Assembly: GCF_030552475.1 (NCBI RefSeq)
Contig: NZ_JAUPED010000007.1
Coordinates: 1-64,000, forward strand
Length of the DNA: 64,000 nt
Source: Mariniflexile sp. AS56
GTDB lineage: Bacteria; Bacteroidota; Bacteroidia; Flavobacteriales; Flavobacteriaceae
Reading direction: 5' to 3'
Part shown: piece after piece, positions 1 through 64,000 of the stretch
Position numbering within the stretch: position 1 is the stretch's first letter
Layout of the letters: the number at the start of each line of letters is the position of its first letter
The notes under the pieces: model-generated
Seen by the model: only the letters and a program-made list of their open reading frames with translations
Database searches by the model: none
Told to the model about the DNA's origin: nothing
Position numbers and translations under genes: made by a program

Positions 1-11
1 AAATTAATAAA

Positions 12-50
12 TAAAAAAATCTCAGATTAAAATTTAACCTGAGATTTTAA
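12..50 (-). terminator. Hairpin terminator, possibly bidirectional
   Basis: An inverted repeat (CTCAGATT paired with AACCTGAG, about 7-nt loop) is followed on the minus strand by a run of T. It looks like a rho-independent terminator reading leftward; the plus-strand side has a shorter T run. A closely related copy in opposite orientation lies at 63166-63221. The gene it serves is outside the window or already lost. Confidence 0.5.
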
Positions 51-164
51 AACTTACACAGTTTATGAGATACTGCCCTTATTACATGGTCTAGGCGTGT
101 ACTTACTTAATATTTTTGCCATTCCTTTCTAATTTACAACAATTTCCTTATAAATAGGATTAGA

Positions 165-371
165 ATATTTTAAACACTCCTCCTAAACAGTTTATACTTT
201 TCAATTTGTTCTACCGCAGGCTCATTTTCCTTATATGCACTTTACGCAAGAATAGATGCTAGAGTTGAACATAAACTTAGATTTATAGCAAATAAAATGG
301 ATTTTATTCTGGGGTACTTAACGGGCGTAGTTGGAATTGGTAATTTCATTTTTATTCTCTACTTTATTTAA
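165..371 (+). pseudogene. Possible remnant of a small membrane protein
   Basis: One frame stays open for about 65 codons and ends at TAA 369-371. It contains a charged stretch (ARIDARVEHKLRF) followed by a hydrophobic segment (YLTGVVGIGNFIFILYF), the look of a membrane-protein C-terminus. There is no credible start codon: an in-frame stop lies directly upstream and the only internal ATG is late. I do not recognise the family. It may be a leftover from the mobile element that occupies the left edge, or chance coding. Confidence 0.2.
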
Positions 372-547
372 GTTATAAATTATTGAAAATTGTTACGCCA
401 CAGTCAGATTACTTTTAGCATGTAGGTACTTTCGAATAATTAGCTTGAAAACTCATCTATTTTTCTCAGCAACAGATTTAATTTTCAAACTCTTCTGAAC
501 AGATAATTATTCCTATTATTTATTAAAATTGTAATTCGGGTCTATAA

Positions 548-927
548 GACATTCAGCACATTCCCCTGCATTTCGCGAAAGGCTATATTTCAGGAAAAGA
601 GCTTCATTAACAGACGTCTTGGACACAATCCCCACTTTTGAATTTTCATTCCGGTTACCCTTTCCGCTCCGCTGGAAAGGAACACTATATTCCAAGTAAA
701 AAGTGTGAATAAGTCCGCCTGAAATACTACTAAAAGAGAGTGACCCATTTTCACAACACGTTCAGCACATTACCCTGCATTACGTGAAAACTTCATTTCG
801 GGAAAAGAGCTTCATTTAAAAAGTCTTGGACACAATCCCAAAGTTTTAGATTTCCACTTCGCTTTTTCCTACCGTAGAAGGCAAGAACGCTCCGTTCCCA
901 ATATAAAAATTTGAAATAGCGTCCGCT
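548..927. repeat. Diverged direct repeat, two copies of about 170 bp
   Basis: Copies at about 548-720 and 757-927 are offset by 209 bp. Shared blocks include TTCAGCACATT, CCCTGCATT, GGAAAAGAGCTTCATT, GTCTTGGACACAATCCC and a closing GTCCGC. The copies differ by many substitutions and small indels. The minus strand has a 98-codon open frame across copy 2, but neither repeat copy carries a recognisable protein. The type of repeat is unknown. Confidence 0.55.
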
Positions 928-1099
928 TAATACGTAAATGTAATTGTGTTTTGTAACACTTCCTAGGCTTTTGTATTTCACAAAGACTTTAGATCCACAT
1001 ACCAAACCAACACTGCTATACCTTTTTTTGACACCAAAACAATAATATTCAGTTTTGAACGACAGCATAATCAGGCTCATGCTTCGCACTTTTTATATG

Positions 1100-1228
1100 T
1101 CTACACAAACCTGAATATTGAAGGAGACCAAGCAACAAAAAAAGGTAACGTGACGGCACTATGGGAAGTAAATGGAATTAAATGAATTGCACGTTCATTG
1201 TTCTGATACAGTTGTTTAAAAATGGTTT
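1100..1228 (+). pseudogene. Short decayed coding remnant
   Basis: The plus strand reads NLNIEGDQATKKGNVTALWE, then VNGIK and a stop. A one-base shift lets the text continue as ELHVHCSDTVV. This is consistent with a frameshifted fragment of a small cytoplasmic protein, but no family is assigned. The rest of 930-1711 holds no gene I can support. Small minus-strand open frames there have no start signal and no protein-like composition. Confidence 0.25.
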
Positions 1229-1711
1229 TTAACATTAAAATTCTGTTTAATTAAGTTCATTTAAAAAGGAAAACGCTCTGGATATAATAAGTATATGGAT
1301 ATATGCCATTATAGCAACCAATTGACAGCATTTTAAATCAAATTATATGGCGTAAATATTGTGCTGTTTTAAGTAAAGGAAATGAAATTATAATCAATTC
1401 TTCGTCAGTTTTATTGAGGATAGCTTAAAAAAATAATATTAGTCCTGTTAAAAAATGGATTGTTACCAATCATCCAAATTTGGCTATTTAGCTTTTGGTA
1501 AAAAGTATGAAAGACCGAAATGAAATGAAGGAATGGAATAGCAAGAGGGTAACACGCTAACGCGATGTTACGTTTATTCAATTTTGTTGTAAACACATTG
1601 TTTATAGGGGTTTACAAGGATTTGTCCTTTTTTGGAGTTTGAATAAAAACGTCACTTTTTACTAAAAACATGTGGTAACCGCCGTAAATAGGCATTTTTT
1701 TTACTAAAATT

Positions 1712-2122
1712 ATGGATAAAGCATTTAAAAAAGAGGAATTTGAGACATTAAAGATCAAAAAGTCTGTGGCTATTGAATTTAGAAAATTTAGTAAAATGCT
1801 ATCGAAATCGCAATCGATGACATTGCTATTAATGATGGACTTTTTTAATGAAAACGGAATTTGCCCAACGGAGAGCTTGGGACCTAGAATGGAAACTCTG
1901 GAAAAAAGAATTTCTGTACTAATCAAAAAACGGATGAACGGAATGATTGCTATTATGAAGGGTATCGAAAAGACCCAAACCAAACCTACGGTAGCCATGC
2001 TGCAATCTCTTTTTGAACAAGCTGAACCGCCTAAAAAGAAATTGTTTCTAGAAAAAAATCCTCCAGAAAATACAGGAAATGTGCGTTTCAGAGAAATAAA
2101 AAACTTGGAAATTGATAAATAA
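1712..2122 (+). CDS. BfmA/BtgA-family mobilisation protein
   Basis: This 136-residue protein resembles the BfmA/BtgA accessory mobilisation proteins carried by Bacteroidetes integrative and mobilisable elements. They are small DNA-binding proteins thought to help the relaxase at oriT. What is visible: a basic N-terminus with an ARC/MetJ-like segment (LKIKKSVAIEFRKFSKML, then SQSMTLLLMMDFF), a helical middle (METLEKRISVLIKKRMNGMI) and a QTKPTVAMLQSLFE block near residues 89-103. The start at ATG 1712 follows AT-rich sequence. The stop TAATG overlaps the next start by one base, so translation of the two is probably coupled. No relaxase lies within the window; it may be to the left or lost. Confidence 0.65.
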   Translation: MDKAFKKEEFETLKIKKSVAIEFRKFSKMLSKSQSMTLLLMMDFFNENGICPTESLGPRMETLEKRISVLIKKRMNGMIAIMKGIEKTQTKPTVAMLQSLFEQAEPPKKKLFLEKNPPENTGNVRFREIKNLEIDK

Positions 2123-2811
2123 TGGAGACAATAAACTATATAACACATCTCAATACTATCTTGGAAACGTTTAATAACGATGAACGAATCAAGCAAGGAC
2201 ATATCACTTTGTATCTGGCATTCTTTCAGTTATGGAACAGAAAGTTTTTCGAAGAGACCTTAACTATAAATCGTGAGCTAATAATGGAACGTGCAAAAAT
2301 CAAATCAAAAACAACTTATCATAATCATGTGCGCGATCTCGATGCCTGGGGATATCTTATATATTATCCATCAAATCATCCCTCAAGGGGTTCTAAAATT
2401 AGGATGGCCAGAGCTTGTCCCAAAAATGGTACAACTACTGGTACACAGGAGGTTCAAAATCTGGTCAACTCCGTTCCAAAACCTAGCCAAAATTTGGTAT
2501 CTTCTTATAAACTAAAAACAAAAGAAAACTTTAATAAACTGGCAAGGCCAAAAAATGAACTAGTTGTTTTAGAGTTTTTTAAAGAAAACAATTGGCCAGC
2601 TATTGAAGGAAAAAAATTCTATGCATTTTATGAAACAAAAAATTGGAAACTTAGTAGAGGACTAAACATTCAAAACTGGAAAGAGAGCGCTAAAAATTTT
2701 GTTGAAAAAGGTTTTATAATAAAGGCGAAATACACTAGTCCATTTTCTGACTATGAGGATAATTTGCGAAAATATGATAATAGAGATAAAGATTATGGGA
2801 TACCTCTTTAA
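2122..2811 (+). CDS. Mobile-element protein with winged-helix-like N-terminus, replication-protein-like
   Basis: This 229-residue protein begins at ATG 2122 inside the stop of the BfmA/BtgA gene. Residues about 15-90 look like a winged-helix region (NRELIMERAKIKSKTTYHNH, then VRDLDAWGYLIYYPS). Residues about 150-195 (FFKENNWPAIEGKKFYAFYE, then NWKLSRGLNIQNWKESAKNF) resemble the helical C-terminal motif of DnaD or phage replication proteins. In Bacteroidetes mobile elements such genes sit next to the mobilisation gene and the integrase, as here: it converges on the integrase with a 4-bp gap. A role in element replication or copy control is an inference; the sequence itself proves only the fold-like pattern. 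Confidence 0.5.
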   Translation: METINYITHLNTILETFNNDERIKQGHITLYLAFFQLWNRKFFEETLTINRELIMERAKIKSKTTYHNHVRDLDAWGYLIYYPSNHPSRGSKIRMARACPKNGTTTGTQEVQNLVNSVPKPSQNLVSSYKLKTKENFNKLARPKNELVVLEFFKENNWPAIEGKKFYAFYETKNWKLSRGLNIQNWKESAKNFVEKGFIIKAKYTSPFSDYEDNLRKYDNRDKDYGIPL

Positions 2812-2815
2812 TCTC

Positions 2816-4012
2816 TCATTTGAATTTTGATCGCAAAATTGCCATGTCCTTACTAACTTTCATATCCAGAATTTTGGCGTAATGCTGTGTGGTTTTCAAA
2901 TTGGTGTGCCCAAGCATTTTACTAACCGATTCAACAGGAACACCATTAGATAGTGTAACCGTTGTTGCAAATGTATGTCGGGCTAAATGGAACGTCAAAT
3001 TTTTTTTGATACCACAGAGGTCTGCAATTTCTTTTATGTAGGCATTCATCTTTTGATTGCTCAGTACTGGCAATACCAGATTTTTTATTTTCATCGGCTC
3101 ATTGTCTTTATATTTTTCAATAATCGTTTGAGCAATAGGCAAGATTGGGATATTACTTCGGGTATCGGTTTTGGTACGTCTTGTCTTAATCCATTGCTCA
3201 CCATCAACACCTATAACAACATCATCTTTGGTAAGTTTCTTGACATCTGCATACGCCAGACCAGTAAAACAACAAAAAATAAAAATATCACGAACTTGAT
3301 CCAAACGTTCCATTTTCAGTTCCCTATCAATTATTTTTTGAATTTCTTCTTGCGTTAAAAATTCGCGCTCTACTATTTTTAGTTTTCCTTTCCAATGGAG
3401 GAAAGGGTCTTTGTCGATCCAATCATTGGCATGCGCAATTCGAATAATCTTCTTGAAGTTCGTTATATACTTAATAGCAGAGTTATGCGCACAATTTCTT
3501 GTGGTTTTAAGGTAGTATTCAAGCCCTGAAATGAACTTATGGTTAACATCCTTTACAGGAATGTCATTTTTCTTGTATTTCATCTTAATGAATGCTCCAA
3601 CGTGTTTTTTGCAAGTTCGGTACCGTTCAGCTGTTCCTGCGGAAAAATCTTTTCCAATCAAACTTTCAACTTTGTCGTTGTGTTCTTGAAAGATTTCGAG
3701 AAGCATCATTTTAGTTTTATCTTTTCCTAGTAGAACATCCCTAAGGTCTGTCGCCGTATATGATTCATTATCACGTTCGAAATTTTGCTGGATGGAGTAA
3801 ACCTTGTTTTTTATAACACTTAAGTGCCTGTTGATTTCTTGAGTTTCAGCAGAATTTCCAAGAGCAAGTTGAGATTGAGTGTTCCACCAATCTAGTTTGA
3901 TTTTACGGTGAACACTAAATTCGCAGCGATGACCATCAAGTGTTATTCTAAGGAAAATAGTGGCCTTTCCAGAGGAATTTAGAGCGCAGTTTAGAGGTGT
4001 CAGAGATGTCAA
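2816..4012 (-). CDS. Tyrosine recombinase / integrase of a mobile element
   Basis: This 398-residue site-specific recombinase of the phage-integrase family is the Bacteroidetes type, with an N-terminal arm-binding domain (ATIFLRITLDG, about residues 17-27), a SAM-like core-binding domain (about 105-210) and a C-terminal catalytic domain (about 215-390). Catalytic residues visible are Lys281, His342 and Arg345 in FHLARHTFATT, His369 in MLGHTN and Tyr378 in QHYAKI. The first catalytic Arg is replaced by Ala253 (CFTGLAYADV), a substitution known in this group of Bacteroidetes integrases. The open frame starts at TTG 4012 with an in-frame stop just upstream, so the true start is uncertain and the N-terminus may be slightly damaged. 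It probably integrates at the tRNA-like remnant near 4376. Confidence 0.85.
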   Translation of the reverse strand: MTSLTPLNCALNSSGKATIFLRITLDGHRCEFSVHRKIKLDWWNTQSQLALGNSAETQEINRHLSVIKNKVYSIQQNFERDNESYTATDLRDVLLGKDKTKMMLLEIFQEHNDKVESLIGKDFSAGTAERYRTCKKHVGAFIKMKYKKNDIPVKDVNHKFISGLEYYLKTTRNCAHNSAIKYITNFKKIIRIAHANDWIDKDPFLHWKGKLKIVEREFLTQEEIQKIIDRELKMERLDQVRDIFIFCCFTGLAYADVKKLTKDDVVIGVDGEQWIKTRRTKTDTRSNIPILPIAQTIIEKYKDNEPMKIKNLVLPVLSNQKMNAYIKEIADLCGIKKNLTFHLARHTFATTVTLSNGVPVESVSKMLGHTNLKTTQHYAKILDMKVSKDMAILRSKFK

Positions 4013-4279
4013 GTTCTTTCTCTATAGATTAACTAAATTATATGCATAATTTATACGGCTCCCCAGAAATATGACTTGATCCAGAATTAACTTTACTTTT
4101 TTTGATAAAAAATAGAAGGGAAAGTGATAGTGACATAATTTTTACGTTTTGATGTTACTCCAATGTAGTAAAAATATATGACTTCTTAATAAAGCTAAGT
4201 AACTAATATACAGTTAATTGTATTTCTCTGGTGGACCTTTTGAAAAAGTTACAAAGTCCACCGAATTAGCCCCTTTTTG

Positions 4280-4311
4280 TACGATATCATATGATACCAT
4301 ATGATATCGTA
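4280..4311. repeat. Perfect 14-bp inverted repeat, 4-bp spacer
   Basis: TACGATATCATATG at 4280-4293 is exactly complementary to CATATGATATCGTA at 4298-4311, with ATAC between. There is no T run directly after it, so it is not an obvious terminator. It lies about 270 bp upstream of the integrase start and close to the proposed attachment remnant, which suits an operator or recombination-accessory binding site. Confidence 0.7.
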
Positions 4312-4318
4312 TAAAATT

Positions 4319-4353
4319 AAAAACCCTGTAAATCAATAATTTACAGGGTTTTT
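4319..4353. terminator. Symmetric hairpin with A and T flanks (bidirectional terminator)
   Basis: AAACCCTGTAAAT and ATTTACAGGGTTT form a stem of about 15 bp, including flanking A-T pairs, around a short loop. T runs follow on both strands, the usual form of a bidirectional rho-independent terminator. It lies between the inverted repeat and the tRNA-like remnant. Confidence 0.65.
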
Positions 4354-4375
4354 GTTGTCGTTTGTAGGACTTTTC

Positions 4376-4389
4376 GCGGAGAAAGAGGG
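4376..4389 (-). other. Possible attachment site: 3'-end remnant of a tRNA gene
   Basis: GCGGAGAAAGAGGG on the plus strand reads CCCTCTTTCTCCGC on the minus strand. That is what the 3' acceptor end of a bacterial tRNA (probably tRNA-Ser type) looks like, but the T-arm and the rest of the tRNA are absent. Integrases of this kind often use tRNA 3' ends as att sites. The 14-base identity alone is weak evidence; its position next to one live and one dead integrase supports it. Confidence 0.35.
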
Positions 4390-4448
4390 TTTAACCAAAT
4401 AAAATTAAAGTATTGATATATAGCATTTTATATTTGTTTTTAAAAAAA

Positions 4449-4469
4449 TACGCACCTAATTACGCACCT
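4449..4469. repeat. Short direct repeat of TACGCACCT, 12-bp period
   Basis: TACGCACCT occurs at 4449-4457 and again at 4461-4469. Two closely spaced copies near an att-like remnant could be integrase arm-type sites; this is only a suggestion. The rest of 4390-4680 shows nothing I can name. Confidence 0.35.
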
Positions 4470-4679
4470 CTTAGCTAATATTTACATATTATAGCAAAAT
4501 TTGAACTTTACTGATTAGTATTTGTACTATTCGATATTCTTATATAAGCAAAGTCCAATAGATTGAATTTTTAGTTCAATTTTGACCTCTGGATTATGCA
4601 TTTAAAGCGTCCCAAATTTATTAGGTAGTCCAAATACCTTTAAAACTCATTAAAATCTGGGTTTGAGGTTTTATTTAAA

Positions 4680-5560
4680 TCTAAATGAAATCAATTAATA
4701 TTATAGAATTTTTAGTAGAAAATAGATGGGAAGAATCGTATATTTATTTTAATATCGATTATTATGGCATCAGTAGCACCTTTTTGCCAAACGACCTCCT
4801 CTTAAAATTAGAATTATGAAATCATCGTATATCTAATAAGTTGAAACATTGGGATGCCAAAAATCGACTATTACGAAAATCACACCCAGATCATTTAGAA
4901 ATTAATCAAAGGATACTATCAAAACTATCTTTAGCTAACAGAAGTTTTGATTAATGCAGAGACTGAAGAGCTGAATTTATATTCAGAAAAGACAAAAAAT
5001 CAAATTTGATCGGAATATGATAACGATTTTTTTAAAGTAGCCGAAAGTTACTTGATAAGCATAAGAAATAGAAAGTCGGTTCATACATTGGATATTTTAG
5101 CTGTTTTTAAAGAATTTCTAAAAAGGGATCAACTCCATTTTAAATATTTAAATCCTAAAATATTTTGAACATTTTCTATTAGGTAAAAGAAATTTGGCTT
5201 CCCGAACGGTGGCTAATTAAATGGTATCACTTCTAACTATTTATAAATAGGGAATTAGTGAAAATATTATTTAGAAAGGATCTTACCATTTTAGAAAAGT
5301 AAAATTTCATATAAAAATCCCTGAAACCAAAAATATAGGATTAAATAGAAAAGAATAAAAATTTTAGAGCATTTAACAGGGTTTATGAAAGCTCAATAAT
5401 ATATTTTATTTGCATGGTTAATTAGTTTTTACTTTGCTGGATTTGGAATAAGTCATGTACTGCAACTAAAGTGGTCAGATTTTTATGATAACCATATACA
5501 TTACAGAATGGGTAAATATAGCTATTGTATAAAGTTTTGAACTATATGACCACCTAAATA
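4680..5560 (+). pseudogene. Decayed tyrosine integrase
   Basis: Fragments in different frames add up to a second phage-type integrase. Near 4845 the text reads LKHWDAKNRLLRKSHPDHLE, a typical arm-binding-domain block. Near 5035-5150 comes a SAM-like domain piece (VAESYLISIRNRKSVHTLDI). Near 5440-5515 is a box-I piece (ISHVLQLKWSDFYDNHIHYR followed by MGK). Stops and frameshifts separate these blocks, and the active-site C-terminus (HxxR, Tyr) is missing. The gene is clearly dead. Its position beyond the att-like remnant suggests an older insertion at the same target, next to the start of the sugar-catabolism operon. Confidence 0.65.
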
Positions 5561-5661
5561 AGCTATTTCTCCTCCATTATGTCACATAAAAATGAAATAT
5601 TTGCTTAATATTAATTTTCATAAACTAGAATAGTTAGAAGATTTATTTTTAATACTTACAC

Positions 5662-6672
5662 ATGAAATACATAGTTTGCGAACATCCCGGAGAGTTTCAA
5701 TTAAAAGAAAAAGCAGCTCCAATCAGAAAAGAAAACGAAGCATTATTACAAATCAATAAAGTTGGTATATGTGGTACCGATTTACATGCCTATAGTGGCA
5801 ACCAAGCATTTTTCACCTACCCACGAATTTTAGGTCACGAATTGGCTTCAGTGGTTCTGGAAATTGGCAAAAATGACAAGGGTATTAAAGCAGGTGATAA
5901 AGTAGTTGTAATGCCTTATGTAAGTTGCGGTACGTGCATTGCTTGTATAAACGGAAAAAACAATTGTTGCACCAATATCAAGGTTATTGGGGTACATATA
6001 GACGGTGGTATGCAGGAACAAATTACCGTACCAAGTAATATTCTACTATTAGCAAATGATTTATCCGACGACCAAATGGCCATCGTAGAGCCTTTAGCCA
6101 TTGGCGCACATGCCATTAGAAGAGCCAATATTTTACCAGGAGAAACCATTGCCGTGGTTGGTTGTGGTCCCATAGGAATCGGCATCATGAAACTAGCACA
6201 AATAGCAGGCGCAAAAGTAATTGCTATTGATATGAACGAACAACGATTAGCATATGCCAAAGAAAAAATTGGCGTAGATTATATCGTAAAAGCAGGAGAA
6301 CATGCTGCAAGCAAAATTTCTACAATTACCAATGGCGATTTATGCACAGCAGTATTTGATGCTTCTGGCAATAAATTTGCCTTAGAGGCTTGTCCCGATT
6401 ATATGTCACACGGCGGACGTTTTGTATTAGTAGGGCTTTCAAAAGGCGAACTTACCTATACGCATCCAAAAATACATGCAAAAGAAATGACTCTCATGTG
6501 CAGCCGAAATGCCACCACTGAAGATTTTGAGCATGTTATTAGTGTTTTAGATCAATTTCCAACAGAATCCTTCATAACACATAGCGTTCCTTTTACCGAA
6601 ATGATATCAAATTTCGATAATTGGTTAAAACCAGAAACAGGCGTTATAAAAGCAACCGTAAATTTCAACTAG
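5662..6672 (+). CDS. Zinc-dependent alcohol (sugar/sugar-acid) dehydrogenase, MDR family
   Basis: This 336-residue medium-chain dehydrogenase has the catalytic zinc region (GICGTDLHAYSG, then GHE about residue 60), the structural-zinc cysteine cluster CGTCIACINGKNNCC (about 90-104) and a Rossmann nucleotide site (VVGCGPIGIGIMKLAQ, about 166-181). It oxidises a hydroxyl of a small polyol or sugar acid with NAD(P)+. As first gene of the fucose-type operon it could be the L-fucose dehydrogenase, or the enzyme oxidising 2-keto-3-deoxy-L-fuconate; sequence alone does not decide. It starts at ATG 5662, and the next gene begins 6 bp after its stop. It is soluble, with no signal peptide. The 100 bp upstream are the likely promoter region, but no clean consensus promoter is visible. 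Confidence 0.8.
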   Translation: MKYIVCEHPGEFQLKEKAAPIRKENEALLQINKVGICGTDLHAYSGNQAFFTYPRILGHELASVVLEIGKNDKGIKAGDKVVVMPYVSCGTCIACINGKNNCCTNIKVIGVHIDGGMQEQITVPSNILLLANDLSDDQMAIVEPLAIGAHAIRRANILPGETIAVVGCGPIGIGIMKLAQIAGAKVIAIDMNEQRLAYAKEKIGVDYIVKAGEHAASKISTITNGDLCTAVFDASGNKFALEACPDYMSHGGRFVLVGLSKGELTYTHPKIHAKEMTLMCSRNATTEDFEHVISVLDQFPTESFITHSVPFTEMISNFDNWLKPETGVIKATVNFN

Positions 6673-6678
6673 AAACCC

Positions 6679-8331
6679 ATGTCTAAAAGTTGTGTACAAA
6701 TAGACCCGAAAGACAACATTATTGTTGCCATTACGCCCTTACCCAAAAACACTTTTATAGACGTGGCTGGTGAAACATTCACCTTACAAGGGGATATCAA
6801 ACAAAAACATAAATTCGCTTTATATGATTTTAAAGTGGGTGACGAAATTTTTATGTATGGCGTTTTAATAGGAAAAGCAGTACTTCCCATTCAACGAGGA
6901 ACGGCTATTACCATTGAAAATGTAAAACACGCTTCCGCGGAATTTAATGATTCTAAAGAAAAATTTACGTGGACAGCCCCCGATGCTTCCAATTTTAAAG
7001 GACGTACTTTTAACGGGTATCACAGAGAAGATGGTAAAGTAGGAACCGCAAATTATTGGTTGGTTATTCCGTTAACCTTTTGTGAAAACAGAAATATTGA
7101 CGTTTTAGAAGGTGCACTTTCAGAAAAATTAGGTTACGAAACCAAAAAAGATTTTGCTGTAGATACCGATGCGTTAATACAGCAATATAAAGCAGGTGTT
7201 TCAGAAGAAGACATCATGAATACACCTATTATCACAACCAAGGAAGACATCGAAAAAAACAGAGTCTTTCCAAATGTTGATGGTATTAAGTTTTTAAAAC
7301 ACGATGGAGGTTGTGGCGGAATCCGTCAGGATTCTGAAACCTTATGCAAATTATTAGCTGGTTATATTACAAACCCCAATGTTGCTGGTGCTACGGTTTT
7401 TAGTTTAGGATGCCAAAATGCCCAAATAGACATGTTACAAAAAGCGATTGATGCTATCGCTCCCAATAACAAAAAACCAATACATTATTTAGAACAACAA
7501 CGTAGCGAAAGCGAACGTAAACTTATAGAAGAAGCTGTAAAACTTACCTTTTTAGGTTTAATGGAAGCTAACAAAATTGAACGCAAACCAGCGCCCTTAA
7601 GCAAACTTGTTTTGGGCTTAGAATGTGGCGGATCGGATGGGTTTTCAGGAATTTCTGCAAACCCCGCTTTAGGTTATGCATCCGATTTGTTGGTTGCTTT
7701 AGGCGGCTGCCCAGTACTTTCAGAATTCCCAGAATTAAATGGTGTCGAACAAGAAATTATAAACCGATGTGTGACTGATGAAGATTCTAAGAGATTTTAT
7801 GGGCTCATGCGCGCTTATTCCGCAGCAGCGGTTGCCGTTGGCTCGGGGTTTGAAAACAACCCTTCTCCAGGAAACATTAAAGACGGTTTAATTACCGACG
7901 CTATGAAATCGGCAGGTGCCGCAAAAAAAGGAGGCACCTCCCCTGTTGTCCAAGTTTTAGATTATACCGAACAGGTTACAAAACCAGGTTTAAATTTATT
8001 ATGTACCCCAGGAAATGACGTGGAATCTACTACTGGTTTGGTGGGTTCGGGATGTAATGTGGTGGTTTTTACCACAGGTTTGGGAACTCCTACAGGAAAC
8101 CCCGTTGCACCTGTTTTAAAAATGTCTAGCAATACTAATTTATTTGAACGGATGAATGACATTATCGACATCAATGCAGGAACTGTAATTACTGGTGAAG
8201 ACACGATAGAAACCATGGGAGAAAAAATATTAGATCATATTATTAAAGTGGCAAGTGGGGAAATACCTTCAAAAGCCGTTTTACACGGTAATAACGATTT
8301 TATTCCTTGGAAACGTGGTGTTTCTTTGTGA
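6679..8331 (+). CDS. UxaA-family sugar-acid dehydratase (altronate/fuconate-type)
   Basis: This 550-residue protein has the full layout of altronate dehydratases: an N-terminal SAF domain (about 1-95), then the UxaA catalytic body beginning at FNGYHREDGKVGTANYWLVI, with GGCGGIR, LGLECGGSDGFSGISANP and PGNDVESTTGLVGSGCNV. The family removes water from an aldonate to give a 2-keto-3-deoxy acid. UxaA proper uses D-altronate. Here the fuconolactonase, FucP and mutarotase around it suggest L-fuconate or a stereochemically similar acid such as L-galactonate or D-arabinonate (inference). Known UxaA enzymes need a metal. It is soluble, and genes either side are only 6 and 28 bp away, consistent with one transcript. 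Confidence 0.8.
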   Translation: MSKSCVQIDPKDNIIVAITPLPKNTFIDVAGETFTLQGDIKQKHKFALYDFKVGDEIFMYGVLIGKAVLPIQRGTAITIENVKHASAEFNDSKEKFTWTAPDASNFKGRTFNGYHREDGKVGTANYWLVIPLTFCENRNIDVLEGALSEKLGYETKKDFAVDTDALIQQYKAGVSEEDIMNTPIITTKEDIEKNRVFPNVDGIKFLKHDGGCGGIRQDSETLCKLLAGYITNPNVAGATVFSLGCQNAQIDMLQKAIDAIAPNNKKPIHYLEQQRSESERKLIEEAVKLTFLGLMEANKIERKPAPLSKLVLGLECGGSDGFSGISANPALGYASDLLVALGGCPVLSEFPELNGVEQEIINRCVTDEDSKRFYGLMRAYSAAAVAVGSGFENNPSPGNIKDGLITDAMKSAGAAKKGGTSPVVQVLDYTEQVTKPGLNLLCTPGNDVESTTGLVGSGCNVVVFTTGLGTPTGNPVAPVLKMSSNTNLFERMNDIIDINAGTVITGEDTIETMGEKILDHIIKVASGEIPSKAVLHGNNDFIPWKRGVSL

Positions 8332-8359
8332 TGCCTTTCAGATATTAAAAATTTAGAAG

Positions 8360-9853
8360 ATGATAGAAGAACAATCAATAAAATTGAAAACATTAGATAG
8401 AGTCACAGCCAACAGACCCACGGTTCATCCTGTGCGCGTTATGCAGTTTGGTGGCGGTAATTTTTTAAGAGCATTTTGTGATTGGATCTTTGATGTTTTG
8501 AATAAAACAACCGATTTTAACGGCAGTGTTGCCATTGTAAAACCAACTAAAAGAGGTGATTATTCTGAATTAAGATCCCAAGACGGTTTGTTTCATGTAG
8601 CTTTGGACGGCGTAAGAAATGGCAAATTGGTTTCTGAAATAACTTTAGTAGAATCGGTTAGTCAGGTAATTCAACCTTATACCCAATGGGAAGATTATTT
8701 GGCTTTAGCAGAACAACCTGCCATGCGTTTTATTGTATCCAACACAACGGAAGCAGGTATTAAATTCTCTAACGCGGACAAACAAACAGATGTCCCTCCT
8801 CAAGAGTTTCCTGCCAAATTAACTTTATGGCTATATCACAGGTTTATTCATTTTAATGGTGAAGCAAACAAAGGCTGTATTTTATTGCCTTGTGAACTTA
8901 TAGAAAACAACGGAGATGCTTTAAAAGAAAGCATTTTAGAATATGCTAAACTTTGGAATTTAACTGAAGAATTTCAAACTTGGATTATAAACCATAATTA
9001 TTTTTGCAGCACTTTAGTGGACCGCATTGTATCTGGTTTTCCTGATGTGAGAAAATCTGAAATCTCAAAACAGATTGGTTTTAAAGATGATTTATTAGTC
9101 GCAGGTGAAGATTATCACAGTTGGGTGATTAAAGGACCTGCTTTAGTTCAAGACGAACTGCCTTTTTCTAAAACCGATTTAAACGTTCAATTTGTAAATG
9201 ATTTATCGGATTACAGAGAAATGAAAGTTCGTGTTTTAAACGGAGCCCACACCTCACTAGTACCTGTTGGATATTTAGCAGGATTACGCACGGTAAAGGA
9301 AAGCATGGATGATGAAGTTGTAAAAAATCATGTATTGCAAGTTTTATCAACTGAGGTAAAACCAACTTTGATTAATTTTTCAGATAGTGATATTGATACC
9401 TTTATTGCTTCAGTTATTGATAGGTTTAAAAACCCTACATTAAAACATTATTTATTAGCCATTTCGTTAAATAGCACCTCTAAATTTCAGGCACGATTAT
9501 TACCTGCTTTTAGAGAATATACTGCTCTAAAAGGAACTTTTCCGAAGCGTATTGCGTTTTCATTAGCGTGTATGATTCGTTTTTACAAAGGAGAATTCAA
9601 TAATGAAACCATTGCCGTAAACGATGATCCTAAGGCTTTAGAATTCTTTCAAAACCAATGGGATAAAGTAGATTCAGGAGCGCAAAATTTGGCAGAATTG
9701 GTTGAAAATATTTTGACCAACGAAATCATTGTAGGCGATGATTTATCAACCTATAATGGATTAGTTCCTTTTATTACAAGCACGATTAAAGATATAGAAA
9801 CTAATGGCATAGCAGCTGCTTTAACAACTTTGAACAACTCCTATGGTAATTGA
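8360..9853 (+). CDS. UxaB-like mannitol-dehydrogenase-family oxidoreductase
   Basis: This 497-residue long-chain, zinc-independent dehydrogenase resembles tagaturonate reductase (UxaB). The N-terminal Rossmann segment is VMQFGGGNFLRAFCDWIFDV (about 28-47). NTTEAGI follows near residue 131, and the C-terminal catalytic domain holds KVRVLNGAHTSLVPVGYLAG (about 290-309), with the Lys and Asn/His positions typical of the family. UxaB reduces D-tagaturonate to D-altronate, but no uronate isomerase gene is nearby. It probably handles a keto-acid or aldonate of the fucose/L-galactose route instead. Its last 11 bases overlap the next gene, which implies coupled translation. Pairing with a UxaA homologue is typical of hexuronate operons, so a uronate substrate remains an alternative. 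Confidence 0.75.
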   Translation: MIEEQSIKLKTLDRVTANRPTVHPVRVMQFGGGNFLRAFCDWIFDVLNKTTDFNGSVAIVKPTKRGDYSELRSQDGLFHVALDGVRNGKLVSEITLVESVSQVIQPYTQWEDYLALAEQPAMRFIVSNTTEAGIKFSNADKQTDVPPQEFPAKLTLWLYHRFIHFNGEANKGCILLPCELIENNGDALKESILEYAKLWNLTEEFQTWIINHNYFCSTLVDRIVSGFPDVRKSEISKQIGFKDDLLVAGEDYHSWVIKGPALVQDELPFSKTDLNVQFVNDLSDYREMKVRVLNGAHTSLVPVGYLAGLRTVKESMDDEVVKNHVLQVLSTEVKPTLINFSDSDIDTFIASVIDRFKNPTLKHYLLAISLNSTSKFQARLLPAFREYTALKGTFPKRIAFSLACMIRFYKGEFNNETIAVNDDPKALEFFQNQWDKVDSGAQNLAELVENILTNEIIVGDDLSTYNGLVPFITSTIKDIETNGIAAALTTLNNSYGN

Positions 9854-10670
9854 TTCACATCAACATTTTTGGCATTATAGCCCTGTAAAACATGACTGGA
9901 TAGATGATGGTATGTCGGTTATTAGAAGAGATTTTACACCTTCAAATTTAAAGACCGTTTATAATGAAAATGGTATAGATGGTTGTATCGCAGTTCAAGC
10001 CGATCAAACATTAGATGAAACCGAATTTTTACTCGATTTGGCTTCAAAAAACGATTTCATCAAAGGCGTTGTGGGTTGGGTAGATTTAAGAGGTGAAGAC
10101 ATTGAAGATGTTTTACAAGAATACAGCCGTTATCAAAAAATAAAAGGATTTAGACATGTCGTTCAAGGCGAAGCAGATAATAATTTTTTATTGCGTCCTA
10201 ACTTTTTACGAGGTATTTCAGCTTTAGAAAAACATGGTTTTACTTATGATATTCTCATATTTCCACATCAATTAGGAGCGGCTATCGAGTTTGTAAAGGA
10301 GTTTCCTAATCAGAAATTTGTAATCGATCACATCGCTAAACCCTATATTAAAGATGGCTTTTTTGAAGGATGGAAAGTTTTAATAAAAGAAATCGCAAAA
10401 CATGAAAATGTATTTTGCAAATTATCGGGCATGATTACCGAAGCTGATTTTAAAACATGGACACCAATACAAATAGAACCCTACATGCAGGTGGTTTTAA
10501 ATGCTTTTGGAAGCAAAAGAGTTTTATTTGGTTCCGACTGGCCCGTTTGTTTAGTTGCGGGAAATTACAAACAAGTTAAACATTTAGTAACACATTTTAT
10601 AGCAGAATTAAGCACCAGCGAACAAGCCGATATTTTGGGCCAAAATGCTATAAAATTTTATAATTTATAA
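9843..10670 (+). CDS. Amidohydrolase, probable L-fuconolactonase
   Basis: This 275-residue TIM-barrel metal hydrolase belongs to the amidohydrolase-2 / COG3618 group, whose best-known members open L-fucono-1,5-lactone or related sugar lactones. Visible features are the metal-binding start VIDSHQHFWHY (residues 2-12), FVIDHIAKPYI in mid-protein and VLFGSDWPVC near residue 223 carrying the catalytic Asp. It acts in the cytoplasm between the sugar dehydrogenase (lactone producer) and the dehydratase (aldonate consumer). The ATG at 9843 lies within the end of the UxaB-like gene, and the next gene starts one base after its stop. The fucose assignment depends on the FucP and mutarotase neighbours; rhamnono- or galactonolactone are alternatives. 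Confidence 0.8.
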   Translation: MVIDSHQHFWHYSPVKHDWIDDGMSVIRRDFTPSNLKTVYNENGIDGCIAVQADQTLDETEFLLDLASKNDFIKGVVGWVDLRGEDIEDVLQEYSRYQKIKGFRHVVQGEADNNFLLRPNFLRGISALEKHGFTYDILIFPHQLGAAIEFVKEFPNQKFVIDHIAKPYIKDGFFEGWKVLIKEIAKHENVFCKLSGMITEADFKTWTPIQIEPYMQVVLNAFGSKRVLFGSDWPVCLVAGNYKQVKHLVTHFIAELSTSEQADILGQNAIKFYNL

Positions 10671-10671
10671 T

Positions 10672-11463
10672 ATGGATTTAGGATTAAAAAACAAAGTTGT
10701 TGTGGTAACAGGCGCTGCTGGAATTCGAGGAAGCATTGGGGAAACCATTGTTCAATCATTAGCGAATGAAGGTGCTATCCCTGTAATTGTTTGTAGAAAC
10801 GACAGAGGTTTTACTTACGAGAAAGAATTACAAGACAGGGGCATTGATGCGCTATTTGTAAAAACAGATTTGTCTGATTACACGCAAATAGAAGCTGCTG
10901 CAAAGGTAATAGAAAAAAAATACGGTAAAATTGATGCCTTAATAAATAATGTGGGTGTTAACGATGGTGCTGGTTTAGATGCCTCGGTAGATGATTTTAT
11001 GTATTCATTAAAATTAAATATGGTAAGTTACTTTGCTATGACTAAGTATTGTTTACCCATGCTAAAAAAAGCTAAGGGAAACATTTTAAACATTGGTTCT
11101 AAAGTGGCGCTAACAGGTCAAGGTGGTACTTCTGGGTACGCTGCTTCAAAAGGAGGTGTATTTGGGTTAACACGCGAATGGGCGGTTGATTTAATTAGCT
11201 TCGGCATTCGTTCTAACGCTATTGTTATTGCTGAAAGTTGGACACCAGCTTATGAAAACTGGATTAAAACATTAGATAATGGTGAAGAAAAACTTCAAGC
11301 TATTGTAAAGAAAATTCCATTAGAAAACAGAATGACGATGCCAAATGAAATTGCAGACCAATGTTTGTTTACTATTTCAGAAAAAGCATCACATACTACT
11401 GGGCAATTTCTTACCGTAGATGGCGGCTATGTTCATTTAGACCGGTCATTATTAACAGAATAA
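10672..11463 (+). CDS. Short-chain dehydrogenase/reductase, probable L-fucose or KDF dehydrogenase
   Basis: This 263-residue classical SDR has a cofactor loop VTGAAGIRGSIG (residues about 13-24, a slight variant of TGxxxGIG), NNVGVN at about 93-98, a catalytic Ser in NIGSKVAL, and Tyr/Lys in GYAASKGG. The C-terminus TTGQFLTVDGGY is family-typical. In bacterial non-phosphorylating fucose pathways SDR enzymes oxidise either L-fucose to the lactone or 2-keto-3-deoxy-L-fuconate at C4. With the Zn enzyme and UxaB homologue there are three oxidoreductases in this operon, so one of these two steps belongs to it. One base separates it from the amidohydrolase stop. Confidence 0.78.
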   Translation: MDLGLKNKVVVVTGAAGIRGSIGETIVQSLANEGAIPVIVCRNDRGFTYEKELQDRGIDALFVKTDLSDYTQIEAAAKVIEKKYGKIDALINNVGVNDGAGLDASVDDFMYSLKLNMVSYFAMTKYCLPMLKKAKGNILNIGSKVALTGQGGTSGYAASKGGVFGLTREWAVDLISFGIRSNAIVIAESWTPAYENWIKTLDNGEEKLQAIVKKIPLENRMTMPNEIADQCLFTISEKASHTTGQFLTVDGGYVHLDRSLLTE

Positions 11464-11497
11464 TTCAAGCTTAAACCAATCAAACAAAAACTATAAA

Positions 11498-12835
11498 ATG
11501 AGTCTTCCAAAGAAAATTCCAATTGTTAGAAAAGAACTTATACTTCCTTTTGTAATCATTACCTCATTATTCGCTTTATGGGGTATTGCCAATGATTTAA
11601 CCAACCCCATGGTGTCTGCATTTAAAAAAGTGATGCCCGAATTATCCAATATGCAAGCCTCTTTAGTGCAGTTTGCATTTTATTTTGGATACTTTTTTAT
11701 GGCGTTACCTGCAGCATTATTCATTAGAAAATACAGTTACAAATCAGGAATTATTTTAGGCTTGTCTTTATACGCCATTGGCGCTTTTTTGTTTTATCCA
11801 GCCGCAGCGAACCAAGAATTTAATTACTTTTTAATTTCCTTGTGGATCATCACCTGCGGATTGGCTTTTTTGGAAACCACATCAAACCCATTAATTTTAA
11901 TGCTTGGTGATAAAGAGACGGCGACACAACGATTAAACTTAGCACAGGCCTTTAACCCAATAGGGTCGTTAACAGGAATGATAATCGCTCAGGTTTTTAT
12001 TATTGGTGCTTTACGTTCCGATGATTATACTGTCGAAGCTTACAATGCACTAACATCCCAAGAATTAGCAACAATTCGAGAAAACGATTTAAGCATTATA
12101 AGTATTCCCTACATTGCATTAGGTGTTTTGGTTTTAGCAATTATGGTGATTATTATATTTACAAAAATACCAAAAACAGCTACCGAAGACAAAATGGGGC
12201 TTTCAGAATCTTTTAAAAAACTCTTTGCTAATAGAAATTATAAGCATGGCGTTATAGCTCAAGCTTTCTATGTAGGTGCACAAATTATGTGTTGGACCTA
12301 TATTTTTCAATATGTAGATCATTTAAATGCTGCACTTGGTTTGGAATTAACAGCTACTTATTACAATGTTACTGCCATGGTTTTATTTTTAACTGGCAGA
12401 TGGATTGGAACCGCATTAATGAAAACAATAAACCCATCTAAAATATTAATGCTCTTTGGAATTGGTGGGGTTGTTTGTTCCGCTGGAGCTATCCTGTTGT
12501 CTGGTATGGCAGGTCTGTTTTCATTAGTTGGCATCTCTATTTTTATGTCCATCATGTTCCCTACTATTTATGGTATTGCACTTAAAGATATGGGTGATGA
12601 AGCTAAGATTGGTTCTGCTGGTTTGGTTATGGCTATTGTAGGTGGCGCTCTAATGCCTGTTCTGCAAGGTGGTATTTTAGATATGGGTGGTTCAGGGTTT
12701 GCCGATGTTCAAATTTTAGGTTTTATACCAGAAGTGAAATTCTCTTTCATCCTGCCATTAATTTGTTTAGCCGTAGTAGCTCACTATGGGTTTGCTACTT
12801 ATAAAACTTCTAATAAAACCACACATGAGTACTAA
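11498..12835 (+). CDS. fucP: L-fucose:H+ symporter (FucP-type MFS)
   Basis: This 445-residue inner-membrane transporter of the major facilitator superfamily has about 12 hydrophobic segments. The first helix region FALWGIANDLTNPMVSAFKK and the ITCGLAFLETTSNPLILMLG segment match the FucP family, as does a cytoplasmic loop near residues 222-245. FucP couples uptake of L-fucose (also L-galactose or D-arabinose) to protons. It imports the monosaccharide released in the periplasm by the GH29, GH95 and GH141-like enzymes downstream. It follows the SDR gene by 34 bp and overlaps the mutarotase start by 11 bp. Glucose/galactose-type relatives exist, but the neighbours favour L-fucose. Confidence 0.85.
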   Translation: MSLPKKIPIVRKELILPFVIITSLFALWGIANDLTNPMVSAFKKVMPELSNMQASLVQFAFYFGYFFMALPAALFIRKYSYKSGIILGLSLYAIGAFLFYPAAANQEFNYFLISLWIITCGLAFLETTSNPLILMLGDKETATQRLNLAQAFNPIGSLTGMIIAQVFIIGALRSDDYTVEAYNALTSQELATIRENDLSIISIPYIALGVLVLAIMVIIIFTKIPKTATEDKMGLSESFKKLFANRNYKHGVIAQAFYVGAQIMCWTYIFQYVDHLNAALGLELTATYYNVTAMVLFLTGRWIGTALMKTINPSKILMLFGIGGVVCSAGAILLSGMAGLFSLVGISIFMSIMFPTIYGIALKDMGDEAKIGSAGLVMAIVGGALMPVLQGGILDMGGSGFADVQILGFIPEVKFSFILPLICLAVVAHYGFATYKTSNKTTHEY

Positions 12836-13169
12836 AAGACACTGTTTTTCTTGCGATTTAAAAGACGACTCCAAGTTGATTGCTGAATACAAAGCTTACC
12901 ATGCTAAAGGAAAAGCTTGGCCAGAAATAACCAAAAGCATCAGAGACGCTGGCATTGTGGACATGGAAATTTACCTTGTAGGTAATCGTATGTTTATGAT
13001 TATGGAAGTTGATGAAACTTTCGATCCAGCTAAAAAAGCCAAAATGGACACTAATAATACAAAAGTACAAGAGTGGGAAAACCTGATGTGGAACTACCAA
13101 CAAGAACTTCCTTGGGCTAAAAATGGGGAGAAATGGATGGCTTTGGAACGGGTGTTTAAGCTAGGGTAA
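12825..13169 (+). CDS. L-rhamnose/L-fucose mutarotase (RhaM family)
   Basis: This 114-residue cytoplasmic epimerase belongs to the RhaM/DUF718 family, which interconverts alpha and beta anomers of 6-deoxy-L-sugars so that the next enzyme gets the right form. Typical blocks are EYKAYHAKGKAWPEITKSI (about 18-36), VDMEIYLVGNRMFMIMEVDE (about 43-62) and WENLMWNYQQELPWAKNGEK (about 81-100). I chose ATG 12825 because the family begins near this point; a longer frame from 12786 would read through FucP codons. The 11-bp overlap with fucP indicates coupling. Given the fucose context it most likely serves L-fucose. Confidence 0.8.
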   Translation: MSTKRHCFSCDLKDDSKLIAEYKAYHAKGKAWPEITKSIRDAGIVDMEIYLVGNRMFMIMEVDETFDPAKKAKMDTNNTKVQEWENLMWNYQQELPWAKNGEKWMALERVFKLG

Positions 13170-13310
13170 ATTAATTCTAGGCTATTATAGGAATAGCTTA
13201 AGTTATAATGAGCTGTTTATAATTAGAATTAAAATTGAGTGATTTTTAGTTGATTTAAGATAATGTGATTTGACATATGTTTAGCAAGAAAAATGAAATA
13301 CAGAAAGTAA

Positions 13311-13610
13311 TGAGGAAACAAACTAGTATATTATTACTATCTATGTTGTTTTTTTGTATGGGATTGCAGAGTCAATGTACATCCAAAATGAGGAAAATGG
13401 GATGATGTTACTGAAAGTCCTAAAACAAGTGTTTTTAAAAATGCGAAACATTTTTTAGGGAAACCAATTTCAATATTATCAGCATCATTAGCCTTATAAT
13501 ATTCAACAATTAGCTATCGGAGATCCATTGTTTAAAAACTTATGGCGAGATATGGTTCAAAAAATACAGTTGAAGCAAAGGAATGCGAAAAAATCAAATA
13601 AAATAAAAAT
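13311..13610 (+). pseudogene. Remnant of a small exported protein, in a gene-free gap
   Basis: Between the mutarotase and the GH97 gene there are 690 bases without an intact gene. At 13311 a clear signal-peptide start is visible (MRKQTSILLLSMLFFCMGLQ, then SQ), but the frame stops after about 30 codons. Other frames carry pieces such as DVTESPKTSVFKNAKHFLGK and QLAIGDPLFKNLWRDMVQKI. These fit a broken gene for an exported protein that I cannot identify. The remainder of 13170-13859 is AT-rich and presumably includes the GH97 promoter. Confidence 0.35.
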
Positions 13611-13859
13611 TTAAATAGAACCCAAAAATTAGTTTAATCATTATTTTGGATAAGTCCTTAGTTTATAGCGTATTTCAAATTTAATTAATGGATATATATT
13701 ATAATTTCTATTACCTAATCTTCAATATGAACTATTTGTCTATTTTAAAAAACGATTCTTGCTCTTTAAAATCAGGTAAAAAATGAATATTTGTTACCAG
13801 AGTTGTTCTTCCAATGTGAAGAATAGATTTAAAAGTTAATATCAAAATTAATAAACCAT

Positions 13860-15752
13860 ATGAAAATGAAGATTACATTACCCGTATTAACAGTGCTTTC
13901 ATTATTCCTTTTTATGTCTTGTAAAGAAGAAGGGCAGATTGTTTTAAAAAGTCCTAATAGTGAATTAACTTTCTTGTTAGATGTCAATGATGAATCCAAA
14001 ATATCTTATTCAGTTAAATATAACGAGGTGGAGGTTATAGCACCTTCAGGATTAGGATTTGATATTGAAGGAGTAGAGGCTTTAGGTAATGGTATAAAAA
14101 TAGGAAAGGTATCCAAAAAATCGGTTGATACTTCATGGGAACCATTTTATGGTGAAAAAAATGAATATTCAGACATCTATGAGGAAGCATTAATTCCTTT
14201 AGAAGGTAACGGAGCATTATTTAATATACGTGTTAGAATGTATAATGAAGGTATTGCGTTTCGATATGAATTTAAAGAAGATAAAAGCATTACAATAAAT
14301 AAAGAATTAACAGAGTTTTCATTGCCAGATAAAGCAGAAGCGTGGGCGTCATCACTGGCTCAAAGTGAAATTGTTAAACGGCCTGTATCAGAGATAAAGG
14401 AATCTGTAGAAAGACCTTTGTTGGTTGAGTTGTCTAAAGATTTGTACGTTGCGTTAGGAGAAGCTGCCTTGGTAGATTATGCCCGTATGATGTTTATAGG
14501 TCACGCGACTAAATCAGGAACTTTAGTGTCTAATCTTAGTAGCGAAGTTAAAAAAGATAAAGCATTTAATACTCCATGGAGGTTTGTAATGGCAGGGGAG
14601 AACCCAAGTACATTATTACAAAACAATGGATTTATACTTAATTTAAATGAGCCTAACAAAATTGAAGACACTTCCTGGATTAGACCAGGAAAAATAATAC
14701 GTGAAAGTACATTAACGACTCAGGGCGGTATAGCTTGTGTTGATTTTGCTGTTAAACATAATCTTCAATTTATTGAATTTGATGCTGGATGGTATGGTAA
14801 CGAATACGATGATGCCTCTGATGCAACAACGATAACCATTGATCCAAAACGATCCAAAGGCCCTTTAGATCTTCACGGCGTTATTAAATATGCTAAAAGT
14901 AAAGGTATCGATGTTGTTCTTTACGTAAACAGACGTTCACTGGAAAAGCAGTTGGATGACGTGTTGCCACTTTTAAGTTCTTGGGGTGTTACAGGATTAA
15001 AATATGGGTTTGTTAATGTGGGGCCACAAGAATGGACAACTTGGTTACATGATGCAGTTAGAAAAGCGGCAGATTACAATTTAATGGTAGATATTCATGA
15101 TGAATATAGACCAACAGGCTACTCAAGAACGTATCCTAATTTAATGACGCAAGAGGGTATTCGTGGGGATGAAGAATCTCCTGAAAATGCTATGGTAATT
15201 AATACGTTGTTTACTAGAATGATTGCAGGAGCAGGAGATCAAACAAACTGTTATTTCGCTCCCCGAGTTACTGAAAAGATGGGCTCTCATGTGTCTCAAT
15301 TAGCCAAAGCAGTTTGTATTTATAGTCCTTGGCAATTTTTATATTGGTATGACCGACCAGAAGGGTCGCACGCTGGTGAAGAAGGAGCAGGAGGTACACA
15401 AACGTTTATACAAGAAGTGCCTGAATTGGCTTTTTATGATGCCTTGCCAACGGTATGGGATGATACAAAAATTATTGATGGTTATCCTGGAGAGTTTGCA
15501 ATTGTAGCAAGAAAGAGTGGAAAGGATTGGTTTGTTGGTGGACTTACAGGTAAAGTGGGGCGCGAATTAAGTGTATCATTAGATTTCTTAGATAAAGGCA
15601 AGACCTATGAAGCTACTATTTATTCTGATGACCAAAGTATGGGTACAAAAACCAATGTTAAGATTGAAAAAATTAGAGTATCAAGTGATGGTGTCATTAG
15701 TAAAAAACTAATTGAACAAAATGGATTGGCTATTCATATTCGATCAATCTAA
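13860..15752 (+). CDS. GH97 glycoside hydrolase (alpha-glucosidase/alpha-galactosidase type), lipoprotein
   Basis: This 630-residue protein has a lipoprotein signal (FLFMSC, Cys about 21, then KEEG) and the three-part GH97 arrangement: an N-terminal beta-sandwich (about 25-280, starting IVLKSPNSELTFLLDV), a TIM barrel (about 290-540) and a C-terminal beta domain. The signature VDIHDEYRPTG-SRTYPN (about 416-432) and GIRGDEE are family features. An Asp in the HDE position recalls the retaining, galactosidase-like branch (inference). It should sit at the outer or periplasmic membrane face and remove an alpha-linked hexose branch, for example from a galactofucan. It is 30 bp from the following sulfatase and heads the degradative block. 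Confidence 0.85.
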   Translation: MKMKITLPVLTVLSLFLFMSCKEEGQIVLKSPNSELTFLLDVNDESKISYSVKYNEVEVIAPSGLGFDIEGVEALGNGIKIGKVSKKSVDTSWEPFYGEKNEYSDIYEEALIPLEGNGALFNIRVRMYNEGIAFRYEFKEDKSITINKELTEFSLPDKAEAWASSLAQSEIVKRPVSEIKESVERPLLVELSKDLYVALGEAALVDYARMMFIGHATKSGTLVSNLSSEVKKDKAFNTPWRFVMAGENPSTLLQNNGFILNLNEPNKIEDTSWIRPGKIIRESTLTTQGGIACVDFAVKHNLQFIEFDAGWYGNEYDDASDATTITIDPKRSKGPLDLHGVIKYAKSKGIDVVLYVNRRSLEKQLDDVLPLLSSWGVTGLKYGFVNVGPQEWTTWLHDAVRKAADYNLMVDIHDEYRPTGYSRTYPNLMTQEGIRGDEESPENAMVINTLFTRMIAGAGDQTNCYFAPRVTEKMGSHVSQLAKAVCIYSPWQFLYWYDRPEGSHAGEEGAGGTQTFIQEVPELAFYDALPTVWDDTKIIDGYPGEFAIVARKSGKDWFVGGLTGKVGRELSVSLDFLDKGKTYEATIYSDDQSMGTKTNVKIEKIRVSSDGVISKKLIEQNGLAIHIRSI

Positions 15753-15781
15753 ACAGAAAGAGACTTTAAATTTATTTAATT

Positions 15782-17266
15782 ATGAAAAATATATTCATAC
15801 CCATTTGTAGCCTATTTTTTTTATTAGGATGTAAAGGAATTAAAAAGGACGATGTTGTTCAAAATTCAACGCGTAGTCATCAAGAAAGTAAGAGGCCTAA
15901 TATTGTATTTATTTTAGCCGATGATTTAGGTAATTCGGATTTAGGATTTACAGGTAGTGATTTACATCAAACTCCTAACTTAGATAAATTGGCAAAAGAA
16001 TCGATGTATTTTGACCATGGTATGTCAGCGCATCCAACCTGTCAGCCTAGTCGTATCGCTATTCAAACGGGTAAATTTCCAGCACACGTAGGGGCCGTTA
16101 GTCATGGTGATTTACGTCAGGTTACTGGTAACGGGAATGAGTTGCCAAAAGAAGAGGTAACCATTGGAACTGCTTTAAATATGGCGGGTTATAACACTGG
16201 TCATATTGGGAAATGGCATGTAGGAACAGGTGAAAATAGCCCGGAAAATCGTGGATATGAAGTAGATATTGCTTCTAATCAATTTTGTTGTCCACCTAAT
16301 TATTTCGCTCCATTCATAACTACAGCTCATGGTGACTATCGCGATGAATTGGCTAATATTCAAGGCTTGGAAGAATATCCGGATGGTTTTAATTTAACGG
16401 ATGCCTTATCAATGGAAGCTGCTAAATTTATTAAATCTCAAAATGGTGAAAAGCCTTTCTTTTTGAATTTGGCATTTTATGCTGTTCATACACCAATACA
16501 AGGTAAAAAGAATTTAGTCGATAAATATAAAAAGCTTATAAAGCCAACATCAAGACATCGTAACCCTACTTATGCCGCTATGGTAGAGACACTGGATGAT
16601 GGTGTAGGTCGAGTTCTTAAAGCATTAAAAGATGCTGGTTTGGAAGATAATACAATTGTAGTTTTTACAAGTGACAACGGTGGAGCCAACTATATGAATA
16701 TTACTGATAATTATCCATTACGCGAAGGAAAAGGATCTTCGTACGAAGGTGGTTACCGTGTGCCAGTAATTGTAAAGTGGCCAGGTGTAACTAAGCCTAA
16801 TTCTATTTCTCATGAAAGGATTATTGGATATGATTTTTACCCTTCCTTCCTTTCGATTGCACATGCCGAGGGTAATAAAAAATATAATGAAGAACTTGAT
16901 GGAATCGATATAACGCCAGTTTTAATTAATCCAGCTTCCAAATTGGCTACGCGAGAGTTTCACTTCCTTAAATACCTGTCACTTATTCATTATAAAATTC
17001 CAATTGTAGATCGCAATCGTTGTGTTGAAACAGTAATAAATGGAGATTGGAAATTAATGGAGTTTTTACCTATGCCTGATAATTATGAAGGACATTTTGA
17101 ACTTTATAATCTGAAAAATGATCCAGCAGAAACAACCAATTTGGTTTCAATACATCCGGAGAAAGTAGAAGAGTTAAAAGCTTCAATGGAGGAGTGGAAA
17201 GTTAGAATTGATGCACCCCGATACGATATGGAAAAATTTTATGGGGAGAACAAAACTAATGACTAG
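15782..17266 (+). CDS. S1-family sulfatase, lipoprotein
   Basis: This 494-residue sulfatase begins with a lipoprotein signal (LFFLLGC, Cys17). The metal site is IVFILADDLG (about 41-50). The formylglycine motif is CQPSR (Cys87), the C-x-P-S-R type that an anaerobic or FGE-type maturase must convert. The mid-protein GHIGKWHVG carries the Lys and His of the active site, and FTSDNGG holds the distal metal ligands. It hydrolyses a sulfate ester on the glycan. It is close to the sulfatases at 28199 and 42463: all have IGKWH, an FCCP segment and a conserved C-terminal NRCVETVINGDWKLM-like block. The exact sulfate position cannot be read from sequence. It is followed within 15 bp by a broken GH29. 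Confidence 0.9.
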   Translation: MKNIFIPICSLFFLLGCKGIKKDDVVQNSTRSHQESKRPNIVFILADDLGNSDLGFTGSDLHQTPNLDKLAKESMYFDHGMSAHPTCQPSRIAIQTGKFPAHVGAVSHGDLRQVTGNGNELPKEEVTIGTALNMAGYNTGHIGKWHVGTGENSPENRGYEVDIASNQFCCPPNYFAPFITTAHGDYRDELANIQGLEEYPDGFNLTDALSMEAAKFIKSQNGEKPFFLNLAFYAVHTPIQGKKNLVDKYKKLIKPTSRHRNPTYAAMVETLDDGVGRVLKALKDAGLEDNTIVVFTSDNGGANYMNITDNYPLREGKGSSYEGGYRVPVIVKWPGVTKPNSISHERIIGYDFYPSFLSIAHAEGNKKYNEELDGIDITPVLINPASKLATREFHFLKYLSLIHYKIPIVDRNRCVETVINGDWKLMEFLPMPDNYEGHFELYNLKNDPAETTNLVSIHPEKVEELKASMEEWKVRIDAPRYDMEKFYGENKTND

Positions 17267-17281
17267 TAATTTATTTACTAA

Positions 17282-18710
17282 GCAACAATAGAATCCTTAA
17301 AACAGTATGAATGTCCCGAATGGTTTCGCGATGCAAAGTTTGGTATTTATTTACATTGGGGAACTTATTCAGTTGCGGAACAAGGCGAATGGTATGTATG
17401 CCCGACGATTGTATGAACAGGGACGTCCGGAATATGAACATCATTTAAAAACATATGGACACCCTTCAGAGTTTGGTTATAAAGATTTTATACCCATGTG
17501 GAAAGCAGAGAATTTTAGTCCAGATGCTTTAGTCGGATTATTTAAAAAAGTAGGAGCTAAATATTTCACACCCTGTGCCGTACATCATGACAATTTTGAT
17601 TTGTGGAATTCTAAATATCATAAATGGAATTCTGTAAATATGGGGCCTAAAAAAGATTTAGTAGGTATGTGGCGCGATGCTACTTTAAAAGCGGGGTTAC
17701 GTTTTGGGGTTACCACACATTTATCTCGAAGTTATAGTTGGTTAAATTCAGCCAACGGATCCGATAAAGAAGGGCCAATGAAAGGAGTTCCTTATAAAGG
17801 AGCACAGGTAGAAGATAAAGGGCTGTATCCTCCAACACATGATGATACACAAGCAAGGGCTCCTTATAATGTACCTAAGGCGTGGCGTGATTTATGGGCA
17901 AATCGGATGAAAGATTTAATTTATAATTACAATCCCGATTTGTTGTATTTCGATTGTGCGATACCTTTTAGAGGCGATGACGAAGGTAAGACAGGAATGG
18001 ATGTTATTAGTCATCTATATAACCACAACACCGAAATTCATAATGGAAAAAATGAAGCTGTAATGACAATCAAAGACCGCCCATGGCAGAGGATGTACGC
18101 CGATGGGGTTGCAACTTTAGATTTTGAAAGAGGAAAATCCAATAGTATCCTTAATGAACCTTTGCAAACCGATGATAGTATGGGGTCTTGGGGATATGAC
18201 ATAAACAAACCCTACACAACCAGTGGATTATTAATAGATAAACTCATAGACATTGTAAGTAAAAATGTAAATTTATTACTGAATGTGCCTATTAAGGCCG
18301 ATGGGACTTTAGATAAAACAGCCATATCTATTTTAGAAGATATGGGTAAGTGGTTGGCAGTATATGTAGAAGGGATTTATGGAACAAGACCTTGGTATAA
18401 ATTTGGTGAAGGCCCTACAAATGAAATTCCTCATTTTACAGTAAAGTCACCTTTCGGAAAAAAAGATATTAGGTTTACTGATAAGGATAATTATGTATAT
18501 GCTTTTGTTTTAGATTGGTCAAGGGCTAACAAAGAAGTGTTAATAGAACAGATTACCAAATTAAATACGCGTGTAGGCACCATTAAATCCATTAAACTTT
18601 TAGGGTATAATGGTGATATTAAGTGGGAAGCACATCCAGATGGTTTAAAAATAACAACACCAGAAAAAAAGCCTAATGATTTTGCTTATACTTTTAAAAT
18701 TGAACTTTAA
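17282..18710 (+). pseudogene. Broken GH29 alpha-L-fucosidase
   Basis: Coding sequence related to the next gene is damaged twice. First, the 5' end is missing: the frame begins right after an in-frame TAA (17279-17281) as [20 protein letters not shown], with no ATG or signal peptide. Second, TATGTATG at 17393-17400 is a 4-bp tandem duplication. Removing one unit restores [12 protein letters not shown], which aligns with the paralogue's NEWYPRYMY. The rest, about 435 codons to TAA 18708-18710, is intact, including the nucleophile region LLYFDC. An ATG at 17307 opens the downstream frame but would give the wrong first 30 residues. Probably inactive, unless the assembly has an error here. Confidence 0.8.
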
Positions 18711-18729
18711 AAAACAAAAACAAAAAATT

Positions 18730-20601
18730 ATGAGAAAATATTTTTTAATTATAATGTCCATTGCCTCCGTTTTTTTTGTCAATGCACAAAATGAATCCAA
18801 TAAGCCCGAAATGAGTTGGGAAACATTGAGTCAACACGAAGTGCCGGATTGGTTTAAGGACGCTAAGTTTGGTATTTATGCCCATTTAGGGGTGTATTGT
18901 GTCCCTGCTCATGAAAACGAATGGTATCCTAGATATATGTATACTAAAGATCATCCCGTACAAAAATATCATGAAGAGACCTATGGGCCGATAAGCGAAT
19001 TTAGCTATCATGACTTTATACCTCAGTTCAAATTAGAAAAATTTAATGCCAAAGAATGGGCTGATTTATATAAAAGATCGGGAGCAAAATTTGCCGGTCC
19101 TGTAGCTGAACACCATGATGGGTTTTCCATGTGGGATAGTAAAGTAAACCGTTGGAATGCTAAAGATATGGGGCCTCAACGAGATGTTGTAGGCGAACTG
19201 GTAAAAGCCATTCGCAAGAATGACATGAAAGTAATTACCTCGTTTCATCATGGCTTTAATTTAGAAGGTTATTATCCTACAATGGAAGGAATGGCAACTG
19301 CAGATCCTAAATATGGCGACTTATATGGGAAGTTTGAAAACATGGAAGATGGTTACAATCGCTGGTTCCAAAAACTTAAAGAAGTTATAGATAACTATCA
19401 ACCCGATCAAATTTGGTTCGATTGGGGGCTAAGAGCCATCCCGATGGAATACCGTCAAAAATTTGCATCATACTATTATTCTAAAGAAAAAGAATGGAAT
19501 AAAAAAGTTATTATTACTCGAAAATTAGATCAATTACCTGATGGGGTAGGTGTGCTTGATTTTGAAGGCGGTAGTGCACGTGATGTAACTCCTTTTATTT
19601 GGCAAACCGATCAATCTACAGGAGGGCATATATGGAGCTGGAGAGACGGTATAAAAATACGTTCACCACGAAGTGTATTGCATGAACTAATAAGTGTCGT
19701 TAGTAAAAATGGTGTGATGCTTTTAAATGTTTGTCCCAAAGCAGATGGAACCATCTCAGATGACCAAAAAGAGATGTTGTACCATATGGGAGATTGGCTA
19801 AAAATAAACGGAGATGCTATTTATTCTTCACGACCTTGGAGAGTAAGTGGCGAAGGCCCTTCTATGTATGGTAATCGTGGGTATTATATGGATTACAGTA
19901 CGGCGCCTCAAAAAAATTCAATAAATATACGTTATACCAAAAAGGGCAATACCGTGTATGCTATTTGTTTAGATTGGCCAGAAAAAGGACTCACTTTTGA
20001 TAAAATTCAGGTGAAAGGAAAAACGGATAAATCTAAAATAACGCTATTAGGTTATGGAGAGGTTCCATTTCATGTCGACAATGAATCGTTAACAATAGAA
20101 GCACTTTCAATTAAAAAAGAAGATTTTGAAGTAAAAGATGCTTATGTTTTTAAAATTGAAGACTTTAACTTAGAAGCCGATCCGTTCTCAAAATTAGAGG
20201 TTATTACTTTGAATGCTCGAAATGCCACCCCAACAGGACAAATAGTAGTACGTCCTAAGAATGAAAAAATTAAAGACGAACGAGATTATTTATACCAATG
20301 GGCAAACCCAAGTGATAAAGTGTATTGGTTGGTTAATGTAAAAGAGGCTGGTGAGTATCAAGTACGTGCTGAAATAGCAACTAGATTTAAAGCAGCGAGA
20401 ATGATTTTAAGTAATGGGGAAGATCAATTGAAAATGGTGACCGAGCCACGTGATAAGTATGGAGAAAGTGTTTTAAAAGATTACGGTATTATCCGTTTCA
20501 ATAAAACTGGTTTGTATCAAATGGAGTTGAAAATTGAAGATCTGAATGATTTTCCAGGAGTTCAAGCTCTTAAAGAAATTGAGTTGGCGCCAGTTAAGTA
20601 A
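18730..20601 (+). CDS. GH29 alpha-L-fucosidase
   Basis: This 623-residue secreted enzyme starts at ATG 18730 (MRKYFLIIMSIASVFFVNAQ is a clean signal peptide; a longer frame from 18676 overlaps the preceding coding text). The TIM barrel has FGIYAHLG, AEHHDGFSMWDS (about 126-137) and IWFDWG, in which Asp231 is the expected nucleophile. From about residue 490 a beta-sandwich follows (LEVITLNARNATPTGQIVVR onward), possibly a carbohydrate-binding module. It removes terminal alpha-L-fucose in the periplasm or at the cell surface. It is a paralogue of the broken gene immediately upstream, so the locus keeps one working copy. The next gene follows by 31 bp. Confidence 0.88.
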   Translation: MRKYFLIIMSIASVFFVNAQNESNKPEMSWETLSQHEVPDWFKDAKFGIYAHLGVYCVPAHENEWYPRYMYTKDHPVQKYHEETYGPISEFSYHDFIPQFKLEKFNAKEWADLYKRSGAKFAGPVAEHHDGFSMWDSKVNRWNAKDMGPQRDVVGELVKAIRKNDMKVITSFHHGFNLEGYYPTMEGMATADPKYGDLYGKFENMEDGYNRWFQKLKEVIDNYQPDQIWFDWGLRAIPMEYRQKFASYYYSKEKEWNKKVIITRKLDQLPDGVGVLDFEGGSARDVTPFIWQTDQSTGGHIWSWRDGIKIRSPRSVLHELISVVSKNGVMLLNVCPKADGTISDDQKEMLYHMGDWLKINGDAIYSSRPWRVSGEGPSMYGNRGYYMDYSTAPQKNSINIRYTKKGNTVYAICLDWPEKGLTFDKIQVKGKTDKSKITLLGYGEVPFHVDNESLTIEALSIKKEDFEVKDAYVFKIEDFNLEADPFSKLEVITLNARNATPTGQIVVRPKNEKIKDERDYLYQWANPSDKVYWLVNVKEAGEYQVRAEIATRFKAARMILSNGEDQLKMVTEPRDKYGESVLKDYGIIRFNKTGLYQMELKIEDLNDFPGVQALKEIELAPVK

Positions 20602-20632
20602 TGTATTTTAAAAAAAAAATAATAAGAAGAGT

Positions 20633-22930
20633 ATGCGAAAAATTAGTTTGATAATATTTATAATGTTGTGTGGCATTGTTGTAAATGCTTTAGAAATTTA
20701 TACATCTCCAAGTGGAGGAACCAACAATAAGGGGACAAAAGAAGACCCAGTGTCGTTTGAAACAGCTATAAAACGAGTTTCAGAACAATTAAAACAAAGT
20801 GGATTACCTGATGGAGGTGTCATTATAAATGTTATGGGAGGTTTGTATCGCTTTGATGTACCTATTGTTTTAGGAGAAGAATTTACAGGAACAGCCCAAA
20901 ACCCAATTATTATTAGAGCTGTTGAAGGAGAAAAGGTATTGTTTGATGGTAGCATGCTTATTCCAGCTAAAGGATTTTCAAAAGTAAAAGATAAAGAAGA
21001 ACGTAATCGTGTGCCAATTTCAGCAGCCGATAATATTGTTGTTACTACCATTACAAACAAAACGATGTTGAAACGTTTTTCTGAAAATCTTATGCTTAAT
21101 TTAAGTTTTAATGAAGTAGAGTATTTACCATCGGTTTTTCCAAATGAGGGGTACGCTTTTTTTAAAGAAGAAACAGTAGCGTCGGAGGTGTCACCACCAG
21201 GTGTACCTGTGGGTAAAGAGGCCCATGGGGTTCGTGCGGGAGCAGTTCCGTTTTTAGAACCAGGAAGAGAAAGAGGTTGGAAGGGTTCTTTAGAGGAACC
21301 TCGTGGTGCGCAAGCAGGATTTTCTGAAAAAGAAAGCGAAATGGCTGGTACATGGTATCAATGGGAAAATGAAATAAAACGAAATAACAAACGTAATCAA
21401 CTTACTGGTTTTATTGAGGCCAATTGGTTACTAAGTTCACAACCTATTTATTCAGCAAATGGTGTAACTAAAAGTGTTCATCTGTCGAGAGCACTTTCTT
21501 ATGGCTGGGCATGGAAAAAGAACGATAAACCATTTCGTGTATTTGGATTGTTGTGTGAATTAGATCAACCAGGTGAATGGCATTTTGATCCAATGACCAA
21601 CCGCCTTTTCCTTTATCCACCAGAACCAATTAATAAAAAATCAAAAATAAGTCTCTCTGTAGCTGAGGGTTTTGTGCATCTTAAAGGTGCCAGCTACGTT
21701 CAAATTGTCGGCTTGTCTGTAAAAAATGTAGGTGGTGGTACTATTTATAATATAGAAGGAAGTCATAACCTTGTAGCCTCGGCTACCATTAGTAATTCTA
21801 CAGCAAATGGAGTTAGTATAGAAGGTCAATTTAATAATTTAGAAGGTTGTAATCTCGTAGATTTAAATTCGCATGTAAGTTTGGCAGGTGGTCATAGAGG
21901 GCCTAATGAAATTGTGGAAGGACATAATTTGGTGCAGAACTGTCATATTTATCAAAAGAAATATAAACATGAAAAAGTAAATATAGGCATGTCCGGTGCA
22001 GGGAATACGTTTAGAAATAATCTGGTACATAATTCATTAGGACAGGCAATGGTTGTAAATGGGAATAACCAGGTAATAGAATTAAACGAGTTTTTTAATA
22101 TTGGTTACGATGAAGGAGACGGTGGTGCTGTGTACTCTGGAGCCGATTTAGCAGGGTACGGAAATGAATATCGAAATAACTTTTTTCATCACTTAATGCA
22201 TAGCCCAGGTAAAGTTGAGCGATCTGGAATTCATTTAGACGATGGACAATCGGGCGCAACATGTGTTGGTAATATTTTCTATAAATCAGCAGGGAAAGGG
22301 TTGTTTGCTTTTGGTGGATCAGGCCACACTATGACTCATAACGTGTTTCTTGAAGGGTATAGAGGTGCTTATTTTGTTAGAAGTTTAGGAGATAAAATGC
22401 AAAACATAGAAAAGGAGATTCGTGTCGATAAAAATCACCATAGAAGAGGGACTAAAGAAGATTATGTAGGCAGGGTTGAAGCTAGCATTGGAGAAAATGG
22501 TTGGGCCAATTCTATGTGGGTAGAAAAATATCCAACTTTTAATAAAGTGATGAGCGATACTGCTAGATTTGGACGCTTTTGGCCAATTAAGTATGTTGTT
22601 AAAAATAATTATTCATACAATAATAAAATTACGGCTATTGCAGATCCTAGAGTTGAACCAGAAGCTCTTTTGAAGTCTGAAGTTGAACAATATAAAGAAG
22701 TTGAACCTAATGATTTTGAGGATTATGATAATTTAAATCTTCAGTTTAAAAACACTCAAAAATTTCCTAATATCCCTTTCAATAGTATTGGATTAAAAAA
22801 AGACAAGTATCGCCATTCGGTTCCTGATAAAGAACATTATAGAAGAGGTGTGAAAGATTTTTTTGAAGGAATAAGTAGTATGCCTGGAACAAAAAAAATT
22901 ATTGATACCTCTATATTAGTTGAAGAGTAG
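20633..22930 (+). CDS. Parallel beta-helix enzyme, GH141-like
   Basis: This 765-residue secreted protein (signal peptide to about residue 20, ALE after cleavage) begins with IYTSPSGGTNNKGTKEDPVS, the opening typical of GH141 and related beta-helix glycosidases. It also has the family block LCELDQPGEWHFDPMTNRLF (about 305-324). Right-handed beta-helix coils run from about 340 to 620. EGDGGAVYSG and IHLDDGQSG carry acidic residues that correspond to the proposed catalytic Asp pair of GH141. Characterised GH141 members are alpha-L-fucosidases or xylanases. A fucoglycan substrate is inferred from the neighbours. A polysaccharide lyase of beta-helix fold is a less likely alternative. A sulfatase follows after 62 bp. 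Confidence 0.7.
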   Translation: MRKISLIIFIMLCGIVVNALEIYTSPSGGTNNKGTKEDPVSFETAIKRVSEQLKQSGLPDGGVIINVMGGLYRFDVPIVLGEEFTGTAQNPIIIRAVEGEKVLFDGSMLIPAKGFSKVKDKEERNRVPISAADNIVVTTITNKTMLKRFSENLMLNLSFNEVEYLPSVFPNEGYAFFKEETVASEVSPPGVPVGKEAHGVRAGAVPFLEPGRERGWKGSLEEPRGAQAGFSEKESEMAGTWYQWENEIKRNNKRNQLTGFIEANWLLSSQPIYSANGVTKSVHLSRALSYGWAWKKNDKPFRVFGLLCELDQPGEWHFDPMTNRLFLYPPEPINKKSKISLSVAEGFVHLKGASYVQIVGLSVKNVGGGTIYNIEGSHNLVASATISNSTANGVSIEGQFNNLEGCNLVDLNSHVSLAGGHRGPNEIVEGHNLVQNCHIYQKKYKHEKVNIGMSGAGNTFRNNLVHNSLGQAMVVNGNNQVIELNEFFNIGYDEGDGGAVYSGADLAGYGNEYRNNFFHHLMHSPGKVERSGIHLDDGQSGATCVGNIFYKSAGKGLFAFGGSGHTMTHNVFLEGYRGAYFVRSLGDKMQNIEKEIRVDKNHHRRGTKEDYVGRVEASIGENGWANSMWVEKYPTFNKVMSDTARFGRFWPIKYVVKNNYSYNNKITAIADPRVEPEALLKSEVEQYKEVEPNDFEDYDNLNLQFKNTQKFPNIPFNSIGLKKDKYRHSVPDKEHYRRGVKDFFEGISSMPGTKKIIDTSILVEE

Positions 22931-22992
22931 TTTTTTTAGAAGAAAAATTACTTTAAAACTTTAAATAAGATTAATCAAGAATTATAATAGCA

Positions 22993-24588
22993 ATGAAAAC
23001 ACCTTTTCTCACATTAACCGTTACGGTTATATTTTGTATATCCTTTTGTAACGCTCAAAAAAGCAATAAAAAACCAAATGTTATTTATATCATGACCGAC
23101 GACCATGCAGCTCAAGCAACTGGGCTGTATGGAGGGCGTTTGGCAAACCTAAACTTAACACCTAACATAGATAAGTTAGGCAAAGAAGGGATGGTTTTTG
23201 AAAACTGTTTTGTTACTAATTCCATTTGTACACCTAGTAGAGCATCCATTATAACTGGACAATATAGTCAAACCAATGGTGTTTTAGATTTATGGGGAGA
23301 CTTAGATGTTGAAAAGCAATACTTGCCAATGGAAATGAAAAAAATGGGGTATGAAACAGCTATTATAGGTAAGTGGCATTTACATAACGAACCTGTTGCA
23401 TTCGATTATTATAAAGTGTTGCCAGGGCAAGGGAAATATTTTGATCCTGAGTTTAGAGAAAAAGGCAAAGGAACTTGGCCAGATAATATCGTAAAGTATC
23501 AAGGTCACGTTACAGATGTGGTTACAAACAATGTGATTGAATGGTTCGACAATAGAAAAGAAACAGAAAAACCATTTTTCTTAATGTATCATTTCAAAGC
23601 ACCTCATGATATGTTTGAGTTTAATCCAAAATATGCTAATTATTTAAAAGATGTGCATATTCCGGAACCCGAAAGTTTATACAATCAACCCTTTTGGGGA
23701 TCTGAAGCAACACGAGGTAAAAATGATAGTTTGATTCATGATATAGGGTCGTCAATTTCATCCAGACATAGAAATCGAAATTATGTAGATATCTATAAAA
23801 CTGGGGATAGACCAACAGAAAAGGAAGCAACGAGTGCTGCTTATCAAGAGTATTTAAAACGCTATTTACGTTGTGTTAAAGGAGTAGACGATAATTTGGG
23901 AAGGTTTTTTGAGTACTTAAAAAATAACGGATTATGGGAAAACACGATTATTATATATACCTCCGATCAAGGTATGATGCTGGGCGAACATGATATGGAA
24001 GATAAACGCTGGATGTATGAAGAATCTATCCGTATGCCTTTTATTGTTCATTACCCTAAGATGGTAACGGCAGGAACCAGTTCTGATGAATTAATAAATA
24101 ATACCGATTTTGCTCCAACTATTATAGACATGGCAGGAGGAAAAGTACCGGATTATATGCAAGGAAAAAGTATGGAAAGGATAATAAAAAAAGGTAAAGA
24201 CAAACATTGGCGTAACTATACTTATTACCGCTATTGGATGCATATGATACATCATGATATTCCTGCTCATTTTGGCTTACGAAGTAAGGACTACAAACTC
24301 ATTTTTTATTATGGAAAGTATCATGATTTAGAAAAAGAAGGATCACTTACCATGTACTGGAATGATGAAGACCATTCTAACAAAGTGCTACCTACACCTG
24401 TAGCTTGGGAATTTTATGATCTAAAAAACGATCCATATGAATTAACAAACGCCTATAAAAATGCTAAATACAAAAAGGTTATTGCAGAAATGAAAACGCA
24501 ATTAAAAATTGAAAGAAGAGTTTTAAATGAAGAGGATGAGAAATATCCATTTCTTCAAGAAATTATTGAAGGGCACTGGAATGATTAG
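22993..24588 (+). CDS. S1-family sulfatase, distinct subfamily from its neighbours
   Basis: This 531-residue periplasmic sulfatase (signal peptide MKTPFLTLTVTVIFCISFCN, then AQ) has metal-binding VIYIMTDDHAA (about 30-40), the formylglycine motif CTPSR (Cys79), IIGKWHL and IIYTSDQGMMLGEH (about 317-330). It lacks the FCCP segment and the NRCVE C-terminal block of the other three intact sulfatases, and its C-terminus (LKNDPYELTNAY) resembles the broader N-acetylglucosamine-6-/choline-sulfatase-like group. It therefore probably removes a sulfate at a different position or on a different sugar. It ends in a strong terminator. Confidence 0.88.
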   Translation: MKTPFLTLTVTVIFCISFCNAQKSNKKPNVIYIMTDDHAAQATGLYGGRLANLNLTPNIDKLGKEGMVFENCFVTNSICTPSRASIITGQYSQTNGVLDLWGDLDVEKQYLPMEMKKMGYETAIIGKWHLHNEPVAFDYYKVLPGQGKYFDPEFREKGKGTWPDNIVKYQGHVTDVVTNNVIEWFDNRKETEKPFFLMYHFKAPHDMFEFNPKYANYLKDVHIPEPESLYNQPFWGSEATRGKNDSLIHDIGSSISSRHRNRNYVDIYKTGDRPTEKEATSAAYQEYLKRYLRCVKGVDDNLGRFFEYLKNNGLWENTIIIYTSDQGMMLGEHDMEDKRWMYEESIRMPFIVHYPKMVTAGTSSDELINNTDFAPTIIDMAGGKVPDYMQGKSMERIIKKGKDKHWRNYTYYRYWMHMIHHDIPAHFGLRSKDYKLIFYYGKYHDLEKEGSLTMYWNDEDHSNKVLPTPVAWEFYDLKNDPYELTNAYKNAKYKKVIAEMKTQLKIERRVLNEEDEKYPFLQEIIEGHWND

Positions 24589-24625
24589 GTATTTATAAGT
24601 ATTATTATAAATAAATTATGTTTTA

Positions 24626-24660
24626 AAGACTCAGGATTGGCCTCAATCCTAAGTCTTTTT
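24626..24660 (+). terminator. Rho-independent terminator after the sulfatase
   Basis: AAGACTCAGGATTG pairs with TCAATCCTAAGTCTT, a stem of about 14 bp with one mismatch, and TTTTT follows. This splits the degradative block: genes from 24924 onward need their own promoter. The remaining 260 bases to 24923 are AT-rich with no gene and no clear consensus promoter. Confidence 0.8.
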
Positions 24661-24923
24661 GGTTTATTTGTATTCTTGTTTTGTATATTCAGTATGTTTT
24701 TTTTTTAATAGAAGTATTAGCTCAATAGAAAATTATCCAGTTCAAATTGAACAAATTATCCGCTTATAAAAACAAATTGCCAACCAATAAAAGTGCATTA
24801 GATTGTACATTGTGATCATGAAAATTGAGGTTACTATTAGTAATAGATCAAATAATATAGAATCTCTTTAGTTTTTTACGTATAAACACTTTATAACTTA
24901 AACTAATAACCAAAATCAAAATT

Positions 24924-27900
24924 ATGAATCAAAAAAAAAATGTAAAACGGGCGTTATTATTCTATGCCTTTTTATTTTGTTTAATGGCTCAAGCACAAAC
25001 AGAGTTATACATAGCTCCAAGCGGCAGTGATTCAAACAATGGAACTATCAGCAGTCCTTTAGGAACACTAATAGGAGCTAGAGATAAAGCAAGACTGACA
25101 GGGGCTAAAACCGTTTGGATTAGAGGAGGTCGTTATGATTTTGATGCAACATGCTATTTAGGAGCGCAGGATAATGGAGTTACTTTTAGCGGTTATAACA
25201 ATGAGACTGTTATTTTCGACGGAAGTAAATTTGTAGAAACACAAAATTTTGAAACCGTAACCGAGCAATCCAAAATAGATAAATTGAACCCCACTGCAGT
25301 TGGTAACGTAAAATCTTATAAAATTACAGACCCCCAAATCATTGAGTTATTAACAAAACCTACTGCACAAATTTCTATTAATGACGAAATGAAAACGTTG
25401 GCTCGTTTTCCTAATGTTGGTTTTGCACATGTTAATACAAGTACAGTTAATACAAGTCAAGAAGTAAAAAATACGACTGGTACTTACGATAGCCCAGTTG
25501 GAGCTACTTTTAAAATGATTGAATCTATAAATATTCAAAAATGGAATGCAGAAATTAATAGAACTAAACGTGTAGAAACCAATGGGTATATCTCTGCCGT
25601 ATGGTTAAAAGAAATCAATAGAATTCAATCTATTGATGCTTCTGGAAATGTTCAATTTGTAGATGGAACTAAATATGGTTTAAGTAATGATGTTAGTAAG
25701 CCAAAACGGTTTTTTGTATATAATATGTTATATGAATTAGATGAACCTGGTGAGTGGTATTTTGATACGCAAGATTCTAATTTGTATGTATGGTTCGATA
25801 ATCCTATTGACAGTGATACAACAATAGGTATCTGGGCTGGGCCTCAGTTGTTTGAAGTTCGTGATGCTAGTGATATTATAATTAAAAAGATGACTGTTCA
25901 AAATATAGGCAAAGGGGTTAATGGTGATGGTGCAATAAACATTATAGGAAGTAGCGATAATATTGTTGTTGCGGGAGTACGTTTTAGATTTATTGCAGCG
26001 CCTATAACAGCTGCTAATATTTGGCACGATGTGACAAATAGTAGCATACAAAGTTGCGATTTTTATGACATTCCAAATAGTACAAGACTTTATGGGGGAA
26101 AAGTAACCTCTACTTCTATTAGTTATGGAAACAATAAAATTGAGAATTGTCATTTTACTCAAATATTTTCAAAAGATTTTTACGGTAAAGCCTGCGGAAT
26201 GAATGGTGCAGGAAATATATTTAGAAATAATGTAATTCATAACATGAATGGGCAGCCACTAACCCATGCTGGTGTAGACCATATTCTTGAATTAAATGAA
26301 GTTTTTAATGTTGGTATAGAAGAAGGTGATGGCGGCGCTTTTTATACAGGAAATTCTATATGGTCTTACGGTAATACCATTAAACACAATTTTGTACATC
26401 ATATTATGAGTGTGCCAGAATTATTAGGGCGTGCTGGTTTTTTCTCTGATGATTTTGATGGCGGAGAATCAATTATCGAAAACGTATTGTACAAAGGAGG
26501 ATGGGAAGCAATTAAAATGAATAAGGGTGCGGGACATTCCGTGTTTAAAAATGTGCTTTTAGATTGTTATACAGGTATTAAGAACTCAGATGATAGTGGT
26601 AGTAGTTATCAAACTGCTATGGGGTATATCACTAACAATAATGTTTTATCAAATGATAAAAATAACTATATCGGTAGAATGTTAAAAGCTATAGGCGTAC
26701 CAAACTGGCAATCTGGTTTAACAGTCGATAATTGGAGCGAAAGGGCAGAACCTTTTTGGACAGATAGATATCCGTATATGAAAACAGTTTTTAATAAATA
26801 CAATGAGAACAATACAATGCGAGCGTTTGAATGTCGTTTTTACGATAATATGTTTTGGAGTAACAATAATAACGTAAGCAGTGGCAGCACTGTAACGGTA
26901 AGTGATAGTAAAAACGTAGATTTAAATTTATTTAAAGATCCCGATAATCTTAATTTTAAATTTAACGAACCACGTCCAGCTTATGCTCCAGATATTCCTT
27001 TTGATAATATAGGTCTTTATTTAGATCAATACCGTTGCGCTGTTCCCAACAAAGATATCTATAGACGAAATATTAAATTACGTTTTGATGGTCAAGCATG
27101 TCATACTAGTGATAATTACAGTTATTCTAGTATCAATGATAGACTTTATTACAATACGGGAAAAATGGTTTATGAAACAATACCTTGTGCAGATGTTTTG
27201 CCAGAAATAGCTGAAGAACATCAATATAAATTTGATTTAGGGTCTCCAAACTCTAAAGTTTTTGCTGGGTATACGCGTTTGTCTAATATTACCAGTGGTA
27301 TAAATTATGGTTGGGTTAATACCACATCATTAAGGTCAGAAGATCGAGGTTCAGATTCAGGAGTAAACGATTTAAATAGAGATTTTATTTATTCAGATGA
27401 TGTAAAACTATTTGAAGCACGAGTACTTAATGGTAATTGGGAGGTTTTAATAACTTTTGGAGACAAAGATTTAGCTCATGATAACATGCAAGTAAAAGCT
27501 GAAGGAAACATCATTTTTAATAATGTTGATACAGAGCCTAGTAAATTCTTTAATAAAATAGCAGATGTAGATGTATTGGATGGTAAACTTTCATTAGAGT
27601 TTTCAGATTTAGGAGGGAGTAATTCTTCGTGGCAAGCTACAAGAATTATATTAACTCGAAAAGGGGAAGCTTTATCTACAGATGTGCAGGTTTTAAATTC
27701 ACAAATAAAAACAATGCCTAATCCTACCAATGGTAATTTTGAAGTTTTATTTGCCTTACCATTGAATCAAGTTAGTATCGATATTTATAATATGTACTCT
27801 CAATTAGTGTCATCAAATGAATATGTTATTAAAAATAATAAAGTGCAATTAGACTTGAAAAATAAACCGGATGGGGTTTATTTAATACATATTAAAATAG

Positions 27901-27941
27901 ATAATATTAGAAGTAAGACAATAAAAATAATTAAAAAATAA
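24924..27941 (+). CDS. GH141-like beta-helix enzyme with extra beta-sandwich and T9SS sorting domain
   Basis: This 1005-residue secreted protein has signal MNQKKNVKRALLFYAFLFCL..AQA, then LYIAPSGSDSNNGTISSPLG (opening of the GH141-like fold), LYELDEPGEWYFDTQDSNLY (about 271-290), beta-helix coils to about 610, and the acidic motif EEGDGGAFYTG. After residue about 760 a beta-sandwich (YKFDLGSPNSKVFAGYTRLS, then FGDKDLAHDNMQVKAEG) resembles malectin-like or CE12-associated domains and may bind glycan. The last 80 residues, including MPNPTNGNFEVLF and GVYLIHIK, form a type A sorting domain for T9SS, so this copy should be displayed or released outside the cell. That differs from its three relatives here, which lack the domain. 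It probably attacks polymer before uptake. Confidence 0.72.
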   Translation: MNQKKNVKRALLFYAFLFCLMAQAQTELYIAPSGSDSNNGTISSPLGTLIGARDKARLTGAKTVWIRGGRYDFDATCYLGAQDNGVTFSGYNNETVIFDGSKFVETQNFETVTEQSKIDKLNPTAVGNVKSYKITDPQIIELLTKPTAQISINDEMKTLARFPNVGFAHVNTSTVNTSQEVKNTTGTYDSPVGATFKMIESINIQKWNAEINRTKRVETNGYISAVWLKEINRIQSIDASGNVQFVDGTKYGLSNDVSKPKRFFVYNMLYELDEPGEWYFDTQDSNLYVWFDNPIDSDTTIGIWAGPQLFEVRDASDIIIKKMTVQNIGKGVNGDGAINIIGSSDNIVVAGVRFRFIAAPITAANIWHDVTNSSIQSCDFYDIPNSTRLYGGKVTSTSISYGNNKIENCHFTQIFSKDFYGKACGMNGAGNIFRNNVIHNMNGQPLTHAGVDHILELNEVFNVGIEEGDGGAFYTGNSIWSYGNTIKHNFVHHIMSVPELLGRAGFFSDDFDGGESIIENVLYKGGWEAIKMNKGAGHSVFKNVLLDCYTGIKNSDDSGSSYQTAMGYITNNNVLSNDKNNYIGRMLKAIGVPNWQSGLTVDNWSERAEPFWTDRYPYMKTVFNKYNENNTMRAFECRFYDNMFWSNNNNVSSGSTVTVSDSKNVDLNLFKDPDNLNFKFNEPRPAYAPDIPFDNIGLYLDQYRCAVPNKDIYRRNIKLRFDGQACHTSDNYSYSSINDRLYYNTGKMVYETIPCADVLPEIAEEHQYKFDLGSPNSKVFAGYTRLSNITSGINYGWVNTTSLRSEDRGSDSGVNDLNRDFIYSDDVKLFEARVLNGNWEVLITFGDKDLAHDNMQVKAEGNIIFNNVDTEPSKFFNKIADVDVLDGKLSLEFSDLGGSNSSWQATRIILTRKGEALSTDVQVLNSQIKTMPNPTNGNFEVLFALPLNQVSIDIYNMYSQLVSSNEYVIKNNKVQLDLKNKPDGVYLIHIKIDNIRSKTIKIIKK

Positions 27942-28198
27942 ATAAGATAGATTTCAATTAATTCGTTCTTTTTCTTAATACGACAGGTTAGGAAGAGGAG
28001 CGGTTTTTGTGTTTTAAAACTGTAGTAATATTTTAATAGAAGTATAATACGGTTTATTAGTATTAGGTATTTATCAACTAGAACTTAATATGTTTAAATA
28101 AAACATAGGATTGAACAATTTACAACCTTAATATGATTATTTTATTGGTAATCATCAAAGAACAAATAAAGTAATTTTAACAAAAAAATATTATACAT

Positions 28199-29668
28199 AT
28201 GTTAAAAAAAAATGTGTTCCTTATTAAAGATGTTAGCATGATTAACACTTTTCTATTTTTGTTATGCTTTTTTGTGTCTCATCCAAATCAAGCACAAAAT
28301 TCTGAAAAACCAAATATCGTATTTATATTTGCCGATGATTTGGGATTTGCAGATTTAGGTTTTACAGGTAGCGATTCTCATTTAACACCTCATTTAGATA
28401 AACTAGCTAAAGAGAGTGTGTATTTTGATAATGCATATTCATCGCATCCAACATGTTTGCCAAGTAGACTTTCTTTAATGACAGGAAAATACCCAGCTAG
28501 AATAGGGGCTGTTAGTCATGGCAAATTTGGTGGAGTCACTTCAGGCGATAATTCTTTGCCTTGGTCAGAGGTTACTATAGCACAAGCGCTTAAAAATGGC
28601 GGATATTATACAGGACACATAGGGAAATGGCATATAGGTAAAGGAGATAACAACCCACATACTCGTGGGTTTGACGAAGATATAGCCTCAAATGAGTTTT
28701 GTTGTCCGGGCAATTATTTCTACCCTTTTGAGTCTCATCAAGAATGGCAGAAAGAAATGTCTAAGGTTCCAGATTTAGAAGATCACAAACCTGGAGACCA
28801 TTTAACCGATGCTCTTGGAGAAGAAGCTGTTAAGTTTATATCAAAACAATCAAATAAAAAACCTTTTTTCTTGAACCTGTCGTTCTATGCTGTACATACA
28901 CCTTTAGCGGCTAATAAAGAAAAAATTGAAAAATACAAGGCATTGATAAATGAGAATACACGCCAAAATAATGCAGTGTATGCTGGGCTAGTAGAGCATT
29001 TAGATGATGCCGTTGGTAATGTGTTAAAAGCTTTAAAAGAGTATGGCTTCGATAATAATACCGTGGTTATTTTTACTAGTGATAATGGTGGAGAAATTAC
29101 TAATAATATAACAGATAATTACCCGTTGCGAGCAGGAAAAGGGTCTTCTTATGAAGGAGGCATTCGAGTGCCTTTATTGGTGAAATGGCCTGGTGTTACT
29201 CCAAAGGGGCGTGTTAGTAATGAACGTATAATAGGTCTCGATTATTACCCTACCTTATTGTCTATATCTGGAGTTAAGGGCGACGCCAATCACAACAAAC
29301 ATATTGATGGTTTAAATTTTTCAGGGTTACTTAAAAATCCGAATAAAAAATTAAAAAAGAGAGATTTACATTGGTTAAAATATATTTCTTTAATTCATTT
29401 AAAATATCCAGTTGCTGATAGGAATAGATGTGTGGAAACTGTAATAAGTGGTGATTGGAAATTAATGCAATTTTTTCAAATGCCAGATAATTATCCGGGT
29501 CACTTTGAATTATACAATTTAAAGGAAGATCCTTCTGAAACTACCAATTTAGCCAATAAATTTCCAAATATGGTAGATAAATTATCTAAATCCATGAGAG
29601 ACTGGGAAAAAGAAGTTGATGCTCCTTTGTATGATATGGAAAAATTTTATGGTTCTACTCAACCTTAA
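28199..29668 (+). CDS. S1-family sulfatase
   Basis: This 489-residue exported sulfatase has IVFIFADDLGFADLGFTGSD (metal site, about 40-59), the formylglycine motif CLPSR (Cys86), HIGKWHIGKGDNNPHTRGFD, FCCPGNYFYPF and VIFTSDNGG. The C-terminal NRCVETVISGDWKLMQFF matches the sulfatases at 15782 and 42463, indicating one subfamily with gene-duplication history. The open frame begins at ATG 28199; the hydrophobic signal starts at Met14 (ATG 28238), an equally good start. It acts on sulfate esters of the imported or surface-bound glycan. It is 49 bp from the beta-helix gene that follows. Confidence 0.9.
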   Translation: MLKKNVFLIKDVSMINTFLFLLCFFVSHPNQAQNSEKPNIVFIFADDLGFADLGFTGSDSHLTPHLDKLAKESVYFDNAYSSHPTCLPSRLSLMTGKYPARIGAVSHGKFGGVTSGDNSLPWSEVTIAQALKNGGYYTGHIGKWHIGKGDNNPHTRGFDEDIASNEFCCPGNYFYPFESHQEWQKEMSKVPDLEDHKPGDHLTDALGEEAVKFISKQSNKKPFFLNLSFYAVHTPLAANKEKIEKYKALINENTRQNNAVYAGLVEHLDDAVGNVLKALKEYGFDNNTVVIFTSDNGGEITNNITDNYPLRAGKGSSYEGGIRVPLLVKWPGVTPKGRVSNERIIGLDYYPTLLSISGVKGDANHNKHIDGLNFSGLLKNPNKKLKKRDLHWLKYISLIHLKYPVADRNRCVETVISGDWKLMQFFQMPDNYPGHFELYNLKEDPSETTNLANKFPNMVDKLSKSMRDWEKEVDAPLYDMEKFYGSTQP

Positions 29669-29717
29669 AAGGTATCAATTAAATAGAGGTTCAAAAATTA
29701 ACAAGAATATATATTAA

Positions 29718-32129
29718 ATGAGAATAAATACAATTTCGTTAAAAACTCTAATATTAGCCATGGCTTTTATTAATCAAGTTTATGCCCAAAAAGAAGGCGT
29801 AGCGCCTAAACAATTTGCACATTCTTTTAAAGAATATAGTGCTAAGTATACTAACAATCAACTAGCGCCTATTTTAAAACCTGCTATAGAAATTTATGTT
29901 TCTGTAAAAGGAAATGACAAAAATAGTGGGACTAAAAAATCACCTTTTAAAACTATAGAAGCTGCTAGAAATAGTATAAGAACATTAAAGTCAACGAAAG
30001 GCTTGCCTAATGGAGGTGTACAAGTTATATTATTAGATGGCACTTATCATATTGATGAAACCATTAATTTTAACAAGGAAGATTCTGGTACGAATAAGGC
30101 ACCAATCGTATACAAAGGTGTTACTTCTAGTGGAGTTGTTTTATCCGGTGGTTTAAGTATCGATACCAATGAATTTAACGTTGTAGATGATAAGGAACTG
30201 ATTGAAAGATTAAACCCAAAAGCAAAAGGGAAAGTTATTAGTCTCGACCTTTCTAATAACCGTAGTATAGCAAATTACTTTCAAGGCTTTGGGGATTATG
30301 GTCAAATCTCTATGGATGGTTATATGTTGCAATTAGCACAATGGCCTAATAGAGGTTATAACCAAATAGGGGAAATTATTGAAAGTGGCCCAACAACACG
30401 ATGGTTAAAACCAGGGGAAGAGCCAATGCCTTTTAGTAGGGAAAACCCTACTGGCGGACAATTTGTTTTTAAAGAAGCTTTATCTCCTCTAGTTCAAAAA
30501 GAATTTGAAAGAACGGCAGACATGCAAGCTCAAGGATATTTTCATAATGATTGGTATTTTCAAGACGAACCAATAGGAGCAATTATAGAAAACTCTATTC
30601 AATTATTACATCATACTAGATACGGTATTTTAGACAAAATTAATAGTTTGCCACGCCGTGTTAGACTTTTTAATGTTTTAGCAGAATTAGATGAGCCAGG
30701 AGAATGGTATTTTGACAAAATAGAGAAACGTCTTTATGTTTGGCCAATAGATGGTTTTAAACGGGGAAAATCTACGTTAACTGTTATTGGGAGGCAACTA
30801 GAAGAAGGCGATAACCGTGGAGGCGAATTATTAAAATTAGAAAATACATCCTATTTAACGTTTCGTGATTTAATATTTGAAAATACCGATGATTTGGCTG
30901 TTAATATTAACGGTGGAGAATATAATTTATTAGCTAGTTGCATTTTTCGAAATGGAGATAGAAGTGGTGTGCGAATAAATAACGGAAAATATAATGGGAT
31001 TTCAGGATGTGATTTTTACGACTTATACAATGCTTTTAGCATTACAGGCGGTGATTTTAAAACTTTAGAAAACAGTTACAATTTTGCTACTAATAATATT
31101 ATTAGAAACTGCCGTTTGCGCGGTTATGGCGTCATTGGACTTTCGGGAGTAGGTTTATACTTCGCAAATAATTTATTACACAGCATGAATGGTGCAGTAA
31201 GTTATAATACCGTAAATCTTTTAATGGAATACAACGAGTTTTATAATATAGGCTACGAAATGGGTGATTTTAATGTTGCTTATTGTGGAGCACAATGGTA
31301 CACAATGAATAACGTCGTGCGTTATAATTTTGTACATCATTTGTTTGAACCAGGCGGGCATCCAGTAATGGCATTTCGTAATGATGACAACGGCCAAGGA
31401 ATGAAAGTTTATGGGAATGTTTTTTATCGTTCGGGTAGAGGAAGCGTACAATTTGACGGGGCATTAAACGATTTTCAAAATAATATTAGTCTAGATGTTC
31501 CTGTAATGTGGTGGACTTTAAAAAAGAAAAGCACTCGCGAAGCGATTGATGCACAATGGGGTGAATTGTCAAAATTCGGTAAAGAACTTCCTAGCGGTGA
31601 CAAAGGAGATTACTTATATATTACTGAAAAACTTATAGGAGAAAAAGGTTGGGAAAAAAGTCCTTGGATCGACACATTTCCAGAAATGAAGCTTACAATG
31701 GAAACTAATCCGTTCTCACAAACATACTGTAATGTAAATCTTAATTATGCCTATAAGGTACGAGAAGAGTTTCATATACATGGAGGTTCAGGCACTGTTG
31801 AAGGCATGGAAAGTAAAGCTGTGGGAGAATTTGATGATCTTCCAAAAGAAGGTGAATTTAGGTTGCCTAAAGCCATTTCCCTAAACGACTTTAAAGATAT
31901 TAAGTCGTTAGATTTTAATTTTAATAAGAATTTTAAACCCATGGATGGTTTTAAAACGATCCCGTTCGATAATATAGGTCTAATTGATAATGATTTTCGT
32001 GTTACTCCTTTTAATACGAAGGAGAACAGAAAATCAATATATAAACGTTTTGAAAATGAAGTTTCAGGAAGATATAACCCAGAAGTAGTTAATGCGAGGT
32101 ATCCTATACCAGGATATTTAAATCGCTAG
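29718..32129 (+). CDS. GH141-like beta-helix enzyme, tandem copy A
   Basis: This 803-residue secreted protein has a signal peptide ending near VYAQ, then IYVSVKGNDKNSGTKKSPFK and ILLDGTYHIDETINFNKEDS, the standard GH141-like N-terminus, followed by LAELDEPGEWYFDKIEKRLY and beta-helix coils (about 375-620). The acidic positions are present in altered context: YEMGDFNVAYCG in place of EGDGG, and RNDDNG. It is strongly similar along its whole length to the next gene, so the pair is a tandem duplication that has diverged. A fucosidase-type activity on sulfated oligosaccharides is inferred. The changed EGDGG motif may mean a different linkage specificity. Confidence 0.7.
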   Translation: MRINTISLKTLILAMAFINQVYAQKEGVAPKQFAHSFKEYSAKYTNNQLAPILKPAIEIYVSVKGNDKNSGTKKSPFKTIEAARNSIRTLKSTKGLPNGGVQVILLDGTYHIDETINFNKEDSGTNKAPIVYKGVTSSGVVLSGGLSIDTNEFNVVDDKELIERLNPKAKGKVISLDLSNNRSIANYFQGFGDYGQISMDGYMLQLAQWPNRGYNQIGEIIESGPTTRWLKPGEEPMPFSRENPTGGQFVFKEALSPLVQKEFERTADMQAQGYFHNDWYFQDEPIGAIIENSIQLLHHTRYGILDKINSLPRRVRLFNVLAELDEPGEWYFDKIEKRLYVWPIDGFKRGKSTLTVIGRQLEEGDNRGGELLKLENTSYLTFRDLIFENTDDLAVNINGGEYNLLASCIFRNGDRSGVRINNGKYNGISGCDFYDLYNAFSITGGDFKTLENSYNFATNNIIRNCRLRGYGVIGLSGVGLYFANNLLHSMNGAVSYNTVNLLMEYNEFYNIGYEMGDFNVAYCGAQWYTMNNVVRYNFVHHLFEPGGHPVMAFRNDDNGQGMKVYGNVFYRSGRGSVQFDGALNDFQNNISLDVPVMWWTLKKKSTREAIDAQWGELSKFGKELPSGDKGDYLYITEKLIGEKGWEKSPWIDTFPEMKLTMETNPFSQTYCNVNLNYAYKVREEFHIHGGSGTVEGMESKAVGEFDDLPKEGEFRLPKAISLNDFKDIKSLDFNFNKNFKPMDGFKTIPFDNIGLIDNDFRVTPFNTKENRKSIYKRFENEVSGRYNPEVVNARYPIPGYLNR

Positions 32130-32238
32130 TTAATAATAAATAATAGGACAGGTTTGGAGCTTGAAAACCGAATAGAAGAATGAATATGTTTGTATCTATC
32201 ATAAGGTTTTTTTGTAGACAGTTAGATGTCATAAATTA

Positions 32239-32263
32239 TAAATAAATAAATAAATAAATAAAA
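32239..32263. repeat. AAAT microsatellite before copy B
   Basis: About six tandem AAAT units lie 14 bp upstream of the ATG of the next gene. Four-base tandem repeats at this position can change length by slippage and alter translation initiation or promoter spacing. The tract is in noncoding sequence. Confidence 0.75.
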
Positions 32264-32276
32264 AAGTAACTTGAAT

Positions 32277-34721
32277 ATGAAATTATACGCAACAGGTTTG
32301 TTAGGAGCCTGTATGGTAATTATACTAGGAGCTACAAAAGCAGATGCTCAAGTAAATGTAGCAAACTTGAAAAATAAACCCCATTTTTATGAAGGGTATA
32401 GTGATACCTATACTAAAAATCAATTAGCTCCCATTTTAACACCAGGAAAAGTATTTTATGTTTCTGTAAATGGGAAAGATAAAAATAAAGGAACAAAAAA
32501 ATCGCCTTTTAAAACAATTGAAGCCGCAAGAAATGCTATAAGAATATTAAAGGCTTCAACAGGATTGCCTAAAGGCGGGATTCATGTGGTGCTATTCAAT
32601 GGAACATACAGAATAAATAAAAGTATAATATTTACAGATGAAGATTCTGGAACCAAGGAATCTCCAATCGTTTATCAAGGACTAGAGCAAGGAAAGGTTG
32701 TATTAACTGGAGGGTTAGAAATAAATACAGAACAGCTAAAAACGGTTTCAGAGAAAGCATTAATCAATAGATTGCACGATAAAGCCAAAGGACATGTTAT
32801 GAGCATTGACCTTTCAAATGAAGGTGTTTCATCTTATTTAAAGGGTGATGGTAAATACGGACAAATAGCTATGGATGGACATATGTTACAATTGGCACAA
32901 TGGCCTAACCGAGGATATAATCATATTGGAAAGATTGTGGAAGAAGGCCCAACCACCCGTTGGTTAAAACCCGGAGAATCCGCTATGCCGTATACTAAAG
33001 AAAACCCAACAGGGGGTAAATTCACCTTTAAAGAAAGCTTATCGCCTAAAGTTTTAAGTGAGTTTAAGCGAACAGGAGATATGCGTGCACAAGGCTATTT
33101 TCATAACGATTGGTATTTTCAGGATGAGCCAGTTGGAAAAATCGATGATAATATAGTTCAGTTATTACATCACATGCGTTACGGCATTGTAGATAAAATT
33201 AAAACGGTTCCACGTCGGGTTAGACTTCTCAATGTTTTAGCAGAATTAGATGAGCCCGGAGAATGGTATTTTGACACAAGTGAAGAGCGTTTATATGTTT
33301 GGCCCATAGAAGGTTTTAATACTAAAAGCTCATCATTAACGGTTATAGGTGAAAGTGAAGAGTCTATAGATAAAAATTTAGAATTGCTTTTAGAAAGCAC
33401 TAAGCCACCAAAAATACAGGCACTTATTAGTTTAGAAAACACCGCGTTTTTAACGTTTCGTGATTTTGTATTAGAAAATACCGGCGAGTTGGCTTTTAGC
33501 ATATCGGGAGGCCAATATAATCTATTGGCAGGAAGTGTTATACGAAACGGATTGGGCAAAGGCGTTTCCATTAGAGGCGGACAGTATAATGGTATTTCAG
33601 GATGCGATTTTTACGATTTATACTCGGCCTTTAATATTGATGGAGGCAATTTAGTGTCGCTTGAGTGGAGTTATAATTTTGCTACCAATAATAATATACA
33701 TCATTGTAGATTACGAGGTTATGGGGTTATAGGCCTTTCGGGAGTTGGTATTTATTTTGCTCATAATTTAATACATGACATGAATGGCGCTGTAAGCTAT
33801 AAAACAGTAAATCTGTTAATGGAATATAATGAGTTCTATAATGTAGGTTATGAAATGGGCGATTTTAACGTGGCGTATTGCGGTGCACAATGGTATACGA
33901 TGAATAACGTATTACGTTATAATTTTGTACACCATTTAATAGAACCAGGAGGTCATCCCATTACAGGATTTAGAAATGACGATAATGGCGCGGGCATGAA
34001 AGTATACGGAAATGTGTTTTACCGTTCCGGAAGAGGAAGTTGCATTTTTCATGGCTTCTTAAATGATTTTCAAAATAATATAAGTATGGATTCATCAATA
34101 ATGTGGTGGACGCTTAAAAAGCCAATCACCCCAGAAGGAATTCAAGAAAGATGGGATGGCTTATCTCAGTTTGGCACCGATTTACCAAAGGGAGATAAAG
34201 GCGACTATATATACATTATGGAACAGGTTATAGGAAAAGAAGGCTGGAAAAAAGGCGCATGGAAAGAACAATTTCCAGAGTTAGAAGCAGCTATAGATAA
34301 AAACCCATGGGCACAAACGTTTTGTACGGTTGCAGATAATTACGCATTTGATATTAATAAGCCTATATATATTCACGGTGGTTCAGGAACTGTTGAAGGT
34401 TTAGAGAGTAAAAAAGTTGGTGAATTTAAAGATTTACCAAGTGATGAGATTTTTGAATATCCACAGCGTATTGATATGGATGCTTTTAAAGATGTTAAAA
34501 GTTTAAATTTTAGTTTTAAAGATGAATTTAAACCAATGAAAGGCTTTAAAACCATTCCATTTGGCGAAATAGGATTAAAGAAAGATTCATTTAGAACTCA
34601 AGTGCCTAATAAAGAGGATTACCGAAGCAAAGTTTACGATCATTTTAAAAATGATAAAGGAGGGAATTACAACGCAGAAGTTGTTAATGGTAGATACCCA
34701 AAACCAAGTTATTCTAATTAA
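32277..34721 (+). CDS. GH141-like beta-helix enzyme, tandem copy B
   Basis: This 814-residue secreted enzyme parallels copy A nearly block for block: FYVSVNGKDKNKGTKKSPFK, LAELDEPGEWYFDTSEERLY, YEMGDFNVAYCGAQWYTMNN, FRNDDNGAGMKVYGNVFYRS. I take ATG 32277 as the start, with signal peptide MKLYATGLLGACMVIILGAT; a TTG two codons upstream (32271) is also open. It has an insertion of roughly 15 residues near 370 (SEESIDKNLELLLESTKPPK) compared with copy A. Function is inferred as for copy A: glycan cleavage in the periplasm. No lipobox and no T9SS domain are present. Confidence 0.7.
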   Translation: MKLYATGLLGACMVIILGATKADAQVNVANLKNKPHFYEGYSDTYTKNQLAPILTPGKVFYVSVNGKDKNKGTKKSPFKTIEAARNAIRILKASTGLPKGGIHVVLFNGTYRINKSIIFTDEDSGTKESPIVYQGLEQGKVVLTGGLEINTEQLKTVSEKALINRLHDKAKGHVMSIDLSNEGVSSYLKGDGKYGQIAMDGHMLQLAQWPNRGYNHIGKIVEEGPTTRWLKPGESAMPYTKENPTGGKFTFKESLSPKVLSEFKRTGDMRAQGYFHNDWYFQDEPVGKIDDNIVQLLHHMRYGIVDKIKTVPRRVRLLNVLAELDEPGEWYFDTSEERLYVWPIEGFNTKSSSLTVIGESEESIDKNLELLLESTKPPKIQALISLENTAFLTFRDFVLENTGELAFSISGGQYNLLAGSVIRNGLGKGVSIRGGQYNGISGCDFYDLYSAFNIDGGNLVSLEWSYNFATNNNIHHCRLRGYGVIGLSGVGIYFAHNLIHDMNGAVSYKTVNLLMEYNEFYNVGYEMGDFNVAYCGAQWYTMNNVLRYNFVHHLIEPGGHPITGFRNDDNGAGMKVYGNVFYRSGRGSCIFHGFLNDFQNNISMDSSIMWWTLKKPITPEGIQERWDGLSQFGTDLPKGDKGDYIYIMEQVIGKEGWKKGAWKEQFPELEAAIDKNPWAQTFCTVADNYAFDINKPIYIHGGSGTVEGLESKKVGEFKDLPSDEIFEYPQRIDMDAFKDVKSLNFSFKDEFKPMKGFKTIPFGEIGLKKDSFRTQVPNKEDYRSKVYDHFKNDKGGNYNAEVVNGRYPKPSYSN

Positions 34722-34877
34722 TTAAAAATAAATTATGCTGCTGCGATTGTTTATTCCGTTTGGGACATAATAATTTAAATGTCTAACAATTGTAGTGGCT
34801 GTATTTTTAAATTATTAGGTAGTGTTTGGTTTTAAAAATGGGATTGAAAATATAATTACTTTAAAAATGTTAAATAA

Positions 34878-36299
34878 ATGAAATTTTTAAAAATACACCA
34901 AATTCGTTTGCTTCTCATGTGTTTGGCCACTTTCAATCTGTCCATGGCGCAAGAAGCGGAGCTTAGCAATCTTTCATTAAATGACCTAAATGCCTTTGAT
35001 AGTCCAGGGGAAAATTGGGAGATTACTTCAGCCTTTATTTCAGATTTCGCTAAGCCTTGGGGTATTAAAAAATTAGATAAAGGCAGCGGTGTACTTGTGA
35101 ATAATTTAACTAAAGTTCACCGGTCTCATTTAATTACTAAAAAAGAATTTGGTGATATTTATCTCGAATTAGATTTTATGATGGATAAAGGCTCCAATGC
35201 GGGGGTTTATTTACAAGGACGCTATGAAATACAATTATTAGATAGTTGGAGAAAAGAAGATCCCATTTTTTCAGATTGTGGAGGAATTTATCAACGTTGG
35301 AATTCAACAGCAGAAGTAAAAGGCTTTGAAGGTGTCGCTCCTTTACAAAATGCAACGCGTGCCCCTGGATTATGGCAACAGCTTCGTATCCGTTTTCGTG
35401 CACCGCGTTTTAATTCTGATGGAAAAAAAATAGCCAATGCTCGTTTCGAAGAGGTTTACCTTAATGATGTTCTAGTTCAGCAGCAAGTGGAAGTTTTAGG
35501 ACCAACTAGATCTGCTAAATTTGGTGATGAAAAATCAATGGGGCCTTTAATGATTCAAGGAGATCATGGAAAGCTCGCAATTCGTAATATAAAATATAGT
35601 GACTTTACATACGACGTGCCAAGTAATAATAAAAGAGCTAATGGCTTAATTATTTTAAATCCAGATAAAAAACCTTATTTATTAAGGAGTTTTCTTGATT
35701 ATCAAGGTGAAAAGTTAAACTATGTGGTGTCCATTGGAACACATGAAGGTATTCATTATTCTTACGATGTTTCTCAAGGGTCTTTGTTACAAGTTTGGAG
35801 AGGACGCTTTATGGATGTGACCGATATGTGGCATAGTCGCGGTATTTCGCAGGTAGCAATGCCTTTAGGAAGTGTAGTTCCGCTTTTTAGAGGACCTTCA
35901 ATAGCTTATTTATCAAATAAAGATGCTGAGTGGCCAGAAAACGTTAATTTGGAAGATATGCACGATACGAGCTATATACTCGATCAAAAAGGAATTCCTA
36001 CGTTTAAATATAAGTTAAAGGGTGTTTCTGTAAGGGATAAAATTGAGTTAGAAAATAACGGAGAATCCTTAAGAAGGAATTTGGCTATAGAAAACTCTAC
36101 AGAAAATTTGTATTGTAGAGTAATTTCTGCAAAACAATTAGAACTTGTTAGCAAAAATTTATATCGAGTAAACGGTATGTATTATGTGCGCTTAAATCAA
36201 AACTCTAGTCCTATAATTAGGGAAACAGCAAAAGGGCAAGAGATGCTTTTAACTCTTGGTAAGTACGAAAAATCATTCTCTTATTCCATTATTTGGTAA
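34878..36299 (+). CDS. DUF1080 (3-keto-disaccharide hydrolase-like) two-domain protein
   Basis: This 473-residue secreted protein has a signal peptide ending near LSMAQ. Residues about 30-240 form a DUF1080 jelly-roll (GDIYLELDFMMDKGSNAGVY, LQGRYEIQLLDSW, GLWQQLRIRFRAPRF, GPLMIQGDHGKLAIRNIKY). This fold is linked to 3-keto-glycoside hydrolases and lyases. Residues about 250-473 are a second beta domain with SFLDYQGEKLNYVVSIGTHE, GIHYSYDV and LQVWRGRFMDVTDMWHSRG, like a domain often found near cytochrome-linked dehydrogenases. It is 17 bp from the beta-propeller/cytochrome gene, so the two are probably one functional unit: dehydrogenase makes a 3-keto sugar, DUF1080 cleaves it (inference). A plain glycan-binding role is the alternative. 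Confidence 0.7.
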   Translation: MKFLKIHQIRLLLMCLATFNLSMAQEAELSNLSLNDLNAFDSPGENWEITSAFISDFAKPWGIKKLDKGSGVLVNNLTKVHRSHLITKKEFGDIYLELDFMMDKGSNAGVYLQGRYEIQLLDSWRKEDPIFSDCGGIYQRWNSTAEVKGFEGVAPLQNATRAPGLWQQLRIRFRAPRFNSDGKKIANARFEEVYLNDVLVQQQVEVLGPTRSAKFGDEKSMGPLMIQGDHGKLAIRNIKYSDFTYDVPSNNKRANGLIILNPDKKPYLLRSFLDYQGEKLNYVVSIGTHEGIHYSYDVSQGSLLQVWRGRFMDVTDMWHSRGISQVAMPLGSVVPLFRGPSIAYLSNKDAEWPENVNLEDMHDTSYILDQKGIPTFKYKLKGVSVRDKIELENNGESLRRNLAIENSTENLYCRVISAKQLELVSKNLYRVNGMYYVRLNQNSSPIIRETAKGQEMLLTLGKYEKSFSYSIIW

Positions 36300-36316
36300 T
36301 TAAAAACCTAAACTTA

Positions 36317-38230
36317 ATGACTACAGATACGAATATGTTTTGTAAAAAAACAACATTATTATGGGTGAGTATCTTAACGATTGCAATGACATTCGTTGGA
36401 CAAGCTCAAGATAAAAAAGATCTTCCAGTTGAACCAATGGAAGATGATTATTATAAAATTAATAGTATTCCAATCCCAGAAGGTATGATGTTGGGAATTG
36501 GTGGTATTGCTTTGTTGCCAAATGATAAATTGGCAATAAGTACACGTCGAGGTGAAATTTGGACAATCTCTAATCCGTATATGAAAAACGGACAAAAACC
36601 TAGTTTTAAACTCTTTGCAAAAGGATTGCACGAGCCTTTAGGTTTAGCTTATCGTAATGGAGCGCTTTATACCGCACAACGTCCAGAACTAACCAGATTA
36701 AAAGACTTGGATGGAGATGGGGTAGCAGATGAGTACAAAACAGTTTACTCATTACATCTATCTGGAAATTATCATGAGTATGCGTATGGTCCTGTATTCG
36801 ATAAAGATGGTAATATGATAGTTACGCTTAATTTAGCTTGGAATAAAGGCATGCAAAGTTTGGTGAAATGGCGTGGTTGGATGCTTAAAATTTCAGAAGA
36901 AGGAAAAATGGAACCTTTTGCTACTGGTTTACGTTCTCCGGCAGCATTTGGACTTAATAAGGATGGAGATATTTTTTATGCTGAAAATCAAGGTGGTTGG
37001 ATTGGTTCTGGCTACATAACAGCGTTGGAGAAAGGAGATTTTGCGAGTCACCCAGCAGGGTTAAAATGGTCGAGTGAACCAGGATCTTCTGTTAAATTAA
37101 AAGTAGAAGATATTCCTGATACAGGAAAACCACAATTTGAAGTAGCAAAAAATATTGCAGGTATTAAAACACCTTCTGTATGGATTCCTCATGGAAATAT
37201 GGGGGTTTCAACTTCCGGTATGCTGTTGGACAGTCGTGGAGACTTTGGACCTTTTAAAGATCAAATTTTTGTTGGTGATCAGGGAAGAAGTTTAATTAAT
37301 AGAGTATTTCTTGAAAAAGTACAAGGCGTATACCAAGGAGCTGTATTTTCTTTTGTCAAAGGTTTTGCTTCAGGAGTATTTCGTATGTGTTGGGGTTCTG
37401 ATGGAAGTATGTTTGTTGGTATGACCGCAAGAGGTTGGGGCTCTACCGGTGGTGATATTTATGGTTTACAAAGACTGGTTTGGAATGGAAAAGTGCCTTT
37501 TGAAATAAAAGAAATGCGCGCGATGCCAGATGGTTTTGAACTTGAATTCACAAAGCCAGTAGATAAAACTACAGCATCTGCCATAGCGTCTTATACTTTT
37601 AACAATTTTACTTATAAATATCATAAAACCTATGGAAGTCCTGTAATACATAAAGGGGATTGTAATGTTACGGCAATTAAAATTTCTGATGATGGAACTA
37701 CAGTGCGTATAGCCATTGATAATATGAAAGAAGGTTTTATTCATGAAGTTAATGTAAACGGAATTCGCTCGGAAGATGAAAAACATCCGGTACTTCATCC
37801 AGTTGGTTATTATACATTAAATAAAATACCAGATGGAAACAAATTGGAAACTCAGATTTTTAAAGCGGCAATACAAAAAAACAAGCTACACGTAGTTGAC
37901 AAGAAAGAAAATAATACGAAAACGAAACAGGTTTCTGAAATTAATAAAAAGAAAAACTTAAAAGAAAACAATACAATAACACTCGAACAAATTCGGCCAT
38001 TACTCATAAAACATACTTGTGTAGCCTGTCATGATACTGACAAAAAACAAGTAGGACCATCATTTAAAGAAATCGCTAAACGTAAGTATTCCGCAGATAA
38101 GATGGCAAAACTTATTTACGAACCACAGCCAGAAAACTGGCCAGATTACGCAACACCTATGCCTCCGATGACTCATGTTCCTAAGGAAGATGTGGACAAG
38201 ATTGTGTCGTTTATAAAATCTTTAGAGTAA
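36317..38230 (+). CDS. Beta-propeller (PQQ/sorbosone-dehydrogenase-like) protein with C-terminal cytochrome c
   Basis: About 637 residues, exported (signal within MFCKKTTLLWVSILTIAMTF; ATG 36317 or 36335). Residues about 40-420 look like a soluble sugar dehydrogenase propeller (GIGGIALLPNDKLAISTRRG, GLHEPLGLAYRNGALYTAQR, LKDLDGDGVADEY, GDQGRSLINRVFLEK). The C-terminal 90 residues are a class I cytochrome c with heme motif CVACH (Cys568) and a probable axial Met in ATPMPPM. It likely oxidises a sugar or glycoside in the periplasm and passes electrons through its own heme to the respiratory chain. An unusual lysine-rich linker (about 535-555) joins the domains. Cofactor (PQQ or other) cannot be read with certainty. 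Confidence 0.75.
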   Translation: MTTDTNMFCKKTTLLWVSILTIAMTFVGQAQDKKDLPVEPMEDDYYKINSIPIPEGMMLGIGGIALLPNDKLAISTRRGEIWTISNPYMKNGQKPSFKLFAKGLHEPLGLAYRNGALYTAQRPELTRLKDLDGDGVADEYKTVYSLHLSGNYHEYAYGPVFDKDGNMIVTLNLAWNKGMQSLVKWRGWMLKISEEGKMEPFATGLRSPAAFGLNKDGDIFYAENQGGWIGSGYITALEKGDFASHPAGLKWSSEPGSSVKLKVEDIPDTGKPQFEVAKNIAGIKTPSVWIPHGNMGVSTSGMLLDSRGDFGPFKDQIFVGDQGRSLINRVFLEKVQGVYQGAVFSFVKGFASGVFRMCWGSDGSMFVGMTARGWGSTGGDIYGLQRLVWNGKVPFEIKEMRAMPDGFELEFTKPVDKTTASAIASYTFNNFTYKYHKTYGSPVIHKGDCNVTAIKISDDGTTVRIAIDNMKEGFIHEVNVNGIRSEDEKHPVLHPVGYYTLNKIPDGNKLETQIFKAAIQKNKLHVVDKKENNTKTKQVSEINKKKNLKENNTITLEQIRPLLIKHTCVACHDTDKKQVGPSFKEIAKRKYSADKMAKLIYEPQPENWPDYATPMPPMTHVPKEDVDKIVSFIKSLE

Positions 38231-38293
38231 ATTTTAATATGGAACCCGTTAGTATTGCTGAAAAAAATAAAACTGAATAATAAATCGAAAACT

Positions 38294-39778
38294 ATGAATT
38301 TAAACAATATTAAAAAAGCAGCTATTAATGTGTTAGCTATATGTATGTTAGTATCGTGTAGCGACTCTAAAGTTAATAAGGATTTACCACAAGCCAATAA
38401 TGAAAATGAATCCACTAAAACTTTAGCCGAACTACAACATGAGTTTGTAAATACTAGATATCAGGCATATTTTCATTATAACATGGCTACATTTAAAAAC
38501 TTAAACTCTGATACTTATCAAGGTAGGGCAGATGGTACAGAGCCTGTGTCAATGTTTGCTCCAACTGGGTTAAATATAGATAATTGGGTAAAAGCAGTTA
38601 AGGTCGCACGCATGGAAGGTGGTTGGTTAACCACAAAGCATCACGGTGGGTTTTGTTTGTGGGATAGTGAATTTACCGATTATGATGTAGCGTCATCAGC
38701 AGTTAAAACGGATATCGTTCGTGAGTTTACTACTAAATTTAGAGAGGCAGGCTTAAAAGTAGGTTTATATTATTCTATTTTAGATTATCATCATAGCGTT
38801 GAAAATGGCAAAACTTCAGTCAAGGACGTGCAGTTTTTAAAAAATCAAATAACAGAGCTTTTAACCAATTATGGTAAAATTGATTATATCAATTTTGATG
38901 GATGGAGTTCATGGCCAACCACACCAAATTTTGATGATGTTCAATACGGAGAAATTTTGGCTTTGGTAAAAAAAATACAGCCAGAGTGTTTAATTATTTC
39001 GCATACTTATGAGTCCAACTTGTCTCATGCCGAAGTGCCATTTGCAGATGCAGCAGGTCGAGATTACCCGTATCACCCAGATTATTTACGTCCAACCGCG
39101 GCATCAGATTTTTTACAATACGATTGGTGGTGGGATAATTCCGATGAAATGGGAGTTAGAAAAAGTGTAGACTATATTTTAGGAAAATTAAATAGTTATA
39201 ACTCTCATAATTCGGTTTACATTCTTAATATATCTCCAAATATAGCAGGTGATATTGATGATGACGTGTTTGTCCGTTTAAAAGAAGTTGCTAATGTTTG
39301 GGAGAAACCAGAAGATATTCCAATGGATGCCAATTGGGGGTATCAATACGATACCACAAAAAATTTGGCATTTATGAAACCGTGCGAACAGTCTAGCATG
39401 AATAAATTTGTTCGTGATAAACGAGCTTATCCACGTGCTGAAATTGCTGTAGATGGTGTAACTGAAGGTAACGCTATGATGGAACAAACTTCTTGGACGC
39501 TTGAAGAAGACACTCCATGGTGGCGTGTAGATTTAGGGGATCATCACGTCGTTAATGAAATAACTATTTATAATCGTACAGATATCGATGCCAATCAATT
39601 AAAAGATTTTACGGTGTCACTACATGATGCTGCAGGTAATGTCGTATGGAAATCGGTTCAGAGGCAAGTTCCAACTCCTTCAGTTAAAATCCCAGTAGAA
39701 AGTAAAAAAGGACGTTTTGTGAAAGTACAATTAAATGGAACTGGTGCTTTGGCCTTGGCGGAGGTTATTGTGAAATAG
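38294..39778 (+). CDS. GH29 alpha-L-fucosidase with C-terminal F5/8-like domain, lipoprotein
   Basis: This 494-residue lipoprotein (LAICMLVSC, Cys22) has a GH29 TIM barrel with WLTTKHHGGFCLWDS (about 111-125), the nucleophile motif YINFDGW (Asp202) and LNISPN. The C-terminal 150 residues (MKPCEQSSMNKFVRDK, then WWRVDLGDHHVVNEITIYNR) form an F5/8 type C (discoidin/CBM32-like) binding domain. I start at ATG 38294; upstream codons to 38255 are not a credible N-terminus. It differs from the GH29 at 18730 and is nearer the branch acting on linked fucose (GH29-B-like, inference). It releases alpha-L-fucose at the membrane surface. Confidence 0.85.
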   Translation: MNLNNIKKAAINVLAICMLVSCSDSKVNKDLPQANNENESTKTLAELQHEFVNTRYQAYFHYNMATFKNLNSDTYQGRADGTEPVSMFAPTGLNIDNWVKAVKVARMEGGWLTTKHHGGFCLWDSEFTDYDVASSAVKTDIVREFTTKFREAGLKVGLYYSILDYHHSVENGKTSVKDVQFLKNQITELLTNYGKIDYINFDGWSSWPTTPNFDDVQYGEILALVKKIQPECLIISHTYESNLSHAEVPFADAAGRDYPYHPDYLRPTAASDFLQYDWWWDNSDEMGVRKSVDYILGKLNSYNSHNSVYILNISPNIAGDIDDDVFVRLKEVANVWEKPEDIPMDANWGYQYDTTKNLAFMKPCEQSSMNKFVRDKRAYPRAEIAVDGVTEGNAMMEQTSWTLEEDTPWWRVDLGDHHVVNEITIYNRTDIDANQLKDFTVSLHDAAGNVVWKSVQRQVPTPSVKIPVESKKGRFVKVQLNGTGALALAEVIVK

Positions 39779-39819
39779 CTGATTGAGTTATTCAGAAATA
39801 AAAATCCGAATTAAATTTT

Positions 39820-39841
39820 TTCGAATAGAGGGATATTCGAA
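39820..39841. repeat. 8-bp inverted repeat in the GH29-GH95 gap
   Basis: TTCGAATA at 39820-39827 and TATTCGAA at 39834-39841 are perfectly complementary, 6 bp apart. A GAATTAAA element occurs on each side. No T run follows, so an operator or mRNA structure is more likely than a terminator. Confidence 0.4.
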
Positions 39842-39904
39842 TTAAAGTTTCTTATGATTTACAGGTTATAGTTTTTGAAATAGAAAATGATATAATATTA
39901 ATAG

Positions 39905-42361
39905 ATGGCAATAATAATGAATTTTAAAGTTTTAGGTTTAATTTTTTTAGGCTTATTGATATCGTGTTCGGCATCAAAACCCAAAGATGTTTTATTGATA
40001 AGTAAAGAACCGGCCCAAAAGTGGCAAGATGGACTTGTTGCGGGAAATGGAATACAAGGAATAATGGTTATGGGAGACCCCCTTAACGAATCCATAATTC
40101 TTAATCATGAGAGATTATGGGTACCCGCTCAGGATGTAGCTTTTGACGTGCCTGACATGACTAGGGTTGTTGATGAGGTTAGGGAGATGGCTAAAAAAGG
40201 AGATTTTGACCAAGCAGGAACTAGGTTATATACTGCTTTTGGAGAGGAGAATGCTAAACTGTTCCCAGAGACTGCTTTCAAAAGAATAGGTGGTAAACAA
40301 AGCCCTCGTTTTGGAATGAACTATGTACACCCAGGGGCCTATCTTAAAATTAACATGACAAAAAATGGGGAAATATCTGATTATACACGCTCTGTTAATT
40401 TAAGTAATGGAGAGATTACTGTCCGCTGGAAGGACGATAAAGGTTTTTGGTCTAGAAACGGTTTTGTTTCCAGAAGTGATGATGCTACCATCATGAAAAT
40501 TAAAAATGAGAGTGGAGCTAAAATTAGTTGCACTTTTTCAATTAATGAAGTCCCTGGCTATGATATAAAAGATATTAATAAACCACAAATAGTTGTGGAT
40601 GTTGATGGAATTTATTTTCATACAAGTTATAAAAACAAGTATTGGCTTGATGAACCTGAAGGGTATCATATTTTAACAAAAATTGATGCTCAGGGTGGAA
40701 CAGTGATTGTAGAAGATAATCAAATTATCGTTGAAGGAGCGGATGAAGTTGTTTTAAAAACAATCACTGACTTTCTTCCTAAGTATTCTCTAAAATCAAG
40801 AACGGCATTGAGCGATAAATTGGATGCAGTATTGTCTTATGATAAAAGTTTATTAAGTCATGATAAAATTCACCGAGAATTATTTGAACGTGTGGGTTTC
40901 AGATTAACAGATCATGAAAATCAGACATATTATAGCGAAGAGTTAATTGAAAATGCGAAAAATAACGGCCCTTCACCTGAGTTCTTAGAGGCTATTTTTG
41001 CAGTAGGTCGATATGCGCTTATTTCCTCTTCAGGTGAGTTGCCACCATCGTTAATGGGGATTTGGGGTAACACTTGGGAGCCCGCATGGTGGGGCCATTA
41101 TACCAATGATTCTAACGTAAATTTAGCAGTTTCCCATGGTAATACTGGTAATTTACCGGAGATGATGGAGTCATATTTTTCATGGGTTGAATCGCTTTAT
41201 CCGTATTGGGAACGTAATGCAGAAAGATTATATGGGGCTAGAGGTTATATGGGGGCGATCGCACATGATTGGCGACATGGACTCGCAATTGCCGGCTGGC
41301 ACGAATGGACTGGTAGCGCAGGCTGGCTTGCTGCATATTTTATTGAAAATTATGCTATAACTAATGATGAAATATTTTTAAAAAATAGAGTAGTCCCTTT
41401 ACTTGAAAATATTGCTTTGTTTTATGAAGACTTTTTACAAGGTATGGAAGGTGATGATGGGTATTATTTAATATATCCAAGTGTGTCTCCAGAAAATAGG
41501 CCCTCTAATATGGGTGGTATACCTGAATTTAGAACGGCTCCTAATGCAGCTTCCGAAATAGCGATAATCAGACAGACTTTGGTAAGTTTAATAGAAGCAT
41601 ATGAGGTATTGAATATTAAAGATGAACGAATCGCTGTCTTGCAGTCAATTATTAATAAGTTGCCTCCATATCGCATAAATAAAGATGGGGCAATTGCAGA
41701 GTGGAGCCATCCTGATATTGCTGACAATTATAATCATAGACATAATTCACATCTTTATGCAGTTTATCCAGGAATTGATATTAATCCTGCAACTCCAGAG
41801 TTGTATGATGCTTCAAAAATAGCTATTAAAAAACGCCTAGAGACAGGTCAAGGTGATAGATCAGCACATGGTTTTATGTATCAAGGTTTTTTTGGTGCCC
41901 GCTTGCAGGACCCTTCCATTCCTTGGAATTCATTTAATACCATAGCAAAAGAATCATTTTTGTTTTCTAGTTTTATCACATCACACAATCCCAATCATAA
42001 GGTTTATAATTTGGATGCGACTTTATCAATGCCCGCTATTTTAAGTGAAATGTGTGTTTATTCCCGTCTTGGCGTTTTGAATATTTTACCGGGAATTCCG
42101 TTAGACAAAATACCTACGGGAAAACTAACTGGTCTGCTTGCTAGAAATGCAATAGTTGTTGATGAATTATCATGGAATGACCTTGATAAACAGGTGATTA
42201 TGAAGCTGAGAAGTTCTATTGATCAATCTGTAATTATAGAAAGTAGACTAGATATTTCTAACATTAAAGGAAATGGAGTAAGTCTTAATGAGGCTGGTTG
42301 GTCTATTAAATTAGATAAGAATAAATTAACAACTATTGAAATTTTATATTTAAATAAGTAG
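39905..42361 (+). CDS. GH95-family fucosidase/galactosidase, lipoprotein
   Basis: This 818-residue lipoprotein (GLLISC followed by SASK) has the GH95 layout: N-terminal beta-sandwich (WQDGLVAGNGIQGIMVMGDP, about residues 38-57), helical linker and an alpha/alpha barrel. Family motifs visible are LMGIWGNTWEPAWWGHYTND, then SNVNLAVSHGNTGN with the N-x-N pair, and GQGDRSAHGFMYQGFFGARL where the Asp corresponds to the catalytic base region of GH95. SVSPENRP is also conserved. These inverting enzymes remove alpha-1,2-L-fucose or L-galactose. Details around the motifs differ from textbook GH95 (for example HGNTGN in place of QMNYWP), so specificity may be new. It could start at ATG 39905 or 39917. 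Confidence 0.82.
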   Translation: MAIIMNFKVLGLIFLGLLISCSASKPKDVLLISKEPAQKWQDGLVAGNGIQGIMVMGDPLNESIILNHERLWVPAQDVAFDVPDMTRVVDEVREMAKKGDFDQAGTRLYTAFGEENAKLFPETAFKRIGGKQSPRFGMNYVHPGAYLKINMTKNGEISDYTRSVNLSNGEITVRWKDDKGFWSRNGFVSRSDDATIMKIKNESGAKISCTFSINEVPGYDIKDINKPQIVVDVDGIYFHTSYKNKYWLDEPEGYHILTKIDAQGGTVIVEDNQIIVEGADEVVLKTITDFLPKYSLKSRTALSDKLDAVLSYDKSLLSHDKIHRELFERVGFRLTDHENQTYYSEELIENAKNNGPSPEFLEAIFAVGRYALISSSGELPPSLMGIWGNTWEPAWWGHYTNDSNVNLAVSHGNTGNLPEMMESYFSWVESLYPYWERNAERLYGARGYMGAIAHDWRHGLAIAGWHEWTGSAGWLAAYFIENYAITNDEIFLKNRVVPLLENIALFYEDFLQGMEGDDGYYLIYPSVSPENRPSNMGGIPEFRTAPNAASEIAIIRQTLVSLIEAYEVLNIKDERIAVLQSIINKLPPYRINKDGAIAEWSHPDIADNYNHRHNSHLYAVYPGIDINPATPELYDASKIAIKKRLETGQGDRSAHGFMYQGFFGARLQDPSIPWNSFNTIAKESFLFSSFITSHNPNHKVYNLDATLSMPAILSEMCVYSRLGVLNILPGIPLDKIPTGKLTGLLARNAIVVDELSWNDLDKQVIMKLRSSIDQSVIIESRLDISNIKGNGVSLNEAGWSIKLDKNKLTTIEILYLNK

Positions 42362-42462
42362 ATTATTTTTAATAGAACAGGTAGTATTATGTTTAAAATA
42401 AGAAAACACTTATTAATGATGGCGTTAATAAAGTACACTTTAATTTAATAAATATCATATAT

Positions 42463-43938
42463 ATGAAAACAACAAACAAAAACAAATTAATTATCTTATT
42501 AATACTTGTGGCTCAATTTGGATTTGCAACTAACAGCATAGAGAAACCTAAACCTAAAAAAAAGCCCAATATCATTATGATTTTGGCCGATGATTTAGGT
42601 TTTACAGATCTAGGTTTTACAGGTAGCGATTTATACCTAACTCCTAATATTGATAGATTAGCCAAAGAGGGCATGTATTTTTCTAACGCTTATTCTTCAC
42701 ATCCTACATGCCAACCTAGCCGTTTGGCATTGCAAACAGGGAAATATCCCGCACGTATTGGTTGTGTTAGTCATGCCGCACTTGGAGGTGTGTCTGGAGG
42801 ACCTCTTGAAATACCTAAAGGTGAGGTGACTATTGGCGAAGCCTTAAAAATGGATGATTATACAACTTGTCATATAGGAAAATGGCATATAGGTATGGGG
42901 GATAATGCTCCAGGAAAAAGAGGGTATGACTATGATATAGCTTCCAATGATTTTTGTTGTCCTGCAACGTATTTTTATCCCTATAGTGATCCTAATCACA
43001 GAAGAAATAATCTAGCAGCTGTACCCGATTTAGAAGATTATCCTGTAACTACCATTTTGGGAGAAGCCGTTTCAAACGAAGCAGCGAAATTTATAGAAAG
43101 TCAAAAAAATAAAGAGAAACCTTTCTTTTTAAATATGGCTTATTATGATGTGCATACGCCCATTGAAGCACAAAAAGAAAAGGTGGATAAATATAAAAAG
43201 CGACTTAAACCAGGATTGATGCATAAGAATCCAACCTATGCCGCCATGGTTGAAAACCTTGACGAAGGAGTAGGTAAAATTCTAGCAACTCTTGAAAAAA
43301 ATGGGATGTTAGAAAATACAATAGTAATCTTCATGAGTGATAATGGAGGTGAAGCCGATTTAGGAATTACAACAAACGGAAAACTAAGAGACGGAAAAGG
43401 ATATGCTTATGAAGGAGGGGTACGTGTGCCATTAATTGTTCGTTGGCCGGGTCAAGTAAAACCAAATACAGTAAACAATCAACGTGTAATTGGTTTTGAT
43501 TTATATCCTACGATTCTTAAAATGGCAGATGCTAAAGGAGATAAAAAACATAATAAGAATGTTGATGGGTTGGATTTAACACCTTTGTTAAAAAATCCAA
43601 ATTATAAATTACCTAATCGCAAACTTCATTTTCTTAATTTTCTTTCATTGGTTCATTATAAATTACCTATTTCTCATAGAAATAGATGTTTTGAATCTGT
43701 AATGAAAGACGATTGGAAATTAATTGAATTTTTTGATATGGGTGCTGATCTTGTACATTATTATGAATTATATAATTTAAAAGAAGACCCATCTGAAAAA
43801 AACAATTTGGCACAAAGTATGCCTACAAAGGTCGAAGAATTAAAAAAATCGATTGCAAGATGGAACAAAGAAGTAAACGCACCACCTTATGATTATGAGA
43901 AATTTTATGGCAATGCAAAATCAATAAAAAACGATTAG
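42463..43938 (+). CDS. S1-family sulfatase
   Basis: This 491-residue exported sulfatase has a signal peptide within MKTTNKNKLIILLILVAQFG, IIMILADDLGFTDLGFTGSD (metal site), the formylglycine motif CQPSR (Cys83), HIGKWHIGMGDNAPGKRGYD, FCCPATYFYPY and VIFMSDNGGE. The C-terminal HRNRCFESVMKDDWKLIEFF places it with the sulfatases at 15782 and 28199. It is the last intact gene of the degradative block and is followed by a hairpin terminator; beyond it lie only decayed genes up to 47.1 kb. Confidence 0.9.
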   Translation: MKTTNKNKLIILLILVAQFGFATNSIEKPKPKKKPNIIMILADDLGFTDLGFTGSDLYLTPNIDRLAKEGMYFSNAYSSHPTCQPSRLALQTGKYPARIGCVSHAALGGVSGGPLEIPKGEVTIGEALKMDDYTTCHIGKWHIGMGDNAPGKRGYDYDIASNDFCCPATYFYPYSDPNHRRNNLAAVPDLEDYPVTTILGEAVSNEAAKFIESQKNKEKPFFLNMAYYDVHTPIEAQKEKVDKYKKRLKPGLMHKNPTYAAMVENLDEGVGKILATLEKNGMLENTIVIFMSDNGGEADLGITTNGKLRDGKGYAYEGGVRVPLIVRWPGQVKPNTVNNQRVIGFDLYPTILKMADAKGDKKHNKNVDGLDLTPLLKNPNYKLPNRKLHFLNFLSLVHYKLPISHRNRCFESVMKDDWKLIEFFDMGADLVHYYELYNLKEDPSEKNNLAQSMPTKVEELKKSIARWNKEVNAPPYDYEKFYGNAKSIKND

Positions 43939-43963
43939 TTTTTAATTATCTAACAATATATAT

Positions 43964-44001
43964 ATGCGTTGACTATTAATGGGTTGACGCATTCGTGTTT
44001 T
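43964..44001 (+). terminator. Hairpin terminator ending the degradative block
   Basis: ATGCGTTGAC at 43964-43973 pairs with GTTGACGCAT at 43983-43992 (10 bp, two G-T pairs) and GTTTT follows. The stem is modest but well placed 25 bp after the sulfatase stop. Confidence 0.5.
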
Positions 44002-44070
44002 ATAAATATGTTGTTGACTATAAAAGCAATACCTCCTTGAAAAAATATTAAAAGAATTCAGAAATAAATA

Positions 44071-44760
44071 TTGACCATTATAAAAAGATTATATTTAGTT
44101 TCATTGCTATCTTATTTTCTTGGGAATATATTATTCGCCCAACAGAAAAGCAGAAACATTATTATAGACATTCAGGAGGAAAAAGGATTTTTAATCAATG
44201 GATTAAAGAATATACTAGTGGCGCATGTGTAAAAGGACCCTAAAAATAAAGCAACTAAATGTTTTTATTAAAGAGGAACTATTTGTAATCTAATAGAAAT
44301 GTTTGTTGACTTAGTAAAAAAAAGGGATTTATTATTTTGGATTTCATCAGAGTATTAAGACGATTTTAAAGTTCTGCATATAATGTTTGCAGCTTTATTT
44401 TAAGTAAAAGCAAGTCATAAATTAGCTTACTTCTTTTTATATTAATTTAATAAAGAATACATATTAGAGTGAAATTAAACAGAATGGATGTTTAATAAAT
44501 TAAAATTATCATTACTAAGTTTGGTTTCATACTGCAGGTCCATGGCGTGTTAAGCAATGGCAATAAAATTGAAAATAGCTTGAAAAAATAGGATTTTTAT
44601 TCCGTTGAATCTAGACTTGAGGATTGTATTGGTTTTTCATGGTTTTAATCTTTTTGGTAATTGGAATTGGCTAAACCAAATTAGATTACTGGGTTTTAGT
44701 AATTTGTTAAAGGTGTTTGAAAGTTATTCTTAAAATTATTTAGAAATCAAGAAACAGCAT
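44071..44760 (+). pseudogene. Decayed secreted-protein gene, family not recognised
   Basis: A signal-peptide-like start is readable (RLYLVSLLSYFLGNILFAQQ), then KSRNIIIDIQEEKGFLINGL, after which stops appear every 10-30 codons in all frames. Later islands such as RGTICNLIEMFVDLVKKRDL look protein-like. The LINGL opening is reminiscent of secreted glycoside hydrolases, but no family can be fixed. The 44.4-44.85 kb stretch has only scraps (for example FHTAGPWRVKQWQ) that may belong to the same or another dead gene. Confidence 0.4.
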
Positions 44761-44846
44761 AAGAGAATTAAAACCGTCTAACGATTTATTGTGAATACAA
44801 AAATTAAAATAATTTAGATATATATATATAAATAGTTCGGCTTTTT

Positions 44847-46297
44847 ATAGAAGTTTAAAAGTATTATTAGGTTGTGTGTTTCTTTTACTATTAATTGTGA
44901 TGTTTTCTGCCCATTCAAAATTAAACAACATTCAAAAGCCAAATGTGTTTTTCCTTATTGTTGATGATTTGCGACCAGAATTAAATTGATTTGGGAAGAC
45001 TCAAATTATTTCCCCAAATATAGATGCACTTGTCAAAGATACCATGGTTTTTAATAGAGTTTTTTGTAATGTTTAAGTATGTGGAGCATCAATAGCAAAT
45101 TTGTTAACTGGGCTGTACCCAACCTAATCGATTTACTAATTATGTGGCGAGAGTGGAAAAGGATGCACCAGGCATTATTACTTTACCCGCACATTTTAAT
45201 AACAATGGGTATTTTACTACGGCAATAGGTAAAATTTTTCATCACCCTGATGATGCACTTCAAAGTTGGTCTGAAATGACTTATCGTTCCGATTATCCCA
45301 ATAGCTTAAAACAGCAGGAACTATGGCGTGATTATTAGTCTCTCGATAATAATTGGACAAAAGAAAAAGATCTTCCTCTGGGTGCTGCAGGTCCAGCTTG
45401 GGAAGCAGCTGATGTGGCAGATACTATATATTACGATGGTAAAACTACCAAATTGACACTCAATAGGTTGAGAGAGCTTTCTAAATCTAAACACCATTTT
45501 TCTTAGGAGTTCGTTTTATTAGACCACATTTGCCTTTTAATGCACCTAAAAAATATTGGGATTTGTATGAGAAAGAAAATATTGAATTCGCAGAAAACCC
45601 TTTTATGCCTGTAAATTCACCTCGTGATGCATGGTTTAATTATAGAGAGCTACGCGGATATTCAAATATTAGAAAAGATACATTGCCCATACCAGATGAC
45701 CAGGCCAAAATGCTACGTCATGGGTATTATGCATGTATTAGTTATATTGATGAACAAATAGGTCAGATTATTAAGGCGTTCAAAAAACTCAAATTATACG
45801 ACAACACTATAATTGTTGATATTGGCGATCATGGTTGGAGTTTGGGCGAACACTCATTATGGTGTAAGCATTCCTGTTTTAGTAATGCTTTGCGTACACA
45901 GCTCATTGTTAAATCTACCAATACCAATGCCGGAAAAACAGATGCAATGACTAGTTTTGTCGATATTTACCCTTCATTATGCGAATTGGTTGGTCTTGAG
46001 AAACCATCTCATCTCGATGGTCAAAGTTTTATTCCAATTTTAAAAAATCCGAAGATAGAAGTAAACAAGTATATTTTTTGCAGATGGGAAAATGGAGAAA
46101 CTGTAAAATCCGATAAGTTTATTTATACCGAGTATTTCGATAAAAAGGGAAATGTTAGATCGCAGATGCTCTATAATCACGAAAAAGATCCAAATGAAAA
46201 TGAAAATGTTGTTGATGATGGAGAAAACATAGAAATAGTGAAAGAATTAAAGAATGTATTGTCTAATCATTTTCAGAATAGATGCATTTATAGGTAA
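44847..46297 (+). pseudogene. Decayed iduronate-2-sulfatase-like S1 sulfatase
   Basis: Readable pieces in order: a hydrophobic leader, KPNVFFLIVDDLRPELN then a stop, ISPNIDALVKDTMVFNRVFC, then a stop in place of the usual Pro before VCGASIANLLTG, DAPGIITLPAHFNNNGYFTT with IGKIFHHPDDALQSWSE, a TAG near 45336, a frameshift near 45510, then GVRFIRPHLPFNAPKKYWDL and VDIGDHGWSLGEHSLWCKHS. This order matches the S1 subfamily of iduronate-2-sulfatase-like enzymes. The formylglycine motif reads CGASI rather than CGASR, so the active site is gone. At least three stops and two frameshifts make it a certain pseudogene. Confidence 0.85.
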
Positions 46298-46299
46298 AT

Positions 46300-47085
46300 A
46301 AAGAGAATTGTTCTTATGAAAATAGGTACACAAAACTGTCTTTTTTATTTTGTAAAACGATAATAATTAATGCACAAAACAACCCACGTGATCTAAACGC
46401 TTTGTTGGCCGCCAACGCTACTTCATGAAATTGGGGAGATAAAAACATTGGATTGTATTCATCATTCCATGTCCTTTGTTCGGGAAGCTAGCTATTCAGA
46501 AAATGAATGATTACCAATTTTTCTTTTTATTTCATCAAATAGTGGTACATAAGAGACAGACTATGGCAGTGTATTATCATTTGATAAATTAAACCAACAA
46601 GTATGCAATGCATGGGCTCCAGAGTGCATATTTAAAAATGAAATATGCTATTTTTTTTTACAGTGAAGAAAATGGGAGTATTAAATCTCGATATGACAAT
46701 TTTAAAAGAATAAGATGTCGTGAATTTTTACGATGTTGCACCAATTCCTTTTAAATATTATGGAGGGCTCCTCCTTTTTTAACGATACGAACATTATTAT
46801 TGTGTTTGTTCTTCGGTGGGATGAAAAAATTAAATCTATTATACGAGTGATAATCCGCTTGGGGAGTGGAACTATAAGGAAATCTTTAAGGAACCAATTT
46901 CACAACCAGCGAAGAATATTCCTCGTTCCATAGTATAATTTAAGGAAAATGGATATTGTTTTATCATCTTATGGTTGTGGTAAAGCACGTAAAAAATACA
47001 GCGATTATCTTTAATTTAATGATGATGGTACTATAAAGGAAGTACAAAGAACCAATTGGCAGATTTCTTTTAAGAGATATTGTTT
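46300..47085 (+). pseudogene. Decayed GH43-like glycoside hydrolase
   Basis: Fragments fit a five-bladed beta-propeller glycosidase: NPRDLNALLAANATS near 46381, NAWAPECIFKN near 46611 (the W-A-P-E/D motif), GPPFFNDTN shifted near 46770, then YTSDNPLGEWNYKEIFKEPI near 46848, PRSIV near 46920, and KKYSDYL-FNDDGTIKEVQRT near 46995. The last three are the GH43 pattern of a donor-pose motif followed by a conserved Y-F-N-D-D-G-T-I-K-E-V ending. Stops and frameshifts separate every piece. GH117 is a related alternative. The 47086-47361 gap contains no gene. Confidence 0.55.
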
Positions 47086-47361
47086 GATTTTAAAAAACAT
47101 AAACTTAATTCTGTATAGCGCATTTAAAATCAGTCTGTAAATACATTTTGAATAAAGGGAGTTGTTTTTATAACAAAAAATGTAATAAAAAACGACACTA
47201 TTAATGTTAAATAATACTATTCATGTCAATAGAACGGTTTATGCACCTATTAAGAACATTTTGAGGACTATAAATAGCGTGATATTTTATCAAATTTGTT
47301 AAGTAGTTTTTAATGAAAAAGAAACTATTTATTAAAATTCAACTAATCTAAAAACAAAATC

Positions 47362-48240
47362 ATGAAAAAACCATTACACAAATTAACTTTAATTTTAACT
47401 GTATTATTAGCAGCTCAAATTTCTTTTGGGCAGCTGGTAAATGTGACTTTGGATAATGCAATAGCTGGAACGGCTCATTACACGGTCGCAGGCAAGCGAG
47501 ATAATCCAAATAATGCTATTAATGACACATTTGGTGGAGTTGGTTACGACCCAACGGCTCCAACAAATAATTATCCAGATTGTGAAGGAAGTGGTCTTGC
47601 TAATTATTTTTTGCCAAAAGCAAATAGGGATGAAAATTATTGGGGTTGTTATGTCTCAATTCCTGCAACAAAGTCTTTAAAATATCTTGATTTTTATGCG
47701 ACTGAAGGCGTGCAGACAAGTAGTGGGGCATGGGATAGATTTAGAGATTTAACAATTACATTGTCAGATGGTGTTAACACAGAGGATCATTATTGGGAAG
47801 GTGTTTCGCCAGTACTAGCACAAGATGCTGATCCTCACAATTATGCTCGAATGGATTTTGTCGAACGTGGTTTTTCTGCTGGTATGCTCGCAAGTGCGAC
47901 TTCTATACGTATAGATCATTCGAATGCTGATTCTGATGCTTTTTTACAATTTATGGAATTACGTTTAGCTGCAGATAATACGCCTACAGCCGGAATTAAT
48001 GATTTAAAAGCTGCTAAATTATTAGTAAGTCCTAACCCATTGCAAGAGGGGGAATCATTAAAAATAGATTTTACGAATGCTACCACTAATTCAGTGCAGG
48101 TATACTCTATTCTAGGAGAATTTGTATATGAAGAGATGTTGACAGGAGTTGAAGTGTCAATAAATTATAATATATTTCCTTCATCAGGGATTTACATTGT
48201 AAAAATTGGGTCTTCAGTTTCTAAAGTCGTAATTAAGTAA
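47362..48240 (+). CDS. T9SS-exported protein of unknown domain
   Basis: This 292-residue protein has a signal peptide (LTLILTVLLAAQISFG, then QL), a 190-residue central region and a type A C-terminal sorting domain (about 215-292: KLLVSPNPLQEGESLKIDFT to SGIYIVKIG), so it should be exported by T9SS and attached to the cell surface or released. The central part (NVTLDNAIAGTAHYTVAGKR, YWGCYVSIPATKSLKYLDFY, WDRFRDLTITLSDGVNTEDH) looks like a beta-sandwich with aromatic residues, as in carbohydrate-binding modules, but I recognise no named family and no catalytic motif. It lies just before the uptake genes and has its own terminator, so it is probably separately transcribed. A surface glycan-binding role is a guess. 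Confidence 0.7.
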   Translation: MKKPLHKLTLILTVLLAAQISFGQLVNVTLDNAIAGTAHYTVAGKRDNPNNAINDTFGGVGYDPTAPTNNYPDCEGSGLANYFLPKANRDENYWGCYVSIPATKSLKYLDFYATEGVQTSSGAWDRFRDLTITLSDGVNTEDHYWEGVSPVLAQDADPHNYARMDFVERGFSAGMLASATSIRIDHSNADSDAFLQFMELRLAADNTPTAGINDLKAAKLLVSPNPLQEGESLKIDFTNATTNSVQVYSILGEFVYEEMLTGVEVSINYNIFPSSGIYIVKIGSSVSKVVIK

Positions 48241-48258
48241 CGATAATAGCATTAATAT

Positions 48259-48301
48259 ACGCTTCTTTTTCGTGAACAATAAAGGAGCGTAATATTTTTT
48301 T
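48259..48301 (+). terminator. Rho-independent terminator after the T9SS protein
   Basis: ACGCTTCTTT at 48259-48268 pairs with AAAGGAGCGT at 48281-48290 (10 bp, one G-T), followed by a run of seven T. It separates the T9SS protein from the Sus operon. Between here and 48559 no gene is visible. Confidence 0.75.
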
Positions 48302-48558
48302 AGTCTTTATTTTAGTCCAGATTACTTTCTACATTATCGTCTTATTTTAAAACTAAATGAAACAAGAAAGAAATTTAAAATATATAAATTAATTAGGAAG
48401 TCACGTTGTAAGTTTTATTTCCAAAATACAGTAATACGTTGATTTCATGAGGGCTTTGAACAAAATTTTAACGAAAAAGAAAGATATGTTATACTGGTAA
48501 TTGAATAAAAATAGCATCTTTGAAGTAACTAAATGTTAAGATTCTGTTAAGCCAATCT

Positions 48559-48566
48559 TATATTTG
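48559..48566 (+). promoter_or_regulatory. Candidate promoter -7 box for the Sus operon
   Basis: TATATTTG matches the Bacteroidetes TAnnTTTG -7 consensus. A clear -33 TTTG at the right spacing is not seen. Transcription from here would leave an untranslated leader of about 200 nt before the FN3-FISUMP lipoprotein, containing one short open frame. Confidence 0.4.
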
Positions 48567-48628
48567 AATTTAATTTTTAAAAAAAAAACATCACATAATA
48601 AAAATAATATTAACTAAACTAAACAAAA

Positions 48629-48727
48629 ATGAATTTGAAAAAAAAAGATACGTTCTTACAGAGAACGTGTGTAAAAAGGAAGGCTACAATGAAGCCCTTT
48701 GGGAGTAATATTTCTAAACTTCCATAA
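48629..48727 (+). CDS. Short 32-codon open frame in the leader of the Sus operon
   Basis: MNLKKKDTFLQRTCVKRKAT, then MKPFGSNISKLP, stop TAA 48725-48727. It is basic, with no hydrophobic segment. Its opening recalls the first residues of long-form SusC proteins (KLK..FLxR), so it could be a relic of a lost susC start, or a regulatory leader peptide. It lies 54 bp before the next gene. Its small size means chance coding cannot be excluded. Confidence 0.35.
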   Translation: MNLKKKDTFLQRTCVKRKATMKPFGSNISKLP

Positions 48728-48781
48728 ATTAAAATAGTATTAACCAAAATCAATTAAAAAGAAATTAAATACAGAAAAATT

Positions 48782-50638
48782 ATGAAATACGTCAAAAAGT
48801 TCTTCTTGCTATTTGTGGTTTTTATGCCCTTGATATCATGTGATGAAGAGGATGCATTTGTTGATAAAAAACCAAATGTAACCCTACTTTCACCAAGTGA
48901 TAAAACAAGTGGAGTAGATATTGCGCCTTCATTCGAATGGCAGGGCTCAGACCCAACTGGAAAAGAATTAACCTACGATTTTTATTTAGGTTTAGATAGT
49001 ACCAAATTATTTATAGAAGCAAAAGGGTTAAAAGAATCTAATTACAAACTTGCAGACTATAAATTACGTAAAGATGTCACGTTTTATTGGAAAGTTGTTG
49101 TAAGTAATGGCATTCAAGAAAACGAAAGTGATATTTGGAGTTTTATGTCTATTCCAGCACCTGCGGCTCCTAACTTAGTAGCGCCAGAAGCCAATGTATT
49201 TATTCGTGAGAGTTTAGTCTTGGAATGGGAAGCAGTACCTGCAGGAGAAGGAGAAACCATAAGCTATAATGTGTATTTAGGTAAAGATAAAAACCCTAAA
49301 GAATTAGTGGGTACGGTTGATGATGGAAGTACCTCTTTAACTATTGATGCTTCACCTCTAGAGGTTGGTGCTAATTACTATTGGAGAGTGGATGCCACCG
49401 ACTTAATTAATAGCTCTTCTAGTGAAGTGCGTACTTTTAAAAAGCTGGCATTAGGATCACCTGATGAGCCCATGCTTGTAGCTCCTTTAGACAGAACAGG
49501 CGTACCATCTGGTGTAGTGCTAGATTGGACGGATGTTCCCGATCCAGAAGGAGACCTCGTAAGTTATGATGTGTACATGGATAAAAGTAATACCCCAACA
49601 ACGTTGGTAAGTAGTTCTAACGCCAGTCAATTTACAACTTCAAATTTAGATGTTAACGCGGCTTACTACTGGTATATTATTGCTAAGGATCCAGCTGGAA
49701 ATAGTACAAAATCTAAAACCTATGGTTTTTCTGTTACAGGAGTGGGTGTTGGCTTTCCAAATATTCACAATTTTGAAGTAGAAGATATGTTGTCTTTAGA
49801 TGAAAAATTGGTCTGGGATTCAGCTTCAGGAGCGACTTCTTATGACGTTTATGTGGGTACATCAAATCCACCTGTTAATAAAATAGCAAGTGATATTACT
49901 GAAACGGAGTTTCAAATTAAGAATGCTGATATTCCAAGTGATATTACAGATGTTAAAACTTACTACGCCCTTGTTGTAGCTAAAGATGGTACTGGTGGAG
50001 AAACAAACTCCTTTCCTGTAGCATTTACACCACAAATGACAGGAACTGTAACTGATGTTAGAGGTGGAGTTAGTGAAGATTATACATGGGTTCGAATTGG
50101 AACTTCCATTTGGATGTCCCAAAATTTAAGAACCAAAAAACTATCAAATGGAGACGATTTATCTTTAATTATAAATGATAATTTAGGGCTTGCAACTGAT
50201 ATGTATTATGATGAGCATCCTGAAAATTTACCTGGATTTACACCTAATTGGTCTGAAGTTCATGGGCGCGTTTATTGTAGTGCACTTGTAGCCAATTCTC
50301 AAATGGCTCCTGAAGGATGGCATGTTATGGAGACTGAAGATTATAAATACTTGGAAAGTTATGGAACAAAGAAAACTGGAGATTTCATGGGTAAATGGCA
50401 TGATGGTGGTTTAGATACCTATGGTTTAAATTTAGTTACCGCTGGATATCGTTATGAGTCTAAGTCTAAGTTTGAGAATGGTTTTAGAACAAGTCTTGAA
50501 AAATCTAGATTAGAAATATGGGTTAATGATGGTATACCAAGTGTTTGGGAACTTAATAATAGCTATAATAAAAAATTCAGAATTTTTAATAATCAAGCTA
50601 ATAAAATGTTTGCAATACGTTTAGTAAAAGATGAATAG
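48782..50638 (+). CDS. Surface lipoprotein with FN3/Ig-like repeats and FISUMP domain
   Basis: This 618-residue lipoprotein (FMPLISC, Cys20, followed by DEEDA, an acidic surface-export signal) has four fibronectin III/Ig-like repeats (about 30-125, 130-220, 228-320, 325-415), each with a Y-D-V/F-Y-x-G or similar strand, for example ISYNVYLGKDKNPKELVG and VSYDVYMDKSNTPTTLV. A C-terminal Fib_succ_major (FISUMP) domain follows from about residue 420: DYTWVRIGTSIWMSQNLRTK and MAPEGWHVMETEDYKYLESY. No enzyme motif is seen. Placement immediately before SusC1 suggests a surface glycan-binding protein of the SusE/F role, holding the polymer for the SusCD transporter. Confidence 0.75.
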   Translation: MKYVKKFFLLFVVFMPLISCDEEDAFVDKKPNVTLLSPSDKTSGVDIAPSFEWQGSDPTGKELTYDFYLGLDSTKLFIEAKGLKESNYKLADYKLRKDVTFYWKVVVSNGIQENESDIWSFMSIPAPAAPNLVAPEANVFIRESLVLEWEAVPAGEGETISYNVYLGKDKNPKELVGTVDDGSTSLTIDASPLEVGANYYWRVDATDLINSSSSEVRTFKKLALGSPDEPMLVAPLDRTGVPSGVVLDWTDVPDPEGDLVSYDVYMDKSNTPTTLVSSSNASQFTTSNLDVNAAYYWYIIAKDPAGNSTKSKTYGFSVTGVGVGFPNIHNFEVEDMLSLDEKLVWDSASGATSYDVYVGTSNPPVNKIASDITETEFQIKNADIPSDITDVKTYYALVVAKDGTGGETNSFPVAFTPQMTGTVTDVRGGVSEDYTWVRIGTSIWMSQNLRTKKLSNGDDLSLIINDNLGLATDMYYDEHPENLPGFTPNWSEVHGRVYCSALVANSQMAPEGWHVMETEDYKYLESYGTKKTGDFMGKWHDGGLDTYGLNLVTAGYRYESKSKFENGFRTSLEKSRLEIWVNDGIPSVWELNNSYNKKFRIFNNQANKMFAIRLVKDE

Positions 50639-50682
50639 TACGATGAAATTTTATTTTAAAAACCGATAACTAAATATAACAT

Positions 50683-53600
50683 ATGAAATATAAAATAGCA
50701 TTTTTCTTTAGTTGCTTTATTTTTCTAAGCCAATCCATAAGTGCTCAGAACATTAAAGTATCTGGAAAAGTAACCGACGAAAATGGTGCGCCATTAATTG
50801 GAGCTAACATTATAAGTACCGACTCAAGTAATGGTGTAAATGGAACTGTTGCAGATTTTGATGGTAATTATACTATTAAAACGAGTGCTGGTAGTAACTT
50901 AGAAATCACTTATGTAGGATACATTACCCAAAATATTGCTGTTAATGGAGAAAGCACTATTAATGTGATGTTATTACCTAATCAAGAAGCTCTAGACGAG
51001 ATTGTAGTAACAGGATATAGTAAAACCAAAAAGGCTAATATTATTGGAGCTGTAGCCACAGTAAAAGGTTCTGAATTAATGGAAACAGGCGTTACAAATA
51101 TGTCTCAAGCCATTCAGGATCGTTTACCAGGTGTTTATACCGAAATCCCTTCAGGACAACCTGGAGCAGATGACGCGAAAATCACCATACGTGGTGTGTC
51201 TACTTTTAATGGTGATAATTCACCTTTAATATTAATAGATGGTGTAGAGGCTGCTGGTGGATTCTCTCAATTAGATCCAGGTGAGATTGCTAGTATATCT
51301 GTATTAAAAGATGCAGCATCTACTGCGGTTTATGGTAATCGTGGTGCCGATGGTGTTATCCTTATTACTACTAACCGTGGTAGTGAAGGTCCTGCCAAAA
51401 TTAGTGTAGGGGGAGGTGTTACAGCTAAAACCATGTCTGGAAGAGCTGATAAGTTATCATCTTATGAAGTTTTAATGCTGGGGCAGGAAGCTATTAAAAA
51501 CTCAGGTGATTATACAGGGCTTAGACCTCAAAGTTATATCGATAATTTTTTAGATCCTAATAGAGACCAAATGCTATATCCCGATGTGGATTGGTATGAT
51601 ACTTTAATTCGCGATATTGGATGGGAAAATAACGCTAGAATAAACGTTTCTGGAGGGACTAGTTTTGTAAAATACTTTAGTTCTTTTAGTGTAAACCATG
51701 TGGGAGACATTTTAAAAACTGAAAAAAGTGATAATGGATATTATGATCCTTCATTTTCTTATGACAAAATGAACTTTAGAACCAATTTAGATTTTAATCT
51801 TTCTAAAACAACACAATTAACTGTTGATATTTCTGGACGTTCAGAAACAAGAAAAACACCTAATACTGATGTGGGAAGTAATGATTTTGGCAATATATTT
51901 AAATTTTTAGATGAAGCAACAGCATACTCGTATCCTGTATATTATACTGAGGAATTTGTAGCAGCGCATCCAGATCCATTATCTCCATACCCTGCGAGTA
52001 TACGTTATTCTGGGGCTGATAAGGAAAACCCGTATCAATCTAACCCTTATACGAAATTAAATACTTCTGGTATGAGAAAGTACCGTAAAGATGTTGTAGA
52101 TATTAGAATAGGTTTAACACAAAAGTTAGATGTTATAACTAAAGGATTAAGTTTTTCTGGGAAATATAATTACAGTACGGCTTTCGATTATACCAAAACA
52201 GAAGGGTTAAATACTCAATATTGGTTGTATGATGTGTTGGCAAAAGAATGGAGGCCTCAATCTGACCAAAACTATAATTCATCTCAAGGACTATTTCATT
52301 CATCGGGAGGCGAGAGTTATAGTGATGCGTTAAGAAATACATTTTACCAAGGTCAGTTAGATTATAGTCGTGGTTTTAATGGGCATAATGTTAGTGCTTT
52401 AGCGGTTTTTAACAGAACAGAACGTAATACTGGAGCAGGAGGCTTACCATCTTATAGTGAAGACTGGGCTGGTCAAGTTAACTATGATTATAAAGGTAAA
52501 TACTTAATGAAGCTTACAGCAGGATACAATGGATCGGAGAAATTTGCTCCTGGAAAACGTTTTGGTTTCTTTCCTGGATATGCTGTAGGATGGAATATTG
52601 CTAAAGAGAAGATTATGCAAGACAATTTACCATGGTTAAATACCTTAAAAGTGCGTTATAATTATGGTGAATCTGGAACAGAAAATGCGGCTAGATTTTT
52701 ATATTTAGGTGGTTACGCTTCTAAAGGAGATAAGTTTTCACATGCTGTGTTTGGTCTTCCTGCAGGATCAGCAGGAAGTAGATGGGCAGAAACAAAAATA
52801 GGAAATCCAGAAGCTACTTGGGAAACAGCAACAAAACACAACTTAGGTTTCGATATCGATTTATTTAATTATGAGCTTACTTTTGGCTTAAACTTATATA
52901 AAGAGCATAGAGAAAATATTTTTGTAAATATTCCAGTTCCGTCTTATTATCATCCAAGTTTTGGGAGCTTGTCTGGAGGAAGTATAACGCTTCCAAAAGT
53001 TAATTTAGGAGAGGTTAAAAATCATGGATTTGAGGTTGAAACCAATTATAAACATACTACAGTAAATGGTTTACGTTATTCCATAGGGGGTAGTGTTACT
53101 GTTGCCGATAGTAGAGTAATATATCAAGGGGATAAAGTTGGAACTCCAGATTATCAAAAAAATGCAGGAAAACCAATTGGCTGGTTACAAGGTTATCAAA
53201 GCAATGGGTATATTAATACTTTTGAAGAAGCTATAAATTCTCCCGAAATAGCTAAGGGGAATAGACCAGGGTTGTATTCTTATGCCGATTTTAATGGAGA
53301 TGGTGTAATAAATAGTAATGATAATGTTGTTTTAGATGGTACAAGTCAACCTCAGTTCATTTATGCTTTCAACGGGAGTTTAAGTTATAAAGGTTTTGAT
53401 TTAAGTGCACGCTTTTTTGGTAAGGAAGGTGTTATATATAAGGAAAGTAGTTTGTTTCCAAATTTTAACACATCATTGTTAGAAGGTAAGACTGCTCATT
53501 TAGATACTTGGAGTCCAGATAATCAAAATGCAGCTTTCCCTGCTTTTGGAAATACTTCAAATTCACAAGGTTATCAGGCTAGAAGTAGTGCTACAACCAT

Positions 53601-53835
53601 TAACTCTTCGTACTTAAAATTACAAAGTTTGAGCTTAGGGTATAGCATCAAATCTGAACTACTAAAGAGAGCTTTAAGAATTCAAACAATGAGATTGAAC
53701 CTTTCAGGATATAACCTGTATTCATGGTCTAAAGCACCGTTTGGAGATCCAGAAGGGGGGAATGGTACCTCTGGTGGTTATGGACAATACCCACTTGTGA
53801 AACGCTTTATATTTGGTGTAAATATTGATTTTTAA
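50683..53835 (+). CDS. susC: SusC-like TonB-dependent outer-membrane transporter 1
   Basis: This 1050-residue outer-membrane receptor has a signal peptide ending SISAQ, then a carboxypeptidase-regulatory-like domain (GKVTDENGAPLIGANIISTD to YVGY, about 25-95), the SusC-type TonB-box region DEIVVTGYSKTKK, a plug (IQDRLPGVYTEIPSGQPGAD, IRGVSTFNGDNSPLILIDGV, STAVYGNRGADGVILITTNR) and a 22-strand barrel ending in VNIDF, with a terminal aromatic as needed for BAM insertion. It imports oligosaccharides with the SusD lipoprotein as lid. It is 44 bp after the FISUMP lipoprotein and just before susD1, within one operon. Confidence 0.92.
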   Translation: MKYKIAFFFSCFIFLSQSISAQNIKVSGKVTDENGAPLIGANIISTDSSNGVNGTVADFDGNYTIKTSAGSNLEITYVGYITQNIAVNGESTINVMLLPNQEALDEIVVTGYSKTKKANIIGAVATVKGSELMETGVTNMSQAIQDRLPGVYTEIPSGQPGADDAKITIRGVSTFNGDNSPLILIDGVEAAGGFSQLDPGEIASISVLKDAASTAVYGNRGADGVILITTNRGSEGPAKISVGGGVTAKTMSGRADKLSSYEVLMLGQEAIKNSGDYTGLRPQSYIDNFLDPNRDQMLYPDVDWYDTLIRDIGWENNARINVSGGTSFVKYFSSFSVNHVGDILKTEKSDNGYYDPSFSYDKMNFRTNLDFNLSKTTQLTVDISGRSETRKTPNTDVGSNDFGNIFKFLDEATAYSYPVYYTEEFVAAHPDPLSPYPASIRYSGADKENPYQSNPYTKLNTSGMRKYRKDVVDIRIGLTQKLDVITKGLSFSGKYNYSTAFDYTKTEGLNTQYWLYDVLAKEWRPQSDQNYNSSQGLFHSSGGESYSDALRNTFYQGQLDYSRGFNGHNVSALAVFNRTERNTGAGGLPSYSEDWAGQVNYDYKGKYLMKLTAGYNGSEKFAPGKRFGFFPGYAVGWNIAKEKIMQDNLPWLNTLKVRYNYGESGTENAARFLYLGGYASKGDKFSHAVFGLPAGSAGSRWAETKIGNPEATWETATKHNLGFDIDLFNYELTFGLNLYKEHRENIFVNIPVPSYYHPSFGSLSGGSITLPKVNLGEVKNHGFEVETNYKHTTVNGLRYSIGGSVTVADSRVIYQGDKVGTPDYQKNAGKPIGWLQGYQSNGYINTFEEAINSPEIAKGNRPGLYSYADFNGDGVINSNDNVVLDGTSQPQFIYAFNGSLSYKGFDLSARFFGKEGVIYKESSLFPNFNTSLLEGKTAHLDTWSPDNQNAAFPAFGNTSNSQGYQARSSATTINSSYLKLQSLSLGYSIKSELLKRALRIQTMRLNLSGYNLYSWSKAPFGDPEGGNGTSGGYGQYPLVKRFIFGVNIDF

Positions 53836-53848
53836 TAAAAAAAATATT

Positions 53849-55633
53849 ATGATGAAAAATAAATATATAATACTTTTTCTTTCAGTCTTATTGTTTATGA
53901 GCTGTGAAGACTATTTGGATAAACAAGATCCAGAAAATGATTATGCCACCGAAGATGAAGTTTGGCAGGACAAAAATAAGATAAACAGTATGGCATTTAG
54001 GTTGTATGATACCACAGAGTGGATGTTTGAAACCCGCTATGATTATGGAGGAAGGCAAGGTGCTGGTCCAGGAAAAAATTATGGTAATACGATGGCATTT
54101 TCGGGCGAGTTAATTAATACAAGAGCTTTAGCTGTAGTAGATGCTGTAAAAAGAGGTGATTATTTTTCGGCCCTAAATAATGATTTTGCTAATCCAGACT
54201 TTGATATGGTTTGGGAAGATGAGTGGGAAGCTATTTATGTAGCTAACAGTATTTTAGATAGAATTGATGATGTGCCAGCAACAGTGTTTACAGATGATGA
54301 AAGGAATCAAGTAAAAGGGGAGGCTCTATTATTTCGTGCCTTTGCATACCATGAGTTATCTAAACGTTGGGGACCTTTACCATATTTTAAAGAGAAAATA
54401 CTTCCAGAAACAGATTTAAACTTACCAAGACCAACATATCTAGAACAAATAAATGATATAGTAGCAGATATTGATGCAGCTATAGCCGTGTTTCCAGAAG
54501 TTAGTTATTTAGATCATCCTCAAAATATGGGGCGTATGGGTAAAGCCGCAGCTATGGCTTTAAAATCAAGAGCGCTAACTACGGCAGCTAGTCCTAATTA
54601 CACTCTTAATAATCAGAAAGATAAAGCCCTATGGGAAAGAGCGGCAGCTGCTGCTTGGGATGTTATTAAATTATCTGAAACATCTGATAAAGTAGGATTG
54701 TATGAAGGGCCATATAACGAGATCTTTCATACACTACCAGGGACTATTGAAGGTCTATGGCCACGTTATTTTGCGCCAATTAATTCTGGTGGTGGTATTT
54801 ATACGCACTGTTTTGCTTGGAGGAATATTGGGGGAGATGGAGGATATGGACCTCCACAAGATTTAATTGATAAGTTTGAAACTGCTGATGGTTATCTTGT
54901 AACCGATGCAAGTGCTAGTTATAATGAGCAAGACCCTTATAAAAATAGAGATCCTCGTTTTTATGCAGATATTTTGTACCACGGTGCGTCATGGGCAAAA
55001 AATACAGAGAATGATAAAATGGATTTAAGAACAACTCCTTTAGGTGCAGATAGAACAGATCCGAACAGTTCTAGTTATGGGAATTCGATAACCGGTTACT
55101 TGCCTAAAAAATTATTACCAGAAAAGTATAATAGAACGGCGTATATAACTACAAAATATATTAATGCACCATATATTAGAATGGCCGAAATGTATTTAAA
55201 CTATGCAGAAGCTGTAAATGAAGCTTATGAAGATCCTAATGCGGCTTTAGCGGGAGCCTCATTAACAGCAGTACAAGCACTTAATACTATTAGAAATCGT
55301 GTAGGGCATGTGGATGTAAGACCAGAATATGCATCGAACTACTTAACTTTTCAAAAAACAGTAAGAAACGAGTTTGCTGTAGAGCTTTGTTTTGAGTATC
55401 ATTCTTGGCACGATATGTTAAGATGGAGAACAGCGAAAGAGGAATTAGATGGTCGTATATTTCATGGCGTTTTAATTACTGATGACTCATCGCAACCTAC
55501 AGGAGTACGTTATGAGAAATTTCCAATAGATCAAAACAGGACCTTTGATGATAGAAACTATATGTATCCGATAAGACAAGGAGATTTACAAACCTTTGAA
55601 GTTCCAGAGCTAACTCAAAATCCAGGATGGTAG
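53849..55633 (+). CDS. susD: SusD-like surface lipoprotein 1
   Basis: This protein of about 594 residues has lipobox LLFMSC, then EDYLDK, the standard SusD start. I use ATG 53849 (or 53852); a frame from TTG 53825 overlaps susC1 and adds no signal. TPR-like helices run through the N-terminal half (NSILDRIDDVPATVFTDDER, VKGEALLFRAFAYHELSKRW) and the C-terminal motif is YIRMAEMYLNYAEAVNEAYE, then FAVELCFEYHSWHDMLRWRT. It captures glycan and caps SusC1. Its stop is followed within 25 bp by susC2. Confidence 0.9.
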   Translation: MMKNKYIILFLSVLLFMSCEDYLDKQDPENDYATEDEVWQDKNKINSMAFRLYDTTEWMFETRYDYGGRQGAGPGKNYGNTMAFSGELINTRALAVVDAVKRGDYFSALNNDFANPDFDMVWEDEWEAIYVANSILDRIDDVPATVFTDDERNQVKGEALLFRAFAYHELSKRWGPLPYFKEKILPETDLNLPRPTYLEQINDIVADIDAAIAVFPEVSYLDHPQNMGRMGKAAAMALKSRALTTAASPNYTLNNQKDKALWERAAAAAWDVIKLSETSDKVGLYEGPYNEIFHTLPGTIEGLWPRYFAPINSGGGIYTHCFAWRNIGGDGGYGPPQDLIDKFETADGYLVTDASASYNEQDPYKNRDPRFYADILYHGASWAKNTENDKMDLRTTPLGADRTDPNSSSYGNSITGYLPKKLLPEKYNRTAYITTKYINAPYIRMAEMYLNYAEAVNEAYEDPNAALAGASLTAVQALNTIRNRVGHVDVRPEYASNYLTFQKTVRNEFAVELCFEYHSWHDMLRWRTAKEELDGRIFHGVLITDDSSQPTGVRYEKFPIDQNRTFDDRNYMYPIRQGDLQTFEVPELTQNPGW

Positions 55634-55658
55634 TATGTTAATAATTAATGATTTTACA

Positions 55659-58643
55659 ATGACAAAGACAAAAACATTATATCTAGTACTAGTTGCCATT
55701 TCCTTAATGTTACCTTTTTCGGGTAAAGCACAGGAAGTTAATATTTTAAACGATATTACAGCAGCTATTACAAATAGATCAGGAGATAAATTGAGCGGTG
55801 TATTAGTATCGGCGACTAAAGCAAAAAATACAGCTGTATCCAATATTGATGGAACATTTACTGTTCAAGCTCAAGATAAGGACGTGCTTATTATTACGAG
55901 TTTAGGTTACGAGAAAATGGTAGTTTACGTTAAACAAGGCCGTCTAGAGAATGAAACTATTGTATTAAAAGAATGGGGTGTTATTAATCCAGAAGAGAAT
56001 ATTAATATTGCACTACGAAGCCTACCTTTTGAAAGAATAACAGGTTCTGTTGAACGTATAACAGGAGATGAACTAAGTGATTTTCCTACAAGGTCTGTTC
56101 ATGAAGCTTTAGCAGGGAGGTTATCTGGCGTCTCTACATCTTACGGTAGTACAGAAACAGTAACGGAAAATTTTGGAAACAATATTCGTAATCAAGGTGG
56201 ATTGCAAATATATGTAGATGGTATACCAACAGGAGAAATTGTACTTACACCAAGCGAGGTTGATGATGTTATAATAGCTAAAGATTATGGTTCTAGTTTT
56301 ATGTATGGAACTCTAGGAGCAACAGGAGGTATTATAGTAAACTCTAAGCATGGAGCTCCAGCAGGGCAATCTCTAAAGTTTAAATCTAGATCGGGTGTAC
56401 GTACGTCTGGGTTTTTACCTAGTTTGATGAACGCACAAGATTATGCAACAAATTATAATATAGCTTTAACTAATGATGGGTTTTCTCCTATTTACTCAGA
56501 GAATGATATTAACGATTACAAAACGGGTGCAAATCCAATAAAAAATCCTAATAATGATTATTATAAGGATTTTGTAAACGGAATCGCTAATTATAATCAT
56601 ATTACTGGTGATTTTTCTGGAGGTAGTGAAACGGTTCAATATTTTTCACATTTAGGGTATTATGGTACAGATGGTATTGAAAGTGTTGGAGCAGGACGAA
56701 GCGTATCACGTTTAAGATTGAATAACAATGTGCAAATTAAATTTAGTGACGCTGGCAATGTAAATATTGGTATTGGTGGTAGTTTTACTAAAAGAAAAGT
56801 GCCTACTCTAACATCTGATGCTCTTTTTAGCACCATGTCTAGCTACCCTGCAAATGCTTTGCCTTATAAAATAAATGATTCAATTTATGGAAGAACTTCA
56901 GAGTACGGAACAAACCTGTTAGCGCGGTTAGATGATAACGCACCAGTGACTGAAGATTCTCGTAGAGATGCCTTTGCTCGTATTGGACTAGATTTAAATT
57001 TGGATGATCTTACAGAAGGATTATCGTTTAAAAGTTTGGTAGGGATGTATACTTTTAACGTTATATCTAAAACTAGAAATTATTCTGTTAATATGGCGCA
57101 ACCTGTATTTACTTTAAATAATGATGGGTCGTACACTACAACATACAGAAATTATAGCAGTGGGAATACAAGTGCTACTTGGGGTAAAGCAGGGGATCGT
57201 GTGGATAGAACACAATTTATTAATGCTAATTTACATTATGATCGTGATTTTTCAGAAGATCATAAGGTTATTGCTGATTTAGTGTATTCTAATCAGAAAT
57301 TAACTGGAAATAATCTAAATCAAAGTACTATTTTTAGAAATATAGGACTTACCGTGAACTATTTATTTAAAAACAAATATGTGTTGGAAGGTAAAGTGTT
57401 AAATTCACCAATACGTCAATTATCTCAGGATGAAAGAAGTAAAATTAATTATGATGGTGGTGCAGCCTGGTTGATGCACAAAGAAGATTTTTTAAGCCAT
57501 GCAACTTGGTTAAATTTCTTAAAATTAAGAGGTAATTTTGGTGTTCAATCTAGACCAGTTAGTCAGTTCTTTATTTCTGAAAATTTATACGGAGGCTCTG
57601 GTGGCGGTACTTTTGGAACACGAAATCAAAATTCTGGTGCTGGGGGAGCAAATAGAATTTTTACGGGTTCAAGCTTAGTTTCTCCTAAACAAGAATATTT
57701 AAGTTTAGGTGCCGATTTTCAGATGTTTAACTCTAAGGTAAATGGACAGATTAATTATTTTAATATTCGTAATTACGATCAGGTTGTTGTTCCTACAAAC
57801 TTGTATGCACTCATACCTACGAGTTATGTGGAGTTAGAAAACTATGGTGATTCTAGATTACGTGGTATGGATGGCAGTATTTCATATAAAAGTAAAGTAG
57901 GAGAGGTGTCATACAGGTTAGGTATAAACGCTACTTATAGTTTAAGTTATGATACAGAATCTAATTCTGTTATTTATCCAGAAGCAGAAGCCCAACGTAA
58001 TTCTATGGGTAATAATGGTGGTCGTATTCTTGGTTTACAAGCAGTAGGTATTTTTCAAAATGAGGCAGAAATAGCTGCAGCTGCACCACAATTATTTGGT
58101 GAAGTTAAGCCGGGAGATATCCGTTATAGTGATTATAATAGAGATGGTTTTATTGATGAAAGAGATTATCATGAGATTGGAAATTCATCACGAGTTTTTT
58201 ACGGAGTAAATTATTTTATGAGTTATAAAGACTGGAGCTTTAGTATTCATGGAAATGGAGAGTTAGGAGGCAGTTATGTTGAGAATTTAAACTGGAGTCC
58301 GGGCACAAATAACTATACGAATAGCTTATCTCAAAGTTGGCCAGTAACTAATAGTTTGCCTAGACTGACTACTTTGGATAATACTAATAATTATAGAAAT
58401 TCTTCATTTTGGTTAAAAAATGCAGGGTATTTTAATTTTAGAAGCGTTATGGTTTCATTTGCTTTACCTGATACCTTTTTAAAGAATGTTGGTATAGAAG
58501 AATTAAAATTCTCTGCTTCTGGAAAAAATCTTTTTATAATATCTTCAAATAATGATGATAGATTTATGCCAAATAGAAGCGCTGGGTATACTCAAGCTCC
58601 TGTTTTAAAAGCATTTGAATTAGGTATGGAAGTGACATTTTAA
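55659..58643 (+). CDS. susC: SusC-like TonB-dependent transporter 2, divergent plug
   Basis: This protein of about 994 residues starts at ATG 55659 (MTKTKTLYLVLVAISLMLPF, cleavage after GKAQ); an ATG at 55635 would add a non-signal extension. The regulatory-like domain is shortened (KLSGVLVSATKAKNTAVSNI to LGYEKMV). In place of the usual EVVVTGYG TonB-box segment it reads EWGVINPEENINIALRSLPF. The plug is recognisable but diverged (HEALAGRLSGVSTSYGSTET, LQIYVDGIPTGEIV, FMYGTLGATGGIIVNSKHG). The barrel ends ELGMEVTF. This matches the group of SusC proteins with atypical plugs that partner a second SusD, and probably transports a different oligosaccharide from SusC1. Confidence 0.85.
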   Translation: MTKTKTLYLVLVAISLMLPFSGKAQEVNILNDITAAITNRSGDKLSGVLVSATKAKNTAVSNIDGTFTVQAQDKDVLIITSLGYEKMVVYVKQGRLENETIVLKEWGVINPEENINIALRSLPFERITGSVERITGDELSDFPTRSVHEALAGRLSGVSTSYGSTETVTENFGNNIRNQGGLQIYVDGIPTGEIVLTPSEVDDVIIAKDYGSSFMYGTLGATGGIIVNSKHGAPAGQSLKFKSRSGVRTSGFLPSLMNAQDYATNYNIALTNDGFSPIYSENDINDYKTGANPIKNPNNDYYKDFVNGIANYNHITGDFSGGSETVQYFSHLGYYGTDGIESVGAGRSVSRLRLNNNVQIKFSDAGNVNIGIGGSFTKRKVPTLTSDALFSTMSSYPANALPYKINDSIYGRTSEYGTNLLARLDDNAPVTEDSRRDAFARIGLDLNLDDLTEGLSFKSLVGMYTFNVISKTRNYSVNMAQPVFTLNNDGSYTTTYRNYSSGNTSATWGKAGDRVDRTQFINANLHYDRDFSEDHKVIADLVYSNQKLTGNNLNQSTIFRNIGLTVNYLFKNKYVLEGKVLNSPIRQLSQDERSKINYDGGAAWLMHKEDFLSHATWLNFLKLRGNFGVQSRPVSQFFISENLYGGSGGGTFGTRNQNSGAGGANRIFTGSSLVSPKQEYLSLGADFQMFNSKVNGQINYFNIRNYDQVVVPTNLYALIPTSYVELENYGDSRLRGMDGSISYKSKVGEVSYRLGINATYSLSYDTESNSVIYPEAEAQRNSMGNNGGRILGLQAVGIFQNEAEIAAAAPQLFGEVKPGDIRYSDYNRDGFIDERDYHEIGNSSRVFYGVNYFMSYKDWSFSIHGNGELGGSYVENLNWSPGTNNYTNSLSQSWPVTNSLPRLTTLDNTNNYRNSSFWLKNAGYFNFRSVMVSFALPDTFLKNVGIEELKFSASGKNLFIISSNNDDRFMPNRSAGYTQAPVLKAFELGMEVTF

Positions 58644-58660
58644 TTAAAAAAATTTAGAAG

Positions 58661-60364
58661 ATGAAAAAATATAGAATACTTTGTTTAATAGTAATGTCGG
58701 TTATAGGAATTTCTTGTTCCGATGAGTTTACTGTAATAGTACCGACTAATGACCTGACTGAAGGCGAAGTTTTTAATGATGTATTGAGAGTTCGTACTTT
58801 TTTAAACCCCGCATATTCTGGAGTAAGCAGTACACCATGGTTTTCGCTTGAATATTACACTAATAATGCAGTTAATGTTACAGGAGCTGAAAGTGCTGCT
58901 GTTTCTGGAGCTACGGCGGAAGCTTCACCCGTTAGTGGACAATGGAGCTCTGCCATGAATCAAATTTTTAAAATAAACGAATATTTTAAATCGGGATTCG
59001 ATATTAAGTATGATACTTTTAGTGAGGAATATAGTAATGCTTTAATGCGAAGATTAAGAGGTGAGGCGTTTGGTTTAAGAGCTTATTATAAATGGTTATT
59101 GCTTAAAAATTTTGCTGGCCCATCCGCAACCAATGGTGAGATGTTGGGTTTCCCTATTGTTGATGAGTTTATAACTCAAGAGGAGGTGAATAACGTACCA
59201 AGAAGTAGCTATTTAGAATGTTATAAAAACATTCAGAAAGATTTAGATAGTTCGTATAAATATATAGATGTTTTACGTTATTCTGGTAGCGGTGATATAG
59301 ATGGTGTTAGAGAAACAAGTAGAATATCAAGAGAAGTTATTTTATCCCTTAAAGCTAGAATGGCTGTATTTGCAGCAAGTCCTGCATATGCTCAAATTTC
59401 ATGGCAAGAAGCAGCAGAAACCGCTTATGAGGCTATTATAGAAATAGATGGTGGTGTTTTATCCGACCTTCAAGCTTTTGGTAATTTTAATAATACAGAA
59501 AATAGAGATCATTTATGGCGCAGAAGCTACAGTTCAAGTGGTAGTTTAGAACAAGAGTATTATCCACCATCAATGTTTGGTAGAGGTACTTCGAATCCTA
59601 GTCAGAATTTAGTAGATGCTTTTCCAGATAGTAATGGTTATCCAATTAATCATCCTAGTTCTATTTATAATGGTATCAATCCATACCAAAATAGAGATAA
59701 CCGTTTTGAACGATTTATTTTTCATAATGGATTAAATGATTTTAGAAATTCGTACATTGAAGTTTTTCCAGGAGGACAAGATGCCAATGGAGCGTTACGT
59801 AAGCGTGCTACACGTACAGGATATTATATGAAAAAGTATTTGAGTGATCAGGTTAATTTGGATACAGATCAAACATCAGATGGCAGATCAGATTACAAGG
59901 TGTATGCTGTGTTTACTAGGGCTGGTTTGTATTTAGATTTTGCTGAAGCTGCAATAGAAGCTTATGGGGTAAATGGTAAATCTGGTACTATGATGTTTTC
60001 TGCTAAGGATGCAATAACTAAAGTTCGTACTAGACCAGGAACAGGCTTTTCCAACGATGTGTATATTGATGAAGCGGATGATTATTTAAACTCTTTTAGA
60101 GATTTAGTACATAATGAGCGCCGTTTAGAATTTGCATTTGAGGGAGAATACTTTTATGATGTAAGACGTTGGAAATTATCAAAAGGGGATTTAAGTACGC
60201 CAGTAATGGGTATTTCGGTGAATAAATTGGCAGACAATACCTATACATACGAATCTAAAGAAGTGGAAGCAAGAAATTTTACAGACCGTATGTACTATAA
60301 TCCAATTCCAAGAAACGAGGTACTAACATCTAAAGCATTAGTTCAAAATGCTGGATGGGAATAA
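58661..60364 (+). CDS. susD: SusD-like surface lipoprotein 2
   Basis: This 567-residue lipoprotein (VMSVIGISC, Cys19) has SusD features: LTEGEVFNDVLRVRTFLNPA, RRLRGEAFGLRAYYKWLLLK (TPR region), LYLDFAEAAIEAYG, VHNERRLEFAFEGEYFYDVR and a closing YYNPIPRNEVLT. It is quite different from SusD1, as its SusC2 partner is from SusC1, so it presumably recognises another ligand. It is spaced 17 bp from susC2 and 46 bp from the last gene of the operon. Confidence 0.88.
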   Translation: MKKYRILCLIVMSVIGISCSDEFTVIVPTNDLTEGEVFNDVLRVRTFLNPAYSGVSSTPWFSLEYYTNNAVNVTGAESAAVSGATAEASPVSGQWSSAMNQIFKINEYFKSGFDIKYDTFSEEYSNALMRRLRGEAFGLRAYYKWLLLKNFAGPSATNGEMLGFPIVDEFITQEEVNNVPRSSYLECYKNIQKDLDSSYKYIDVLRYSGSGDIDGVRETSRISREVILSLKARMAVFAASPAYAQISWQEAAETAYEAIIEIDGGVLSDLQAFGNFNNTENRDHLWRRSYSSSGSLEQEYYPPSMFGRGTSNPSQNLVDAFPDSNGYPINHPSSIYNGINPYQNRDNRFERFIFHNGLNDFRNSYIEVFPGGQDANGALRKRATRTGYYMKKYLSDQVNLDTDQTSDGRSDYKVYAVFTRAGLYLDFAEAAIEAYGVNGKSGTMMFSAKDAITKVRTRPGTGFSNDVYIDEADDYLNSFRDLVHNERRLEFAFEGEYFYDVRRWKLSKGDLSTPVMGISVNKLADNTYTYESKEVEARNFTDRMYYNPIPRNEVLTSKALVQNAGWE

Positions 60365-60410
60365 TAAATAAGTTACGCTTAAAAAATTTAAAAATTTAAA
60401 ATTTAAAAAC

Positions 60411-61331
60411 ATGAAATATAAAAATTGTTTATTCTTTGTGCTTCTGCTATCAGTAGTTGTGTCTTGTGATCCTTATGAAGACTATATTGTTGATACGGCA
60501 GGATATAAAACGGTGTATTTTCCTTATCAAAATTTAGAGCGTTCAGCTGTCTCTGGTGAAGGATTAGAGATCCAATTAGGGGTGTTCCTTGGTGGGGTTA
60601 GAGAAAATAATAACAGTGAAGAAGTTACTTTTGAAATCGACGAAACGCTTTTAGATGGAACCGATTATACATTGTTGCCTAGTGATTATTATACTTTAGG
60701 AAATAATTCTAAAATAACTATTGAAAAAGGAGAGTATTTAGGATTATTAGCAGTGAAGTTTGATTCTTTAAAATTGGCTGGAGACACTAATTTAAAAGAA
60801 TTTAAATACGCTTTACCTTTAAAATTGTTAACTTCATCTACCGACTCAATTTTGGATGGTAAAGGGCATGCTGTTTTTCCTATTAAACTCATGAATACTT
60901 ATGCAGGAAACTTTTATCAAGTAGGAAGCTTAAAGGAGTTTTTTACTGCTAGTAAAGTACTTGATACCGCCTATGTTTATGGTGATTATGGTGATTTAAC
61001 TTCAGATATAAATATACGTACTTTAAGTTCAGATATGATGAATACCGTAACGGTAGATGGTGTTTCAAATCGTGGTGGAGATAATTACTCGATGCAATTA
61101 CGAGTAAATCCTCAAGACAATTCGGTTGAAATTCTTCCAGTGGCTTCCTCAGATTACCAGGTGGCGTCTAATGGAGCAAGTACTTGGGATCCTGTAAAAC
61201 GAATTTTTAATTTAAAATATAAATATAGTTTTGGAGATAAAGATTTTGAAATAGAAGAGGCATTAACATTTCGAAATAGAATTCGTGACGGAATTAATGA
61301 ATGGCGTTGGGAAGGTTTTCCAGGTAATTAA
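60411..61331 (+). CDS. DUF1735-like surface glycan-binding lipoprotein
   Basis: This 306-residue lipoprotein (SVVVSC, then DPYEDY) has an N-terminal beta-sandwich of the BT_3987/DUF1735 type (VYFPYQNLERS, EVTFEIDETLLDGTDYTLLP, DYYTLGNNSKITIEKGEYLG, with KFALP-like EFKYALPLKL) and a second beta domain from about residue 160 (TYAGNFYQVGSLKEFFTASK to GINEWRWEGFPG) similar to DUF4361-type partners. Such proteins follow susD genes and bind glycan at the surface in place of SusE/F. No catalytic residues are seen. A strong terminator ends the operon directly after it. Confidence 0.75.
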   Translation: MKYKNCLFFVLLLSVVVSCDPYEDYIVDTAGYKTVYFPYQNLERSAVSGEGLEIQLGVFLGGVRENNNSEEVTFEIDETLLDGTDYTLLPSDYYTLGNNSKITIEKGEYLGLLAVKFDSLKLAGDTNLKEFKYALPLKLLTSSTDSILDGKGHAVFPIKLMNTYAGNFYQVGSLKEFFTASKVLDTAYVYGDYGDLTSDINIRTLSSDMMNTVTVDGVSNRGGDNYSMQLRVNPQDNSVEILPVASSDYQVASNGASTWDPVKRIFNLKYKYSFGDKDFEIEEALTFRNRIRDGINEWRWEGFPGN

Positions 61332-61382
61332 TTAAGGTTAATAGAAAATTATATTAGTTAGTTTTTTGAGTTAGTTTGTATT

Positions 61383-61417
61383 GAAGGCTGTCTATTAAAA
61401 GACGGCCTTCTTTTGTT
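61383..61417 (+). terminator. Strong terminator of the Sus operon
   Basis: GAAGGCTGTCT at 61383-61393 pairs with AGACGGCCTTC at 61400-61410 (11 bp, one G-T pair), then TTTTGTT. It is well placed 50 bp after the last Sus-operon stop. Confidence 0.85.
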
Positions 61418-61441
61418 AATATCTAGTGTCATTTAACTTTG
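61412..61441 (+). promoter_or_regulatory. Candidate Bacteroidetes promoter for the broken sulfatase
   Basis: TTTG at 61412-61415 (-33 like) and TAACTTTG at 61434-61441 (-7, TAnnTTTG) are 18 bp apart, near the usual 19-21. It lies 90 bp before the start at 61532. If real, it still drives a dead gene. Confidence 0.4.
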
Positions 61442-61531
61442 TAATGTCTTGAAAATTAATTTACATCTTCTGTAAAAAGAAATTAAGTCGTTTATGTTTA
61501 TCAATAAATTTTATCATATTAATACATTATT

Positions 61532-62490
61532 ATGTCAAAATTTTATATAGTTGTTATAGTAATATTATTTTATTCTGGTAATATTAAAAAACAAACGAAT
61601 GAAATGGCAAAGCCGAATATTGTATTTGTTTTTACAGACGATCAAACCTATTCTTCCATACATGATTTAGGTAACGATGAGATAATCACTCCTGCAATGG
61701 ACAAAATGGTTCAAGAGGGTACAACTTTTACGCACGCTTATAATATGGGGTCTTGGAGCGGTGCTGTTTGTGCAGCTTCTAGGGCTATGTTATTTTCTGG
61801 AAGATTAGTATGGAGAGCTAATGTATTTAGACAAAATTGGGCTAAAAATGATTCGATAGAAAAAAGTTGGGGAAAATTGATGGAAAGCACTGGTTATGAT
61901 ATATATATGACAGGTAAGTGGCATGTAGATGCTCCAGCCGATAAAGTGTTTCAAAACACCATTCATGTATGTGCAAGAATGCCGAGTGATGCTTGGATGC
62001 AATTAAAAAATAGGAGCTAAAATAGACTCCCTATTAAAAAAAATTAATACTAATTTTGAAAGTATAATGCCAAATGGCTATAATAGGTCCTTAATTAAGT
62101 GAAAGTGATTCAACATGGATGCCTTACGATGTAAGTAAAGGAGGCTTCTGGAAAGGAGTGAAACATTGGAGTGAAGTATTAAAGGATGATGCCATTGGTT
62201 TTATTGAGGCAGCTAAGACAAAAGACACGCCGTTCTTTATGTATCTAGCTTTTAATGCACCACATGATCCTGGACAAGCTCCAAAAGAATATCAAGATAT
62301 GTATGCTTTAGAAAACATATCTGTTCCTAAAAGTTTTTACCATAATACAAGTATAGAGATGATATTGCTAGTGGGAATAAAACGAGGGATGGAGCTTTAG
62401 CACCTAGTCCTAGAACTGAATACGCTGTGAAAGTTCATACTAAAGAATATTATGCCAGTATTACACATTTAAATGATCAAATATCACAAA
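61532..62490 (+). pseudogene. Broken S1 sulfatase
   Basis: The first 162 codons are intact from ATG 61532, with a short signal-like start, IVFVFTDDQTYSSIHDLGND (metal site) and the formylglycine motif CAASR (Cys80, C-x-A-S-R type), up to a premature stop at 62018-62020. After that the sulfatase continues in other frames: MPNGYNR near 62069, [20 protein letters not shown] near 62110, [20 protein letters not shown] near 62225 and VKVHTKEYYASITHLNDQIS near 62430. The text then ends abruptly. At least one stop and two frameshifts are present, and the C-terminal half is missing. Confidence 0.85.
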
Positions 62491-63004
62491 TAAAATAGCT
62501 TCAATAGACCCTTACCAGTGCTTACCTGTTGACCTTGTCATTGAAAAGACGAAAGACTGTGAATATGAATTGGTGATTTTAGGCGATCATAATTACGATG
62601 AACTTTGGGCAAAACTGGATGACACTTCTCATGCAGTAAAATTTAAGGGCTCTTGGGAACGAATAGAAGCGATTTCGGCATTTTTTAATTCTGAAATGGT
62701 AAGCAAAACTACCGGAGATGCTGCTGAGTTTTCTTTTATAGGAGCACGTTTTAAAGTTTTTGGACAACTGGGACGTCAAATTGGTTCTTTTGAAGTATAT
62801 GTCGATGGAAAATATATTGAAACTATTCGTTGTAACTATCCACCAGTTCCACAATCACCAATTTACCCGAGTTGGGTATTAACCAATGGCAAACACGTTA
62901 TAAAATTGGTGAAAACAGAGACCGAATTCAACAGACAAGTTACGATAGAAGTTTTTGCTGTGGAGGTGCGAAGTAATAATTATAAAACTAGGTGCAAGTT
63001 CTAG
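62491..63004 (+). pseudogene. Tail of another gene, with a carbohydrate-binding-like domain
   Basis: From about 62491 a continuous frame begins without a start codon (KIASIDPYQCLPVDLVIEKT, then KDCEYELVILGDHNYDELWA) and runs to TAG 63002-63004. The last 100 residues (SWERIEAISAFFNSEMVSKT, AEFSFIGARFKVFGQLGRQI, FEVYVDGKYIETIRC) have the strand pattern of a galactose-binding-like domain found at C-termini of fucosidases, esterases and other CAZymes. It does not resemble a sulfatase C-terminus, so a deletion seems to have joined two genes. An ATG-like start at 62570 inside it is not credible as a native start. Confidence 0.6.
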
Positions 63005-63165
63005 TAGAGTTATAACAAACATAGTAAAAGTGAGTAGTAATTAGTTTCCTTCACATAAAAACTCGAAAAAGTTTATTTGCACTGTGTCAAAAGAGTTGAA
63101 GATATTCTGAAAATACTTAAGTAATTGATTGTTTTAATGAAGAAATTCTCTTTTTTAGATGAGAC

Positions 63166-63221
63166 TTGTTTAAGTTTTAAAATCTCAGGTATATTATAAC
63201 CTGAGTTTTTTTATTAATTAC
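63166..63221. terminator. Bidirectional hairpin terminator, copy of the one at the left edge
   Basis: CTCAGGT at 63184-63190 pairs with ACCTGAG at 63199-63205, then seven T on the plus strand. Read on the minus strand, this stretch and its flanks match the sequence at 1-58 closely (shared ACCTGAGATTTTAAAACTTA and AATTAATAAA). The rest of 63005-63600 has no gene. Confidence 0.7.
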
Positions 63222-63504
63222 AAATCACTTTTGTAGAATAGGTTTACATCGCATAATAAAAGCAACACCTCAAATCATAGAAATAATTATACCAGAAAGT
63301 ACCTAAAAACTAATTTAGGAGAGTCTTAGCTACTCGTTTCATGTTATCTAAAAGTTCATTCAAGTCCACAATTATTTTTTAAAAAAAAGTATTAATATTA
63401 CCATTTTCCAACACATCATTGCATAGAAGAAAAGATCTTTGAATACTACAGAACTCATAGTCTGAATGGATGAGCTTGTGCTCAAAGTTAGGGAAAACGT
63501 TAAA

Positions 63505-63542
63505 GTGCTACATATAATCGTTTACACGGATATATGTAGCAC
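63505..63542 (-). terminator. 12-bp perfect hairpin downstream of the regulator
   Basis: GTGCTACATATA at 63505-63516 and TATATGTAGCAC at 63531-63542 are exactly complementary with a 14-nt loop. Relative to the minus-strand regulator that ends at 63602, the stem lies 60-100 nt past the stop and is followed by a weak T-rich stretch. Confidence 0.5.
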
Positions 63543-63601
63543 AGGTTTTAGGATAGCTTCTTTTTAAATTGCCATGAGTAAAAGAATTACTTGAAAAAAC
63601 A

Positions 63602-64000
63602 TTAAGTGTTTTCGAGCTTTTCGTTGTTATCTTTAAATTTTTTAGCGAAATCAGTAGGAGACATGTTGTAAGCTTGTTTAAAACATTTACTAAAATATTT
63701 AGGGTCGTTAAAGCCCGTCATTATGCAAATTTCAGAAATTAATAAACCAGAATTTTGTTCTATAATTTGAACAGCTCGCTTTAGTCTATAATTTCTAATA
63801 AACTCATTTGCCGATGTACCCGTTAATTGAGTAAGTTTTCTGTAAAGAACAGAATGACTCATATTCATTTCTTTTTTAAATGTATGGGCTGTAAAATCAG
63901 GGTCATTGAAGTTTTTGTCTAATACTTCATAAGCTTTATGCACAAATACATCATCAATAGAATCTAAATTTGTGTTTTCGGGATTGAAATCAAGCTTAAC
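63602..64000 (-). CDS. AraC-type DNA-binding C-terminus, probably of a hybrid two-component regulator (partial)
   Basis: The frame is open from the stop at 63602 to the window edge, so the N-terminus is missing. The visible 132 residues end in an AraC/XylS double helix-turn-helix: SHSVLYRKLTQLTGTSANEF (first HTH), RLKRAVQIIEQNSGLLISEI, then MTGFNDPKYFSKCFKQAYNM (second HTH) and SPTDFAKKFK. The stretch before it (LDFNPENTNLDSIDDVFVHK) is like the linker after the receiver domain of Bacteroidetes hybrid two-component systems, which sense glycan fragments in the periplasm and switch on the neighbouring Sus locus. A stand-alone AraC regulator is possible. Convergent with the Sus locus. Confidence 0.8.
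   Translation of the reverse strand, partial: VKLDFNPENTNLDSIDDVFVHKAYEVLDKNFNDPDFTAHTFKKEMNMSHSVLYRKLTQLTGTSANEFIRNYRLKRAVQIIEQNSGLLISEICIMTGFNDPKYFSKCFKQAYNMSPTDFAKKFKDNNEKLENT

Follow-up and report, generated by a model that had tools for sequence, protein, structure and literature searches.

A recurrent gene pair encoding a DUF1080 protein and a propeller–cytochrome c protein is a candidate oxidative glycan-cleavage unit

Introduction

Why should a gene for a DUF1080 protein (P1) lie directly upstream of a gene for a β-propeller protein with its own cytochrome c (P2) in a locus of fucosidases and sulfatases? We addressed this question in a 64,000-nucleotide stretch of DNA, hereafter called the window. 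A preliminary description, made from the sequence alone, had proposed that the two proteins are exported and act together, P2 oxidizing a fucoglycan fragment and P1 then cleaving the oxidized product. On genetic grounds, 3-keto sugars have been proposed as substrates of DUF1080 proteins; BT2157 of Bacteroides thetaiotaomicron is cited as a 3-ketotrehalose hydrolase (PMC9007349, available text). The same text connects the use of lactose through the LacABC 3-dehydrogenase of Caulobacter crescentus with a DUF1080 gene, and cites another DUF1080 protein, THTE_1561, as a plain endo-xanthanase/lichenase; hydrolysis of the xanthan backbone is also proposed for DUF1080 proteins in the accessible part of PMC5673643. 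A Mn-dependent TIM-barrel eliminase that acts on 3-keto-glycosides is described in PMC10628242, the available portion of which does not mention DUF1080. PMC10881899 was the sole paper to match both fucoidan and DUF1080 among the matches listed, and the literature searched, whose coverage leaves out most subscription papers, gave no description of the P1–P2 pair among the matches listed. The reading that we favor, at a probability of roughly one half, is that P1 and P2 work in the periplasm as a single two-protein unit, cleaving sugar linkages by means of oxidation.

Results

Organization of the P1 and P2 genes

The features of the locus are listed in Table 1. P1 scored 91.4 bits against PF06439 (3keto-disac_hyd; cut-off 26.8) and belongs to that family, and P2 scored 34.4 bits against DUF7133 (PF23500; cut-off 27) and 30.4 bits against Cytochrom_C (cut-off 21.3). 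These matches bear out the assignment of P1 as a DUF1080 protein and of P2 as a propeller with its own heme motif. With the P2 start taken as the ATG at 36317, the intergenic gap is 17 bp (36300–36316), exactly as first described for 34878–38230; the ORF caller begins P2 at a TTG (36293), which would make the genes overlap, and an ATG further downstream could also serve as the start. Both N-termini resemble Sec signal peptides when judged by eye, in agreement with the proposed export. Structure models, each built from a 4-sequence alignment, had mean pLDDT values of 33.6 for P1 and 38.3 for P2, and the profile of the P2 family, searched against the PDB, returned cytochrome c-type chains only.

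The C-terminal domain of P1 had no Pfam match. In hhalign comparisons, it matched the domain that is fused to cytochrome c and a propeller in single-chain relatives with a probability of 94.2 (E 1.1e-7), compared to at most 0.2 for three control domains. The suggestion that this second domain is related to domains found by cytochrome-linked dehydrogenases was thus confirmed at the profile level.

Table 1. Coordinates and supporting evidence for features of the P1–P2 locus (window positions).
Feature	Position	Strand	Evidence
Two GH141-like right-handed beta-helix proteins, directly upstream of P1	29718..34721	+	Beta_helix above cut-off, GH141_M below cut-off
P1, exported DUF1080 protein (PF06439, 3-keto-disaccharide hydrolase family), 473 aa, PA14-less	34878..36299	+	ORF, ATG start; Pfam E 9.4e-26; no PA14-sized insert
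DUF1080 domain of P1, residues 70-239	35085..35594	+	Pfam match
C-terminal domain of P1, residues 250-473; kin to N-terminal domain of single-chain propeller-cytochrome proteins	35625..36296	+	Profile match 387-610; hhalign
P2, exported propeller - Ig-like - cytochrome c protein, 637 aa	36317..38230	+	ORF, Pfam
DUF7133/GSDH-like beta-propeller of P2, about residues 50-400	36464..37516	+	DUF7133 at residues 92-334; hhalign probability 98.6 vs aldose dehydrogenases
Ig-like domain of P2, about residues 401-520	37517..37876	+	Conserved block in alignment A1; named by look, no Pfam match
Cytochrome c domain of P2	38009..38224	+	PF00034 E 1e-6; CVACH at 38018-38032
GH29 and GH95 fucosidases, directly downstream of P2	38255..42361	+	ORFs, Pfam

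The P2 propeller resembles PQQ aldose dehydrogenases

When deeper profiles were used, the P2 propeller aligned with the GSDH/aldose dehydrogenase profile over 298 columns (hhalign probability 98.6, E 1.3e-15); an earlier comparison of shallow profiles had given a probability of 3.4, and Pfam GSDH (PF07995) itself did not match P2. Judged by these profiles, the propeller is kin to the PQQ aldose dehydrogenases, as its initial label of sugar-dehydrogenase-like had implied. The classical PQQ ligands are His144, Arg228, Asn229, Lys377, Arg406, and Arg408, and this set is incomplete in P2. The Arg228-type residue is kept and residues of the His144 and Arg408 types lie within one residue, the match to the catalytic His being one residue out of register in the alignment; at the aligned places, Ser207 replaces Asn229, Gly323 replaces Lys377, and Arg406 has no equivalent. 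P2 residues His153, Arg206, and Asn224 are kept in 78 of 78 propeller sequences, as are the further polar residues Gln121, Glu124, and Arg329. A search of the organism's own genome for pqqC gave no match, and control queries were equally silent. A nitrous-oxide-reductase-like copper center in the propeller was considered and rejected: only His105, His153, and His292 are invariant there (13-sequence alignment A1), and neither His105 nor His292 is conserved in the majority of 12 distant relatives.

GSDH/aldose dehydrogenases oxidize C1, and kinship to them favors an alternative in which P2 is a C1 aldose dehydrogenase that converts sugars to lactones and obtains energy from sugars that are free or at a reducing end, while P1 binds glycans or docks to supply substrate and the pair cuts no glycosidic bond. 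Features of the P1 family also suit such a binding role. The DUF1080 fold is similar to lectin-like jelly rolls, and 57 of 64 P1 relatives carry an insert the size of a PA14 domain, which frequently binds sugar; this insert is absent from P1 of the window. Pfam PA14 matched at L016, L008, L050, and L062 (above cut-off at L016 and L062), and the P1 family profile matched PA14 structures. Six P1 residues (Trp47, Tyr116, Asp122, Ser123, Trp166, and Gln167), however, are invariant in all 64 sequences, a pattern compatible with an active site, although a conserved binding site could also produce it. The published proposals of DUF1080 activity on 3-keto sugars, including the partial-text citation of BT2157, also argue against a purely binding P1, as do the 3-keto genes that adjoin some relatives. 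We therefore regard C1 oxidation by P2 with a non-cleaving P1 as unlikely, albeit the strongest competitor to oxidative cleavage by the pair.

3-keto-glycoside genes occur near a minority of relatives

Two of the single-chain loci (L084 and L087) have DUF1080 and Gfo/Idh/MocA genes directly adjoining, and at L047 two GMC dehydrogenases, a Gluconate_2-dh3 subunit, and another DUF1080 gene all lie upstream of the pair. A glycoside 3-dehydrogenase of the LacABC type is defined by GMC or Gluconate_2-dh3 subunits beside DUF1080, both of which are present at L047; LacA, which we take to be a GMC-type enzyme, hence resembles this locus. Near the 64 pair loci, we counted an extra DUF1080 gene at 6, Gfo/Idh/MocA at 2, and GMC at 2, these being raw counts. 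Related loci are linked to known 3-keto-glycoside genes in a minority of cases. Among the 31 window ORFs of at least 200 aa, no Gfo/Idh/MocA, GMC, or ThuA gene was matched, and neither GMC nor Gluconate_2-dh3 accompanies DUF1080; thus, no 3-keto sugar route is visible in these ORFs. The preliminary link between DUF1080 and 3-keto chemistry is therefore supported at that minority of loci, whereas the window ORFs scanned provide no such partner gene.

P1 and propeller genes travel together

In 63 of 64 loci fetched on the basis of a P1 or P2 match, a propeller gene is directly downstream of the P1-type gene, and the pairing occurs in several families of the phylum. A survey of 299 genomes of the family, with tables read by eye, found an adjoining propeller in 32 of 32 loci (31 of the 32, plus the window, were recounted by script), and a survey of 395 genomes of the phylum, read by eye with three candidates scored per genome, found adjacency in 43 of 44. 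Recurrence at this level excludes chance pairing and upholds the expectation that the pair would be found elsewhere. It also bears on the possibility that P1 is an ordinary glycoside hydrolase comparable to THTE_1561 and that P2, a redox protein with no relation to it, stays adjacent for reasons of regulation or expression. P1 does sit among hydrolase genes, and the partial-text reports of an endo-xanthanase/lichenase (PMC9007349) and of xanthan backbone hydrolysis (PMC5673643) fit this possibility, but conserved adjacency across several families and the common C-terminal domain are hard to explain without a joint function, making an ordinary hydrolase with a bystander improbable.

Of the 62 propellers counted within 250 bp, 26 terminate in a cytochrome c motif and 36 in a cupredoxin motif, and none lacks an electron carrier. 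In the propeller tree, the cupredoxin label requires three changes, at least two of which are forced by supported branches. Mutual replacement of the two carriers is what a conserved electron-transfer function would predict. Carriers are missing from some distant propellers, among them one of 505 aa (L088) and six matches from the phylum survey, whose open frames of 499–548 aa stop short of the carrier part of the model. These carrier-less proteins, the partly absent PQQ ligand set, and the recovery of hedgehog-interacting protein, which shares this fold, among the relatives of a GSDH neighbor protein would suit a non-catalytic scaffold or sensor, a role made highly improbable by the carrier in every paired propeller, the exchange of carriers, and the six polar residues invariant in 78 of 78 sequences. 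An apparent fusion in G227 (2289-aa open frame) was rejected, as the frame crosses a masked stretch. Scans of viral contigs for the P1 and P2 families found no relatives.

The pair is not specific to fucoidan loci

The window locus contains three GH29 genes, GH95, GH141-like beta-helix proteins, sulfatases, and two SusC/SusD pairs, and was aptly called a fucosidase–sulfatase locus. Near the 64 pair loci, we found GH29 at 5, GH95 at 2, and GH141-like genes at 2, a low co-occurrence that weakens the proposed link to fucoidan. Nor does the pair behave as a core enzyme of a fucoidan pathway, which should accompany the neighboring GH141-like protein wherever that is present: three genomes (G019, G169, and G248) hold such relatives at 66–76% identity and gave no match to the P1 C-terminal domain at 1e-10 or to the propeller at 1e-20. 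Within the genus, P1 was found in one of six genomes (threshold 1e-40). Because most pairs sit elsewhere, these three genomes have no pair, and one of six genomes of the genus has P1, the pair is not fucoidan-specific, and a role in fucoidan degradation as such was rejected.

Discussion

Our results partly support the original oxidize-then-cleave interpretation. In the mechanism that we favor, the P2 propeller pocket would oxidize a hydroxyl, possibly at C3, of a glycan fragment, and electrons would pass to the cytochrome c of P2 and on to respiration. P1 would dock on P2 through its C-terminal domain and would then cleave the keto-glycoside, using the elimination or hydrolysis that has been proposed as DUF1080 chemistry. 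Sequence comparisons support the pairing, the electron-carrier tail with its cupredoxin exchange, the relatedness of the P2 propeller and the PQQ aldose dehydrogenases, and a common docking-type domain. We infer contact between P1 and P2 and catalysis by P1; the substrate may be a fucose-containing or other desulfated fragment, and the cofactor may be PQQ, a relative of PQQ, or something new.

Several known systems share parts of this arrangement. Hydrolases of the BT2157 type share Pfam family PF06439 with P1 and have NAD-type Gfo/Idh/MocA enzymes as oxidant partners, whereas the 31 scanned window ORFs gave none. Soluble aldose sugar dehydrogenase/quinoprotein glucose dehydrogenase B (PF07995 GSDH) has a homologous propeller with the Arg228-type Arg; P2 differs in the missing equivalents of Lys377, Arg406, and Asn229, in its fused carrier, and in its DUF1080 partner gene. 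P2 also shares a propeller superfamily with DUF7133 and the PVC-type heme-binding CxxCH proteins (TIGR02604), although its TIGR02604 score of 43.2 is below the cut-off of 122.2. In the LacABC system of Caulobacter crescentus, as far as the available text describes it, periplasmic sugar oxidation is likewise followed by proposed DUF1080 splitting of the 3-keto product, with the genes close together; LacABC, however, is a membrane-bound dehydrogenase, whereas P2 combines a propeller and a cytochrome c (cupredoxin in relatives) and has no Pfam GMC domain. Planctomycete-specific cytochrome c proteins (PMC5615132, available text) resemble P2 as heme proteins beside sulfatase genes with a suggested carbohydrate role but belong to PSCyt/PSD domain families, and DUF1080 has 0 occurrences in the main text of that paper.

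We tentatively suggest, as a conjecture less secure than the two-protein unit itself, that the pair represents a third class of glycoside-oxidizing cleavage system besides the NAD-type Gfo/Idh/MocA and GMC/LacABC systems. Its members would have a respiratory propeller dehydrogenase whose quinone site is altered or whose cofactor is new, would pass electrons out through heme or copper interchangeably, and would almost always have a DUF1080 partner, held by a common docking domain; the class would have spread through what is probably the Bacteroidota, with the sulfated-fucan locus of the window acquiring it to open hydrolase-resistant bonds. Proteins that are otherwise similar but carry cupredoxin in place of cytochrome c offer a natural test of the electron-transfer reading. 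If the proposed chemistry is true, many bacteria of the phylum own a respiration-coupled means of breaking glycosidic bonds. Such a means is readily missed, since P1 and P2 are both classified outside the classical glycoside hydrolases. At fucan loci, this chemistry would provide a way around the sulfated or branched residues that block hydrolases, and would bear on the persistence of seaweed fucoidan.

Organization of the P1–P2 pair

P1, an exported DUF1080 protein with an extra C-terminal domain, and P2, an exported propeller/cytochrome c protein, are encoded at exactly the positions given in a preliminary description, separated by a 17-bp spacer when the P2 start is taken as the tabulated ATG. 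By eye, both N-termini resemble signal peptides, as expected for the two exported proteins proposed there. Pfam placed PF06439 on residues 70–239 of P1 (91.4 bits, cut-off 26.8) and assigned the P2 propeller to DUF7133 (34.4 bits, cut-off 27); Cytochrom_C also scored above its cut-off in P2 (30.4 versus 21.3 bits), and the haem motif claimed for this protein was found. The fucosidase–sulfatase setting was likewise recovered, with GH141-like beta-helix proteins upstream of the pair (GH141_M score below cut-off), GH29 and GH95 fucosidases downstream, and further GH29, GH97, and sulfatase genes, two SusC/SusD pairs, and sugar-catabolism genes elsewhere in the window.

Features of the pair and other genes in the window
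Feature	Position	Strand	Description
P1	34878–36299	+	473-aa ORF; PF06439 (3keto-disac_hyd, formerly DUF1080)
P2	36317–38230	+	637 aa; start, ATG at 36317
CVACH haem motif of P2	38018–38032	+	
Integrase	2816–4012	−	Phage-type tyrosine integrase, left of the locus
Gene run	5662–12835		Zinc dehydrogenase, altronate/galactarate dehydratase type, mannitol dehydrogenase type, amidohydrolase, short-chain dehydrogenase, MFS; looks like a non-phosphorylating fucose pathway
Sulfatase-like ORF	45530–46297		255 aa; match limited to sulfatase C-terminal part; may be truncated or frame-broken

P1 and the propeller recur together

When P1 was used as query against 299 genomes of the family, the matches listed, read by eye from tables, included 32 P1-type loci (those whose protein matches P1 in its DUF1080 part as well as in its C-terminal part), and a same-strand propeller match starts just downstream of P1 in all 32. 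A scripted count on fetched loci found the propeller beside P1 in 35 of 35 (31 family loci, 3 Pontibacter loci, and the window). The phylum survey (395 genomes, only 3 candidates scored per genome) extended P1-type loci to other families; 44 were counted by eye, four of them already in the family count and one split across two contigs, with an adjoining propeller match in 43. Among all fetched loci, which were chosen for a P1 or P2 match, the propeller adjoins P1 in 63 of the 64 P1-type loci passing both profile tests, L150 being the sole exception, and lies within 250 bp in 62; in L171 it is an overlapping open frame. This count leaves out five P2-close propellers without a P1 passing both tests: L172 and L173, where the phylum survey places a diverged P1 next to the propeller; L076, where the upstream DNA is masked; and L151 and L088, where no P1 was found near the propeller. 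There are also more distant propellers, in frames of 785–1000 aa, that have no P1-type protein. At the sequence level, the 63 of 64 loci establish the pairing of the two genes and support the partnership that had been proposed for them.

Conserved electron carriers

An electron-carrier motif ends the propeller protein in 62 of 62 counted, cytochrome c in 26 and cupredoxin in 36 (PF00127 was confirmed in cupredoxin-tailed L041); the proteins without a carrier are distant propellers, namely L088 (505 aa) and six phylum-survey matches of 499–548 aa. In a tree of 72 propellers, for which the program flags long branches at L077, L172, and L088, the window protein groups with L044, L045, and L167 (support 100/99), a group of PA14-less, cytochrome-tailed proteins, and the cupredoxin label needs three changes, at least two of them forced. 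Carrier exchange in otherwise similar proteins is expected if electron passing is the conserved job. Most P1 relatives have ~600–660 aa, and 57 of 64 P1-type proteins carry a PA14-sized insert between DUF1080 and the C-terminal domain (Pfam PA14 above cut-off in L016 and L062, below in L008 and L050); window P1 is among the seven that lack it.

The genome's own second pair (L046, 9199–13053) is cupredoxin-tailed, has a PA14-sized insert, and lies beside sulfatases and a GH29-like gene. In L050, L057, L058, and L076, a ~750-aa CxxCH ORF and a 216–224-aa ORF lie near the propeller, placing a second haem propeller beside the pair; in L050 these are a DUF7133–HEAT–cytochrome c protein and HlyIII, and L058 has the same large architecture.

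Dehydrogenase kinship of the propeller

The P2 propeller family aligned over 298 columns (probability 98.6, E 1.3e-15) with a profile of 32 GSDH-type sequences, 28 of them from relatives detected with PF07995 and 4 encoded close to pairs, consistent with the sugar-dehydrogenase-like fold claimed earlier; a shallower comparison reached a probability of only 3.4. The envisaged PQQ site was recovered in part: Arg206 aligns with the Arg of the R-N pair in aldose dehydrogenases, and His153 and Arg356 lie within one residue of the catalytic His and the second Arg of RxR, respectively, but Lys is replaced by Gly323, Asn by Ser207, and the first Arg of RxR is unmatched. The Lys, Asn, Arg, and His positions compared here are the classical PQQ ligands. 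His153, Arg206, Asn224, Gln121, Glu124, and Arg329 are invariant in 78 of 78 family members, and Arg356 is kept in 76. This conservation is what an active site would show, but the site differs from the textbook PQQ site, and its cofactor could be either PQQ in an altered form or another cofactor.

A building block shared with single-chain relatives

The P1 C-terminal domain has no Pfam name; DUF6797 matches in two relatives were weak and below cut-off. Eleven distant P2 relatives (781–1000 aa) combine an N-terminal domain, then CxxCH, then a propeller in a single chain, and a twelfth, L089, is without CxxCH; Pfam called cytochrome c in both L077 and L078, and in L078 also PA14. When compared with the P1 C-terminal domain (64 proteins), a profile of the 11 N-terminal domains reached probability 94.2 (E 1.1e-7), whereas DUF1080, PA14, and Ig-like control profiles reached at most 0.2; a plain HMM search at E 1 did not detect this link. 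The match gives substance to the suggested likeness between this domain and neighbours of cytochrome-linked dehydrogenases. By profile comparison, two lineages use one building block differently: the first has it fused to the propeller, the second to DUF1080. This suggests docking of P1 on P2 via the P1 C-terminal domain.

An enolase-superfamily-like protein directly follows the single-chain propeller in L077, L079 (both Pfam MR_MLE_C), and L080 (BLAST).

Possible links to 3-keto chemistry and fucoidan

Excerpts of one paper describe a DUF1080 gene near the Caulobacter lactose 3-dehydrogenase as important for lactose use, propose its product as a 3'-ketolactose hydrolase, and name BT2157 as a 3-ketotrehalose hydrolase (PMC9007349). 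The proposed 3-keto link of the pair finds marker genes near some relatives, but in a minority of loci: raw counts near 64 pair loci (BLAST 1e-10) were 6 for extra DUF1080, 2 for Gfo/Idh/MocA, and 2 for GMC, and at a weaker cut-off L043 also gained an extra DUF1080, and both it and L042 gained Gfo/Idh/MocA-like genes. DUF1080 and Gfo/Idh/MocA genes directly adjoin single-chain propellers in L084 and L087 and lie near the pair in L061, and L047 has two GMC enzymes, one Gluconate_2-dh3 subunit, and another DUF1080 near the pair. In L061, L069, and L072, 1120-aa ThuA–GSDH–PKD–cytochrome c proteins are encoded within two genes of the pair.

The claim of a fucoidan pathway fared poorly. SusC-like genes lie near 20 of the 64 pairs, sulfatases near 14, GH29 near 5, GH95 near 2, and GH141-like genes near 2, counts that favour the window (64 kb, versus at most ~22 kb for other loci). 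Relatives of the GH141-like neighbour (at least 64% identity) occur in five surveyed genomes: beside the pair in G002, on another contig in G001, and in G019, G169, and G248, where no pair was found. Among six genomes from the genus only one has P1, and a phage-type integrase lies at the left of the locus; the locus may thus be mobile, perhaps on a mobile island.

In L044, the closest relative locus, an ORF (8811–9296) is 81% identical over 70 residues to the GH141-like gene that lies upstream of the pair; this gene may have been reduced to a remnant while the pair stays.

Discussion

The most likely reading, to which we give a probability of about 0.5, is that the pair acts in the periplasm in two steps, oxidising a glycan fragment and cleaving the product; the oxidised position would be that of 3-keto chemistry. 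Sequence evidence establishes that the genes are paired, that P2 has a redox tail, and that its propeller is kin to dehydrogenases, whereas the position oxidised, the cleavage step, the substrate, and the cofactor rest on inference. In the literature searched, with most subscription journals outside its reach, no description of the pair was found. Compared with 3-keto systems whose oxidant partners are of the NAD or GMC type, the pair, with its propeller and redox tail, would be a new variant. The pair is mostly not tied to fucoidan and is better seen as a module of general use, acquired by some fucan loci.
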